From positions 5,917,267 through 5,981,266 of the forward strand of contig CM060848.1 of assembly GCA_030737835.1 (NCBI GenBank): DNA of 64,000 bases, read 5' to 3'. The stretch's first letter is position 1. Every line of letters starts with the position of its first letter. This document shows positions 1 through 64,000 of the stretch, one piece after another. The position numbers and the translations under genes are program-made. The notes under the pieces were generated by a model. The model ran no database searches, was not told the origin of the DNA, and saw only the letters and a list, made by a program, of their open reading frames with translations. Origin of the DNA: Acorus gramineus. Its lineage: Eukaryota; Streptophyta; Magnoliopsida; Acorales; Acoraceae.

Positions 1-670
1 GATACTGGTCAAGGGAAAAAAAATTGGACCAAGTTTCAAGAGTAAAAAAAAATTAAAAAAAAATTGAGGGGTAGAAAAAAAATGAGACGATTGGTCCGGG
101 ACATTTGGGCAATTCACCCAAAACAACAGATCTCTTTCGTTCAATGTGTCTTAAATAATCCCTAATTAAGCTTTAGTTGTCTAGGATCTACACAAATTAA
201 GCTTAGTAACTTCTCAAAACTAATTTTAGATATTTTTACACCTTAGAAAAAGAATTCTAGATTATTATTGTTATCCGAATAAGTATCGTTACACTCAATC
301 ATTTTTACATTTTCATTAAAATTCCTATATACCTCGTTAAAGCACTCACTATAATGAGTTACACTGTTAGAAATTTTTGACACATTTTATAATAATGTCA
401 TATAATTAATTGGAGTAAATATGTTTTATTTTTACAAAAGTATATACCTTTAAAATATTTTAAAAAAAATTCAAAAAAAGTTAGGGATTTCATTTGGGGC
501 TGAAAATAGGGTCGAGTCTACACATTTTCCTAACCAAATTAATGGACCAATCTCTTGGGTGGACTTTATGCAATTTCGAAGCCCAAAATAAGGCAATGGT
601 GACCAGCCCAGTCAGCCCACTCCTAACACTTAACAGCACAATTCCAAAAAATGGAAAATGTTACGTTCAG
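1..670. other. AT-rich intergenic sequence
   Basis: No coding exon, RNA gene or complete element is recognised here. The sequence is A/T-rich with short homopolymers. The only open frame (494-679) begins at a TTG and has no recognisable domain. Confidence 0.5.
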
Positions 671-671
671 T

Positions 672-935
672 CATTTTAACCAATGAAAACTTAGACCACA
701 CGTATTTTAATTTTTTTTAAATAATAAATATCATTTAATGAGGTATATAATTTAATAAAAAAAAGTGTATATCGCTCCATTTCAAGTTGAATATATGAAC
801 CTATTTTTAATAAGTGTAAGAAAAAATTTAACGATGTATATACATCATCTAACAAAGTATATACTTCACTAGATTTTTAATAAGATATATAAGACTGTAT
901 TTTAAACTATAAAAAAATGAGTGTAGTAGTGCCTG
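672..935. repeat. Dispersed repeat R1, copy 1
   Basis: This roughly 260-bp AT-rich block recurs with the same order of phrases near 17695, 33640 and 52262. Shared landmarks are a stretch reading roughly TAGTAAACATCATTTAATG, then GTATATCGCTCCATTT, then a CATTTTTACTAAGTGTAAG-like phrase. No ORF, terminal inverted repeat or target duplication was found, so the class is unknown; a scrap of a larger element is possible. Confidence 0.6.
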
Positions 936-1590
936 AAAATAATATGTATAACCCCTTGTACAGCCCTATTTACAATATTTCCATGTGGTGATACAACAAT
1001 CTCTTAGCAATCTATTGTACAAACCTTATAGGCTACATTTATGAAGCAAGTCGTGAATCTGAAATTGTTGTTTGCCAAAATCAATCAAATGACTATCTCT
1101 TTGATTAGTTTGCTAAAGCTTTACCGACGTCAATATTCAAGGAACTGGTGTATGACATCGGATGCGACGTGTTTGTAATCAATTTTTTTGCCTTATCATC
1201 ATGAGGGGAGAGTATATTTTCTGATGACATTTGTATACTGTAATATTTTTCCTTCACCTAGGTTTTTTCTTTCACCTAGGTTTTATCCCACTAGATTTTT
1301 CTTGTAAAATTATAACGATGCAGCGTTAAGCACATACACTAATCTAATATTAAAGTATATTATACTATTTTTCCTTTGCTTTGATTTTTTTCTGGTGGAT
1401 TTTTTCAAACAAGATTTTAATAAGGCAATTATCTTAGTGTGGTAGTCATCCAATGGTGAGTGTTATACATATGAGGATACCCACCACCACTCAACTCCAT
1501 AACCTCCCCCACTCTTCAACTCTATAACTTCCTCACCCTTCAACTTCACAACCCCCACTCTTAATCACCCACTATTTGTCATATTCACAA

Positions 1591-2165
1591 CGGGTCGGAT
1601 TCGGGCTGGACCATGGTAGACCTGAACTTGACTCGTGATAGAAACCGTTGAACCTAGGTCCAACCCAGGGCCTGGAAGGTCCTTGGGAATCTTGTCTCAG
1701 ACCGGGTGGACCCGGACCCAAGAATGCCTAATAAAAGAAGAACATCATCTTTGCAAAACAATTTATAAATTAAAAATCTAACATAATTTTCAGAACATAT
1801 AACATAAAAATATACTAACTTAAATACTAAAAAAATTTAAAACAAATTTAGGTCATTTAAAAGAGTGTGGCCGTGTGAGTATTGGATATTTAGATCTACT
1901 TGTAAATGAGCTAGTCATGACCTATGGGCCAAAATGTTATGGATTAGAACTTGGTAAATGGAATAAAAATTTATGGGTCAACTAATAGCTTAATAATCAT
2001 ATAGGCTTATATATAAAACAGTTGAGTCTCGAGTCCATAGAATTGAATCTGGGTGGACTTGAATTCGACCCGATTATATATTCGGATCCGCAGGGCCAGG
2101 TTCAAATCAGGTCAGATAAATTACACGTACAATCATGTCCAGGTCGAATCGGGTCCAGCTCTGGA
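1591..2165. mobile_element. Degenerate element with GGTCNGATTCG-type inverted ends
   Basis: The left end reads CGGGTCGGATTCGGGCTGGA. The reverse complement of the right end reads GGACCCGATTCGACCTGGA, matching over about 14 of 19 positions. The interior is non-coding and rich in GGTCCA/TGGACC words. This looks like an old non-autonomous DNA element; no target duplication was seen and the class is uncertain. Confidence 0.35.
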
Positions 2166-2669
2166 CTTGACCTGGTCAGAGGCCTGTAACTCTTGAAACA
2201 AAAGGGCCCAACCCATTGACACAGATCAACACCTAACTCTTGAAACAACCATCATTTTGCTTTTCTTCTTTAAGCCTATAAATAGGTCGGATTTGTAATG
2301 TGATACACATTAACAATCTCTCTTTTTCTACTTGTCTTGTCTATCATACACTCTGTGTATTTGTTTATACTTGTTTATCATACTTTATTTTATAACAGGG
2401 AATTAGTTTTTTATGCTTTTATCGTGCATTATTTCAACTGTTCAAATTTGTATGCCTAAAAATTACCCGTGCCTTCCTCTCATCTTAACCCTCCATTCTA
2501 TGCGCCCATATTAGAATGTCCTCAATTCAAACCGTTCGATCAATAGCTCCCCGTTACGCGGACAGACAAGAAAAGTGCGTGATCGGACTCTCAACATCGC
2601 CCCCAAAACGCGAGCAGATTCTCAGGTTCTCAAAAAAAGACTTTTTCGTCTCTCTCCAAGTCCAAAGAA

Positions 2670-3166
2670 ATGCATCGGTCATCGAGCGCCTCGAGAATCG
2701 CGACCGACGGTCCGCTCGAGCAGCAGCAACAACAACGGACGGCCGAGATCGACTACCACCAGGTCCTCCCGACGTTCCACCCCTCCTCGGCCGCCGCTCG
2801 CAGGGAGGCCTCCCGCGTCCGCGCCGCCGAGTCCGCCGTCCACGTCATCCCCGCCGTCCTCATCGCCTGCGCCGTCATCCTCTGGTTCTTCTCCCACCCC
2901 CGTAAGCCCCACCACCCCGCACGAATCCCGAGGCAGTCGGATCCAATCCTCTATTGGGTTTCGGGGGTTTCGTCTCTCTGATTCTCTCTGTTCTCTTGGC
3001 TTTTGCAGACGTTGATTTGGTGAGGGAGGGTGGATCCGTGATCCGCGTGGCGGGGATCAGAACCGCTGATTCGATGATCGACGGTGAAGATCGGAACTTC
3101 TCTGTAGCCGACCAGGATACCGGGATCGCTTTCGGATCGTTCGGTGGCTCGGAGAGATCCGATTGA
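2670..3166 (+). CDS. Small plant protein with one predicted membrane segment, two exons
   Basis: The coding exons are 2670-2901 and 3009-3166, joined across a 107-bp intron with GTAAGC donor and TTTTGCAG acceptor; together they encode 129 residues. The N-terminal 55 residues are polar, with a Gln run near residue 18 and an Arg/Ala-rich stretch. One hydrophobic helix follows at about residues 57-75 (HVIPAVLIACAVILWFF), then an acidic soluble tail ending GSERSD. The splice keeps frame exactly and the GC content of exon 1 rises sharply above its surroundings, as in plant genes. The ATG at 2670 is chosen because it starts the frame that splices cleanly; longer overlapping frames are out of phase with exon 2. 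The topology suggests a single-pass membrane protein. I do not recognise the family and assign no function. Confidence 0.6.
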
Positions 3167-3790
3167 GTTCCCGTTTGTGATCTCAATTTTTTGGTGGTCC
3201 TTGAATCTCTTATTATTACATGTAAGTGACAATTCTTTTTATTTTTTGGTTCACACAATTTTTTTACTTTCATGTTTGTCTTATACGGTGATAGTTTTGG
3301 ATGAATACGCAAAACTATTTTTCTTTTTTCAGATATAATTGTTATGGTGCTAAATGAAACATATTTTTTTATATAATTAAATCTATTATTCTTTTTTATT
3401 CATTGTTTGGATGCTTTTCTCGGATAATTTAGCGGATAAGATAAACACTCGCTAATGCATTCCTCATCGTAGAGTTGCGATGGCCCTGGGAGGGTGAGGG
3501 GTAGAAGCCTTTTCTACCCTAACCTCTTGGGATCGTTGTTGTGTGACGGGGTTGCTATCGGGGTCACTTGGCGTGTGTGATCTTCTTCTCCTATCTTAGT
3601 ATCTATGTATTTTTTTTTATCTTCTCATCTCATTAGTCATGTTCTCGATAAAATAGAATTTGATTACATTTCACTTAAAAAAAAGATAAACACTCGCTGC
3701 AAGCCGTCGATTTTTTAGAACGTTGATTAGTTCTAAAGTCTCGTTTGGGATAATAAAGAAGCATTGTTTTTACAGTTTTTTTTGCAGTCA
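3167..3790. other. Probable 3' UTR and intergenic sequence
   Basis: T-rich sequence follows the stop codon of the small membrane-protein gene and probably includes its 3' UTR. No further exon or element is recognised. Confidence 0.4.
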
Positions 3791-3938
3791 GATAAAAATG
3801 GTCATGAAACTCCATTTTTGTTGCCTCACTGTGGACGCGCATTTTTTGTTTGGATGGGAGTGGCGATAAAAATGGTCATGAAACTCCATTTTTGTTGCCT
3901 CACTGTGGACGCGCATTTTTTGTTTGGATGGGAGTGGC
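3791..3938. repeat. Perfect 74-bp tandem duplication
   Basis: The unit from 3791 to 3864 (starting GATAAAAATGGTCATGAAAC) is repeated at 3865-3938 without a visible mismatch. The identity implies a recent duplication. Open frames across it are by-products of the repeat. Confidence 0.9.
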
Positions 3939-4079
3939 ATTCTGCCGCCTTCGCCAACGCAGAAGTGGCGCCCACGCGGTTCAAAAGAGGCCTCAGTTAA
4001 ATCATATATATTATTTTGAAGAAAAAAATAGTGTGGTGGTGGTTAAGAGTACAACTTTGACTAGTTAAATTGAATTCAA

Positions 4080-4620
4080 AGCGCTCTAAATTGATTTTTT
4101 TCAAGTTTAGGACTATAGTTTTATGGTTTGATTTAGGTATTGATTGAAAAATTAATAAACCGATTTATATTGATTTGAATTTGGTTTTACTTTAAAAAAT
4201 CAAATTAATCGAATTAAATTTAAACGCATAATTATTCATTATCAATGTTCATTTAGGTCGTTCTTTTTATATATCATTAATATTTATAAAAAAAATGAAT
4301 ATGCTTATTTATACAATCAATCCTAGTGTTTTGATATGTATGTAAATTTGTAAACCAACTCCCCCCCCCCCCCTCAAAAAAAAAAAATCTCTAACCAATT
4401 CATCAATCTTTAATAATTCGATTCGATTTAGTTCAGGTTAACAAAAAATTCATCAATCTTTAATAATTCGATTCGATTTAGTTCAGGTTAACAAAAAAAA
4501 ATCAATACGGTTCAATATTGGATTTTCGATTTGATTTGGTTCAGTTTTCGAGTCACGTGTTAATATAGTTAGATTCAATTTGGATTTGTAAAAAATTGAA
4601 CCGGTTACTAATCTCCATTG
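4080..4620. repeat. AT-rich repetitive tract with 50-bp tandem duplication and poly-C run
   Basis: The block 4397-4446 (starting AATTCATCAATCTTTAATAA) is repeated at 4447-4496. The surrounding sequence is full of GATTTGGTTCAG/GATTCGATT words typical of degenerate MITE-like plant repeats. A run of 13 C followed by poly-A lies at 4361-4387. Nothing coding is seen. Confidence 0.6.
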
Positions 4621-4864
4621 ATATTATAAAATGGATTAAGTATTATATTTTCCTCGTATTTTTCAGTCTTTGGGTTTTCTTTTCCATCCCTTATGTTAGA
4701 GTTAGTTTCTCTTCGAGGATTTTCTCGTCTAGCCAGAGACAATTGAACGTTTCTTCAATTACATGAAAATACAAAACAAGAAGATCAAACTCGTAGTAAT
4801 CAGAATCAAAGAGAGTAGCTAGGGCTTTTCGGATTTGGATATCTTCAGTACAAATATTTTTATG

Positions 4865-5020
4865 ATGACTAGCATATTTAAATATTAACACTAATTTGAA
4901 TAATCAAATGACGTATTAAAGAAACATGAAAAATTAAAATTGAGATGTTAAAGCTTTTAAATATCATACATTAAAAAATTTAATAGTAATATAAAATATC
5001 ATGTTTGTAATTAATCATAG
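4865..5020. repeat. Dispersed repeat R2, copy 1
   Basis: This segment (TTTAAATATTAACACTAATTTG, then ATTAAAATTGAGATG and TTTAATAGTAATATAAAATATC phrases) recurs at about 19650-19800 and 19870-20005 in the same orientation. It is non-coding and of unknown class. Confidence 0.55.
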
Positions 5021-5560
5021 AAGATAAAAAATATAAACAATATATAATACATATATATATAATTTTATAGTAAATGTCAGATTTGGATATTTTTTAGGTC
5101 AAATACATGGATATCCACATTCGCATTCCAAATCTTCAAATATTTTTTATTTTTGTTATATAGATTCGAATCTTATGTAGATTTTTTTTCAAATAATTAA
5201 CAGACTTAATGTCTTGGTGGGATCAACTTATAGAAAAATAACCCATGTAAAAGCTTGAAGGTTCCTTCCTATTCCACTCCCACAAAGTGCTCTTCCAGTA
5301 GGACTAAAAAATGATGCCAAGGTAAGAGGCACATGAATTTGTTCTCTTGCAATGACATTTTAGAGACAGACAAAACATGTAGCGTTACATTTATATAAGG
5401 ACCCGTTTGCAACAAATTATTTCAGATAATCACCTCAAAACAGAGATTTTGATTTTCAGCTTTTGGTTTCAGACTTGGATTTTTACTTGTTAAACAATGA
5501 AAAAAGTAATTCTTATGAAAGTGTTGGTTGAAGATGGTTTTTCAATAGTCATTTATTTTA
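5021..5560. other. Gene-free AT-rich sequence
   Basis: No exon, RNA gene or structured repeat is recognised. Confidence 0.4.
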
Positions 5561-6160
5561 ATCGAATTAGAGTGTAAGGTACTTTAAAAATCCACCACCC
5601 AACCAATTTGTCATCCCACCACCACCCATCAATTTAAGGAAACGAATACTCCCACCAACCAATTTGTCATCCCACCACCCAAAAAAAATTTGGGGGGTAG
5701 ATGGACAAACCTAGAAGGGGGAGTGTTCCTCAAAAAAAAAAAAACAACTGGGAAGGGGCGGGGGGATTGGAAAAGGGTGGCGGTCAAAGGAGGCGACAGG
5801 ACAGAGATAGCAGCGGTGAAAGAGGTGGCATGCGGAGGTGGAGTAGAAATAAAAGAGAAAGAGAAAGAAAGGGGAAATAGAGAGGGAGAGGGAGAGGGAA
5901 GGGAGAGGAGAGAGAGGGAGTCAGAAGGGGTGCTGTGGGGTGGAGAGGGTGGGATGGGGCAGCATGGCAGCCAGAGCGAAGAGGGCACCCTCTCGTCTCT
6001 CTCTTTATTTCTCTCTCTCTCTCTTTTATCTGCTCCGCCACAGTCCGCCATTTCTCTATCCGTCACCGTCTCCGTCCCCCCACCAACCCCCCCCCCCCCT
6101 TCACTTTCCCCCCTTCTCCGAAATTCAAAAATTGTTCATATTATAAAAGTGAGTGATCCT
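5560..6160. repeat. Low-complexity purine/pyrimidine tract
   Basis: A CCACC-rich lead-in carries the phrase CAACCAATTTGTCATCCCAC twice, near 5600 and 5658. It is followed by about 200 bp of G/A-rich sequence and then a C/T-rich stretch with CTCTCT repeats and a 13-C run at 6087-6099. The adjoining GA-rich and CT-rich halves could fold on each other. Long open frames on both strands (5690-6388, 5629-6066) are artefacts of composition. Confidence 0.6.
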
Positions 6161-6199
6161 ATCATAGAGGGTAATGTTGTAATCCGCCCAATTCCAAGC

Positions 6200-6837
6200 G
6201 CAGTCCGCCTTTTTTTTTTTTTAAATCACATCACATTTCATAAGGTATGCACTTTTATAAAATGTGAAGCGTATATTTTAATAAATTTAATATCATCTAT
6301 AAAAAAAAAAAATTTGAGATATATAACTCGTTACAATGAAATGAATGGAAGGGGTATCGAGATTATGGGATTGAATTTGAGTCTATAAAAAAGTCCGAGT
6401 TTAACAACACTCAATTGATTCCCCTTTGCAGTTAAAGGATAACATTAAATACAGTCTAACATGCAGCCTCCACGTGCTTTTTTTTTTAATGAGGGGGAAG
6501 GGGGGGAGTGCACATTTCATGAAAAGAAGCGTGTCCTTTCATACAAAATGAATACACCAATGAACAGCATCCACTTCAAATATGTTCTTTTTATACAATG
6601 TGTTATTTGTCTTTTAGGAAAAAGTGGCATTATCTGGCAAAAACGTTTGTTGCACAAAAAAAGAAAAAGATTTACATTGTCCTCACATAAGAAAACTGAT
6701 TTCCAGTAGTGGAGATTGGTTGAGGAAATATGTTGACATGCAACATTTTCTTCAAGAGCATTCTAATTCCATAGTGAAACATATGCTATACATGATAGAT
6801 GACACAAAAGCCCAGGTCTCACTTTGACAAAAGCCCA
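6200..6837. other. Gene-free sequence
   Basis: AT-rich with several short homopolymers. No supported exon or element was found. Confidence 0.4.
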
Positions 6838-7069
6838 AGGGTGCGTTTGGTTGCGCGATTGCACAGCGTTTGCAATTGCAGGAAGCTGCGTTTGCAATCG
6901 TGCAACCAAACAGTTTTACATTAGCAGCTTCATGCACACAGATGTCAGATAAATAATGCCCAAAAGCTGTGATTTCAAAAGGCTGAAAAAGTGAGCTTCC
7001 TGCAAAATCAGTTTTAAAACCCAGATTCCTGCAGAATCAGTTTTGCAATCGCGCAACCACACGCACCCT
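6838..7069. mobile_element. MITE with 24-bp terminal inverted repeats
   Basis: The left end GGGTGCGTTTGGTTGCGCGA and the reverse complement of the right end GGGTGCGTGTGGTTGCGCGA agree at all but one position and continue for 24 bp. The 230-bp interior is non-coding and itself rich in GCAATTGCA/TTTGCAATCG words. No convincing target-site duplication is seen, so superfamily assignment is open. It lies just downstream of the WDR26-type gene. Confidence 0.75.
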
Positions 7070-7441
7070 GAAAATTTCATGCAACTTGTGATGCACTTGG
7101 GTTCATATCCATAAGGAAAGAAAACCTGAATCAATATGAATTCATAATTTCATGTAATTTCAGCATGCCTTTGATATCATCGAAGGCGACATAAATTTAA
7201 ATACAAAGAAGTGAAGAAGATATGAATTTTCAGGTCATTTTGATAACGGAGACCAATCGTGAAACTAAAAAAATGGTTGATGTTTTGATGGTTTATCGAG
7301 AGATAAGGCTACCGTTTCGATTTACACCTTTGTTTTTCATATGACCCCAAATGAAAAGGAGATAACAGAAAAGGAATGTACAGTGGCAATGGAAAGCAAG
7401 AAATGGAGAATTGACTGACCCGCGAATTCACCGTTGCATTC

Positions 7442-10400
7442 TTATCGGGTATTTCCATTGCAGTGGACTACACCATTGGAGCTACTGTAATTCCCTTTCA
7501 GAGTGACCCCATTTAGGCCCCATATGCGGATCGTTCGGTCATCACTCGCAGAAGCCAACATGTGAGGGTCAACTGGATTCCAACTGACACAGTTCACAGT
7601 GCCCGAGTGCCCCGACAATGTCTCGATAAGCTCCCCCGTATATCTGTGCCATAGATAGACCTGCAAAGATACATTACAGAGAACAATATCAGAAACAATG
7701 AGTGAGTCGAGCACCCAACAAAAACTGAGCGTGAATACACAATGAAAAGATACATTCGTAAAATTTCAAAAGAAAAACAACTAGCTTTCTACAATTGTTC
7801 ATAATTATGATTACAGATATATCATTCTCGCTTCTATGGAGAAGATGAAACATTCCCTTTCAAAATGCTACAGAAGCTGAGTCTCCTAATGAGGCAAAAC
7901 AAATAATATATGCATGTGATTTTACTCTAAAAGAGGTTTTATTCCCATACATGCATTGCAATGTTTACAGAGAAGCCATTATGTCACTAGGTCTCACCTT
8001 TCTCAAAAGAAAATGTCACTGAATCTCGAAACGATTCTTGCATATATACAAACATGAGAATTTATAATATTTTGTAGCCCCAACGTCTAGATGCTCCAAT
8101 CCATAATGCATATATATATATATATATAGCACGTTTTGGTAGGGCTGGTAAACGAACCAAACCGCTCGGGCTTGGCTCGGGCTCAGGCTCGGCTCGGTTT
8201 GAGCTCGTTCAGGCTCGTTTAATTAGACAAATGAGCGAGTTTAAGCAATTTTTAAAGCTCGGTTAGGCTCGAGACCTGTTTCGAGCTTTGTTTTGTGTTC
8301 AAACTCAACTCGTTTGTGTTATAAAAAACTTAGTTAAAGCTTAACTCAACTCATTTGTAAAATCGGAACATTAAATCAATACAAAGTTATGCTCGTTTAG
8401 GCTCATGAACTTGGCTTATTTAGACTAAAATTTTATTTTTAACCCCTAAAAACCTTACAATGAAGAGGAACGTTATGCTCGTTGAGACTCGTGAGCTCGG
8501 CTCGATTCGACTCGTTTATAAACGAGCCGAGCTTGAACATGTCAAAGCTCGGCTCGTTCGGCTCGTTTACCACCCCTACTTTTGGGGGGACTTTTGCTTC
8601 TTCACCCTATATCCATCGTTGTTTCATGATCTCCACAGATGAATTATCGAACTGGAAAAAAAAAGAAGCAAAGACTAAGAAAAGTAAATATCCATACCAG
8701 CGAATCCTCACTTCCACTGGCGATGAAAGATTGTTCATAACCACCAAAGCCAGACCGTATAACGAAACGGCTGCGCTTGTGGCCCTTGTATATGCATATG
8801 AGTTTCGGATCACCAACTACACACCACAAATGAATTTCTTGATTTATAAGATTCACGAGCAAGAACTTCTCGTCCTTGGACAAAGCAAAGGAAGTTATAG
8901 TAGTATCTTCTTCAACTAGCTTCTCAATACTCGCTTCCCTATCAAGAAGCAGTATTGCACTTTCTCTACATATGCTCATGATCCATTTCCCATTTTTGGT
9001 GACCACCATGTCCGATATTGGAAGTGTCCGCTGCCCTTTCCAACATTTGTGTTCTTTCCCCCCCAAATCCCACATGCAGATGCTCTTGTCCGTGAGCCCA
9101 GAGAAAATATATTTCCCATCGGGAGACCAACCACAAGAAATCAGGCCAATACTGGCTTTAGCGTAGATTTGAAGGCATGCACCGGTGCTCACATCCCACC
9201 TTCGGACAACCCCTTCCATCCCACATGTGAGTAGCTGACCGTCATCTGGGCTCCAAGCAACAGTAACAATGGACTGTTCATGACCAATTAGTTTATGTTT
9301 CAATGATACTTCTTCGCTCTCTGGAACCTGCAAATAACATGAATAATTATTTTCCCACACAATAGAATATAAAAGCACAACAAGAAAAAACATGCTGCTG
9401 CATCTCTTCTAAAATTGAAAAGAAACAAAAATAGGCTTAGAAGACGTAACATTATCTAAATTATAAACTGTTCAGAAAAAAAAAAAGAATAAAAATGGAT
9501 TCATCCATTTTATTTAAATAGTATGGGCGGAATACCATGCATTCAGTAAGGTCCGTGGACAATATAGAGAAGTAACAATTTCTGGAGTCGTGAATTGAAT
9601 TACATGATTTGTTACTTAAGGGCTGGACTAATTAGTTACATAATTTTTTCTTACAATTGCTCGCATGACCACAGTCTAAAAAATAAGGAGATTCACAATT
9701 TGTTTTAGAAAAAAAGATCATCCGAGTTGCCATTCCCTTAATCAGAAATATAACAGTCATGTAAAACAAAGTTCTCTTTGAGTCTGATTTCAGTATCAGT
9801 AACAGTTTTCTTTAAAATTCATATAGTATAGATGATAAACTGAAAATTAATATAACTGAAATATCCACAACTAATTTATGCATCCATTGGGAATCAAAAC
9901 GCACAGTTTACATTATGTTATCTATCTCCATCCAGATTCAATATCCGCATTTTCCATAGTTTGTTTTCCAGGATAACTTGATCATACATGGAAGATATGC
10001 AAAACCATCAAAACTAGAAAAATTTATAATGCAAAACCAGGATAAATTCAGCAGCTGAGGAGCTCAAACTTTAAAGTCCCCCCTTCACAATGGTATATTG
10101 ACATGATATAACGCTAAAATGGTATTATAATACGATTGGCAACAAAGATGTTAGGAATATATCTTTTATTAATAACATTTTTTATCCACAAACAGTGGTT
10201 TAAATTAATCCACATCAGAGATGGATAAGAATTTGACTATTTGTACCACTTTTCACCCAGTTATTTCATCCGTTGGAATGGATAAAAGCAAATACCATGA
10301 CATAAAGTGTTAATAAAAAAGATAGGCGCATCTGTCATCCCTCTCCTCTCTTTTTTATTACACATCTACTTAGCAGTAAAACTAATATTTTAAAAATGAA

Positions 10401-13400
10401 GAATAAATTGTACAAAAGGCAAAACAAATATAAAAGTGGTTTATATAACAAGACCAACTAATTAAGTTTCTATATATAAAAGTGGTCTATATAAGAAGAC
10501 TAACTTATAATGTTTCCAAAGATAAAAGTGGATTAAATTCATAGATTTTACAATACCCTATACCAAAAAATATTAACCCACTGCCAACAAAGGTAACATT
10601 ACAATGAAAAAAGAATAAACTACAAGGCCACAGAATCCAGAGATATATGTTATTTTATTTGAATAGAAAAAAAGAAATTCAGAGCATCAATAGAAGAGTA
10701 ATCTTGCTGATACTCAATAATATTTCTTTTGAATGTTTGTTATTCTATACTCGAGAAATACAAAGAAGCACACATATTAGATATTTCTCTATGGAAATGA
10801 AATTCAATTGTCTGTCAGACATAAAAATAGTCTAACATGATCGGGGTTGTCAGTTTGATTTTCTTTTCTTGTGGAAACCTAGAGTCTTCATTTGAAACTG
10901 TGCACAAATCTGTGTTGCAGAATAAATGAGATGCATGGAAGAGTAATTAAATATAGTGTTTAATTGGTTAGTGCATAGGTGCAGACATAATAGATGTAAA
11001 TGACTCATAAAACATGGGAGCAAGACTCAGAATCCTATGCACTAGGGGAGAAAACTAATGTCCTTTGTGCACGTTCCATAAACCTCAGGCCATCTATCAG
11101 TTTAGCCTGAATATCTAATTAACATATGTTTTAAAATCTATAGTCAAACATGTGTCCGCTCTTAGCGCATCTCTGGTTTCAATATATACAAGTGATATAT
11201 CAGAGTCGAAAACACCAAAACAAACCTCAAGCGGGAGGAGTTGGGTAAACTTTCCAAACTTGCTTTGGGACTTGGAATTTCTATTAAGCAGGAAGCAATC
11301 AAGTTGATTGGAAAGAGATATTGTAAAAAGTATTTCTAGAACAACAATGTAGAATAAACAACCAAGATACCCTTAAATTGCTATATAAATGAGCAAGGAG
11401 GAGGAATGTCAAAGAAAGGTTTTTTATGGGAATTTTGTGGTTTCATAATGGGAAAAAATGGCTTCAATGGTCTTTTATGGGAATTTTGTGGCTTTCACAA
11501 TGGGCAAAAAATGGCTTCCTCGAGAAGCACTGTTGGAAGTTTTGACAGGAAACCAACTCATTCAATTTCTAGAAGAAAAACAGCTTCTTGCTCTAAAAGC
11601 AGTTTCCTTGTGAATAAAAGCTGCGCCAAAATGACCTAATGCATTGTGTTTAAGGTATGAAACCACAACCAAGGAAAGTTAGTACGCTGCAAGTTTAGTA
11701 AAGGTACAAAAGATCAGTTCATGTCATGCTACATAACAAAGTTTACCTCCCATATAATTGCAGTCTTATCATTTGATGCTGAAGCTAAATATTTTCCATT
11801 ACTGGAGAATTGCAAGAACCAGACTTCATCACTGTGGTCCTGTAGTATCTGTTGAATTAAGCAAAAAAGGATCAGAGAACCGATACACTCTATTCACCTT
11901 GTGCAGTTGAAGCACTAGTATAATACAATCATTATTTTCAAAAACATAGACGAAATGTCATAAAAATCTGAAAATTTGTTATGTAAAAAAATAAATGATA
12001 AATCAATTGGTTGATAGCCCAGCACAAAAAAAAGAGAAAGAAGAAGCAGTTTTAATGAGAAGCGTAAACAGATAAGTAGTAGAACAGCCACTAAAAATCA
12101 TCTAAAATAATGAGATTAATAATTTAAGAAATTATTGGAATTTGATACTTTTATCCAAAAGTTTTGTATTGAGTGCTTCCAGTATGAGAAAACAAATATT
12201 GAATAATACTTATGATGCCCACATAAAGATGTATGCCAACAGACATGAAATAAGATGAGTTATACAAAACAGTTATGGATTAGTGTGTGTGTGTGCGTTT
12301 TTTTTTTTTTTTTTTTGAGAGAGTACAGTTATGGATTAGTTGAATTACTTCTACAACACTTCAGTGCTATCTTTAACATAGTAGAAGCACAACAGAATGT
12401 ATCATGCATAACTGGGTATATATCATATACCAAACATATAATTTATATTTGAGAATGGGCAATCAACTATGAGGCTTCTCCACAAAGCTATGTCTACTCT
12501 CACACTGGATCACTGAATGAGAGAATACTTTAGTATAATGTCAATGATAAAAGATTGAATGCATCAAAAACAATGAGGATAAGCATTATCAAATTACCTT
12601 AGCATACAACTATGCCCTAAAGTTCAATGTTCTGAAAAGCACTAGGCTCTAGTTGGACATAGCTACCTAGGGTATAGCACTAAGGCACTAGTTGGACGAT
12701 CAGTGGTTACCTAGAGAATAATTTGCTAGGCAGGGATTAAGTGGGATTAATGGACAACTTTTTAACAATAAAAATATTATATGATATATATTTAAGATCA
12801 AAATAGAAATAGATAAAATAAATGCAATAAATAGGGGAAAAAACAAGGAAAAAAATTGAATTTAATTGAATTAAAATAACCTTAATCCACGTTTAACCAC
12901 TAGCTAGTTATATAATCATCATTTAATCCCTGTTAAATCCATGGCCACTTAGCCCCGTGGATAAGGTGGACCAGGCCCAATTTCACCTAAGTGCTAGCTT
13001 AATCCTGCTTTTTAGAACACCGCCAAAGTTATCCACATGTAGTATATAACCGCATATCTTAGGTGCAAGGCAATGATAGCTCAGAGCCTAACCTCATTGA
13101 ACTCCTTGATTGACCACTAACTAGCCGCTTAATCATCATTTAATCCATGCTTAATCTCATGTCACTTAACACCCCAAATAAGGTGGGTCAAGCCTGATTC
13201 CGCCTAGATAGGAGTGCAACTTGGGACGGGTTGACCCAAATCAACTTGACTTTTGGGTAAGTTTCGGTTGAGATTTTAGCGTTCAGGTTCAACCCAAACC
13301 CGAACCCGAAACTGAGCAACCTAAAACTAAATCTGGTTGGGTTTGGATTGAGGGGTCAAGAAACCCGACCCTCAACCAGAACCCGATGTGACAAATAGTA

Positions 13401-15978
13401 AACTTAAATGCTTTGGTAAAATTTGAAATATTTAATCAATTAATCTATGAGATGACAATTCGAATTGTGAAATTATCTTTAACCTAAAATATATTACATT
13501 TTCAATTATCAATTTTCTCCCTTCTGCCATCCATCATTTTTATCTTATTATCTTTTCAACATGGAGCACCAATGGTTACGGTTTTACAAAGCTCAAATTG
13601 GTTAACATAAAACTATCTTTAAGCAAAACCTGAACCTAACCCAAGCTCAACCCAAATCCATCCCAACCTGAACCCAACCCAAACCTGAACAAACCCCATG
13701 GGTTGAGTTCAGGTTGACCCCTTCAAGTTTTGAGCTAGGGTAGGATTGGGTTTGGGTTGGCCTCCAACTCCGGATTGGGTTGAACGTCTACCCAACCCAA
13801 CCAGCCCGAGATGCAACCCTACACCTAGGTCCCGCTTAATCATACTTTTAGAACACTGCTAAAGGCATCCATGTGTTGCATATAATTGCAGAACTTAACT
13901 ATGTGCAGGGCAATGCTATTCAGAGTAACCTCATTGAACTCCCTCATTGATTGCCTAGTGTGCCTCGTAATTACCTAGTACAAAAAAAAACATGACCACA
14001 GGATCAACAAAGAACACAAAACTCACTATGCCCCTTCATCAAATATCATGATTTCCTTCTGCTCATCTTCAGAAACAAGACAGTACTTAGAGGCCCATAT
14101 ATTGGTGTTCCACTTCCAGCATAAATTTAGTTAGGGAAAGTATCCCACGCACAGTCTTCAACAGAAACATCAATTCCAACTTCTCTACAAACCTTACATG
14201 CTATTGCTAAAGCTCAGTTCACTGTGAAAAACATGAATTTGTGCATCGGATCCTTTGATCAGGTTTCTGAGAAACTGATCCCCATCAATCTGATGTTTAG
14301 CACTATGGCTTGGACATGGGAAAGGTTTTGTCATGAAATGGCATACAATGACATTAATATGGATCATGTAAGGATATGATACAGAAATCCAGTATCTGAC
14401 CCCTATGTACCACAGCCGCCCCCCCCCCCCCCCCCCCCAAAAAAAAAAAAAAACCATATATACTCCATCCAAAGAATGCAAAGAAGGGATAGAAAAAAAC
14501 AAAAAGAAGTCTCAAAATAAACTTTTTTAGAAAACGGAAGCGCACAAAGAAAAACTATTTGTAATGAATCATTGTCCTATCAGCATCCTTCTCAAGCATT
14601 TGCCTGGCTTTAGTGAAAATCTTTAGCTCACTTCCTCCTATTCAAAAAATATCATTGGATGATAGTATCAAAGTTTAATTTAACTGATTTCAAACATATA
14701 TTGTTCTATTAACTAATTTTTAATGAACTAACTATTCTACATCCAAGAATTTATATGACATATTAGTACTGTACACTCAGGATAGTGAGAGAAAATATCT
14801 TCTTAAAAAAAAATTTACATGTTCTTAATTACATGATTCTATTAACAGGCTTTCCAAACAGTATATTTACATGAGAGATATGATATATTAGCACTGAACA
14901 CCAAGGATTGTGGGAAAAATCATGATTTTCATGTTCAATGATCAGAAATTGAGATATCGGTCCATGAAGAAATGTGTATCACAGCAATTCATCCATAACA
15001 AAGCTTGCCCAACCAAGATGTGATATGCAATACTTGTCTTCATTTTATTTTTTTATTTTTTTTTCGCATGTTTTGTTTCGAAGCATTTACAATCAATACA
15101 AGTGCCCTAAAAAGAATCAATCAAACAAAATCAGGGAATCATGGGTTGTCATTATATTGGAAGATTGCACAAGATTTGACCTGCAACGTTTGAGAAGGAA
15201 TCTGATCTTTTCCGCACTGATGATCCGAATATAAAGACAGGGAGCCATCCAAAGAGTTGTGGAAAACACAATCCTTTCGCTGCACATTTAAAGCCTGCTC
15301 GACCAAATGCTCCAACCGTCTTTCAGGGACCATGACTGCAGGAGGAAGTAATTTCTGTACTTCCTCCAGAAGATTCAAACGTCCATTCTGGCTTACCATC
15401 TCCTTGCAAGAAAATCCAAACATTCCATTCTGAGAAGAACAAACAACGTAACTTGAAAGTTCACGTAGCTTCTTAGCATCAATGCAAATCGGAGTAATCT
15501 CATGACGCAGTGTGTTCAAAGCATCCATCACCCTCTTATTCCCCAAAAGTTCTAAGAATTTCTGTTGGAATATCAAGAAGGATGCGGATTTCAAGGCATT
15601 TTCATCCACTATACCAATCTTCGTCAATGTGGCCACACTTTCATCCCATTTTCCACCAAGAACTTGGTCTCTAAATAAATTTACCTCCAACGGGTGTAAG
15701 TTAATTCCCGACTCTTGTTCTAGAAGTGCTCCACTTTTTTCATAACCGAGAGAATAAAGGGCCTTCGTTATGATTCTTACAAAATCAACTTTCTCGATCT
15801 CTCCATTGGGCCCAATAAACTCTTTAGACTCTGGGGTGGGTACGGATTTGGCCATCCTACCACCCAGACCGTTAAGGACAAGCTCTGTACAAGTTGAAGT
15901 GTTTGTGAGGCCCCCCAAGTCTCCCAAAGACACTTTCACACGTTTTGAGACTGGTTCATTGTTTTCTACACCTCCCAT
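7442..15978 (-). CDS. WDR26: WDR26-type LisH-CTLH-WD40 protein (four coding exons)
   Basis: Coding exons on the minus strand are 15978-15181, 11848-11747, 9327-8698 and 7660-7442. All junctions are GT-AG and phase 0, giving 582 residues. A LisH motif (about residues 63-95) and a CTLH region (about 99-160) precede WD40 repeats that begin at residue 267. The repeats show the usual WD endings (IIWE, VRRWD, CMWD, IHLW, RIWG) and GH starts. The insert GHKRSR before the last repeats is typical of plant WDR26. Family knowledge: WDR26/GID7 proteins are scaffold or substrate-receptor subunits of the CTLH/GID ubiquitin ligase, acting in cytosol and nucleus; in Arabidopsis the homologue (about 590 aa) is linked to stress and hormone signalling. 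The length and all domains look intact. Introns 1 and 3 carry hAT-like elements. Confidence 0.93.
8140..8578. mobile_element. hAT-like non-autonomous element in WDR26 intron 3
   Basis: The left end TAGGGCTGGTAAACGAACCA and the reverse complement of the right end TAGGGGTGGTAAACGAGCCG are clear terminal inverted repeats. The interior is non-coding and filled with GCTCGGCTCG/CGAGCCGAGC words. The flanking 8-mers CGTTTTGG and CTTTTGGG agree at 6 of 8 positions, fitting an aged hAT-type 8-bp duplication. It sits within the intron between coding exons 3 and 4 without touching splice sites. Confidence 0.7.
11420..11519. repeat. Imperfect tandem duplication in WDR26 intron 2
   Basis: The phrase TTTTATGGGAATTTTGTGG followed by an AATGG-rich tail occurs twice, near 11423 and 11473, about 50 bp apart. 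It is intronic and non-coding. Confidence 0.6.
12628..13965. repeat. Composite repeat block in WDR26 intron 1
   Basis: The outer ends GTTCTGAAAAGCACTAGGC (12635) and its inverted counterpart GCTTTTTAGAACACC (13010) suggest a small element of about 390 bp. Sequence from about 12993 to 13130 (GCTTAATC, then TTTAGAACACNGC, then CCTCATTGAACTCC) is repeated at about 13828-13965. The hAT-like element at 13209-13821 lies between the two copies, so this is a nested cluster. A related GCTTAATCCCACATTTTAAAACA end occurs near 42215. No coding content. Confidence 0.5.
13209..13821. mobile_element. hAT-like non-autonomous element (GGGTTG family)
   Basis: The left end TAGGAGTGCAACTTGGGACG and the reverse complement of the right end TAGGGTTGCATCTCGGGCTG form terminal inverted repeats. 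The interior is non-coding and dominated by CAACCCAA/GGGTTGGG words. The flanks CGCCTAGA and CACCTAGG match at 6 of 8 positions, again fitting an old 8-bp hAT-type duplication. It lies in WDR26 intron 1, nested in another repeat. Confidence 0.65.
14419..14453. repeat. C20-A15 homopolymer junction
   Basis: Twenty C residues (14419-14438) are followed directly by fifteen A residues, within WDR26 intron 1. Length may be affected by sequencing error. Confidence 0.8.
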
Positions 15979-17345
15979 GAAATGGTAGATTCAGCCCATA
16001 TCTATTTTAAATTGGCAGAAATTTGGAAGCAGATTTGAAGAAAATTTCTCTTTGGTGGTCAATACACGAGGAATCAATGTGCTATTTCAAAACTTCTCTT
16101 TCAGATGTAAACTAATCAACAGCAATTAATCTGAAATTCCTGCAAAGTGCATCAAACAAAGTTCAGCCATATCATCAAAAGTGCAATTGCAGAAGCTTAA
16201 GGTAATTTAAAAAAAAAACATACAACCCACATAAGTATTACGCAAAATTTACATACAAATAAAAGACCAGATTATAACTATCTTCCTTATAAAGACTCAA
16301 ATTCCATACTAAATTCTTAATTTCAATTGAGGCCACTACAGCATGCAAGGAAATGCAAGCAAAAGTGACACTTTTATTGATGGTAATATATACTTTACAG
16401 AAAAGGCTCAAATGATCAAGAAACTATGATGTTTATAAATATGGAAAAAAAGGGAAAGAACACCAATTACTAATTAATCCTGATATTCCCTTTTTCCACC
16501 TAAATTTTTTTTTTCACCCAACATTGACCTCAACAGAAGCAATGCAAGAAGGATTCAATGGAAGTTCAAAAGGAGATATAAAAAGTATCCTCTCAAAATT
16601 TACGTGGCACCAATGCCTAAAGTAGATGAACAAACTCACCACACCACAATTGTTCCTGTACACTAACAAATAACATGCCATTCATCTAACCATCTAAAAA
16701 CATAAAAAGTCTCTATTTTCGTCACAACATAAATAGAAGAATTATGGATGACCAATCCCAAAAACATATCCACATAACCATTAATAATAAAATCAACGTA
16801 CATAAGAACATAAAAATAAAAAATGGTAATTTGTATATGTTATAAAGGGTAACTGAGATCCACAACCCCCAAAACAAAATTTCAAGAAACAGACCACATA
16901 TTATAACCCCACAAAAACAAATCAATAAAACAATTACCCACCAAAAAAATATCAAAATTAGATAAAATCAACACAAAAATAACTTGCAAAGATGCCCAAC
17001 AATGGAGATTCCATGGATCTTAGGCAGGTCAAAGAAAATCCAACCAAACCCCTAAAATCCCCCAAAACCTATAAAAAAATTAAAAAAAAAATCACGACCC
17101 AGATGCCCAATCAGCCGAATTCACAAGACCCATATGGAGAATCCTCCGCGAGAAAAATAAAAAAAACAAATTTTTAGATACCCAATTATAAAAAAAACAA
17201 TAATAAAACACACAAGAACATAAAACAAGAAAGAAAATAAGAGAGGCAATGAACCCACAACCCACGAGAGTAAGATCGCCCCCTTCTCTATACCTCCATG
17301 GAAATTGTTGACAATTCTTGCCTCGGAAAGTGTGGAAGACAATAA
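15979..17345 (-). promoter_or_regulatory. Probable 5' leader (with intron) of the WDR26-type gene
   Basis: Inference only. On the minus strand a CT-rich stretch at about 17370-17340 leads to TTTCCATGGAG followed by a GTATAG donor near 17293. A plausible acceptor (TTTAAAATAG) lies about 30 bp upstream of the start ATG. This would give a short leader exon and a leader intron of about 1.3 kb. No other coding sequence is evident. The interval is otherwise AT-rich. Confidence 0.35.
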
Positions 17346-17694
17346 AAAAGAGAAAGAGAGGGAGAGGGTTGTTGTGATTGTGATAGCATGTGAGGATGGG
17401 TAAAATAGGGGGACTCTGTTGTTTGATTATATAATGATTTTATCGCTGGGTGAAGGGAAGATTAAAGGGGAGAGGAATTAATGGCAAGAAGTGGGAGATG
17501 TACGCGGAGGAAACTAAAGAGAAAGTTGATTGAGATATTATTTTATTTTATTTTTTAATTTTTGGTAGAAGAAGGAGCATGCATTACTACTGTATGTGAA
17601 GGGCTGCAACTTAGTCAGGTCAACTCAAATTTAACACATTGAATCTAATTTGTAAAATGTTAAACTCAGTTACATTCATCAATCAAAACTTCAA

Positions 17695-17840
17695 TCTCAT
17701 ATATTTTTATTTATTTTTAAATAGTAAATATCATTTAATTAAATATATGTTTTAATAAAAAAATATATATCGTTCCGTTTCGAATTAAATGAACCCATTT
17801 TTAGCCGGTGTAAGAAAATATTTAATGCGGTATCGTGTGA
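17695..17840. repeat. Dispersed repeat R1, copy 2 (shortened)
   Basis: This carries the R1 landmarks AAATAGTAAATATCATTTAAT and ATATATCGTTCCGTTTCGAA followed by the GTGTAAGAAAATA phrase. The 3' part of the repeat is missing compared with copies 1, 3 and 4. Confidence 0.55.
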
Positions 17841-18265
17841 CACCCGACCCATTGATAGCCTAAAAGCTCAACAGTCCCAAAAGACCAATAGATTAGTTGA
17901 GAGTGAGGGTAAGGTGTTTAGTGTCTCATCATCTAATGGAAGAATACAGTATGTGCTCATAACACAGCTCTTACACATTATAAAGCGTTTTAAAGCTTTG
18001 AGCCTACTAAAAGGCAAAAACGAATAATTTTTTGTTGTGTAAGTCTGAAACATTACAGTATTCAGCTCAGATCAATGGACCCAACCCTTACCTGATTACT
18101 AATACCCAATGTGAAATAAATCTATATCATTCATATCATTTTAATTAATCTAACTCATTCATTCTATTTGCACATATATGATCTATCTCTCACATAAAAA
18201 AAAAAAACCCATTCACCCCATTTCAACCCTCCTTTTCTCGCTATTAACATAAAAACTAAAAGTTT
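17841..18265. other. Gene-free stretch with possible repeat fragment
   Basis: It begins with GTGTGACACCCGACCC, which resembles the kind of end found on plant repeats, but no partner copy or coding frame is found. Confidence 0.3.
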
Positions 18266-18269
18266 TTTT

Positions 18270-19170
18270 TGTTTTAAGTGTACGTAAATATGTCTATTTA
18301 TAGATCGATCACTTCCTTCTTCATATTCCTTTTTAATTTATCATTTCAACCTCCGATTTCATTTTTAGTCCATCCGCTAAACTTCCGTCCATATGCCGTT
18401 ACTTTGTGAAAAGTGATTTTTATTTTGAATATCTGTAAACTATGTTATTTATTGATCCGTCTCTCCCTTCTTCATATTTCATTTTAAGTATCCAATTTCA
18501 AATGTTTTTTTTCATTAGTCCATGGCCAAATGTCTATATCATTTTGTAAGTATTTTGATTTTTTAAACTTGTATATAAAATGTTTGATGAAATATCTAAA
18601 CCGAAACTGTATTTGCATTGTTAGGTGTTCAATGATAATTTCAGTGTTATTTAACATTGCATACGCCCACCCAATCCGAGATTACATTCGGTCTTTCCTG
18701 TCTAATTATGATTGAATACATTAGTAAAAGAATAATGATTAGATAAGCAAATTTTGAAGATTTTTTCATTATTAAAGTTTAATTTAAATTATTTTTTCTT
18801 GGTTCAAAATTGTGATATATTAAATTAGATATGTTGAGTGTGTTTTGAATTTTAAATTTTAAAAATTAAATGCCATTAAAAAATTTATATACAACCAATA
18901 AAAAAATTATTTTGCATAGTTTTAAATTTTTATTTAGTAAAAGTTTTATTTTGCATGACAAATTAAAACCATACAAAATAAAAATCATACATACATTTTG
19001 TACACAAGTTTTAAATATTAAAATACTTACAAAATCATACATATATTTTGTCTAGAGACTAATAAAAAAAACATTTGAAGTTGGAGACTTGAAATGAAAT
19101 ATGAAAAAGGAATGGACTGATCACTAAATAACATAGTTTATAAGAATTTAAAAATAAAAAGATTTCCACA
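18270..19170. mobile_element. Fold-back element with about 150-bp inverted arms
   Basis: The left arm at about 18410-18565 (AAACTATGTTATTTATTGATC, CTTCATATTTCATTTTAAG, TTTTGTAAGTATTTT) is matched in inverted order at about 18990-19165. A more diverged direct copy of the arm precedes it at about 18270-18400. The loop of some 430 bp is AT-rich and non-coding. This is most simply a fold-back type DNA element; no target duplication was identified. Confidence 0.6.
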
Positions 19171-19394
19171 CAAAAAGATCACTAAAAACATCAATGGCTT
19201 CTTCCCCCTCTTCTTCCAAGAACAATCAATAACAAGGGTTTTCTCTCTCCCTCTCTCTCCCAACAATTGCAAGGGCTCTCTCTATCTCTCTCTCCCTCCA
19301 ATGGGTTTTGGCTTCCATTGATTCGTAGCTTCCCCATTTTGCTCTTCTAGACAACGAAAGAAAATAAACATCAATGGCTTCTCCACCACCCCCA

Positions 19395-20005
19395 CCCCCC
19401 CCCCCCCCCTTTCTTCCAAAAACAACAAAGTCTCTCTCTAATAGGTTTTGGGTTTAATTGATTCATAGACTTTATCCAAAATTCGGGTACTCAGGTTGGG
19501 TTCAAGTTGCATAGATTATACTACGGATTGAGTTCGAGTTAGGGTCACTGTGTTGAAATTCAGATTGTGCCATATACGGGTTAAACACTTTGAGCCCAAC
19601 CCAATCCAACCCACCCGAGTTGTAGTCATAAAGATACTAATATTTTTTGGATAATTGACATGTTTAAATATGAACATTCATTTGAGTAACCAAATGATAT
19701 ATCAAAGAGATTCATTTGATATTAAAATTGAAATTTTAAAACTCATTCTCTTTTTAATACGTCATATATAGAAAATTTAATAGTAATATAAAATATCACA
19801 ACTATAATTATTCATTGGGTTCAGGTTGAACAGAACTCAACCCCCCCCCCCCCGAGTTGCAGTCATTCATATACGGATATTTTTGGATAATTGACATATT
19901 TAAATATAAACACTAATTTTTGTAACCAAGTGATATATTAGAGAGATTTGATATTAAAATTGAGATTTCAAGACTTATATAATTTAATATATCATATAAA
20001 ATAGG
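19395..20005. repeat. R2 repeats, two tandem copies, with GGGTTG-type debris
   Basis: R2 copies run at about 19650-19800 and 19870-20005, each preceded by a CGAGTTGNAGTCAT phrase, so the unit repeats about every 240 bp. The preceding 19470-19630 segment has GGGTTC/CAACCC words like the 13209-13821 element. Poly-C runs lie at 19395-19409 and 19841-19853. Confidence 0.5.
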
Positions 20006-20009
20006 AGAA

Positions 20010-21980
20010 ATTAATTAGAGGTCCTCCCAGCCACCCCTCTATTATTTTTAGGTCCCTGAACTTTTTGAAGATATTTCTGGGTCCCTAATTTTCAATCCCA
20101 TTATTTCTAAGTCAAAACTAACGCTTTCCGTCGGATGCCTCCATTAGCATACCAAAAATACCCCTTTAACAATCAAATTTTCCATAAAACATCCAAAACC
20201 CATTGTTTCTCTTTCACACCGACTTTTCCTCTCATTCTTCTTCCCCAATCATCCAAAACCTTCTCTTCAAAACCCTAGAAGAACCCACCAATGGCTGATC
20301 CACCCAAAATGATGCATTCGAAATCCTAAATCGAACCTAGAAATCCACGACGACAATGATTAACACCGTCAAACACTTTCCAATGATAAAGGTGACAAAG
20401 GAGGAACCACAAGACGCACGCTACCAACTTCGAAACCCTAAACCAACGGCGGCGACGGCAGTGGCGGCGGCGAGGAGGGGATGGAACCACAAGGACTCCC
20501 CATTGTAAGCTTTCTTAATCCATTTTGATGTTTTGATATGGCTTCTGATTACCTTGTTTGAAATGAAGAAGGAATCACTTCAAACATCGAAGGCTTCCAT
20601 CGAAGGAAACAGATGTAAACATTTCTTTGTATTTCACTTGTTGATTTTGTGAAATGTATGTTGTTATGTACTTGTACATTCTTAATTAATCTGGGTACAT
20701 GGTTAATTAATCTGGGTACATTTTTAATCTATCAGGGTACATTGTTATCATGCATGTATATGTTAATTGTGAGTTTCATGTTTAATTGTTGAATGTTTAT
20801 CAGATACATAGAGTTTATTAACCATTTTATACTCCATGAGATTTTCCTAGTCTTAAACAATGATAACCCCTGTTTAATATTGGGATTAGCAATACCACAT
20901 GGATGAAGTAATACTTAAATAGAAATTCACACTTAAAAAGTTTTCCTTTTCATATAATCGATAGGCCTAGGCAAGGATGTTCCCCCCTCTTTAACCATAC
21001 ACATTAATAATGGATAGATATCCCATAAAATCAGTACAATTTATTTGCTATTATATATATTGTGAGCATATATAGTGATCTTGTCCTAGATCACCCCCAC
21101 TAGTATAAGTCACATCTTTTAACAAAAGATGGGGTGTTTTGCCATCTTGTCAATTATATAATATGGCTATGCATGTGTATCAGTATAAGTTATATATATG
21201 TTTATGAGATATGTATGTTTATCTTTTGTTTATCAGATATAATATATTAGATAGAATATGTTTATCAAATACATAGATTTATAGCTATGCACATTGTTAT
21301 TGTTAATTAATCTAGGCGCATTGTTAATTAATCTGGATACATAGTTACAAATTTATATTAGGGCAAGTAGCTACAATGAGGTATATTAGGGCTGAAACTA
21401 GGCTTCACTAGGACTAATTTAATCACTCTTGTCCAAAAAAAGAATTCATCCTAACATGTAGTCCAACCCATAGATTCTACGTAAAGAAAAACTCCTAATA
21501 CAAATTTCTTGGGTGTCAATAGAAAGAAAATGAGAATGAATATTCATTGTCATTGTCCTTCAATTGTACACTAAAAAAATTATATTTAAAATCATTTATC
21601 CTTGTATTCATTGTTGAATAGTTCAGATAAATTTTTTTTTTCACGTAAGCTGTCGAAACTAGATTCTTGTGATGGAGAAATCCTATTTTTAAACCAGAGT
21701 TATCCAACTCATTTTTAATTTAACATTTTTCAAAAGAAAAATGTCTTTATTTTTAGAAGACTAATAATCAGTCTTATAATCAGGTTTGGTTGCACTTATA
21801 ATCAGTGTTTATCCAGCTTAAAGTTGAAAATCTGCCTTAAGCTCATTTGGTTCGTCGTCAGATAAGCACCCATTTAAAACCTCATTCAGTCATTTTAACC
21901 CAGAAATTTTCAGCCCACGTTACCACACTTAAAAACTCGGCAAATGCATTCAAAGATTTGTCCCGTCTGTGCAAAGATTA
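20010..21980. other. Gene-free sequence with repeat remnants
   Basis: The first 200 bp (AGGTCCCTGAACTTTT, TTTCTAAGTCAAAACTAACG) look like one end of an old DNA element, but no matching second end was found. A short GC-rich patch at about 20430-20500 has no usable frame. The remainder is AT-rich with repeated TTAATTAATCTGGGTACAT phrases near 20685-20710 and 21300-21330. Confidence 0.4.
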
Positions 21981-21989
21981 CAATACCCC

Positions 21990-22356
21990 TATAAAAGTTT
22001 GGTATTTACATAGGGTATTTAAATCAACATTTCAATGAAGACAGCCTTCTCTCTCCTCCATTTTTCTGCGCCGAAAACAGCCCTCTCGAGCTGTCGAAAA
22101 CCAAAAACACCCTGGACAGAGGAACCCTAATATATGATCCTGTTTGAGTTGTCCAAAACCAAAAACATGGATGATTAAACCAGAGATCACATATCTCCTT
22201 CGAGAAGACCATGATGTTCGTCGACTGATGCTACACTCTGATCTCATGAAACGCGAGGATACACTCTGATCTCCCTCTCACTGTCTCCAACAAACCGTCC
22301 GACACTCCGATCTGCTTCATAGCCTCTTTGGATCTCCTCCCCAGCCAACGATCTAG
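21990..22356 (+). promoter_or_regulatory. Candidate promoter, leader exon and splice donor of an unidentified host gene
   Basis: A TATAAAA box at 21990-21996 is followed about 30 bp later by a C/T-rich segment (22025-22350) with the composition of a plant 5' UTR. It ends CAACGATCTAG followed by a GTAAAA donor at 22357. Short in-frame ATGs inside it lead nowhere. This could be the first, non-coding exon of a gene whose later exons lie beyond the MULE insertions; the open exon at 32391-32600 is the only downstream candidate seen. Inference only. Confidence 0.35.
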
Positions 22357-23704
22357 GTAAAACCCACCAAATCTCCTCCGTTCATGTATTTCTTCAAATC
22401 TGTCAATGAAAATCTGTTTAGGGTTTCATGGAAATGAATAGGGAGCGTCGGCTGAAATGTGTGTTTTTTTTCTATTGTGGCTAGATCAGATTTGGAAGTA
22501 GGTGATTGATTGCTTTTTTAGTGCAAAACCTAATTTTTTGAAGTGGGATTGTCTGTAGATTATGATTTTATTGATTGGTGATGCATGGATTTGTGGTACT
22601 ATATCTATGTTTCCAGGTCCTATGGGGATGAATCTATTGCTTTTTCTTTAAAAAAAATATGATATTGTTTGTTGATCTTTGAAAAAGTTTATCTTCATTG
22701 GGAATTCCAGTAGAGTATGCAAATGAGGTTCAATCTCTATATTCCTCCCTCTGTTTATAAAGCTCTTTGCAAAATGTTCTTGCATTTCTCATATGGTATT
22801 AATGATTCAAACCTAATCTTTAGTGTTTATGTATATTGTATGCTTTAATAGGATTATTAAATGCACATACCAAGTTCTATTTATATGATATCTTTTTAGG
22901 ATACAAAAATTAACTTTTAAAATATCTCTTGAGTGCCAATAGACAACCAACCATGATAACCAGACATGAGAGGAGACTCTCATCACTCATGTGATGGAAA
23001 ATTTGATCTATATTTGAACCCAACGCATTCATGTTAAATATGTATTTGACATATGTTTTGTAGCCCTTTTATAGCTGGATAGATAGTTACAAAAAGCCTA
23101 AAAAGTGTTGTTGATAGGCAACCCAAAGTAATGCCTGGAGAAGTATTTAAATAAAAGACATTATCTGAGGAACTCGATCCCAAGGAAGTTCCTCTTACTC
23201 AATTGACATCAAATTTAAGGGCGATGGGCCCTCACCTCTTCTACCTTTTTATATTTACAATAAAAAAAATGTTGAATTACCTAGCAAAAAAATTAGATGT
23301 TTAGTTGAGTTTTTAGATTTTTTAGCTCATCTGTACCAAATGGGAGAGGTTGGGAGAAGTTGGAATAGGGTCAGGGCTAAACTAGGTGCTCCTAATGACC
23401 TGAGTAGAAGGGCTTGAGCTAGGCTTGACCAACCACCTCACAAGGGTGGTTGGTCAAACCATCTCTACATAATTTTCAAGTGCTTAATCATATGGGTTCA
23501 TTATATTATTGTGTAGCATGTGAGCATGATATATCATTATAGTTATGGCATTTTCAACACTTAAAAGTATGAATGACGCCAATGCACCAAAAAACAAAGA
23601 GTTATGGCATTGTTTATGTTGTTAGCCCAAAGTATATGACATATGTGAATAGTGCTTTTAACGTGTCAATGGAAATTTACATGATTGCATAATAATTTTA
23701 TTTA
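22357..23704. other. Gene-free stretch, possible intron
   Basis: AT-rich sequence with no supported exon. If the leader at 21990-22356 is real, this is the first part of its intron. Confidence 0.35.
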
Positions 23705-24619
23705 GGGTTAAAGACATTTAAGTCCCTACAAACATGAAAAAACCCATATAAGTCCCTATTAAAATTGGGACAGACGTACGAGTCCCTGAAAACTCAGAAA
23801 AACCCAATTATCATCCCTGAGTTAAATTTTCATCCAAACTTAACGGAATATTCTCAGAATATTCAATCACATATAATTGTATAGACATTGAAGTCCTTAT
23901 AAACAGTCATAAAGACAAATTAGTCCCTACAAAAGACAAAATTGCCCCTGAAAGATTTTTACATTTAATTTGATAAACATTATAAATAATCGTAAAGACA
24001 AAATGGTCCCTATAAAAGACCAAAATGCCCCTGAAAAATGCATTCTACCGATTAAAATATTAGTTTTACATCCAAATTGTGATCTTCAGGTGGAGTGTGA
24101 TTGATAGGATAGAAGATGAAAAAATAAATAAAAAAATTATATTATTTGTCTTTATGATTGCTTATAAGGACTGCAATTTTTACACAATTAAATGTAAAAA
24201 TCCTTCAGGGGTATTTTTGTCTTTTACAGGGACCAATTTGGCTTTACGATTGTTTATAAATACTGTAATGTCTATTCAATTAAATGTAAAAGTCTTTCAG
24301 GAACAATTTTGTCTTTTGCGGGGATTAATTTTCTTTATGATTATTTATAGGGACAGTAATGTGTACACAATTTTAGGGACAATTTTATCTTTTGCAGGGA
24401 TTAATTTGTCTTTATGACTGTTTATAAGGACTTCAATGTCAACACAATTATATGTGATGGAATATTATAGGAATATTCCGTTAAGTTTGGATGAAATTTT
24501 AACTTAGGGATAATAATTGCGTTTTTTTGAGTTTTCAGGGACTTGTACGTCTGTCCCAATTTTAATAGGGACTTATATGGGTTTTCTCATGTTTGTAGGG
24601 ACTTAGATGTCTTTAACCC
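23705..24619. mobile_element. Long-TIR MULE-like element, non-autonomous
   Basis: The ends GGGTTAAAGACATTTAAGTC and (reverse complement) GGGTTAAAGACATCTAAGTC begin inverted repeats that stay alignable for about 240 bp of a 915-bp element. That makes it nearly a complete fold-back. The flanking 9-mers TTTTATTTA and TTTATTTTA agree at 7 of 9 positions, fitting an aged MULE-type duplication. The interior repeats AAAGACAAATTAGTCCCT-like phrases and encodes nothing recognisable. Confidence 0.75.
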
Positions 24620-25024
24620 TTTATTTTATTGTTGTGACTGTTTGTTATTGCTTTTATACAAGATTGCATTGTGAGAATTAAAGGAGCTGAAAGTTTAGAT
24701 GATCCTATTAAATGATACAAAATCATGGCCGATCTGCTATTGAAGCCTGATAAATTCTTGCCATAGCAGCAGGCCATAACCAAATAAATAAACAAAGAAT
24801 AGGTGTTTTGAATGATTATATACACCAACATATATGGCATGCTATAAACTCTCTTAAAATGTGTATTGGGGAGGTTATAGATTACTGTTTGCCTTGTATA
24901 CACACAATGTAAATGTAGTTTTAAAAAAACTAAACTGTTTGTTATTGCTTTTCTATATCTAAGGACAAATGTTTAATATATATTCTTAAATATTTTACCT
25001 ATCTATCCACTTGTATAAGTTAAA

Positions 25025-25290
25025 GGGTAATTAACATTTTTAGCCCCTGAAAATTCAATATTTACAAAAATAGCCCCCCCACCCGAATATTTGCAAAAAC
25101 TAGCCCCGGGCATTTTACACTGGAGACGGATTATATATAATCCGTCTCCAGTGTTGCAACACTAAAACATCAAAACTGGAGACGGCATATATATAAGCCG
25201 TCCCCTGGAGACGGCATATATATATGCCGTCTCCTGGAGACGGTATATATATATACCGTCTCCAGGGACGGCATATATATATGCCGTCCC
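25025..25290. repeat. Left terminal inverted repeat and five palindromes
   Basis: The terminal repeat covers 25025-25154. Palindromes lie at 25122-25149, 25178-25204, 25207-25234, 25236-25263 and 25265-25290. Each has arms close to GGAGACGG and CCGTCTCC around a 10-12 bp A/T centre (ATTATATATAAT or CATATATATATG types). The first is inside the terminal repeat; the others are separated by only 1-30 bp. Confidence 0.9.
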
Positions 25291-25396
25291 CGCTGCCAAG
25301 CCCTAAAACACCAAATTTTCACCCTTTTGTCCCTCTTTCACCCACCCACCCGTTGCCAACCCCGAAAAATCATCAAAAACAAGTTTGAATCCGAAG

Positions 25397-25840
25397 GTAA
25401 ACATCAAAACCCTAAATGTTCTTGAATTTTATTATTTATTTGTCAATTGTTTTGATTTTATTGAATAAATTAGGGTTTTTATAAAAAATCCTAAATGTTG
25501 AATGTTGAATTTATTTATTATTGGAATGTTGATTGTATGATGTTTTGTTAAGTGAAATGCGAATTTTTTTAGGGTTTTGGTTATTTTAAAATGTCTTATT
25601 TGTCAAAATAAACTTTTAAATCTTAAAAAAATTTGAAATTTTTTTTAAAAATTGTATGGCCTTAGGAAATAATTCAATGGCCTCTTAGTAAACATTTTAA
25701 AAAATTAAAGGCTATTTTTAGGAAATATGCTTTGTATGTGTTGCATGAATGTTTTTTGTGTTTAATGTGTATGTGTTGGATGGATTTTATTATTATGAAT
25801 TTAGAAATATATTTACTAAGTTGAATAATTTATGGTTTAG
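25397..25840 (+). other. Candidate leader intron of the MULE transposase gene
   Basis: GAATCCGAAG followed by GTAAAC at 25397 and TATGGTTTAG ending at 25840 would define a 444-bp intron whose acceptor abuts the start ATG at 25841. Inferred from splice-site form only. Confidence 0.4.
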
Positions 25841-28505
25841 ATGGTAAAGAAATCCGATGTCCCGTTAATGTACTCTTTTAACGGGAGGATTGTTCGACGC
25901 GAAGATAGTTCATTTTATGAAGGTGGTACCATGAAAACCACCATCATAAATAAGAAGATCTCTTATGTCGATTTACTCCAAATGATGTACCATTTGACGG
26001 GGACCGATCCAAGTCTTTACAAATTGTCCATGACTGCTGTGCATCCAACTCACGACGGAAAGTGTTTGGGTGCCCCTCTCGAAGATGATATGGGGGTGAA
26101 AGTTATGATAATGATGTACCCAAAGCACGCGCATATCATTCAAATATGGTTAGAGAAGGAAGAGATCATACAAAGAGGCCGTGGCGCGATGAATTATGAT
26201 GCAGAAGATTCATATCCTTCCATTGTTCGTGAACCATATCAACCTTCATCGTCGTCGTTTGTTCCGTGCACCCAAGAGAATATGATTGATGCAACACCGA
26301 CCAATGCCTATGGGAGTGTGAATATACCACATTTGTAAGTATTGTGAATTTATAGGATGTTTTTGGTGGGTGTATTCATATATGTAAGTATATTGTGTTT
26401 GCATTTATAGGTCCCCATTTCATGACATGGGTTGGGACGATATTCGTGAAGGAATTGAAGTGAACAATGAAGGAGAAGAAGATCAAGAAGGGGGAGAAGA
26501 AGAAGATCAAGATTGGGGAGAAGAAGAAGATCAAGAAGGGGAAGAAGAAGAAGAGGATGATGATGAAGATTCCGAAGAAGAAGAAGAAGCAGAGGAACCT
26601 GATAGTGAGGAGGACCATGATGTGAGGAGAACTGCCATCAGTGAATATGGTGTTCCTCAAATGTTTCCTACACGTGAGCTTATGGAGCAGGCGGTGGCTG
26701 AAAATGTCCATCCATGCATTTATGAAATCGGATCTTCTTCGTGTAATGAACTTGAGGTTGGTCAGCTTTTCGCGAATAAGAAGTCACTCATTAATGCTGT
26801 CCGAACCTGGAGCATAAAGAAATGCGCACAATGTCATGTGGTGAAATCAAATGCAGAAAAATACGCCGTTAAGTGCATAAATGATGAATGTAATTGGAGA
26901 TTATATGCGAGGAGGGTCGGTGGTTCAGAAATGTTCAAGATTTCCACTCTGAGAGTTCCTCATACATGCTTGGATCCTCTTCTCAGTTCAAATCACAGAC
27001 AATTTAGTTCTGATTATATCTCACAGCTGATTATGCCAACGATTCGTCATAATTTGAGAATCAGTGCTACTGAGATAATGGACAGGATACGTGCTGATCA
27101 TCACTACACAATTTCATATTCAAAGGCAAACCGTGCCAAATGGAAGGCTATGGAGAGGATATTTGGAAATTGGGAGGAATCATATGCTGAGTTGCCTCTA
27201 TATGTTGATGCCTTGAGGAGGTCTAATCCAGGAACAACTGTGTTCTTCGAAGGCCCTGTCATACAAGAGAATAACATGGGCAGACCGATCCGACAGTTTG
27301 AACGTGTTTTTTGGGCATTCGGTCCAGCCTTAGAGGCTTTCAAACATTGTCGTCCATTGGTTTGCATCGATGGAACACATCTGTATGGAAAGTATAAAGG
27401 AACTCTCCTGATAGCCACTGCTTGCGATGCAGAAAATGGTTTGCTTCCGATAGCCTTTGCTATAGTTGAATCTGAGAACAGAAGCAGTTGGACCTTCTTC
27501 CTTTGGAACTTGTTCTTTTCTGTTGGTGGTATAAACAATTTGTGTGTCATATCTGATCGGCACTTGGGCATCATAGCAGGCATGAAGGATATTGAGGAAT
27601 CAAGCAATGTAACATGGCACCATCGTTTCTGTATGAGACACATGATAGACAACTTCAAAAAACATGTAAAATCAAAGGAGTTGAGTGACCAGGTGTGGAG
27701 GGCTGCCACCTTGAAATGTCCAAATCAATTTGCTGATGAAATGCGAAAGATTCTTACTGCCTCCTCACAAGCTCGCACATGGCTTGATCAAGTCCCTCCA
27801 CAAACATGGGCCCTTTGTTATGACGATGGCCGTCGTCATGGCACGATGACCACCAATAGAGCTGAAAGCATGAACAGTGTCTTGAAAGGTGTAAGAGGGT
27901 TGCCAATCACTGCCATATTACAACAGACATTCATACGAGTGTCAGAGTATTTTTATACAAGGCGTGAATCGGCCGAGAGCATGTCAGGTGAACATGTGCC
28001 ATCTATGCAGCAACATTTGGAGAGAACTGCACATGATGCAAGGGCGATGTTAGTAAGAAGGCTTGATAGATCAGAATTCAATGTCCAAGACAAGAATGCG
28101 GTTATGTACATTGTTTTCCTATATCCTGACAATGCAGAATGTCAATGTCATGTTCCGAAGTTGTTTCACTATCCATGTGCACATGTCATAGCGGCCTGTG
28201 GGTATGCTCGTATTAGTCCTGGGAGATATGTGTCACATTGGCTTTCCTCAGAGTCATATAGACACACTTATGAACCCCGATTCCACTCCGTTGATGATAA
28301 AAGTCGTTGGCCGATTCCTACGGAAAACGATCCCATCTTCATCCCACCAAATGTTAGGAGACAAGCGGGGCGCCCTGTATCAACTCGCCGACGTATGCAT
28401 ATGGACTCCAGGGATCCAAGTCTGAGATATACATGTTCAATATGTCATGAGAAAGGCCATAGAAAAAATAAATGTCCACGTAGAAATACAAATGCTGGTA
28501 ATTGA
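25841..28505 (+). CDS. MuDR-type (MULE) transposase, two exons
   Basis: Exons 25841-26334 and 26411-28505 join in phase (donor GTAAGT, acceptor TTTATAG) to give 862 residues without interruption. Order of parts: an N-terminal PB1-like region (about 1-110); a very acidic Glu/Asp run (about 180-225); the MuDR zinc-binding region with CINDECNWRLYARR; the MULE DDE domain with CIDGTHLYGKYKG (about 482-494) and SDRHLGI (about 545); a SWIM zinc finger CQCHVPKLFHYPCAH (about 741-755); and a C-terminal zinc knuckle CX2CX4HX4C (about 839-852). Family role: it binds the element ends and catalyses cut-and-paste transposition in the nucleus. All signature residues seen are present. An alternative splice from 28497 to 28579 would merely alter the last few residues. 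The adjacent PMD gene follows in the same orientation. Confidence 0.93.
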
Positions 28506-28582
28506 TGTTAAATATGATTGTGATATGATGATGAATGTTCAATTGTTTGAGTAGATATTAACTTGTGTTCAAATTACAGGTG

Positions 28583-30810
28583 ATGGACATCCGTGAGTGG
28601 CATGGACCCGTCGTGGATGATTTGCTGTATTTTCAGGGATCTCATAGGTCTCATCATGGATTCCAGGGCAAGGTATGACAAATGATGTGTTTTTCTCTAA
28701 TGTTATTCTTCATATATGATTTTTTTCTTACTTGAATATATAATTTCCTTAAACAGACCGACTCCTCCAAGTTTACGATCCACATGGTGGCATTGCGTCA
28801 CTGGGTCATGGATCCACGCATCGAGCCATACGTGAGGGCATCGGGTTGTATTATTTGACAGAGATGGGATATACCAGATCAGATCATCGACTTCTACAAG
28901 CACTGACTGAGAGATGGAGACCAGAGACCAACACATTTCATCTGCGACAGGGCGAGATGACAATTACACTTCAGGACGTTGCTATTCTGACTGGACTACC
29001 CATTGATGGCAAGCCCGTGACTGGTATCACAGACCACGATGATTGGGCCAGCGTCTGTGAGGAGCTGTTAGGTGTTGGCCCCCCTGCAGATAAGATCAAG
29101 GGTGGAAGAATTTTTCTCTCGTGGCTTAAAGAAACCTTCAGCATCGTACCAGATGTTGAATTGGACGACGATATCCTCCAGCAGTATGCACGTGCATACA
29201 TCTTATTTGTGCTTGGATCAACAATCTTCGCCGATGGCACAGGAAATAAGATACATGCGTGCTACCTTCATTTATTCAGAGATTTTGAGGATGCTGGTCG
29301 ATATTCATGGGGTGCAGCTGCGTTGGCCCACTTATATAGAGCATTGTACAGAGGTAGTGTGCTTGGAGAGAGGATGTCGGCAGGATCTCATGGTTTTTAT
29401 TCTTTGCTACAGGTAATATGCAAACCCAATTTTCATCCATACATACTAAATTTGTTTTTTTTCCTGTGTTACTAAAGATTTTGTTCCAATGCAGCTATGG
29501 TCGTGGGAGAGATTACATGTGGGACGACCGTCATTGCATGATCCGGATTTTATTCTTGGAGATCGACCTTTGGGAGCAAGGTAATGTCAATATTTTCATC
29601 TTCTTTTGTCAATTCATAGAAGATCATATATCATTAAATTCGATATTTCAGGTGGAAGGTGACTCAGAGGTTTGATGAAAATTCGCGTGTTCTGATATAC
29701 TATAGAGCACAACTGGACTATCAGCTTCAGTCGCAGGTGACTATACAATTAGCCATATATTTCACAAATGATATATTCTACGTTAATTGTCATACTAATT
29801 ATATATTTGGTTTTTGGTAGGTTATATGGCAGCCTTATCCTGGGACATATGAGACACTACCACCTGCATGTATGGATCATATGGAGTTGTGGACGGCTAG
29901 GGTCCCACTCATTTGCTTTGATATTGTGGAGATGCACGTGCCGGATCGAGTCGCACGTCAATTTGGATGGCATCAGGACATTCCATCTGATGTAGAGGCC
30001 ATCGACCGGGTAAACCGACGAGGTAGACAGGATGTGAATTGGATAGTTTTTCACCAGTCTTATATCGAGCGTTGGGACCAACGATTGGATCACATCCACC
30101 AATTCTCTCATACCCGGAGTTCGAGGAGATATATGGAGTGGTACTGGGAGAGAACAGTCAGACATATCACACCTCCACCACCCCCACAGTACCATCCAGG
30201 CTATGTCGCACCAAATTCGGTAAGAATTTTAAACGCGTGTTACATTTTTAGATAGTGATAAATGATTTTATATTACTTATCATATTGAAACTTTTGTTAA
30301 CAGGGGGGAGTTACACAGAACATTACCGAGGTGCTTGCAAGGGGGTTGGTCTTATACCCCAACTGCGGTGAGTGGGATCGTATAGTTGCTGTGGCACGGG
30401 ACTATGCAGATGCGATGATGGGAGACATGGGACAACCTTCGAGTACCCCCAGTGCATCTACAGATGCTGATGATTCTCAGGATGTGGTAGATGATAGTTT
30501 CGCTCACACGGAATTCACCATTGATGAGTTCTTCAATGATGTACGACTCGATGCAGAGATCGATGAGCAACCACAACAACCAGCCCCAGCTCCTGATCGA
30601 GCTCCACAGATGACACTCCAGACATATACTCGTGGACCACGCAGGGTTTGGTGTACTTCTACTACTGCCAGTCGGGGATCGGGCGAACAATTTACCACTC
30701 CACCACAATCAGGTGTGCCGCCATCCACAGCAACTGACGTACCCTCTTCATCAGCACCTCCTGCTCCGAGAAAAGCCAAAAAGAAAGGACTTCTGAGAAT
30801 ATTTGGATGA
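28583..30810 (+). pseudogene. Plant mobile domain (PMD) gene of the MULE, one apparent frameshift
   Basis: Six exons can be read: 28583-28672, 28757-29412, 29495-29580, 29652-29736, 29821-30219 and 30304-30810, all with GT-AG borders. PMD hallmarks appear in order: DDLLYFQGSHRS, LTERWRPETNTFHL, DVAILTGLPIDGKPVTG, LWSWERLHVGRP, RRQD then WIVFHQSYIERW. The C-terminus is Pro/Thr-rich with a basic end RKAKKKG. The exons sum to 1823 nt, one short of a multiple of three. Exon 2 starts in the frame reading HMVALRHWVMDPRIEPYVRASG and continues in another frame at LYYLTEMGY near 28846, so one base appears lost. Family knowledge: PMD proteins such as MAIN and MAIL1 act in the nucleus in silencing and genome stability, and related domains are carried by transposons. 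A missed splice form or sequencing error could also explain the shift. Confidence 0.85.
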
Positions 30811-31036
30811 TTGTATTTCTGTTGGATGTAAAACACTTTTATTATATTCATGCATTTTCATTTCTGTGTATTGTATTTATGTATTTTCATTGGTGTTTAG
30901 AAACAGGAGTCAAGTGATTATAATGGATTTATGTAAATATCAATGCATTTTTATTATATTTATGCATGTTCAAGCAGGAATTTTTATACAGGTGAGATAG
31001 CCAAAATTGTATACAATAATAAAAAAAAAAAAGACT

Positions 31037-31340
31037 GAAGACGGATTGTATATAATCCGTCTCCAGGAGACGGATTATATACAATCCGTCTTCAGGAGAC
31101 GGGTTATATATAACCCGTCTCCAGTGTAAATCCATAAAGGGGCCCATTTACACTGGAGACGGATTATATATAATCCGTCTCCATTGTAAATGGCCACTTA
31201 CGGATTTTACACTGGAGACGGATTATATATAATCCGTCTCCAGTGTAAAATACCAGCGGGGCTAGTTTTTGCAAATATTCGGGTGGCGGGGCTATTTTTG
31301 CAAATTTTCAATTTTCAGGGGTTAAAAGTGCTAATTACCC
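31037..31340. repeat. Right terminal inverted repeat and five palindromes
   Basis: The terminal repeat covers 31209-31340. Palindromes lie at 31037-31064, 31066-31093, 31095-31122, 31155-31182 and 31214-31241, all 28 bp, with GGAGACGG/CCGTCTCC arms (some units with GAAGACGG or CCGTCTTC) and ATTATATATAAT-type centres. The first three are separated by single bases. Confidence 0.9.
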
Positions 31341-31349
31341 TAAGTTAAA

Positions 31350-32390
31350 TGAAGGACAAGTTGAATGAAGGACACTTAAGACTACACAAGTGAGCTGAAA
31401 TAGAGTCTTGAAGCTGGAGGAGAAAAATAAAAGAATTTGGAGGAGAAAAAAATGGATGACAAGATGAACAGATAAGCCGCCTCAGCAATCATATGTCATT
31501 AGGACTCTCTGCCTGTATCTTGCAATGTGAAATTATGGGTATCAATCAGATTACATCACGGGACACAATCCAGTTTACTATTGCTTTTCTGGGCTAAAAC
31601 TGAATAGAGGTGATGTTTGAATTATAATCTGCAAGAGACCATGGGACGTGTCATAGATAGAGGACGGGAATATTGTGGTCAATAGGAGCATATGAAACAA
31701 AGAGCACATGATGCCAAGCAAGAGGGTAGCCAGATCCTTCCCAACAACCTCTAGAAGGGCATAAATATTTTTGTTGATTGTGTTTCTGTAGATGTGATTT
31801 CTTCTTTGTTTGTTTGTATAGAATTATAAATAAAAAAAAACATGTTGAAAGAGGATGATGTTGGTTAAAAGCTCCACTAGATGATTTAGAAGAATAAGTT
31901 CTTTACAACAGACATGGAATCAAAAGCAAAATAATAACATATATTTAGAAAATAAAAGGATGTGGAGTTTACAAGCATGGGATTCAACAGCCCAATGAAG
32001 TAAAAAGGTCTATGACTATTTCTCAGAAAAGCTTCAAGACTCTGATTTGATAAGAAAAGGCAAGCAATTCTTGTAAACATTAGTATATTGTATGAAAAAC
32101 TCATATACTTCATAAGTTTGTTGTTCTTCTTATGGGTTGGATCTATTTTTATTCTATGTGGGAATAGAGTTTATATTTGATAGAGTTCTATTAATATTTG
32201 AGCTGATACATGCACATTGTATACATGAGTTCCTATTGATGATTTGATTTATCTTAAACATAGACAATCCTTGGTGTTTGTGACTGATCTCGAGTTACTT
32301 CACCCTAGATTATTTTTGAATTGCTATTTGTGTCCCTATAAACTGTGTCATTTTTCATTTGATGTAATTTGTTGTCATTCATGTATTGAG
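31350..32390. other. Gene-free sequence right of the MULE
   Basis: Sequence resumes after the target duplication. It is less AT-extreme than its surroundings (31380-31760) but shows no supported coding frame; a non-coding exon cannot be excluded. Confidence 0.35.
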
Positions 32391-32600
32391 GAACACCCAC
32401 AATACTTCATGTGGTTTAATGAATTGCGTCGGGTGCCCAAATCCGAGTATTACCATACACCAGTTCAGAAGAAGGTGGAGAAGGCCGCCGCAGTTCCATG
32501 CCCCATAGGGATACTCATCTACGGAAGCTGCTCATGCTTATGTATCATATTGACGGTGTTTGTGATATTTTGTTTGCTTGTACTCATGACCATCAAATGA
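32391..32600 (+). CDS. Candidate last exon, short protein with C-terminal membrane segment
   Basis: After a T-rich tract ending ATGTATTGAG (32381-32390) comes an open stretch with coding-like base use, ending in a TGA at 32598-32600. Translated from the ATG at 32409 it gives 63 residues: a polar, basic part (NELRRVPKSEYYHTPVQKKV) followed by a Cys-rich hydrophobic segment of about 30 residues (CPIGILIYGSCSCLCIILTV and onward) ending LMTIK. That would fit a tail-anchored or single-pass membrane protein. The frame is also open upstream into exon-like EEHPQYF, so the ATG may not be the true start. I do not recognise the family. It could be the 3' exon of the gene whose leader lies at 21990-22356, or a fragment. 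Confidence 0.35.
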   Translation, partial: EHPQYFMWFNELRRVPKSEYYHTPVQKKVEKAAAVPCPIGILIYGSCSCLCIILTVFVIFCLLVLMTIK

Positions 32601-34690
32601 CTGTAAAAGTTGAATTATAAAACCAACACTGTAATGTATATATAGACTGCTCCAAAACAATTTTTTTTTATATTTGAGAATGTTGTAACATTCTCATGTA
32701 TTTATCCATTGTTTTATGACATGATATACAACTCTAGTATTATTTAGATTATGTTTGTGTGCTTAGATTATGTTTGATGATGTACGGGTTTTTTTTTATC
32801 ATAAAATGTTGTAATATTTTCATGTATTTATCTTGTGTAGCATGACATGATATGCAGCTTTATAACTATTAGGTGAAACTTGTCAAAAAAATTTAAGTTA
32901 TTCGAGTGATAGATGCATATTTACATCGTCTTAAAGCACATATGTCACATGTTATTTGTATAGACTTTTATTAGGTTCTCCTAGTAATCAAAGTGCAGTA
33001 TCTTTTTTTTAATAAATTGACATATATCAAAGTATCTTTTTTTAATAAATAGAAAAAATAAACAAATCATCATCAGATTTTAATCAAACATCAAATTACA
33101 TTCAGTACTTATTAAATGGATTAAAACACCCTTATAATAAGCTCCACTCTTTAGTATTGAATCAAACACACTTATTTTTATAAATATTTATCACTTAACC
33201 AAATGTGTGTTTGATTATAAATATTTATAAACGTTAGGTCCTGAAACTATACAGGACTACATGTAAAAACGACTCAATATATTAAATTATTTGTCTTCTA
33301 TTTATTCAGAAAATACATTAATACTGACATTTTGTATGTAAATATCAATCTATTATTTATCCTTTACAAATATCAAAAATATATTTTGCTTTTTAATTAT
33401 TAAAATTTAGATGTTATTGCAAATATCAATAAATTACCTCTCATTTATAAAGTTCAAAAATATCAATTTTCTTTATAATGTATTTATAGTATTTACCATA
33501 TAAGAATATTTTTTATTTAAGTTATAAGCATAATTATATAAAAACATTATACCAAGTTAAACTATCCTAATTTGTTATACGAGGTTGGGTGAAGGTAGAG
33601 AGTGTAGGAAGAAAAATGTTAGACTTAGTCATTTTTATAAACCAAAACTCAAACCACACATTTTTTTGTTTTTTTTAAATAGTAAACATCATTTAATGAG
33701 ATATATGTTATAATAAAAAATACATATCGTTCCATTTTAAGTTGAATGAAATATTTTTTAGTAAATGTACGTATGAAGAATTTAACAAAATATGTACATT
33801 GTCTAACGAGATAAATTAGTAAATATTTTACTGAAATTCTAATAAGATGTATAAGACTATATTTTAGATTATAAAAAAAATAATTGAGTTTAACAGCGCC
33901 TAATGCATGAATGATGGATGGTATCATACTATCATCACCTAATATGTTTTTTTTTTTTTTTTTTGAATATATATGTTTCAAATGAAAAATGTTTGAGACA
34001 TAAAATTCTTTTTAGGGTCCTTTTCACAATAACCCAAAAGGATAAATATATTTAATAGAAAGCAGTGTAGTTAGCACACGCGGAATGCGTTTCGGACGAA
34101 TGACAACTTGCTGCATGTCATAATGATGGCAGCTTTTTGTCTGATTAAAAATTAGCACTCCTACCATCTCAAAATTACAGAAACAAAATGGAAATCAGTC
34201 TACAAAATCAGTATGGCTTCCTATTCATTCAAGGTTACAACTGTCATTTGCTTTATACATGAAGTGTATCCGTCAGAGATTAACGGGATGATACGAGCCT
34301 TTCTATTAACTCGCCGTTTCATGTGCAATCTCAGTTACCTAACGTTGTATGTTTCATTAGATGAAACGCATTTTTTTTATATTTTTTATGTGAGTATATA
34401 AAACTTAATAGAGTATATATTTAATTTTTGTTGAGTCACATTCTTCAATTCATTTTTATGAAGGTACATACTTTATTTTATGATGGAAACTACACAAGTT
34501 CGTATAGGGTGTGACATAGGTTTATTCACCCCTGATAGCTATACGGGATAGATAACAATATATACTGAATAAACAAATTTTTGTTTGGTTGCCTTTTCTA
34601 TTATTCTTATTGGGAAACGTAAAAGTGATATTTTTGTTGTTTGGTTCATTTTGGATAAAGTGATGATAAGTGGTGGATAAATGATGCATA
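32601..34690. other. Gene-free AT-rich stretch
   Basis: No coding exon is supported. It contains dispersed repeat copy R1-3 (listed separately). Short frames around 34213-34401 and 34522-34793 lack domains; the latter lies in CCACCACC low-complexity sequence. Confidence 0.4.
33640..33905. repeat. Dispersed repeat R1, copy 3
   Basis: Full-length copy with TAGTAAACATCATTTAATG, CATATCGTTCCATTTTAAG and TATAAGACTATATTTTAGAT landmarks, in the same orientation as copies 1, 2 and 4. Confidence 0.6.
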
Positions 34691-35219
34691 AGAACCCACC
34701 ACCACCATTGTAAACCCACCACCATCGTTCACCGCTCACCACTTGCTGTAGAACCACCACCACCGCTCGTTGCTCATAGCTTGCAGCCGACACAAATCTT
34801 ACCTTTTCCTACAAAGTACAGTCCACCACCACCATCTGGTTCAATTTGTATTGTTTGGGTTTTGAGGATTCAAGCAGTGTATTCAAGCCTTCGTATGGAT
34901 ACATTTCACCATGTGAATGTCGATGCTTGTAATCAAGATATCTCGGCAAGCACACAACAAAGGTCAGAGGTTTTACTCATGCCCCATATACAGGATATGC
35001 CAGTTAAACTCAGCCCATATTTTTTTCATGTTTTTGCCTATCAACCAAATATTCATGAAACTAATTTGTCTAATTTATTGTAGACTTTTGTTGATTGCAA
35101 TTTCTTTGAATTGGTCGATGATCCGAACACTCCACCATCGATATCAAGTATCAGTTCATTTCCCTTGAACAATCATTGCAGAGAAGACTCAATTTGCTGT
35201 AAAGCTTGAATAACAAACT

Positions 35220-37317
35220 TACTTTGTTGTAGCATGCTTACTAGGAACACCATTAACCTGCCATGCTCTACAGCTGCATATCCTCACATGCTAAATTAAC
35301 TACACAAGTAACATTTGGCCCTACCACCTCCGATCTAAGATTGAGCTCCTCCGTACAATATAATCACTTTTCCCTTGCACATTTGCTGATTATATTTAAA
35401 AGCTTTCAGGGCCAACTTTCCTTTGAACTTCCTTCCCATACATCGTCAATGATTCATCGTCACCATTATCATGCCCCAAATGGTGCCAACTAATTCAACA
35501 ATATGTAGTAGTTCTTGCCTTGTGAATCCATGAACTGAATGATTAAGAAAGGTTGTTTGTGAGATAGTGGGACCTTGATGTTGTCCCAAACTGGTGTCTG
35601 CTCCATACCTGACCTTGTACACCTTGAAGATATGCAGCTGCAGTAGGGGATGCTATCCTAATATCCCACATGTGTTCTTTGAATGTTGCTAAAATATAGG
35701 AATTAGCACAAGACCAGACCAATCTCTCAAAAAGTTCACTTGAACTTCTTTTTGAAATTTTTGTACAAGCGCCTCACACAAGTACCATGCTCAGCCCGTA
35801 GAAACACTAATGGAACTGCGAATTTCAGACACTTGTCCATGCTAGACATCAATGTTAATTCATTAATTGCTCCAATGGCCTCATGTAGGTCCTCCAAGAA
35901 CCACTTCCATGTCTCTTCACTTTCTAATTCAACAACAGCGAATGCTAGAGGAAATAAATTTTCATTACCATCTAATGCAGTTGCACTTAACAAGATTCCT
36001 TTATACCTACCTTTCAAGTGGAACCCATCAAGGCCAATGAAAGACCTACACCCCATCAAGAACCCTGTACTGCAAGCTCCAAGGCATACAAAAAATCGCA
36101 TGAGGGAATGATCCACATCAAGCAAGTACTTGACAATGGAACCAAGATTAGAAATCATCAACTGCTCAAGAAACTCCGGTACAGCTGACAATAATATGAA
36201 GTCTTCCCTGTAAATGAGTTCTACGACTTTTCCCCCTAGCAGCCAATACTCTTTCATAGGGTAATGTGAGGTTGAATTTTTTTTAAGCTTTAATTTAATT
36301 TTGGAAACCCCCATTTTGTGCAAGATTGGAACAATCATTGTTGCAAGCCAGCTTAAGTTTGTCATCTCATTCCAATTTTATTCACACTTGTAAATGAATG
36401 TTCCTTGACCAATGTCTTGACTTCAAATGTTAGTTTGTCTAGAATGATAGAAGCATGGACGCTCCATGGACAGTTGGGCCTTTCACACTTGGTTGTTATC
36501 CTTAGTTTGTCACTCTTAATGATTTGCACACCAAATTCATTAAGAATACCATGCTGTCTAAGGGCATTGCAGAACTCCTTCACACTAGGAAATTGCATTT
36601 CCATCTGCATGTTTGGTACATTTGGATTGTAATGTACAACTGAACCTTTAAAGTTTCTAATTGATGTGTCCGAATCCGAATTTGAATACTCTTTCACCAT
36701 CCCATCCTCCTCTTTAGTCTCTTCCTCTCCTCAACCTCATCGTCATCCTCATCCTCCTCCCTCCCTTCCTCCTCAACATCATCAATTAGTTGGGGTTGGT
36801 ATTGTCCCTTGCCTAAGAACTGTTCATCAAGAAAGATCTCATCTCCATCATCTTCGAACTGCTCTTCCTCTTCAACTGCTCTTTCGATCATCTGTTGATC
36901 AATTACTATGTCTGGCAACTCTCCACCAACTGCTCTATCAGCCATGTCTTGGTTAGTAGCCATGTCTTCTTCATTAACTCTCACTTCTTGTTGTTCTTCT
37001 GAACAGAGGTCAACCAAGTTTGATTCTTTTCCGCTGATAGAATTCTGATCAAGCTGACTCGAATGTGCTTCTTTGTACTCACTAATAATGACATACAAAG
37101 TAAACTTTCTTGTTTTCTCATTCTCCTTGAAAATCTCCATCAATTGAATATCTGATGTCACTTCCACATATTGCTTGGGGAAAACTTTCGAGATCATATA
37201 TGTAAACTTGATTGACTTTATACTTCTAGCCTTCAACCATTCAGGGAAATCATCCCAAAGATCTATCATGGCAATTTTGTTCCAGTCAAGGAGCATTGTA
37301 AACTGCTTCCCTTCCAC
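35220..37317 (-). pseudogene. Broken MuDR-type transposase
   Basis: Three overlapping minus-strand frames (37317-36694, 36700-36362, 36365-35736) plus readable scraps down to about 35220 line up as one decayed MULE transposase. In order they give a PB1-like N-terminus, an acidic linker, a zinc-binding region (CERPNCPWSVHAS), a MULE domain (FIGLDGFHLKGRYKG and PLAFAVVELESEETW), a VWSCANSY segment, and a SWIM-like CSCRAWQVNGVPSKHA in which the usual PC before H is PS. At least two frameshifts and several stops break it, so it cannot encode a full protein. It is of a different lineage from the 25-31 kb transposase. No terminal repeats were located. Confidence 0.85.
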
Positions 37318-38319
37318 GCACTTTTATCTATTTTGTGATTTTACAAGCTTTCAATAGCCACCATAGACAAATGTCACCCTAAACAAATCTTCCATCACAT
37401 TAACTAAACAAACAAAATGTCAAAAAAATGCACATCAAACCCATACTTAGTTCAATAATACTTGAAGCAATCAGTTCAATATGCACATCCATTCTAATTG
37501 AAATCTATAAAAATCTCCAAAATCCACAAAATGCACATCCAACTCTAAAATGCACATCTAACCCTAAAATTCCCCAAATCCAAAAAATGCACATTCAACC
37601 CTAAAATACACATCTAACCCTAAATCCCCCAAATCCACAAAATGTACATCCAAATTCCAGCGAAAAACCATCCAAACCTTACATTCCCAAATCAAAACGA
37701 AAAAAAAAATTTCAAACTTTGAGAGTGTAAGAGATTGTGCTTGTTTCACGCTTCCGAGAGTCATAGATCTTCGTGGTTCACACGAGATAGATTGCTCAAC
37801 TAGTCACATAGTCATGTTTCGTGAGGGAGAAGAGAATGTGATCAAAACGAAGAAGATTTGTATTTTTTTGATAAAGGACTCTCACTATGTGTTCACGTGA
37901 GTGAAAAGAGATGAAAGGGTAGTTTAGTAATCTCTTATGCTGGTTAGTGTTAACCATAGTTGGGTTATGTGGTTTCATGGTACGGGGTTTATTCGATATT
38001 ATATTAGAAACACAGGTACCAATGACGATTTTTTGAAGTTTATTGGGATTTTTTATGATTTTACAAAGAATTCAAAGAGTTAATAAGAATTCTCTCTTTC
38101 AAAATGACACAGAATAATATTTTTTATATATTATTATAGATAAGTTATGATAAATAATTTTAGTATTTTCTTAAAATAATTATCATGTTTTATCATAACT
38201 TATTTAAACATAACTATCAAGGTTTATCTAAAATAAACAAATGGCCAATAAGAGCTATTATTCTTAATTCACTCTGTTCTCTTCTCTGTCACAGCAGGTT
38301 TATCCTAACATTATTCTTA
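37318..38319. other. Gene-free stretch
   Basis: Repeated AAATCCACAAAATGCACATC phrases at 37510-37650 form a short imperfect tandem region. No supported exon. Confidence 0.4.
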
Positions 38320-38761
38320 CAGTGCTGCTACCCAGGCCCCAAAAATTAGGCCCCATTGTTGAGCCCCAATAGGTGGCATTATCCTATTGGTCCAATGTTT
38401 GACTTTTTCTAACCACCAAAAGGCCAATTACACAACTACCCTTATCATTAATATCCTCATTAAAATCGTAACCGAATCCCACAAATTGGGGCACCATTAA
38501 TTCCTCTCCCCCAAAGTAACCGAATTCCACAAATGGGGGCACCATTAATTCCTCTCCCCAATAAAATTTGAATGTAGGCGATCAAGATTTCAATCTATCT
38601 GATTCTCTTCCCCAACAAACCGTTAACAATGGCGAATAAAAAAGGATAGATTTCTTCTACCAATCGAAACTTAACTGTCATTTTGTATTTGTTTTTTTTT
38701 TTTTTTGACAAAAAAAAAAAACAGGTCATTTGTATCTGATAAAAAAAAGTCACTTTTTTTT

Positions 38762-39020
38762 TTTTTTGCACTTCTTGCAAATGTGGAATCCAATCAAGAA
38801 ACTGTCTCAGTTGTGAAATTTTTCCTTCCGTGCATCTGAATTTCTTCCGTTAATACCGTGTATCTGAAATTCGGCAGTGTATCTAGATTAATTTTTTGCA
38901 CTTCTTGCAAATGTGAAATCCAATCAAGAAACTGTCTCAGTTGTTGAATTTTCCCTTCTGTGCATCTGAATTTCTTCTGTTAATACTGTGTATCTGAAAT
39001 TCGACAGTGTATCTTGATTT
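38762..39020. repeat. 131-bp tandem duplication inside the MULE-like element
   Basis: The block starting TTTTTTGCACTTCTTGCAAA (38762) is repeated from about 38893 with few differences, through GTGTATCTGAAATTCG to CAGTGTATCT. Confidence 0.8.
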
Positions 39021-39636
39021 GGGAAATCACAAATGTTTTATGTTTTCCTGTGCACACCATTCATATTCTGCTTCGAATGATGCAATTAGCCTGTAATATC
39101 AGATACTTGTATCTGAAAATCATTTTAAGATACAGAGCTGTATCTTAAAACCAAACAAAAACCATGTGGATTTTGAATTACCAAACATGTTAATTAGCAG
39201 TACATATATTTTAACAAAAAGTCCTTCAAGCCTTTATATACATATATATATATATGACAATTAGAAATTAAATATGAATCAGATAAACTTTAATCAATTC
39301 CATAGAGAAATAAAATGTCAAACTTCAAATTGTGCTTGAAACAGGTTTTAAGATACACATTTCACATTCAGACACACCTCAATAGTTATTATCTACTATG
39401 CTGGAGAAGCAGCCAATTATATTTGATTCATTTTTTGAGTTAAGGTATACCTAATAAAAAGTCTCACATACACATCACAGTAGACATACATTCCACATAC
39501 AATTTGACATTGATTTGCATTTCACATAGATGTCTAATACAAATTTCAGATACACCATCAAATTCAGATACATCTATCACTGTATCAAATACAATGTTAT
39601 CTCGTCCACATTTTGCTGATCAGTCAAATCAATCAC

Positions 39637-40455
39637 TTCCTTTGGTAAATTGGTTTCCATTTCACATGAATCGTAGATGTCTTCCAAATAATTTGATTCT
39701 TCAAATGTGTCATCCATATAATCCTCCTCACTGCCTGTTGAAAAATAGAAAAAAAGTCACATGTTATAAAATTAAAATTAAGATACAGTGCTGTATCTTA
39801 AAACCAATACAAACCATATGGATTTTGAATTACCGGACATGTTATTTAGCAGTACATATTTTCAAATAAAGTCCTTCAAACCTTTATATGTATATACGTA
39901 TATGACAATTAGCAATTAAATATTGATCAAGTACACATTAATCAATTCCATAGAAATAAAATGTCAAAAATTCATTTTAAGATACAGTGCTGTATCTTAA
40001 AACCAAATAAAAACCATGTGGATTTTGAATTACCAAACATGTTAATTCCTTTGGTAAACTGGTTTCCATTTCACATGAATCGTAGATGTCTTCCAAATAA
40101 TTTGATTCTTCAAATGTGTCATCCATATAATCCTCCTCACTGCCTGTTGAAAAATAGAAAAGAAGTCACATGTTATAAAATTAGAATTAAGATACAGTGC
40201 TGTATCTTAAAACCAATACAAACCATATGGATTTTGAATTACCGGACATGTTATTTAGCAGTACATATTTTCAAATAAAGTCCTTCAAACCTTTATATGT
40301 ATATACGTATATGACAATTAGCAATTAAATATTGATCAAGTACACATTAATCAATTCCATAGAAACAAAATGTCAAAAATTCATTTTAAGATACAGTGCT
40401 GTATCTTAAAACCAAACAAAAACCATGTGGATTTTGAATTACCAAACAAGTTAAT
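39637..40455. repeat. 409-bp tandem duplication inside the MULE-like element
   Basis: The block beginning TTCCTTTGGTAAATTGGTTT (39637) returns at 40046 nearly unchanged. Each unit carries two perfect AGATACAGTGCTGTATCT palindromes, at 39780, 39977, 40191 and 40388. The frames 39504-39869 and 39961-40278 are only the two copies of this non-coding block. A (TG)n microsatellite follows at 40511-40533. Confidence 0.8.
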
Positions 40456-40494
40456 TAGCAGTACATATACTTTAAAAAAAGTCTTTGAAGCCTT

Positions 40495-40535
<41 letters not shown>

Positions 40536-41342
40536 ATGTATGACAATTAGCAATTAAATATGAATCAGATAAACATTAATCAATTCCATGGAGAAATAAA
40601 ATGTCAAACTTCAAATTGTGCTTGAAAATAAAATCAAGATACATGTGTATCTGGAAATGAACCGTGCAATTCAAATAACCTCCACAGATCCAACTGAAAA
40701 AAAAAATTGATTTCGATGTTTGTTTTCACTTCCACCATTAAATCTAGATCTAAAATAAATGTAAAGAACAGTTAAAAAATCAGATCAATGTGAATTATTC
40801 AGATCTAAAACAGTCTAACATGAATGGATCGCCATTGTTTCCACCACAACCGTGTAAAAATCTTATAGTCTCAACCGATCAAAATAAAAAAAAAATTACG
40901 ATGCTTGTTTTTATTTTCACAAATAAAACTGGATCTAAAAAGTCTAAATCGTCAATTTTTGGGGGTTCCGATTGACCTAACCTGAATGTTTGCACCACAA
41001 ACAGATCGCACAAAAACAAAGACGAGTTTTCTTTTTGTCTTCTCTTCTCCGCTGATCATATATGAATTTGATGTTTGATTTTTGTTTTCGTTACGAGAGA
41101 CAATCGGAAAAATAAAAAAACTCGTTGTGAGAGAGAAGAAGTGATTTCTAAATCGTAACTAACCCCATAATTATCGGACCGGTTATGGAATCTTCATTTA
41201 CGGAAATCAATGAAGAGCTTGATTGTGAGGGGGGTAATATAGGAAATTCACACTTGCCACCTCATGGGGCTTAATATGGGGTCTACCAATTGGGGCCCAA
41301 GAATCATTATTGTTATTCTTATAATATTTTCAGGGTTCTCGG

Positions 41343-41585
41343 TATAAAAGAGATGAGACGGGCTGATGACACCTACTCACGTGTTTTTTCGGACGGGGAT
41401 TATTTCATAATTAAAAACTTTCTCAAGGATTAGTTTGCAAAAAGCTTTACTTTTGTTGTTTCTTTCTGCTTTTCATTAATATCGTCAGTCGTTTCTAACT
41501 CTCTCTCTCTCTCGCTCTCAGTTCGGTTTGGGATTTTGAAACCTGTTCATCAGGGCTTGAATTGAGTGGAACCTCTTCCAATCTG
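41343..41585 (+). promoter_or_regulatory. Probable TATA box and leader exon of the reticulon gene
   Basis: TATAAAAG at 41343-41350 is followed by a transcribed-looking region with a CTCTCTCTCTCTCTCGCTCT pyrimidine patch at about 41500-41520, ending AACCTCTTCCAATCTG before a GTATTT donor at about 41586. No gene start other than the reticulon at 48482 lies downstream on this strand, and RTNLB genes can have leader introns. If so, the first intron is nearly 7 kb and filled with elements. Inference only. Confidence 0.4.
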
Positions 41586-41949
41586 GTATTTTCAATTGCT
41601 CTTTTAGTTATGCTGTTATCCGTAGTTACTGAATCAGATTCTAAGGTTCTTGAATCCTGTGTTTGTGATTTTTTTTTTCTTCTTCTGATCTGCTAAAATA
41701 TCTTTTATTTTTATTCAGATTTTTTTGTTTTAGCTTTCTTTTGATATGGGAGCAGTTGATAAGTACCTCTGTTTGGATGTTTCTATGACAAAAATCTTTG
41801 CGAACGAAAGCTATGTGAAGTCCTCCCTTTGGAATTCTTATTGGTTTGGATGAATTTGTATAAAAAATTGGTTTTTTGCAGTCATGGCGTTCAATATCTG
41901 CTGTTTGATGTTCTAATCCTACCATTCATGTTTGGCGTTAGTTGGATGG

Positions 41950-42240
41950 TCGGTGATCGTCGAGGGAATACTCGGCTAGACGGGGATAAATCGAAATTTT
42001 TTTAAAGTAAAATCTAATATATGTATTTAATACATGTCAAATAGTTAAAAATAGTGAATAAATATAAGAAACGCAGTAGATAGAGAAATTAAATTAAGGG
42101 AAAAATCAAATTAATAGATTAGACCCCGCCCTGCCTTAGCTGTTTAATCCCCTTGACGAGGCTGGCTAGGATTGATTCTGCATTTCTGCCTAGGCACTAG
42201 TTTAATTCCCGCTTAATCCCACATTTTAAAACATTGGTTT
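41950..42240. repeat. Degenerate DNA-element debris
   Basis: GGAATACTCGGCTAGACGGGG at the left and CCCGCTTAATCCCACATTTTA at the right resemble parts of the composite repeat at 12628-13965. Non-coding and too decayed to classify. Confidence 0.35.
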
Positions 42241-42419
42241 GTTGTAATGTATGAATGTAAATGGTATTGTTATTATAATTTTTTGATGCAAGGTTGACAA
42301 TTGCTATCACGATTTTATAAATTACAATAGAGGGTGACAAGTGTTCGATACAAGATAAGAGGATCAGAGCAAACAAAGCAAAAACATAAGAAATCGAAAA
42401 CACTCCGCAAAACACCCTC

Positions 42420-43260
42420 GTCCAAACATCCGAGTAGAAGATGCCTGAGCCACCTCCGCTTCTCCTAGGGCCCTATGTTGTGAGGACGAGATTTACTCCC
42501 GTGATATCTATACTGTTTTTACCCCTGTAATTGCTGCCCCCTAGTCTTTTAAGAGGCCCACTATTGTTTCCCATATATGCTCAAATTATACACCTTGGCC
42601 TCTAAACACTGCCCAGTTCCTCGAGTCCCAGATTGCCCACGAACCCGCCAGGATAATGGATGCTGCTATTACTGTTGCTACGCCACTGTCCCCTCTTCTA
42701 GCTACATTCCTAGATGCCTCCCACATCTCCTCTGTATTTGAGAACCTATTCCTCAATGGCGTGAACTCCCCAAATCATGCACATGGTTGCCAGCCAATGG
42801 GCATTGACACAAGAGTTGGTCCAAATCCTCTGGTTCCCCGTCGAATAAAACACAGGTGGTTGAGTCCGGCGGCTGTGATTTAGCTTGGTATACCTTCATG
42901 AGGATTCGCCACTGATACACTAACGACATGAATGCCTTGACTTTAGGAGGGGTTTTGGGACCCCATATCTCTTTCGCTTTCTCCATCGTTCCTTGAATTG
43001 GTGGGATGAGCCTTCACCACATGTAGCTCGCGTTGATCGAGAACTCCTGCCACTTTCCAATCATCATTGCAAGTTATTCCATTCCCTCGTCCCACAAATT
43101 TCTGCTTAACCACAGCCTCCATTCACCCAGATGTGCCTTACTGTGCCAAACACTCTCCACCACACCTTCACGATCTACTGCTCGCTGGAAGATCCTTGGA
43201 AACAGCTCCTTAAGGGGCGTATCACCATTCCAGATGTCTGACTATGAATGAAACATTTTG
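42420..43260 (-). pseudogene. LINE remnant: RT zinc-binding domain and C-terminal end
   Basis: Minus-strand scraps match the 3' part of plant LINE ORF2. Near 43250-43070 the translation reads FPRIFQRAVDREGVVESVWH then WRLWLSRNLWDEGME. At 42986-42753 comes IWGPKTPPKVKAF, then TCVLFDGEPEDLDQLLCQCP, the zf-RVT zinc-binding motif. At 42650-42560 comes a WAIWDSRNWAVFRGQ-type end. Stops and frame changes between the pieces show that it is dead. No reverse transcriptase core and no upstream LINE sequence is present, as expected for a 5'-truncated copy. Confidence 0.75.
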
Positions 43261-43882
43261 CGTGATCCTAGGTAGGTGCTACCTCTCCGCGTTCCCATTA
43301 CCATAGAGGCTCCTAAAAAATGTAACCCATTATTATTATTTTTGTGGTAATTAGCTGGATGTAGCAGAATTGATTTCTCAAGAGGTCGTTGTACTATGCG
43401 TCGTGAAAGTGTGAACTTAGATCACTGATTTCTGTTACTAGTCCGCATTTATACCTCGTATGAGGTGCTACTATTGAAATCCATTGTTTCCTACTCATGA
43501 TGCATGATGGTTGCATGATGGAAGTTATGGAAATTTAAAGTCTTGTTTGGCAGGGGGATAAGTTTCTGATAATAACTTATCCCAATTGTAGGGGATAATA
43601 TGTATTTTATCCTTATTCGCATTTGTCAAAATCTCTCTCAAAAAAATGTCAAAATCGGGATATAAAGAATTGTAATTGTGGTATCTTGTCTTGTTGATCT
43701 CTGTAGGAGGTGTTCATGAATACTTGCAATGGAGCAAGGACGGTGACACTCAGATAGCACAAATCTGTGTGTTCCCATGGCCTTAGTAGCCAATGTAGAG
43801 AACATGATGGTCGTTCTTCGCTAATTGGGTACTGAATGGGATGATAGGCTTCTCGGCAATTTGTTGTTTTGACCTTTACTTG

Positions 43883-45656
43883 TGTTAAAGAGTTATTATT
43901 ATGACAATATTGAGTCATTATTGCTTTCCTAGTTTTCTTATTTTCATGTGATGGTATTTTAGAGTTTCCTTTGTATATCTCTAAATTGAGCCTTTAGCTC
44001 CTCTAATACAATAAGATGAGTTCTCTTCCCTTATTCTAACATGGTTAGAGCCACCTCAAAAACTCTAGATCCACACAAAGTTTCTCCTATCTCTTCCCCG
44101 CTCTGATTGAGGTGTCTTCAATCGGGCGGGGCAGGAATTTTGGTATCCATATCAGATTCAGTTCACTACTAGGGTTTAGAAAGAATTACTCGTTTTAGAA
44201 AAAAAGAAGTGAAGATGGGATGAATTCCGCCATTTTTTGATTAGGTCCTCGAGAACGTCCTCCACTTCTTGACCTCCCACGCATGCGCACCTCCGGTCAT
44301 CTCCAAGTCCGCGTGCCTCTCGTCGTGTGCCGTTCGCATCGTGTTCGTCGTTGCGCCATCATCGTTCTTCTCTTCCTTGGATCTCCTTCTTCCTTGAGAT
44401 CTGCTTTTGTCGCGCCGTCGTCTCTGTGCGTCGTCGCCATAGTTGTCTGGGCGGCTAGGCGAGCCTAGGCGGTGGCCAACCGCCTAGCCGCCTAGGCACG
44501 CCTAGGCGGCGCTTAATTAAGATTTTATTATTTAAATTGGTAATTATTTTAAAGTTATTTATCTACATATCCATACTTTAATTTTTCCATGAATACTATT
44601 TAAAATGAAGAATGCTATTTATAAATAAAGAACACATGGATGTAATTTATTGGTGCATGTCCATTTCAACAAAACTAATATAATCTAACCCTAGTGGCAT
44701 TAAAGAAGGAGAAAATGGGGAAGAGATTGAAGGAGAATGAGATAAGAGTTCAGAAATTTTGAGAGATAAGAGGTTGAGACAAAAAATCAATAAAGATTCA
44801 CTTGGGACCGGAAACATCCGCTGCACCGTTGGCCGGCAGGGTAGGTGATGTTTCAATCTTTCGATCGTGTTTTTTTTTTTTTGTCTTTTATTTTTGAGGT
44901 TAGGCGAGGGATTGGGTGGGCTAGGCGTGATTAAGGCGGGCTAGGCGTGATTTAGAGGGGTAGGTGGGGCCAGGCACCCGCTTAATTAACATGTGTTTAG
45001 GCGGGCAGTCGCCTAGGTCCATCTGGACCGCCTAGGCGTCGCCCAGACAACTATGGTCGTCACCCTTTTGCATTGTCGTGTCCATCTGCCATCGTCGTAT
45101 TCGCGCACTGTCATCTTTGTCTGCGTAGCGATTCGCGTCGCGCTTCTTCTTCTCTTCCTTTTCTGTCATTCGTTACGCTTCACCATTTGTGTTTGTAGTG
45201 TTGCGGAAAAGCTTTGGTACGTTTTGCCATCAGCGTTTGTAGTGTTGTAGAAATGCTTCAGTTGTTTCTTCTTCTTCTTCTATATTTGCGTTGCCGTCTG
45301 CTTCTTGTTTCTTTTGCTTCTTCTTCTCTGTCTGCACGCCTGTCAGGGCCCGTCGGCACCCATCTGCGCCACCGCCACCGCTGCCACCGGCTGCTCGTCG
45401 TTGTCGTTAGCCTCCTCCGCTGTCTCATTTTTGTGTAAACTCTAAGGGTTTCGCCTTTTAGAATTTGGGAGGGGGTGTTAAAGTATCATTATTATGATAA
45501 AATTGAGTCATTATTATGAAAATATTGAGTCATTATTGTTTTCCTTGTTTTCTTATTTTCCTGTTATGGTATTTTAGGGTTTCTTTTGTGTATCTATAAA
45601 TTGAGCATGTGACTTCTCTAATACAATAAGAATAATTCCCTTCCTTTATTCTAACA
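43883..45656 (+). mobile_element. Small non-autonomous LTR-retrotransposon fossil (TRIM-like)
   Basis: Two related terminal repeats, 43883-44041 (159 bp) and 45476-45656 (181 bp), both begin TGTTAAAG and end TTATTCTAACA. A perfect 5-bp target duplication ACTTG flanks them (43878-43882, 45657-45661). A primer-binding-like TGGTTAGAGCC follows the left repeat and a purine run TTGGGAGGGGG precedes the right one. No gag or pol frame is present; the interior is simple, GC-rich sequence. A separate DNA element is inserted at 44439-45055. The repeats differ in length and at scattered sites, so the insertion is old. Non-coding throughout. Confidence 0.85.
44439..45055. mobile_element. DNA element nested in the TRIM-like fossil
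   Basis: Terminal inverted repeats begin ATAGTTGTCTGGGCGGCTAG on the left and ATAGTTGTCTGGGCGACGCC on the right (reverse complement), followed on both sides by CCTAGGCG-rich subterminal sequence. The flanks GTCGTCGCC and GTCGTCACC agree at 8 of 9 positions. The size is about 615 bp and it is non-coding. It is a class II non-autonomous element; MULE or hAT cannot be decided. Confidence 0.75.
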
Positions 45657-45778
45657 ACTTGTATAAGATGTACTATGCCTTTACTATGTGGCTACATGAG
45701 AAAAAAAAAACTGTATAAACTACATTTTTCTATTAGAGTGGTGAGGAATTTATAATTATAATCTACAAGTAGGGAGAG

Positions 45779-47962
45779 TGATGCAGCGAGAGGATCACGC
45801 TCTTCTGCTAACTCGATCAACCTTCAGGGATGCGGGATCTGCAGGCTCTAACAACGCTATTGATTCGCAAAGAATACCAGGACGATGGGCTTCAACGAGT
45901 CTATTGATTCCTGAAAATACCAGAAACGATGGAAATATATGTATTTGACAATCCTCCTAGGATCACAAAAATACACTAGAGAAAATAAAATTATATCGAT
46001 CAAAATCTGAATTCATAATGTGATTTACAAGTCTATTTATAGAGCAGAGAATTCTTAACAGATTAGGATCTTAACTGTTTATCTAAATCTGTTAAATAGG
46101 ATTTTAACAGATTTTCTAAATCTGAAAATCACAAACAAATTCATATCTAATCCTAACTAATAAATCACAAACAAACTTCATATCTATCCTAACTAACATT
46201 CAAATTCGAATTCAAATAATTATTTGAAATTCAAATATAAATATAGTAACTAAAAAAAATAAAATAAATCCTAACAAACTCTAAAACTGCCAAAAATAGT
46301 AAAAATAATAAAAATTGTAAATCATCTATAATCGTCCATTTGATGGTTTTCAATGCCAATCGAACAGTCCATGATAGTGCTGCATCATTCTCCCCAGGTT
46401 TAAGAGAATTTGTCCTCGAATTCAAATCCTCATCGATGGAACTGTCACCATGAATTTCAAATATGGATATCTTACGAACAATGAATCTTTTAGGATGCCG
46501 CATCACATCCATCCAATCGTACGAATGCTCACGAATCCAGCTTTCAAGTAATAACCTCCTGAGAAGGAAGGGCTGGTGGATGAGGAAAGAATGAATCAAC
46601 AAAATGATAGTAGAGTGGGTTAAATGTTTCATGTGATAGCTTTTTCGATGGTGAAGAGGTATGAGTGACTTGAAAGGGGTCTAGTGGGAAAGATTTGGAT
46701 GAAGCTCCAGTCACGTAAAATATGCGGGTGTTAATGATTTTGGTGGCGGAAAAGCTATGATGAGAGGCAGTAGAGAAAGATAGGATGTGATCATTGTTAC
46801 CAAATATTTGAGGGGAACTCTTGGACTCCATCTCCTTCATCTCTTCATCGAAGACAGGTGGAAGGTCTGTTTCCTCGATCTCTGTATAAAAGATATGTGG
46901 AAGTCTCGCATCTTCAATCTCTTCATCAAAGATAGGTGGAAAGTTCTCCTCTTCAATCTCTTCATCTTCTTCGAAGATAGGTTTTGCCTCTTCAATCTCT
47001 TCATCTTCATCTTTATTGAAGATGGATGGACAGATCGTCTCTTCGAATGGGTTATCGAAATCACCATCAATAGACTCATCAGCCATAGATCGTATGGTTG
47101 GTGATCGTGGGGCTGGTGATCATGGCCGTGGAGTTGGAGATCGTTCCAGACGTTGTATAAACGCCATCACCACCTCCATCTATCGTGTTAGTGTTTCAAA
47201 TTTCTCGTCCATGCGCCTGTTAACTACTGCGATGGGTTGTTGGTGCTCCTCACGATCGTAGGCGTCGCTAAGAGAACGTCTTCTCGGTGGCATGTTCTCT
47301 CTCTGTTTTTTTAGAACGATGCGCCGAAGATCAACGCAAGCTTTGATATCAACTGATGCAGCGTGAGGATCACGCTCTTCTGCTGACCCGATCAACCTTC
47401 AGGGATGCGAGATCTGCAGTCTCCAACGACGTTGTTGATTTGCGAAGAATACCATGACGATGGGTTTCAATGAGTTTGTTGATTCCTGAAAATACCAAAA
47501 TCGATAGAAATCTATATATTTGACAATACTCATATGATCACAAAAAGACAGTAGAGAAAATAAAATTATATTGATCAAAATCTGAATTCATAATGTGATT
47601 TACAAGTTTATTTATAGGGCAGAGAATCCTTAACAGATTAGGATCTTAACTGCTTATCTAAATCTATTAAATAGGATTTTAATTGATTTTTTAAATCTGA
47701 AAATCACAAACAAATTCATATCTAATCTTAACTAATAAATCACAAACAAACTTCATATCTATCCTAACTAATATTCAAATTCGAATTCAAATAATTATTT
47801 GAAATTCAAATCTAAATATAGTAACTAAAACAAATAAAATAAATCCTAACAAACTCTAAAACTGCCAAAAATAATAAAAATAATAAAAATTGTAAATCAA
47901 CTATAATCGTCCATTTGATGGTCCTCAATGCCAATCGAACGGTCCATGATCGTGCTACATCA
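45779..47962 (-). mobile_element. Non-autonomous LTR-retrotransposon fossil (LARD-like, probably Gypsy-related)
   Basis: Two 609-bp LTRs, 45779-46387 and 47354-47962, start TGATGCAGCG and end near TGCATCA/TACATCA. They differ at scattered positions amounting to several percent by eye, so the insertion is not recent. The flanks GAGAG and AAGAG agree at 4 of 5 positions. On the minus strand a primer-binding-like TTGATATCAAAGCTTG lies next to the right LTR and a purine-rich CCTGGGGAGAA lies next to the left one, giving the orientation. The 966-bp interior holds a short gag-leader-like MPPRRRSLSDAYDREE frame near 47290 and an acidic frame (47086-46544) with repeated IFDEEIE-type units. No protease, reverse transcriptase or integrase is present. 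Confidence 0.85.
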
Positions 47963-48481
47963 AAGAGTGATATGATCACATTAGACAATGTGAAACTGAT
48001 GGGTGCCTTTAATATGTTTTTCATCAACTAAAACAGTGTATGAATCAACCCTATTTATCATATCATTACTCTGTAAATTTGTACATTGGTTTTTCTTGGA
48101 CTTTTTTTCTTGTAAACCTCCTTCTGGAATTTGTTTTAGCTTTTCTGTGGTTTACTTGGTTATTTTCTTGTATATGCTTCATTGATGTTGAGCAATATTT
48201 ATGGGCTTTAAAATCTCTCTTTTTACTTTCACTTGTGTTCTACTGCAATTTGCTTGGGTTTATTGATATAGAAGTTTATGTTTGTAACTGAATGTATTCT
48301 TCACAAGAAAATGCTTGCATGTCTTGCTGACTGAGACCTTCATTACACTTAAGTGGCATGTTGACATGCCTTGGGTTTGATATTGTTGAAATGTCTCATA
48401 GTATCATATGTTGTCAAGTTTGTTTCTGATGTGGGTTTTTTAATTTGGACTTTGTATAAAAAGTCAAAAGTGCCAGAGAAC

Positions 48482-51120
48482 ATGGACCACACATCTGGGA
48501 ATATTCTGGAAAATGTTATGGAAACGATCACCGAGAATCTCCCAAAGCCGAAATCCGTGAGATTTGCTGATGGAGAGAATTCAGTTTCAGCCCAGATGAA
48601 CCGATTATTTGGTCGCCAAAAGTCCATTCACAATATCCTTGGGGGTGGAAAGTGTAGGCCTCCTTCTGGAATTTAGCTTTTCTGTGGTTCCATAGTGCTT
48701 TCTAATAACTCTACCCTTTGTTTTCTTAGCTGCTGACGTGTTGTTGTGGAAAAACAAAAAGATCTCCATGGGAGTGTTGTCTGCTGCAACAGCTATCTGG
48801 GTGTTATTTGAATGGCTTGAATATCAATTCCTATCTCTTTTATGCTTTGGATTAGGCATTGGGATGATAATTCAGTTTCTTTGGTCAAACGCTTCAGTAC
48901 TAGTGAACAGGTAAGTTGAGTTGGGGAAATTGTAATTTTGGTGAGATTTGTTCATAGCCCAAAGTAGCAACGCTGATGCTAAGCTTCTTTTTTCATCTTC
49001 TCCCTACAGGTCCTCATCTGAAGTGCCCCGCCTTGTTATACCGAAAGAACTCTATGCTAATATTGCTGTTTTTGTTGGTGCTGAAGTCAATAGATTCCTG
49101 GATTTTCTTCAAGATGTTGCAACTGGAAAAAATCTTAAGCAATTCATCATGGTATTTACTGATTTATGAGTTTGTTGTCAGTTCCATTCAACATGCATCT
49201 ATTAGATGTTAGAAGTTAGAACCATGTAAAAAACCAGAGTGAAGAAACATCGATAGTTGATTTTCCATGAAAAGTAAAAAACCATCTCTAGTATAGTTAT
49301 AAATTTTATGGTTCATTAATTCTTCAACTATCACTCTTTCTTGGGAAACATTTTTTCTTACAGCTCAATGATGAGCCCACTTGTCTGATTAGTGAGAGAA
49401 CTATTGATTAGCCTTCTACTGTTGTCACTCGCGCTCATGTCCTTATTGCATGCATTTTTTTATACTCATTTATTATTCTAAATTTCCTTTGTTCTGGTGT
49501 ATTTCGTTACTCATGCTCCTTGCCAGCATGAAAGGGCTAACTTTCTTTGTTACTTATTAATGGATTTCCATGCTTTTCATGTTCATTCATCCCCTTCAAC
49601 CACTATTTTCTCCACGAGAACATGCAGACGTTCATGTTCTTTTGTTTTGTTTATTTAATCTTTGGAATTCTGAGCAATGGTATTTTTAGATATTTATTTG
49701 CCAATTCATGTTTTGGTCACAAGGCTCATAATGATGTTAATAAAGTTATTTCGAGAATGGGGCAAATAGAATATTTCAATCAAAATGAACCACTATACAA
49801 ATAGTTTGCCTGTGCATAAAATCCATGCTCATGCTGTCTATTTATCGAAGATGTGAACATTTATATTTGAGGACATATTGTGCAGGTTGTGTTGAGTTTG
49901 TGGGCTGCTGCGATAATAGGGAGCTGGTGCAATTTCCTCTCAGTCTTATATTTTGGTAATAAAATCTGGATTCTATTTTTCCTCGTACACTTATCATTAG
50001 AAACAAAAATTCTCATCCTCCATGCATTTTCTGATTATAGTTATATAAATTTATATGTGAATCTTTAACATCCGCAACTCTATAAACCAAGAACTAGAAC
50101 TTCTAGTTATCTCCTAAAACTTCGAGAAATACTCTGAAATTGTCATAAATTTTACAGTACTTAGTCTTTAAGGAGAAGAATTGATTTGTGTATGAATAAT
50201 GTTGTGAATTGAACAAGTGGGGTTTGGTGAACGTGCTCAACTACAAACTTTCATATTTGCTAGAAGTGAACACTCTAAAACTTGTATTTGTTTCTGTGAG
50301 TATAAAATCTGATAGTTGTGCCTTAATAACTTAGGATAAACTTTGGTAACTATTACAAGCGAGGGCTGGAGTTGTTTAAGATGACTATTGTATGTCAATG
50401 ATTAAAATTCCCTACCATGTCCTCCAAAAAAATTTCTCACTTAACACTTTCATACACATTCCAAAACCTATCACATTTTTAATATTTTTTTACATGTATT
50501 CCTAAACACAAACAACAAATATATGAATATAATTGTCATTTTAAAAGTTATAAACCATTGTCCACGTCTCATCCAGTCATTTCTATAATTTATCCAATGT
50601 GATCCAAACAACAAAAAGATGACTTTTACGCTTTGTAATGAGAATAACATAAAAGACAATTAGACAAAAATTCATTTATTCTAGATAGATTGTTGTCTAT
50701 CTTAGTATAGCCATGGAGGCGAATAGCTATAACAGTTCCCAAATGGGGGCTATAAATTTATTTGCCGTCCTATGGATCATAAGATCACTGTTGTAATTTC
50801 CTAATTACTGTATTATTCAGTTTGTCCCCTGAAAGTGCATATATATTAAAGATGCAACGACAATTGCAGTCTTTGATGAAATCTGGCATGAAAAGTGGAA
50901 ATGCAAGTTTTCTCCTACTGAACAAGAAATAAATCCATTGTTCGATACAGGCTTTGTTGCTGCTCACACACTGCCTGTGTTTTACGAGAGGTACGAGGAT
51001 GAGGTCGACAGCTTTATTTATAGTCTGCTTGGGCATGCTCAGAGCCAATACAAAAAAATTGACAAGGACTTGCTCAGCAAAATTCCGAAGGGAAACTTGA
51101 AGGGAAAGAAAATTGAATAG
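48482..51120 (+). CDS. Reticulon-like protein (RTNLB family), five coding exons
   Basis: Exons 48482-48653, 48730-48910, 49010-49151, 49886-49955 and 50951-51120, all GT-AG, give 244 residues. The N-terminal cytosolic part MDHTSGNILENVMETITENL leads to the conserved FGRQKSIHNILGGGKSADVL motif (about 44-62). Two long hydrophobic hairpins, about 70-118 and 163-200, flank a soluble loop. The C-terminus has YERYEDEVD and LLSKIPKG and ends KKIE, a dilysine-type ER signal. Family role: reticulons wedge into ER membranes, bend them into tubules and shape plasmodesmal ER. Length and motifs are typical, so it looks functional. The start ATG is chosen because RTNLB proteins of this subgroup begin there; the open frame upstream lacks similarity. 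The leader may begin at 41.37 kb. The start of intron 1 repeats a phrase found at 48117-48150. Confidence 0.93.
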
Positions 51121-53070
51121 GCCTTCTTGCAATGAAAAATCTACAGTTTGTGTGTTGTGAATTGAAACTGCTGTGTTTGCTTTATCCATGTATTGGTGGA
51201 ATCTTATTTGTGCATTCCATATTTAACACCATTGATTCTGTAAAATGAAAACCTTCTTATGATATAAAATGTACGCGTTGTTAGCAGCCTTCTTTGTAAC
51301 AGGCATTGGAACAAATGATGATGATTCAGAATTATGTTGGAAAGAAAATGTGTGAACCTGATGAATAAGCTATTTTTATATATAGTTGCCAGTGTGAATG
51401 GCTGTTCATTTGATATACTTTATTACTGTTGTGATGAAGGGCTTATATTGCTCTGTTTGTCTTCATTCCTCAGTATTCCTCTCTTTACCATCCTATTATT
51501 GGAATTGTAAGTCAGACCAAAACATACATCATCCAGGACTACCAGATTCTATAACAGTGAAGAGTAGGGCAGAATGGAATATACAGGCTGAACAAACTAC
51601 AATATGACCTTTTTCCCGTTAATGCCAACCAAAAAAATTTGAACAATGGCTGCACTTAAAAAATGTCAATAATCTAAACACTAACCATTTGATTCAAATC
51701 TATCAAAGTGAAAAAAATTGGTGGGGTTTTGAGAATCATAGTGGTCCATTCCTGAAATGTCAATTTGGCGTTTATTCTCATTCTCTTTCTGTTGGAACAT
51801 CTAGGAAAGTTCTATTTGGAATTCACCATTCTTGTCTTCATTCTTAGATATCCCGGTAAAAATTTTTCTTCTACAGAATTTATCAAAACTTAAATTTTGA
51901 GAAGGAACAATTCTCTTCGGACTAAAGTTTAGTCCAGAATAATATGTTGTTCCATTCTTTCAAAGGCAATCTGCGTTGATGGGGTGTAGACCGTGCATAT
52001 ATATGACATACATCCAGGTGTCCTAACTCCTAAGTTGCATCATCTTCCTGCATGTCAATGAGGCTTTTGGAGTTATTTGGACTTTCCATATAAATTTTTC
52101 CTGTATGTATTTTGCATGGATCCATTGAACTCATTAATACCCTCATTTGGAATGAGGAATTAGTTAATTATTTGGGATAGATAGCTATACAGGTGTAGTT
52201 ATCTATACTAGTGGAATGACCCAACTTTTGTTTGGTTGTACTTCTAATTAGGAAAATTTTAAATTCAATCATTTTTACATTTCAAAACTTAGACCATACA
52301 TATTTTTATTTTTTTTAAAAATAGTAAACATCATATCTAGTGATATATATGATTTGATTAAAAAGTGTATATCGCTCCATTTCGAATTGAATGAAACCAT
52401 TTTTACTAAGTGTAAGAAAAAATTGAATGACAAATACTTCATTGATTTTTAATGAGGTATATAGGACTGTATTTTAAATTGTAAAAAAAAAGTGTAACAT
52501 TGCCCTTTTAAATATTGTCGCTGGAAAATATAATAATGAAAATTTTGTTGTATGGTTGATAATAGATAAATGTTGATAAAAAGTGAATAAGATGTGGATA
52601 AACATTTAGAAAATGTGAAAAATGATTTTCCATATGAGCTCGTTTGATTTATAAGAGGTAATGATAGTTGGTTTAACACGTGAATCCCCGTATACCAGTG
52701 GAATAATTAAGGGGAACCTGAAATACCAATGACACCTTACTCTTATTTTTGCATAACTATACTGGATTATTTTTGTTGAAAAAAAAAAAAACATTTTATC
52801 CATATTTCACCTTATCCACCCCTATTTCCCCCTATAAAGCTACCCAAACAGGGAAACAGGGAATCCTTATTTTTAATGACTTCCCAAAGAAGATTGACCA
52901 TAGCAGCTTTGTTCCAGGCACAGAGATCCCAAATTCTCAATTTTGGTATGCATATCTGATCCCAACTGATTATGTGCATCTTCTTTTTATCCTCATTTTC
53001 TGCCCAAAGGTATTAAGCTATAAATTTTTCCATATGGTCAAAGAGTACTATACTTTAGGTGCATGGAAGA
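51121..53070. other. Reticulon 3' UTR and gene-free sequence
   Basis: The first few hundred bases are probably 3' UTR. The rest is AT-rich, with dispersed repeat R1 copy 4. No supported exon; the frame at 52749-53105 has no recognisable domain. Confidence 0.4.
52262..52505. repeat. Dispersed repeat R1, copy 4
   Basis: Full-length copy with TTAGACCATACATATTTTTA, GTATATCGCTCCATTTCGAA and CCATTTTTACTAAGTGTAAG landmarks, closest by eye to copy 1. Confidence 0.6.
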
Positions 53071-53571
53071 TTGAGGTGGAGTGTGGTCAAAGAGATAATT
53101 ACTGAGCTCTTGCACAAAGCTCTTGGTATTTTTCAGGTGCTATGATAATCTTTTGAAAGCATTGTGTTGAACTGAGCTTTGGAGAAGTCGGCTAGCACCC
53201 CCTCTTAATAAAAAAAATGACAAATGATCAAATCTCCACGACACCAATCTTTAAAAAACAAATTGTGCCATCATCCACAAGAACAAACGACCATATATGT
53301 GAACAATAAAACAGATAATGTGGAACTGGTTGAGGTGGAGTGTGGTCAAAGAGATAATTACTGAGCTCTTGCACAAAGCTCTTGGTATTTTTCAAGTGCT
53401 ATGATAATCTTTTGAAGGCACTGTGTTGAACCGAGTCTTGGAAAAGTCGGCTAGCACCCCCTCTCAGTAAAAGATGTCGAATGGTCAAATTTTCAAGGCA
53501 CCATTCTTTAAAAAACAAATTGAGTCATCATACAAGAACAAACGACCATATATGTGAACAATAAAACAACC
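53071..53571. repeat. Tandem duplication, about 245-bp unit
   Basis: The block from 53071 (TTGAGGTGGAGTGTGGTCAA) to about 53316 returns at 53330-53571, a period of 259 bp, with about 10 percent scattered differences. It is non-coding and 3' of the NAC gene. Confidence 0.85.
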
Positions 53572-54750
53572 ATGAAACTCACTAAAGACCAGGTGCAGTA
53601 TGGAAGGAGAAAGCACATCTGACACCAGGTTCCATTTTCTTAGAGACCATATGAAGTAGCTAGAAGAGGATTTGAAGTGGAGAGCAAAATGTACGGGCTC
53701 CTGAAAAACTGAAACTTGTGATGTAAATTCGAATGCATGGGGAGGTTTGGAATGCATGTGGGATGTTTGGGGTTGTGTGGTTGATTGCATGAGTTTAAGA
53801 AGTTTCGAATGCATGGAATTGAAAAGGTTAGATATTTTGGTTGTGCATGTAGTGAATCTAGTGGATTTGTAATTGAAGAAGTAAAATCTTTATGATAGTG
53901 ATAGTGCAATGCAATAGTGCAATTAATATACACTTCGTTATTGCAGCATATGAAAATCAATTTTTTTATTTAAAAAAAATACATAAGTGTATCGCAATTT
54001 ATATCTTATTTTTTATAACAGTATATATTTCAATGTATAAGTCTATATGTTTTTAGAAAAGGGAACTGTGGACAAGACTCTACACAGGACTCTATATATC
54101 ATTTTATAACCTTTATTACTTCTGTGTTTAACAGGAAGATTAAGAATAAATAACATGGATTGTTTTTTTGCTTACTTCATGAAGAAATATATATTATATT
54201 CAAAGCTAAGCCAAAACGTGTGAGAGACTTTGGTTTGCTTCATGTTTTGTTTAATGTAGAGAATGTAACGTGTTATGCATTCATGCCTATATATGTCTAA
54301 AGTATTCTCTCTTCTATACCAAAAAAGTTTTTCGTTTGTGTTTAATTTGAATATAAGAGGTTCGTTAGTAAACACCAACACAACTATTATTGTTATAATC
54401 CAAAATCATTCATGCATGTCTTTGCAAAAATATTGCTTTCATTCAGAAATTTGATCATCTATGATTTCACATTCACATATAGCTAGTTATGTAGGAAATG
54501 GTAACATAAATAAAGTTATTCAGCTTGTCTCCACAAAAATGAGAAAATAAAATAATCATTCCATTAGTGTAAAGTATCTAAGATAATTCCCGACTGAAAA
54601 ACTCTCTAATATGGATTATTCCAACTAGGTATCACATCAAATTCCCATAAAGAATATAATTCTCTTTGTATAGTCTCATTTTCCGAAGTCATTGGTTGTT
54701 TACCCAAGCTATAATATGATATGATCCAAATCAATGCAAGTTTCTTTGAT
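53572..54750. other. NAC 3' region and gene-free sequence
   Basis: AT-rich. The 200-300 bases nearest 54750 are probably the NAC 3' UTR on the minus strand. No other exon is supported. Confidence 0.4.
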
Positions 54751-56490
54751 CTAATATGTGCCTTGTAAGATGATATCATCAGATGCCATCTCTTCCAATT
54801 GAGCCCATAATGTATAATCTCTGTGTTTCTCATGCACCATGAGTCCTTCTAGTTGTGTTTGAAACATGGGTAACCTCATCTCCATTGAGTCTATTTGTGG
54901 GAAGTCTTCCACCACCAAAGGTGGATATTGAAGTTCTTTCCATAACTTAGTTGGCATTGATGCAACTTCATCCTGCATTGAAAGAAAAAAAAGTGAATTT
55001 AGAAATCCAACATTGTATTTTGTTATGTGGTGAGAAAGAGCACTGTTACATTTAGTTTTTTTGTAGCCCACATACAATTTTATATACATTGTTAGCCCCC
55101 TCCATCCACTGTAACGAGGTATATATTTGATTGAAATTTTTTTAAAATTTTCTACAAAATGATACAATTCAATTCACTGGAATATATATACTTCATTTTT
55201 TTTATAAAAGTTTATAACTTATCAGATAAAGCTTATGATTTAAAAAAAAATGAAAACATGAGTAGGCTGCGTTTTGTACTGTAAAACAGACTATTCCTAA
55301 AGTTCTGTAAGGGAGCGGGCCGAAGCTCGAATTGGGGTGCAATAAGGGCTAAAGAGAACGTCACTGTTTTGGGGGAAAAAGGGTGATGGTGTGAGAAGAA
55401 GATGAAAGAATTATTGTAATTGATTACTTGAACAATGAATCGATTTATACGTAGACAAATTGTCGAACCACATAAATATTTATTCCATTGAGTGTTTATG
55501 TTTTTTTTTTCACTCCATTTGACAAAGAATGATATTCTTATTACCTTTGCAGGATTTGGTGATTCCACGGCATATGTGTATCCCTCTATTGCGCTGTTTG
55601 CTTCATCAATAGAAAAATGAATAGCTACTACCTCTTGTGTGATCTCTGAAGATGAAGTTTCACATGTTGCAACTCTGAAATTGTTCCTTCCATTACTGTT
55701 ATTGCTGTCACTTGTATCTTCCCCTAACAAACACTCATGTGGAGATACCAAACTGAACTCATTCTTCTGATTGCACATGATCTTCTTGAAAACTCGACAA
55801 AGCGCGTATGAATCCTGTAGTTTCTCAACATGTTATTAGATAATGCAGGATTCTGAAGTACCAAAATTATAACACATGCATACAATTGAGTTATAGTACC
55901 AGTAAGGCTGATGCAGTGCCTGCAACGAGGCGATATTCGTGCATAATCCAATTAGTTCGAACACCGTGGGGCGCCCTCCCCCGATAATATACGAGGGTCT
56001 TCTTCATTCCTACCAGTTGTTTACACGAATGCACGATCCGGTCCTTCCCAGTTGCTTTCCAGTAACCCCCTTTGGTCGCCCGGTTGGTTCTTGATCCATT
56101 CGGATACTTTCGATCCCTTGGGCTGAAGTAGTACCACTCCATGTCTTTCCCAGGTAAGTATGATTTTTCTGGTGATTTCCCATTGTCAGTCTCAATTTTC
56201 ACCCCTAACATCTATAAGCATTCATTTATAAGGTATATATATTTTCGTAGACCTTTAAAATGAATGCATATAAATTTCTTTTATTTTTTCTGATGCTAAA
56301 AGTAGGACTGATCAGAACATTATTCGTACTTACCTGGTAAGTCCCATGGTTCACATTTGTAAAGATCGACCTCCGGAATGATTTGTAGCTCGATCTCTCT
56401 ACCGTTGATCTTCCTGTCAAGATAGTATGTGATGAGCTCCTCATCGGTTGGGTGAAACCGAAAACCAGGTGGAAGTGTCACTGGAGCCAT
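54751..56490 (-). CDS. NAC-domain transcription factor, four exons
   Basis: Minus-strand exons 56490-56334, 56168-55900, 55814-55545 and 54972-54751, all GT-AG, encode 305 residues. The NAC domain shows its subdomains in order: [19 protein letters not shown] (A, from residue 6), [16 protein letters not shown] (B), [20 protein letters not shown] and GYWKATGKD (C), [19 protein letters not shown] with MHEYRL (D), then [11 protein letters not shown] (E). The first intron falls at DLP and the second just before DSYALC, the usual plant NAC positions. The remaining 150 or so residues are Ser/Asn/Glu-rich with [20 protein letters not shown], a plausible activation region. Role: binds CACG-core promoter sites as a dimer in the nucleus. 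The sequence is nearest, from memory, to the ANAC020/045/057/086 group. A (CT)n tract ending CACAG abuts the ATG, so a leader intron is possible. Confidence 0.93.
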
Positions 56491-56491
56491 C

Positions 56492-56523
<32 letters not shown>
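56491..56523. repeat. (GA)n microsatellite at the NAC start codon
   Basis: About 14 GA units end a few bases upstream of the NAC ATG; on the gene strand this reads as (CT)n then CACAG. It is either leader sequence or the pyrimidine tract of an intron acceptor. Confidence 0.8.
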
Positions 56524-56526
<3 letters not shown>

Positions 56527-58855
56527 ACTTGGCACAGCTAAATGTAAACCTATATATGCTTGCAAAGTATTACAAGGTGGCTTTGGCTTTTACAGATTCT
56601 CTAGGTCTTAAGGGGGAGCCCCACCACATTGTCTACTCACAATTGGAGGGATGAGAAGCTTCTCTACTTTTGATCATTTCACAAACAAACAAACCCAGAG
56701 GCCACTCAGGAAAAGCTTGGTGGTCACTTTTCCTTTTTCCAGAACAACCCAGCTTTTGCTTTTTTTTTTTTTTTCACAGTTCCCCTGCTGGTTTTGATCT
56801 CTTTTTCATTGTTTGATTTTGTTTTTATAATATATATATTTGATTGCAACCTATGCAAAGACTCCCATGATCACTTGCATCATGACAAGTAAATCTTTGA
56901 CTGCTCCCATTCCCCACAAGTCCCCCACATAAGACAATTATGCCATCCTCTTCCACTTTTTTTTTTTTTGGTTGTTGTAGAATTGCTGTGGATGAATTAA
57001 TTTGTACATGACCCAGATGCATCAACTTTTAATATATAATCTACACTTAGCTTTCTCTGATGACCTGTGGACATGGCCTTTCTGCCTTACTAAGTTGAGA
57101 CTTCCCTTCCATTACTATGGATGCCATTTAGTTACAAGATTTTCTACCATTTTTTTGTACATTTGATGTAATTATCCCCTGGTTTGGTTTAGTAGATACA
57201 TAAATCTTCCCCCCCCCCCCCCCCCAACACACACACACACACATAGAAAAGTTTTATAATCATAAACTGATAATAATTACATGATGTCTAATTGTCATAA
57301 GCTTTTGCATTCTAGCTAGAGTGGGCCTATTCCCTAATGTTTGTAAGGGGTGAAGCTGACTCACAGGGGTTCTTGGATAGCACTTGCACCTGAATTTTTC
57401 TTTGATAGTTTGGTCTTTTGTATCTATTTCTATTTAGTTTAATTTGATCTTTACTTGAGAAATTCAGGTTTTTTGTTTTTTTGTTTACATGTACGGTTTT
57501 TTGTGAGAAATGAAAATTCTTGAAGAAAGAGGATAAGAGATTTTGTATTTATTTATTTGCTATTGTGATTTTTTTTTTCTTAGTGTATGTAGTTAATGTA
57601 GTTAGGATAAGAGAAACACTAAATTTTTTGTTCTATTATGAGTTTATTTTATACTGTTTTCAATGATTACAAGTTGATTAAATAATAGGAGTTGTCACTG
57701 CATCAACACACTACACACACACACACACACAGGTAGCCTTTGAGTTTAGGTGATTCAGTTTTTGCAAGAAGCTGGAAGTTGCAAATGTGTTTATGTTACC
57801 TACAACTTTAAATGATTAATTGTATAGTAATGTCTTCTCCAAGCAGCTAAAGAAACAAAAAAAAAAATGTTTTATGGGAATCAATTTTTAAAGCAAAAAA
57901 TGTATGATTTGTAAAAATTAAATTATGGACCAAATGCACCTACTTAGTGAGACATCATGTCGCCTCTAAAGCTAGATAATGATGTACATGTGAGCTAAGT
58001 TATGCTATAATTGACTTTGCCCGGAGAATTTTTCTAGGAACTTTAGCCACCCAAAGAAAGGAATGACAGATTAAAAATTATAAAGGAAAATGATACCCTA
58101 CCAGATGGCAAATAAATTAAGTTTTACTATTTGTCATGGAGAACCTCTTCAGAGCTCATATTTCAAGCATATGAAGGATTCAATTTACTTCAAATCATTC
58201 AAAATTATGCTACAGAGAATTTTTTTTCTTTCAAAATTTACTCTCTTTGATCAAAATCAAATGGTTCAGCTTTATAGTATATCAGATTACTGTACCAGCT
58301 GATCCATGTCAGAAGTATACAGCTTTGATTTCATTGTTGGTTGGCATGCCTTTTCTTTTTAACAAGCCAGTCAGTAAAAATGAGGATGGCAACATTCCCT
58401 ATGTATGAATCAAAATGTGCATGTTATATATACCAAGTTCAAAGTTGGTCCCCACAGTTGAGTTGCACTGGTAACTTTTGTTGATATCTAAACACAATTC
58501 AAAAGAAAGAAATTGTACTTCAAAGCACTATAACAGAGAGAGAGACATCAATTGGGTTACATACAAAAACTTTTGAGAAAGATCCTTCAATTTCTTTCTC
58601 CTTCTCTATAGATCACTCTTATTTCGTATTGTAATGTTGAATTTGAATTTTTCTAGCTAATGAGCTAGATCCCAAAATTAAAGAGAAAATATCTCACTTT
58701 TAAATGGTGACAACCACTATACTTGAATCTTTTTTTATTTTTATTGTAGAGTTGTCACATCATCATAGTTAAAATCAAACGGTTATAAATACATCAAACC
58801 ATTTGATTGATCAAAACACAAAACAAACACAGAAAAACAAGTAGATGATCCATTC
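56524..58855. other. NAC upstream and intergenic sequence
   Basis: Promoter region expected here for the NAC gene, but no specific site is claimed. It contains a 17-C run (57209-57225) followed by (AC)n, and a second (AC)n at about 57713-57730. No supported exon. Confidence 0.4.
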
Positions 58856-58859
58856 CCAA

Positions 58860-59700
58860 TTCTGGAATCAATTGATCCACTACAACACCCTAAGATGCCA
58901 CCACCCCTACCACCACTTTTTTTTTTTCTTCTAATAAACTATATGATATCATGAGATGGTGCGTGCAAAAAGTTGTTCTAAAAATTATATATTATTAGAT
59001 TTCAAAAATGAGCCGAAACAATAAACAAATTAAAGGAAACGATCTGTAATCACTCCCACAATCTGTTGTTTGTCTCTAGTATCACATGCAAAGGCAACTC
59101 TATGGAATCTGCATTAAATTTTTTTTTTAGATTTTTTAATTCCACTTATCTATGTTGTTACTTCATTTGGTAATTTAACTACTACAGTAACAAAATACAT
59201 CAGTGGAATTAAAAATCTAAGAAAAAAAAAATTGCATGCAGATTCCATAAGAGTTGCCTTTGCATGTGATACTAGAGACAAAACCACAGATTGTGGGAGT
59301 GATTCAGATGGCATCCCCCCAGATCCTGGATGGTTGAAGTCAAATTCAGATGGGGCACTATCTCCGGACAGGGCAGGCTATGGTGCCATTCTCCGCGATA
59401 ACCATAACATACTTGAACTTAAAGGCACACAAGCTGGTATCTCTATTCCATAGAGTTGCCTTTGCATGTGATACTAGAGACAAACAACAGATTGTGGGAG
59501 TGATTACAGATCGTTTCCTTTAATTTGTTTATTGTTTCGGCTCATTTTTGAAATCTAATAATATATAATTTTTAGAACTTTTTGCAAGCACCATCTCATG
59601 ATCTCATATAGTTTTTTGCAAGCACTATCTCTAAAATTAAAAGTGGTGATAGGGGTGGTGGCATCTTAGGGTGTTTTAGTGGATCAATTGATTCCAGAAT
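58860..59700. repeat. Complex long inverted repeat with three related arms
   Basis: Arm A (58861-59112) is repeated in inverted orientation at about 59449-59700 with high identity; both contain AACAATAAACAAATTAAAGG or its complement and GTATCACATGCAAAGGCAAC. A third, partial inverted copy at about 59195-59310 pairs with the inner part of arm A across a short AT-rich loop centred near 59170. The RNase H scrap (59311-59448) sits between the two forward copies. A transcript would fold into a hairpin of about 250 bp. Confidence 0.75.
59300..59453 (+). pseudogene. RNase H-like (RVT_3) domain fragment
   Basis: The stretch reads PPDPGWLKSNSDGALSPDRA followed by GYGAILRDNHN, the opening of the RNase H fold found in plant LINE polyproteins and related genes (W-K-N-x-D-G-A then GxGxIxRD). 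It stops after about 45 residues at the inverted-repeat border. It has no start of its own and is a captured scrap. Confidence 0.6.
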
Positions 59701-60097
59701 GTCGGTTTTGATTGTTTTGCGTGCAAAGGGGACTTGTGGAATCTCTTTAATTAGATTGTGCAGGCTCAAATTAAATTATTTTTTTAAAAAATAAAACTAT
59801 GATCTATAAAAAATTATAAAATATTTGATGATGATTAAAATAAGGGCTCTGTTATACATGTGATCGGATCCTCTATGTGAACGCCATGTAGAAATCCTAC
59901 GACGACCAATTAAAAAATGTCACATAAATGAAAAAAAAAATTTGATATTTACAAAAGAACCGTGCGTTGATAACTTTAATAAAATTATTCTATCTATGTG
60001 GCATGATCTTGTAGGATGTCACACAGAGGATCCGGACTCCTACAACATATTTTGATATCCAAATCCACAACGAGGTGCTTTGTTTTTCAAAACACAT
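59701..60097. other. Gene-free sequence
   Basis: AT-rich with no supported feature. Confidence 0.4.
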
Positions 60098-60608
60098 ATG
60101 CCTCGTTTTGTTCGTGTCATTTTTTTCAGATGGATTTATTTGGCTATGAATCATTTTATCAGTAATCATTTAACCAGGAATTCAGATTCCATTAGATTGT
60201 TTGGTTCGCCGGTGGATTTATGGAAAGAATCATTTTCTAGTATTTGTTTCACACATGAAAAATGACAAAAGAATTTGATTTAAATATCTAAAATACCCTT
60301 ACTATTATACATCTACTTGTAAAATTTATTTATTTACCCATATCACAATTATAAAAATGAGTAATTTTTTATAAGTATTTAACAAATGCAAATAAATAAA
60401 AAAAACCACGTTCGACATGCATGTGTTAAGCATAATGAGCGCTGATCTATGAGCATAGATCAGCGCTCGTTATGCTTGATTCTAATAACGGGGTTCACAA
60501 TTACCATCAAGATTACCATTAACCAAACACTGAATTTTACACACTTTCCTGGTAATCTCACGTGGAATTAAAATCTATCCCAGAATGACATGAACCAAAT
60601 AGAGCCAT
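60098..60608. mobile_element. MITE-like element with an internal 24-bp hairpin
   Basis: The left end ATGCCTCGTTTTGTTCGTGT and the reverse complement of the right end ATGGCTCTATTTGGTTCATG are inverted repeats of about 25 bp with five differences, both reaching GTCATT. The interior is non-coding and contains a near-perfect palindrome at 60428-60477. No clear target duplication. A Tourist-like origin is possible but unproven. Confidence 0.5.
60428..60477. other. 24-bp-arm hairpin with 2-bp loop
   Basis: The arms 60428-60451 (AAGCATAATGAGCGCTGATC and four more bases) and 60454-60477 pair with a single mismatch around an AG loop. This could extrude as a cruciform or fold in RNA. Confidence 0.9.
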
Positions 60609-61149
60609 AAATTTTTATATTTTTTTGATAATGGGCCATTTCATTAAAATATTAATATATTTTATTAATTTTTTTTTTTGAAGAAATGTAGATATTTACT
60701 ACCAGATTTCATTTCTAAATTCAAATTACAAACTCTGAAAGGTAAGAAAAGACAACCAGGCAACTCAGACTGCCATCCTCCTAGTTAGAAAAGGCTTCTA
60801 ACGAAGGAGGAATACCCTTCATCTCCATAAAAATTAAATATACATTTAATATGAAATATCCATCTCCATAAAAATTAAAAAAAATCACATATAGCCCCTG
60901 AAAGTTTGTCAATATATCCATATCGATCCTTCAATTTTTTTTGAAAATTCATTAATCCCTTTTAATATATCGATTAATTCTTATGGACCTACTATTTTCT
61001 TTTTGAAGAAAATAGTAGGCATTTAGTCTTAATTAATCATAAGAAAGATAATGCTCAAAATAGGAAAAATACAAGAACAGCCCATCGAGAGGGTAGTAAG
61101 TAGAAGAAGAGACGTCTACTAACCATTCTCGATGAAATAAAACAAAGTA

Positions 61150-61345
61150 CATTTTAATGACTACTCCTCAACCCGAATAGTTCCCCAATTAGAGATATCT
61201 TCTTTGCTCTCGCGCAACATAGACCCCAATCCTTGATTTGATGTATAATCATCTCCCAAATATTTTTCACATAGACTGTGTTGCATCGAAACAAAAGATG
61301 GTCGCAGGAGATCCAAAGGGCCCAAAGGACGGCCATAATAAGCAC
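61150..61345 (-). pseudogene. LINE ORF2 C-terminal scrap
   Basis: The frame 61345-61154 reads VLWALWISCDHLLFR then VKNIWEMIIHQIKDWGLC, matching the W-x-L-W-x-x-R and IK-x-W pattern after the zf-RVT domain of plant LINEs. No reverse transcriptase core is nearby. Short, isolated remnant. Confidence 0.5.
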
Positions 61346-61584
61346 CTATGAGATTTTAGCCTTTACACTTGTGGACCTACTGTTGCTCTTGTGTAACTGG
61401 TCTGTGGTTTAACTTAATCCTAAATGATGAAATGACTAAAATACTCTCACCATAAAAAGCCAAAACAAACACTACACTTTTCTCTCATTTGCTCTCATTC
61501 GATTGTGTGTCCTCTGCCTTCAGGCCGCTTCATTTTCACCCTCGGCCGCTCTCATTTTTGCTGTTGGTCGCCTTTGGTCCCGCA

Positions 61585-61985
61585 ACAATCATGCCCTCAG
61601 CCAGGGCTAGTCCTGATCGAGGCTTGTCCAAAAAGATCCTGTCAGTCCGTGCTTTTGGTGGGATATTGGCATTTAATGTTGAAGTTGACGAGGATCTAGC
61701 GAAGGAAATCCGGGAATTCTGAAGTCCAACTGATGGAGTATATATCACGGATGTTTTCTGAGATAGTGATTGCACTTAAGTACTCAGAAAAAGGTCTTGA
61801 GATACTCCGTGGAAAGTCAAAGGATTTGAGAATCCATGAAGCTACTGAAAAAGGAATGCTCTCCTTGAGATAAATTGGTGGAGGGTGGTTAGTTCAAGAT
61901 TATGATGATTTGACCCCACAAGATATCAAATTTAATGCAGTCTCAGAAACTTTTAAATTAGTGGATGCACTAACTCATCCACTAG
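61585..61985 (+). pseudogene. Fragment of PURH (AICAR transformylase/IMP cyclohydrolase)
   Basis: The reading is colinear with the AICAR-transformylase part of plant PURH, without introns: NNHA-like then DPVS near 61590-61655, FGGILAFNVEVDEDLAKEI near 61656-61715, SPTDG, then in another frame MFSEIVIALKYSEKGLEILR, GKSKDLRI, EKGMLSLR, IGGGWLVQDYDDLTPQDIKF and NAVSE. There are stops after REF and after LSLR, a frame change between SPTDG and MFSEI, and a small insertion between DPVS and AFGG. PURH catalyses the last two steps of IMP synthesis; the working protein is about 600 residues, so only about a fifth remains. Lack of introns suggests a retrocopy, but capture of one exon would look similar. 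Confidence 0.8.
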
Positions 61986-62039
61986 GGTTGAACTGGGATT
62001 GAATGAAAGATATATAGTTTAAATATTGCACTACTACTT

Positions 62040-62214
62040 ACAATATCAAAGAAAAATGGGTTTTAGGTAATTTGCAAAAATGTCCCCCCCTCCCACAAAA
62101 AAAAAATGAATATTAGGAAGTTTAGCTTAATATTGAAAAAAAAAAATAGTCCCAAAACCGATCAGTGCTGTCACATTAGCGATAATCGATTTTTTTTTTT
62201 ATTTTAACTGGAGG

Positions 62215-62270
<56 letters not shown>

Positions 62271-62945
62271 CACCTCCCGTTACAATGGAGGCGTGAAATA
62301 TGTATCACGTCTCTGGTTATGATTTATAAATCATGCCTCCTTTCTCTCTCATATTTTTTTTTATCTAACATTCACGTATATGTTTAGATTGGATTTAAAA
62401 TTAAATTAAAATCAGATAATATTTAAATATTTAATTATATCTGGATAAAATTATTTGAATTTTATCAAATCTCAACACAGATAAGATTTAATTTTAAATT
62501 TTAAATTATCTAATATTTTAAAATTCAGATAAAATCTTAGTACGTAAAGATTGAGATAAATTTAAATTTTGAATCACATTTAATTTAATAGATAAGATTG
62601 AGAAAAAAAATTTGAAGTATATTTTAATTCGAATTAATTTTAATTTATATATTTGAATAAAGTATAATTCAAAAGGCATGACATATAAATAAAATATATA
62701 TTTTAATTTAATCAACTGAGATGAAGGCATAATATATAAATCACGCCTCTTTTAAAATTATTTATAAAAGGAGGCATGAATTATATATTACATCTCATTT
62801 GAGAATTAAAAAAAAAAAAAAAAAGTGAGCGCTAACATGGGTCAGCGTTGACTGGGTCTTGGGGCTTTTTTTTTTTTGCTAATATTCGAGGGATGGGGAT
62901 ATTTTCGCTGATATTCGTTTTAGGGTGGCTATTTTTTGCTTACCA
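62040..62945. mobile_element. Second palindrome-bearing element, probably MULE-like
   Basis: The left side GGTAATTTGCAAAAATGTCC and the reverse complement of the right side GGTAAGCAAAAAATAGCCAC resemble each other and the terminal repeats of the 25-31 kb MULE (GCAAAAATAGCCCC). Inside are GGAGGCGTGATAT and ATCACGCCTC palindromic units near 62209-62275, 62286-62335, 62724-62750 and 62770-62792, one expanded into (TA)25 at 62219-62268. No gene is present. Boundaries and target duplication are uncertain. Likely a non-autonomous relative by design. Confidence 0.5.
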
Positions 62946-62989
62946 GATGATGAATAACAATAGACATAATGGGTCACAACCAATACTAG

Positions 62990-63290
62990 TTACCTTACAC
63001 AATAATGGAGGAGAAGAAAAGAAAACAAAGAGAGGGAGAGATAGAGCCGCGGTGGCGGGCAGAGGAAGCGGTAATGGGGGGAGGGGGTGAGAGAGAGAGA
63101 GAGGATGCTGGGCAGAGGAGGATGACATGCAACCACCACCAACCCCCTCTTTCCCACTTTATTTCTTTATATTTGTTTCTCCCCCTCCTCCCGTTGCCCT
63201 CCTCCATAGATTGCAACCTCCTTTGCCCAACACCGCCGCCCACCGCCCTCTTCTTTTTTTTGTCTCCCATTTTCTCTCTATTCCTCTATT
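62990..63290. repeat. Low-complexity GA-rich then CT-rich tract
   Basis: A purine-rich block followed by a pyrimidine-rich block, similar in style to 5560-6160. Overlapping open frames on both strands have no domains. Confidence 0.6.
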
Positions 63291-63354
63291 TCAAAATATA
63301 AAATTATAACAAAATAATTTTTAAAAAATTCCAATTATACAAGAACGATTAATT

Positions 63355-63970
63355 TATGGAAAAAATCTTCTTAACTTTATGAAATCTTTTTGAAATCATA
63401 AAAAATCCCTCTAAAGTCAGAAAATCATCATAGGTTCCCATAAAGTGTATATGGTTAACGAATTTAGTCCCCTTGTCAAGAGTATATTAAAATAAATCTT
63501 TAGAAACTTACTAAAATTGAATTAAGTCCCTACAAACTTTATTAAATCAGATTTAGTTTTTTTGTAAAATAAAAATACCCCCGTCATTTTTCAACATCCC
63601 ATATCTTGAAATGTCATCCTCATCTGTAAAAAAAAATATCGATCAAACCTCATTTGATCTATAAAATTGAGTCATTTTTCAACATTTTCACCTTCTTAAT
63701 CTCATTACAGAGACCGAACATAAAAAATTACAGCTTCATCAACTCCATTACAAAATCAGTAGAGAAAACAATTTAAACACCCAATCAAAATTCTATAATA
63801 CGTTCTTAACTCAAAATTAGTAGTAATAAAAAGCATAACACCTTGATTATAAAACTATAATTTGTTTAATAAAATTTAAATAAATCAGTATATATTTTTA
63901 GATAATCACATGGATTTTTTATGATTTTAAGAAGATTTCATGGAGTTAAGACTATTTTTAAATTTCACCG
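63355..63970. mobile_element. Inverted-repeat element near the window edge
   Basis: CTTCTTAACTTTATGAAATC followed by AATCATAAAAAATCC (63366-63412) is matched in inverted order near 63910-63955. The arms are about 60 bp and the interior is non-coding AT-rich sequence with GTCCCTACAAAC phrases. The element probably continues past the window end. Confidence 0.45.
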
Positions 63971-64000
63971 GAACTTTTTTCGATTTTCATAAGTTTTCAA

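Follow-up and report, generated by a model that had tools for sequence, protein, structure and literature searches.

The arrays analysed here belong to a 6.3-kb MULE at positions 25025-31340 of the window, by which we mean the whole 64,000-nucleotide stretch of Acorus gramineus DNA under study. The element is bounded by the 9-bp TSD TAAGTTAAA, present as exact matches at 25016-25024 and 31341-31349 and of the 8-9 bp length that characterizes MULEs. It also has the TIRs of a MULE: these measure about 84 bp, lie at 25025-25108 (forward strand) and 31257-31340 (reverse strand), and form the inverted pair I1 (25024-25108 / 31257-31341; arms of 85 nt, 92% complementary). The genes are read from the forward strand. 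The first ORF (25841-26338, 165 aa) has no Pfam match, and we infer that it is the 5' exon of the transposase gene. The MURA-like transposase ORF itself (26388-28505, 705 aa stop to stop) is of the MULE/MuDR type, with PF10551 (2.3e-14), PF03108 (2e-10) and PF00872 all past the Pfam cut-offs and a SWIM score slightly under it. The PMD gene (28753-30252) consists of two open stretches, 28753-29475 and 29821-30255, matching PF10536 with E=2e-49 and 1.2e-23, respectively; an AlphaFold model of its first exon (four sequences) has a pLDDT of 34.6. The 169-aa stretch at 30301-30810 probably is the C-terminal exon of the PMD gene: it has no Pfam match below E=0.24, and a counterpart 72% identical to it occurs at locus L147.

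On the inner side of the TIRs, five to each MULE end, lie ten palindromic units, all at the places given in the original prediction. The left array comprises L1, the outermost unit, with an ATT centre (25122-25149); L2 and L3, with CAT centres (25178-25205 and 25207-25234); L4, with a TAT centre (25236-25263); and L5, with GGGACGG arms (25264-25291). The right array comprises R1 and R2 (31037-31064 and 31066-31093); R3, with a GTT centre (31095-31122); and R4 and R5, both with ATT centres (31155-31182 and 31214-31241), R5 being the outermost. (Loci elsewhere in the genome carry three-digit numbers.) The symmetry had been thought to be kept throughout, and this is so for the six perfect 28-bp palindromes (L1, L3, L4, R3, R4, and R5) and for L5, whose 26 bp at 25265-25290 form a perfect palindrome with arms GGGACGG/CCGTCCC, but not for L2, R1 and R2, which have two mispaired positions each. 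Likewise, the centres are A/T-rich as described, but their length is 12 bp in all ten units and not 10 to 12 bp.

Within the ten units the two halves differ by 0.7 on average, versus 1.82 when halves are paired by shuffling (P=0.002); with shuffling confined to each end, the excess has P=0.045. Genome-wide (398.6 Mb), the pattern GGAGACGG-N12-CCGTCTCC occurs at 650 places and the same arms with N10 spacing at 35, while the reversed patterns occur at none, which excludes chance as the origin of the palindromes. The presence of a palindrome array at both ends of this MULE is thereby confirmed.

Array turnover across the family

A first look gave 487 candidate places for the left TIR and 256 for a 1.4-kb piece of the transposase; 40 were scored in each case, and all 40 matched, those of the transposase with 100% identity after rounding. 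Our sample holds complete stretches from 20 places and, elsewhere, mostly ends, amounting to 142 end rows, or 141 after one duplicate was dropped; one row, which stems from a second start in L121, is spurious, so that about 140 ends were compared. Because loci entered the sample through their resemblance to the TIR, the right end or the transposase of the window, it is not a random one. In 35 of 50 element pairs we found a TSD with at most one mismatch, a count in which shifts of up to 4 bp were permitted in AT-rich flanks and some matches may be due to chance.

In pairwise comparisons of eight full copies, the transposase ORF shows 0.3% mismatch on average and the PMD part 0.8%. The corresponding values for the arrays are 12% (left) and 8% (right), with gaps of 27% and 35%; the mismatch values are inflated, recombined arrays being partly misaligned. 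Inner anchors were available for 126 ends, among which there are 107 distinct arrays (left 47/57, right 60/69). From the low mismatch of the ORFs and this number of distinct arrays it follows that the family is young and that its arrays turn over fast, much faster than its genes. The rapid divergence extends beyond the arrays and affects the entire right end: mismatch is 1.5% in the left TIR, 8.9% in the right TIR, and 3.9% in the 3' flank of the same eight copies.

The number of units also varies. At least six insertions have left arrays of two units (L009, L010, L020, L023, L043, and L063). Most of the spacer is common to L009 and L020, and likewise to L010 and L023, an indication that the element remains mobile after losing inner units; these may also have been lost recurrently after insertion. 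At the lower extreme are compact, non-autonomous elements of about 620 bp, made up of the TIRs and 4 to 7 palindromes. They occupy eight places, and exact TSDs flank four of the seven examined, so that a TIR plus an array may be sufficient in cis. The palindromic repeats are present at both ends in the window and retained in these compact copies.

Constraint and symmetry of the units

The outermost unit behaves differently from its surroundings. Counted on MAFFT columns from 56 left and 68 right ends, its 56 sites hold 29 singleton and four shared variants (0.52 singletons per site), whereas the 168 sites of the TIR hold 66 and 71 (0.39 per site). In the linker there are 14 singletons and 15 shared variants over 30 sites, and in the next 20 bp 16 and 44 over 40. 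The split between singleton and shared variants differs between unit and TIR (Fisher, p=2.6e-5) and between unit and linker (p=0.001). Some of the right ends had entered the sample by way of a query containing units; on ends selected through transposase similarity alone (35 left and 30 right, plus the window) the difference persists, the counts being 17/1 for the unit versus 49/49 for the TIR (p=4e-4). Variants in the outermost unit arise at TIR-like rates, yet are rarely passed on. In the right-end alignment the difference from the consensus is 2.0% for the arms, 4.8% for the TIR and 19% for the spacer.

Constraint on the outermost unit is therefore clear, and the selection on the palindrome that had been proposed is upheld for this unit. 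As its mutations seldom are found in more than one copy, the outermost site probably is a docking site needed by the transposon. Its centre, with eight singletons and one shared variant over 24 sites, is as constrained as the arms in the window family, a pattern as compatible with a whole 28-bp structure as with two half-sites. A recognizable unit 1 is missing from 15 of the 140 end rows, one of which is the spurious row; the other 14 disruptions are all different in this sample, which speaks for constraint, yet they could reflect damage after insertion and are no proof of necessity.

The paired variety of the centres has another history than the one first supposed, namely that symmetry is kept while the sequence goes on changing. 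The centres amount to a handful of inherited positional types: ATT, CAT, TAT and GGGACGG-CAT on the left, and ATT, ATT, GTT and the R1/R2 pair on the right. Among ends with a 12-bp centre and at most three arm mismatches (106 ends: 45 left and 61 right), the changed pair cells of the outermost unit comprise 24 one-sided cases and one two-sided case. Recent change in this unit is thus not compensated, and ongoing compensatory evolution is ruled out for it. Arm substitutions without compensation, which the original prediction had named as an outcome that would refute it, are therefore what recent change shows. The centre of the lone two-sided case, at L068, is of the GTT type, and a unit swap may account for it.

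The other half of that proposal, copying of the palindromes, has fared better. R1 and R2 have two internal mismatches apiece, yet together they form a perfect inverted pair over a single base (I17; 30 nt, 100% complementary). The axis of symmetry is here the junction between the units, not the unit itself. Further out, the spacer between R3 and R4 (31123-31154) is the mirror image of that between R4 and R5 (31183-31213): the core scores 13 as a mirror and -1 in direct orientation (shuffle P=0.001). To these mirror copies are added some hybrids of half-units. The left arrays contain 57 one-sided units, of which 23 are TAT on the left and CAT on the right, five the reverse, and 19 CA/CG, these last being a plain point difference. 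Twelve of the 23 TAT/CAT hybrids have a CAT/CAT unit on one side and a TAT/TAT unit on the other, the arrangement expected from tandem duplication whose breakpoints fall in the TATATA core; the other 11 are not between the expected parents. By eye, two neighbouring units in the sister copy L129 carry the same changed base, mirrored about their junction.

How far halves agree was also counted over the distinct arrays. On the left they agree within 50% of 156 units (14% when shuffled) and across 6% of 71 junctions; on the right within 45% of 226 units (31% when shuffled) and across 35% of 71 junctions (18% when shuffled). When perfect ATT/ATT units are set aside, left arrays retain agreement within units (38% versus 15% shuffled), while right arrays have no within-unit excess (21% versus 19%). 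Judged by the mirror copies and hybrids, part of the symmetry of the units looks like a result of copying, and the arrays can be read as preserving natural traces of half-units exchanged and of mirror copies made at palindromes.

Candidate roles of the arrays

Related elements bear on what the units may do. In 10 of 20 stretches from sister subfamilies there is a unit with both exact arms, with ACT or ATT before it; the spacers behind these units differ, and the units in the other sister stretches are degenerate. At L147, where the first PMD exon is 86% identical to that of the window, six units make up the array, most of them with CAT centres and none with more than two changes in an arm. L145 and L146 come from two other PMD groups, which appear by score and length to be multi-copy. 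Their first PMD exons are 35% and 32% identical to that of the window and 75% to each other, and neither contains the words GGAGACGG or CCGTCTCC. Instead, they have arrays of the words TCGAC/GTCGA: 71 in the 1661-bp array of L145 (2.6 expected) and 57 in the 1011 bp of L146 (1.8 expected), within bounds that were set after the repeats had been seen. Close inverted pairs mostly take the form TCGAC-N9-GTCGA with a variable N9 (15 of 17 in L145 and 20 of 24 in L146). Genome-wide and at any location, this pattern occurs at 2346 places (reversed control 558), versus 177 with N10 (control 124), and for TCGACA-N7-TGTCGA the count is 1488 versus 4. On analogy, since its arms and spacing are fixed and its centre is variable, the array of this second PMD-gene lineage in the same genome resembles a dimer-binding site, for which such a form would be expected. 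Neither Pfam nor PDB gives a noteworthy match for the minus-strand ORF of L145 and L146; from SWIM and OTU-like motifs seen by eye we tentatively take it to be a MULE transposase.

We consider it probable that the arrays are dimer-binding sites for a protein encoded by the element, with at least the outermost unit of each end needed in cis; among the roles offered by the original prediction, this one accounts best for the data. The palindromes would be dyad-symmetric sites for a dimer of a DNA-binding protein, the candidates being the transposase and the PMD protein. At either end, the outermost unit, some 100 bp from the tip, would be required in cis for further copies to arise, while inner units would supply additional binding sites whose number may vary. 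The paired variety of the units would stem from a few old unit types, not from ongoing compensatory selection, and these types would be reshuffled in two ways, inverted (fold-back) copying and the exchange of half-units within the TATATA core. What was a curiosity of symmetry so becomes testable on two points: a 28-bp site has been defined whose variants seldom travel on with the element, and lineage-specific dyad arrays are tied to the captured host domain PMD.

An unlikely competitor is that the structure of the DNA is itself the signal, cruciforms or hairpins at the ends aiding cleavage or synapsis with no need for a sequence-specific dimer. The single-strand folds of the palindromes are very stable indeed (-11.5 to -44.1 kcal/mol, z -6 to -14), the whole 28 bp of the outermost unit is constrained, centre included, and several of its disruptions leave little of the stem. 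A structural signal would, however, tolerate paired change, whereas the arm sequence is kept across subfamilies and two-sided changes in the outermost unit are outnumbered 24 to one; the variable centre and fixed spacing of the other PMD lineage also fit a bound protein better.

We hold it rather improbable that the units are a functionless by-product, inverted repeats being kept symmetric by template switching or quasi-palindrome correction. Such an origin would agree with the mirror copies about the junction axis and of the spacers, with part of the hybrid half-units and the fast turnover, and template switching is documented in yeast to homogenize the arms of inverted repeats, as described in PMC8604942. 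It leaves unexplained, however, why variants of the outermost unit are so rarely shared when those of the neighbouring TIR and spacer are. Moreover, R1 and R2 are still internally asymmetric in many copies, which implies that correction of asymmetry is not strong.

Very improbable, finally, is a role in giving rise to hairpin or small RNA, or in silencing as target or decoy, for which speak the long nested inverted repeats and the overlap of VANDAL tandem repeats with RdDM targets described for Arabidopsis in PMC10398659, and against which stand the lack of any Rfam match at the gathering threshold within the window, the location of both arrays outside the gene ORFs, and the lack of selection for keeping the unit that this role would entail.

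Comparison with known systems

By title and the start of the abstract, over part of the literature, we found no report of a palindrome array in a plant MULE, although one may be in print. Several systems share some of the traits. The long TIRs of Galileo/Foldback elements, as presented in PMC3688188, are internally repetitive ends with many secondary THAP sites for the transposase, which are proposed there to supply binding specificity. That element belongs to the P-element superfamily and ours is a MULE; the stem 'palindrom' is absent from the main text of that paper. Closer by superfamily are Muta1 and other MULEs of Aedes aegypti, which according to PMC5225508 have 8-9 bp TSDs, subterminal tandem repeats within the TIR, and non-autonomous copies with varying repeat number. 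In Muta1, however, the repeat is of 12 bp in nine tandem copies, unlike the 28-bp palindromes here, and the 'palindromic' of that account refers to an imperfect 10-bp terminal motif.

The coding part of the element finds its likeness in the PMD-carrying MULEs and MAIN/MAIL1 treated in PMC5418596, where PMD likewise is encoded by a MULE. PMD is described there as fused to the MULE transposases of several grasses and Amborella, whereas here it is a separate ORF after the transposase. The authors speculate that MULE-borne PMD has a role in the anti-silencing of transposable elements; the available portions of their text hold no mention of an array in these MULEs.

A parallel for the arrays themselves is offered by the Arabidopsis VANDAL MULEs, which have arrays of short motifs in non-coding DNA and encode anti-silencing proteins, the VANCs, that bind the motif and remove methylation (PMC5735166, PMC10398659). 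According to these accounts, related VANDAL copies differ by units gained or lost in their arrays, and the motifs differ between related families. The same combination is found here: a short motif arrayed in non-coding DNA, with fast turnover. The differences are in the structure. The VANC21 motif YAGTATTAY is reported to be arrayed in one orientation, while the units here are palindromic or nearly so, and hence without orientation; 'palindrom' does not occur in the main texts of either paper. The VANDAL TIRs are described as degenerate, and those of our element are about 84 bp long and 92% complementary.

If PMD or the transposase binds the dyads, this would be a second, structurally different case of a motif array linked to a transposon protein, and would perhaps give PMD a function. 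As a tentative generalization, which we put forward as a possibility taken as a whole, plant MULEs with a PMD gene may as a rule carry lineage-specific arrays of half-site dyads read by a PMD dimer (GGAGACGG-N12 here and TCGAC-N9 elsewhere in the genome), evolving by half-unit exchange and fold-back copying and forming an independent counterpart of VANC/VANDAL anti-silencing.

Chimeric ends and divergence of the right TIR

Ends in which unit 1, the outermost palindrome, is followed by a spacer start typical of the opposite end were found on both the right and the left. The left-end spacer start follows unit 1 in 11 of the 69 right ends (loci L092, L097-L101, L104, L117, L119, L120, and L122), and the right-type start does so in four of 57 left ends (L003, L029, L079, and L083). 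In addition, six right arrays with an inner anchor carry a left-type TIR.

Between full copies the right TIR (window 31257-31340) differs by up to 16%, while the transposase ORFs of those copies are less than 1% apart. This divergence looks as if ends had been exchanged between lineages.

Compact elements and tandem repeats

Non-autonomous elements of ca. 620 bp, consisting of TIRs and 4 to 7 palindromes, occur at L085-L091 and other places, including G000:C10:13963129-13963739. Several tandem repeats lie in the window: a pair of 409-bp copies that are 98% identical (39637-40456), two 130-bp copies (38762-39019) and two identical 74-bp copies (3791-3938). Another array, of 92/76 bp, is found to the left of the MULE (24144-24449). 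A GAA-rich tandem repeat (26469-26597) encodes an acidic run near the start of the transposase ORF.

Dyads and second ORFs beside other PMD genes

Arrays of the dyad TCGAC-N9-GTCGA adjoin PMD genes of two other groups (L145:6600-8260 and L146:7100-8110, bounds set after the repeats were seen). Genome-wide, the pattern counts 2346 sites, against 558 for the control with reversed arms and 177 at N10 spacing. Both loci carry a second, minus-strand ORF convergent to the PMD gene (L145:8654-9901; L146:8348-9901; 71% identity), for which Pfam and PDB searches gave no match of note. By eye it resembles a MULE transposase C-terminus fused to an OTU-like protease.
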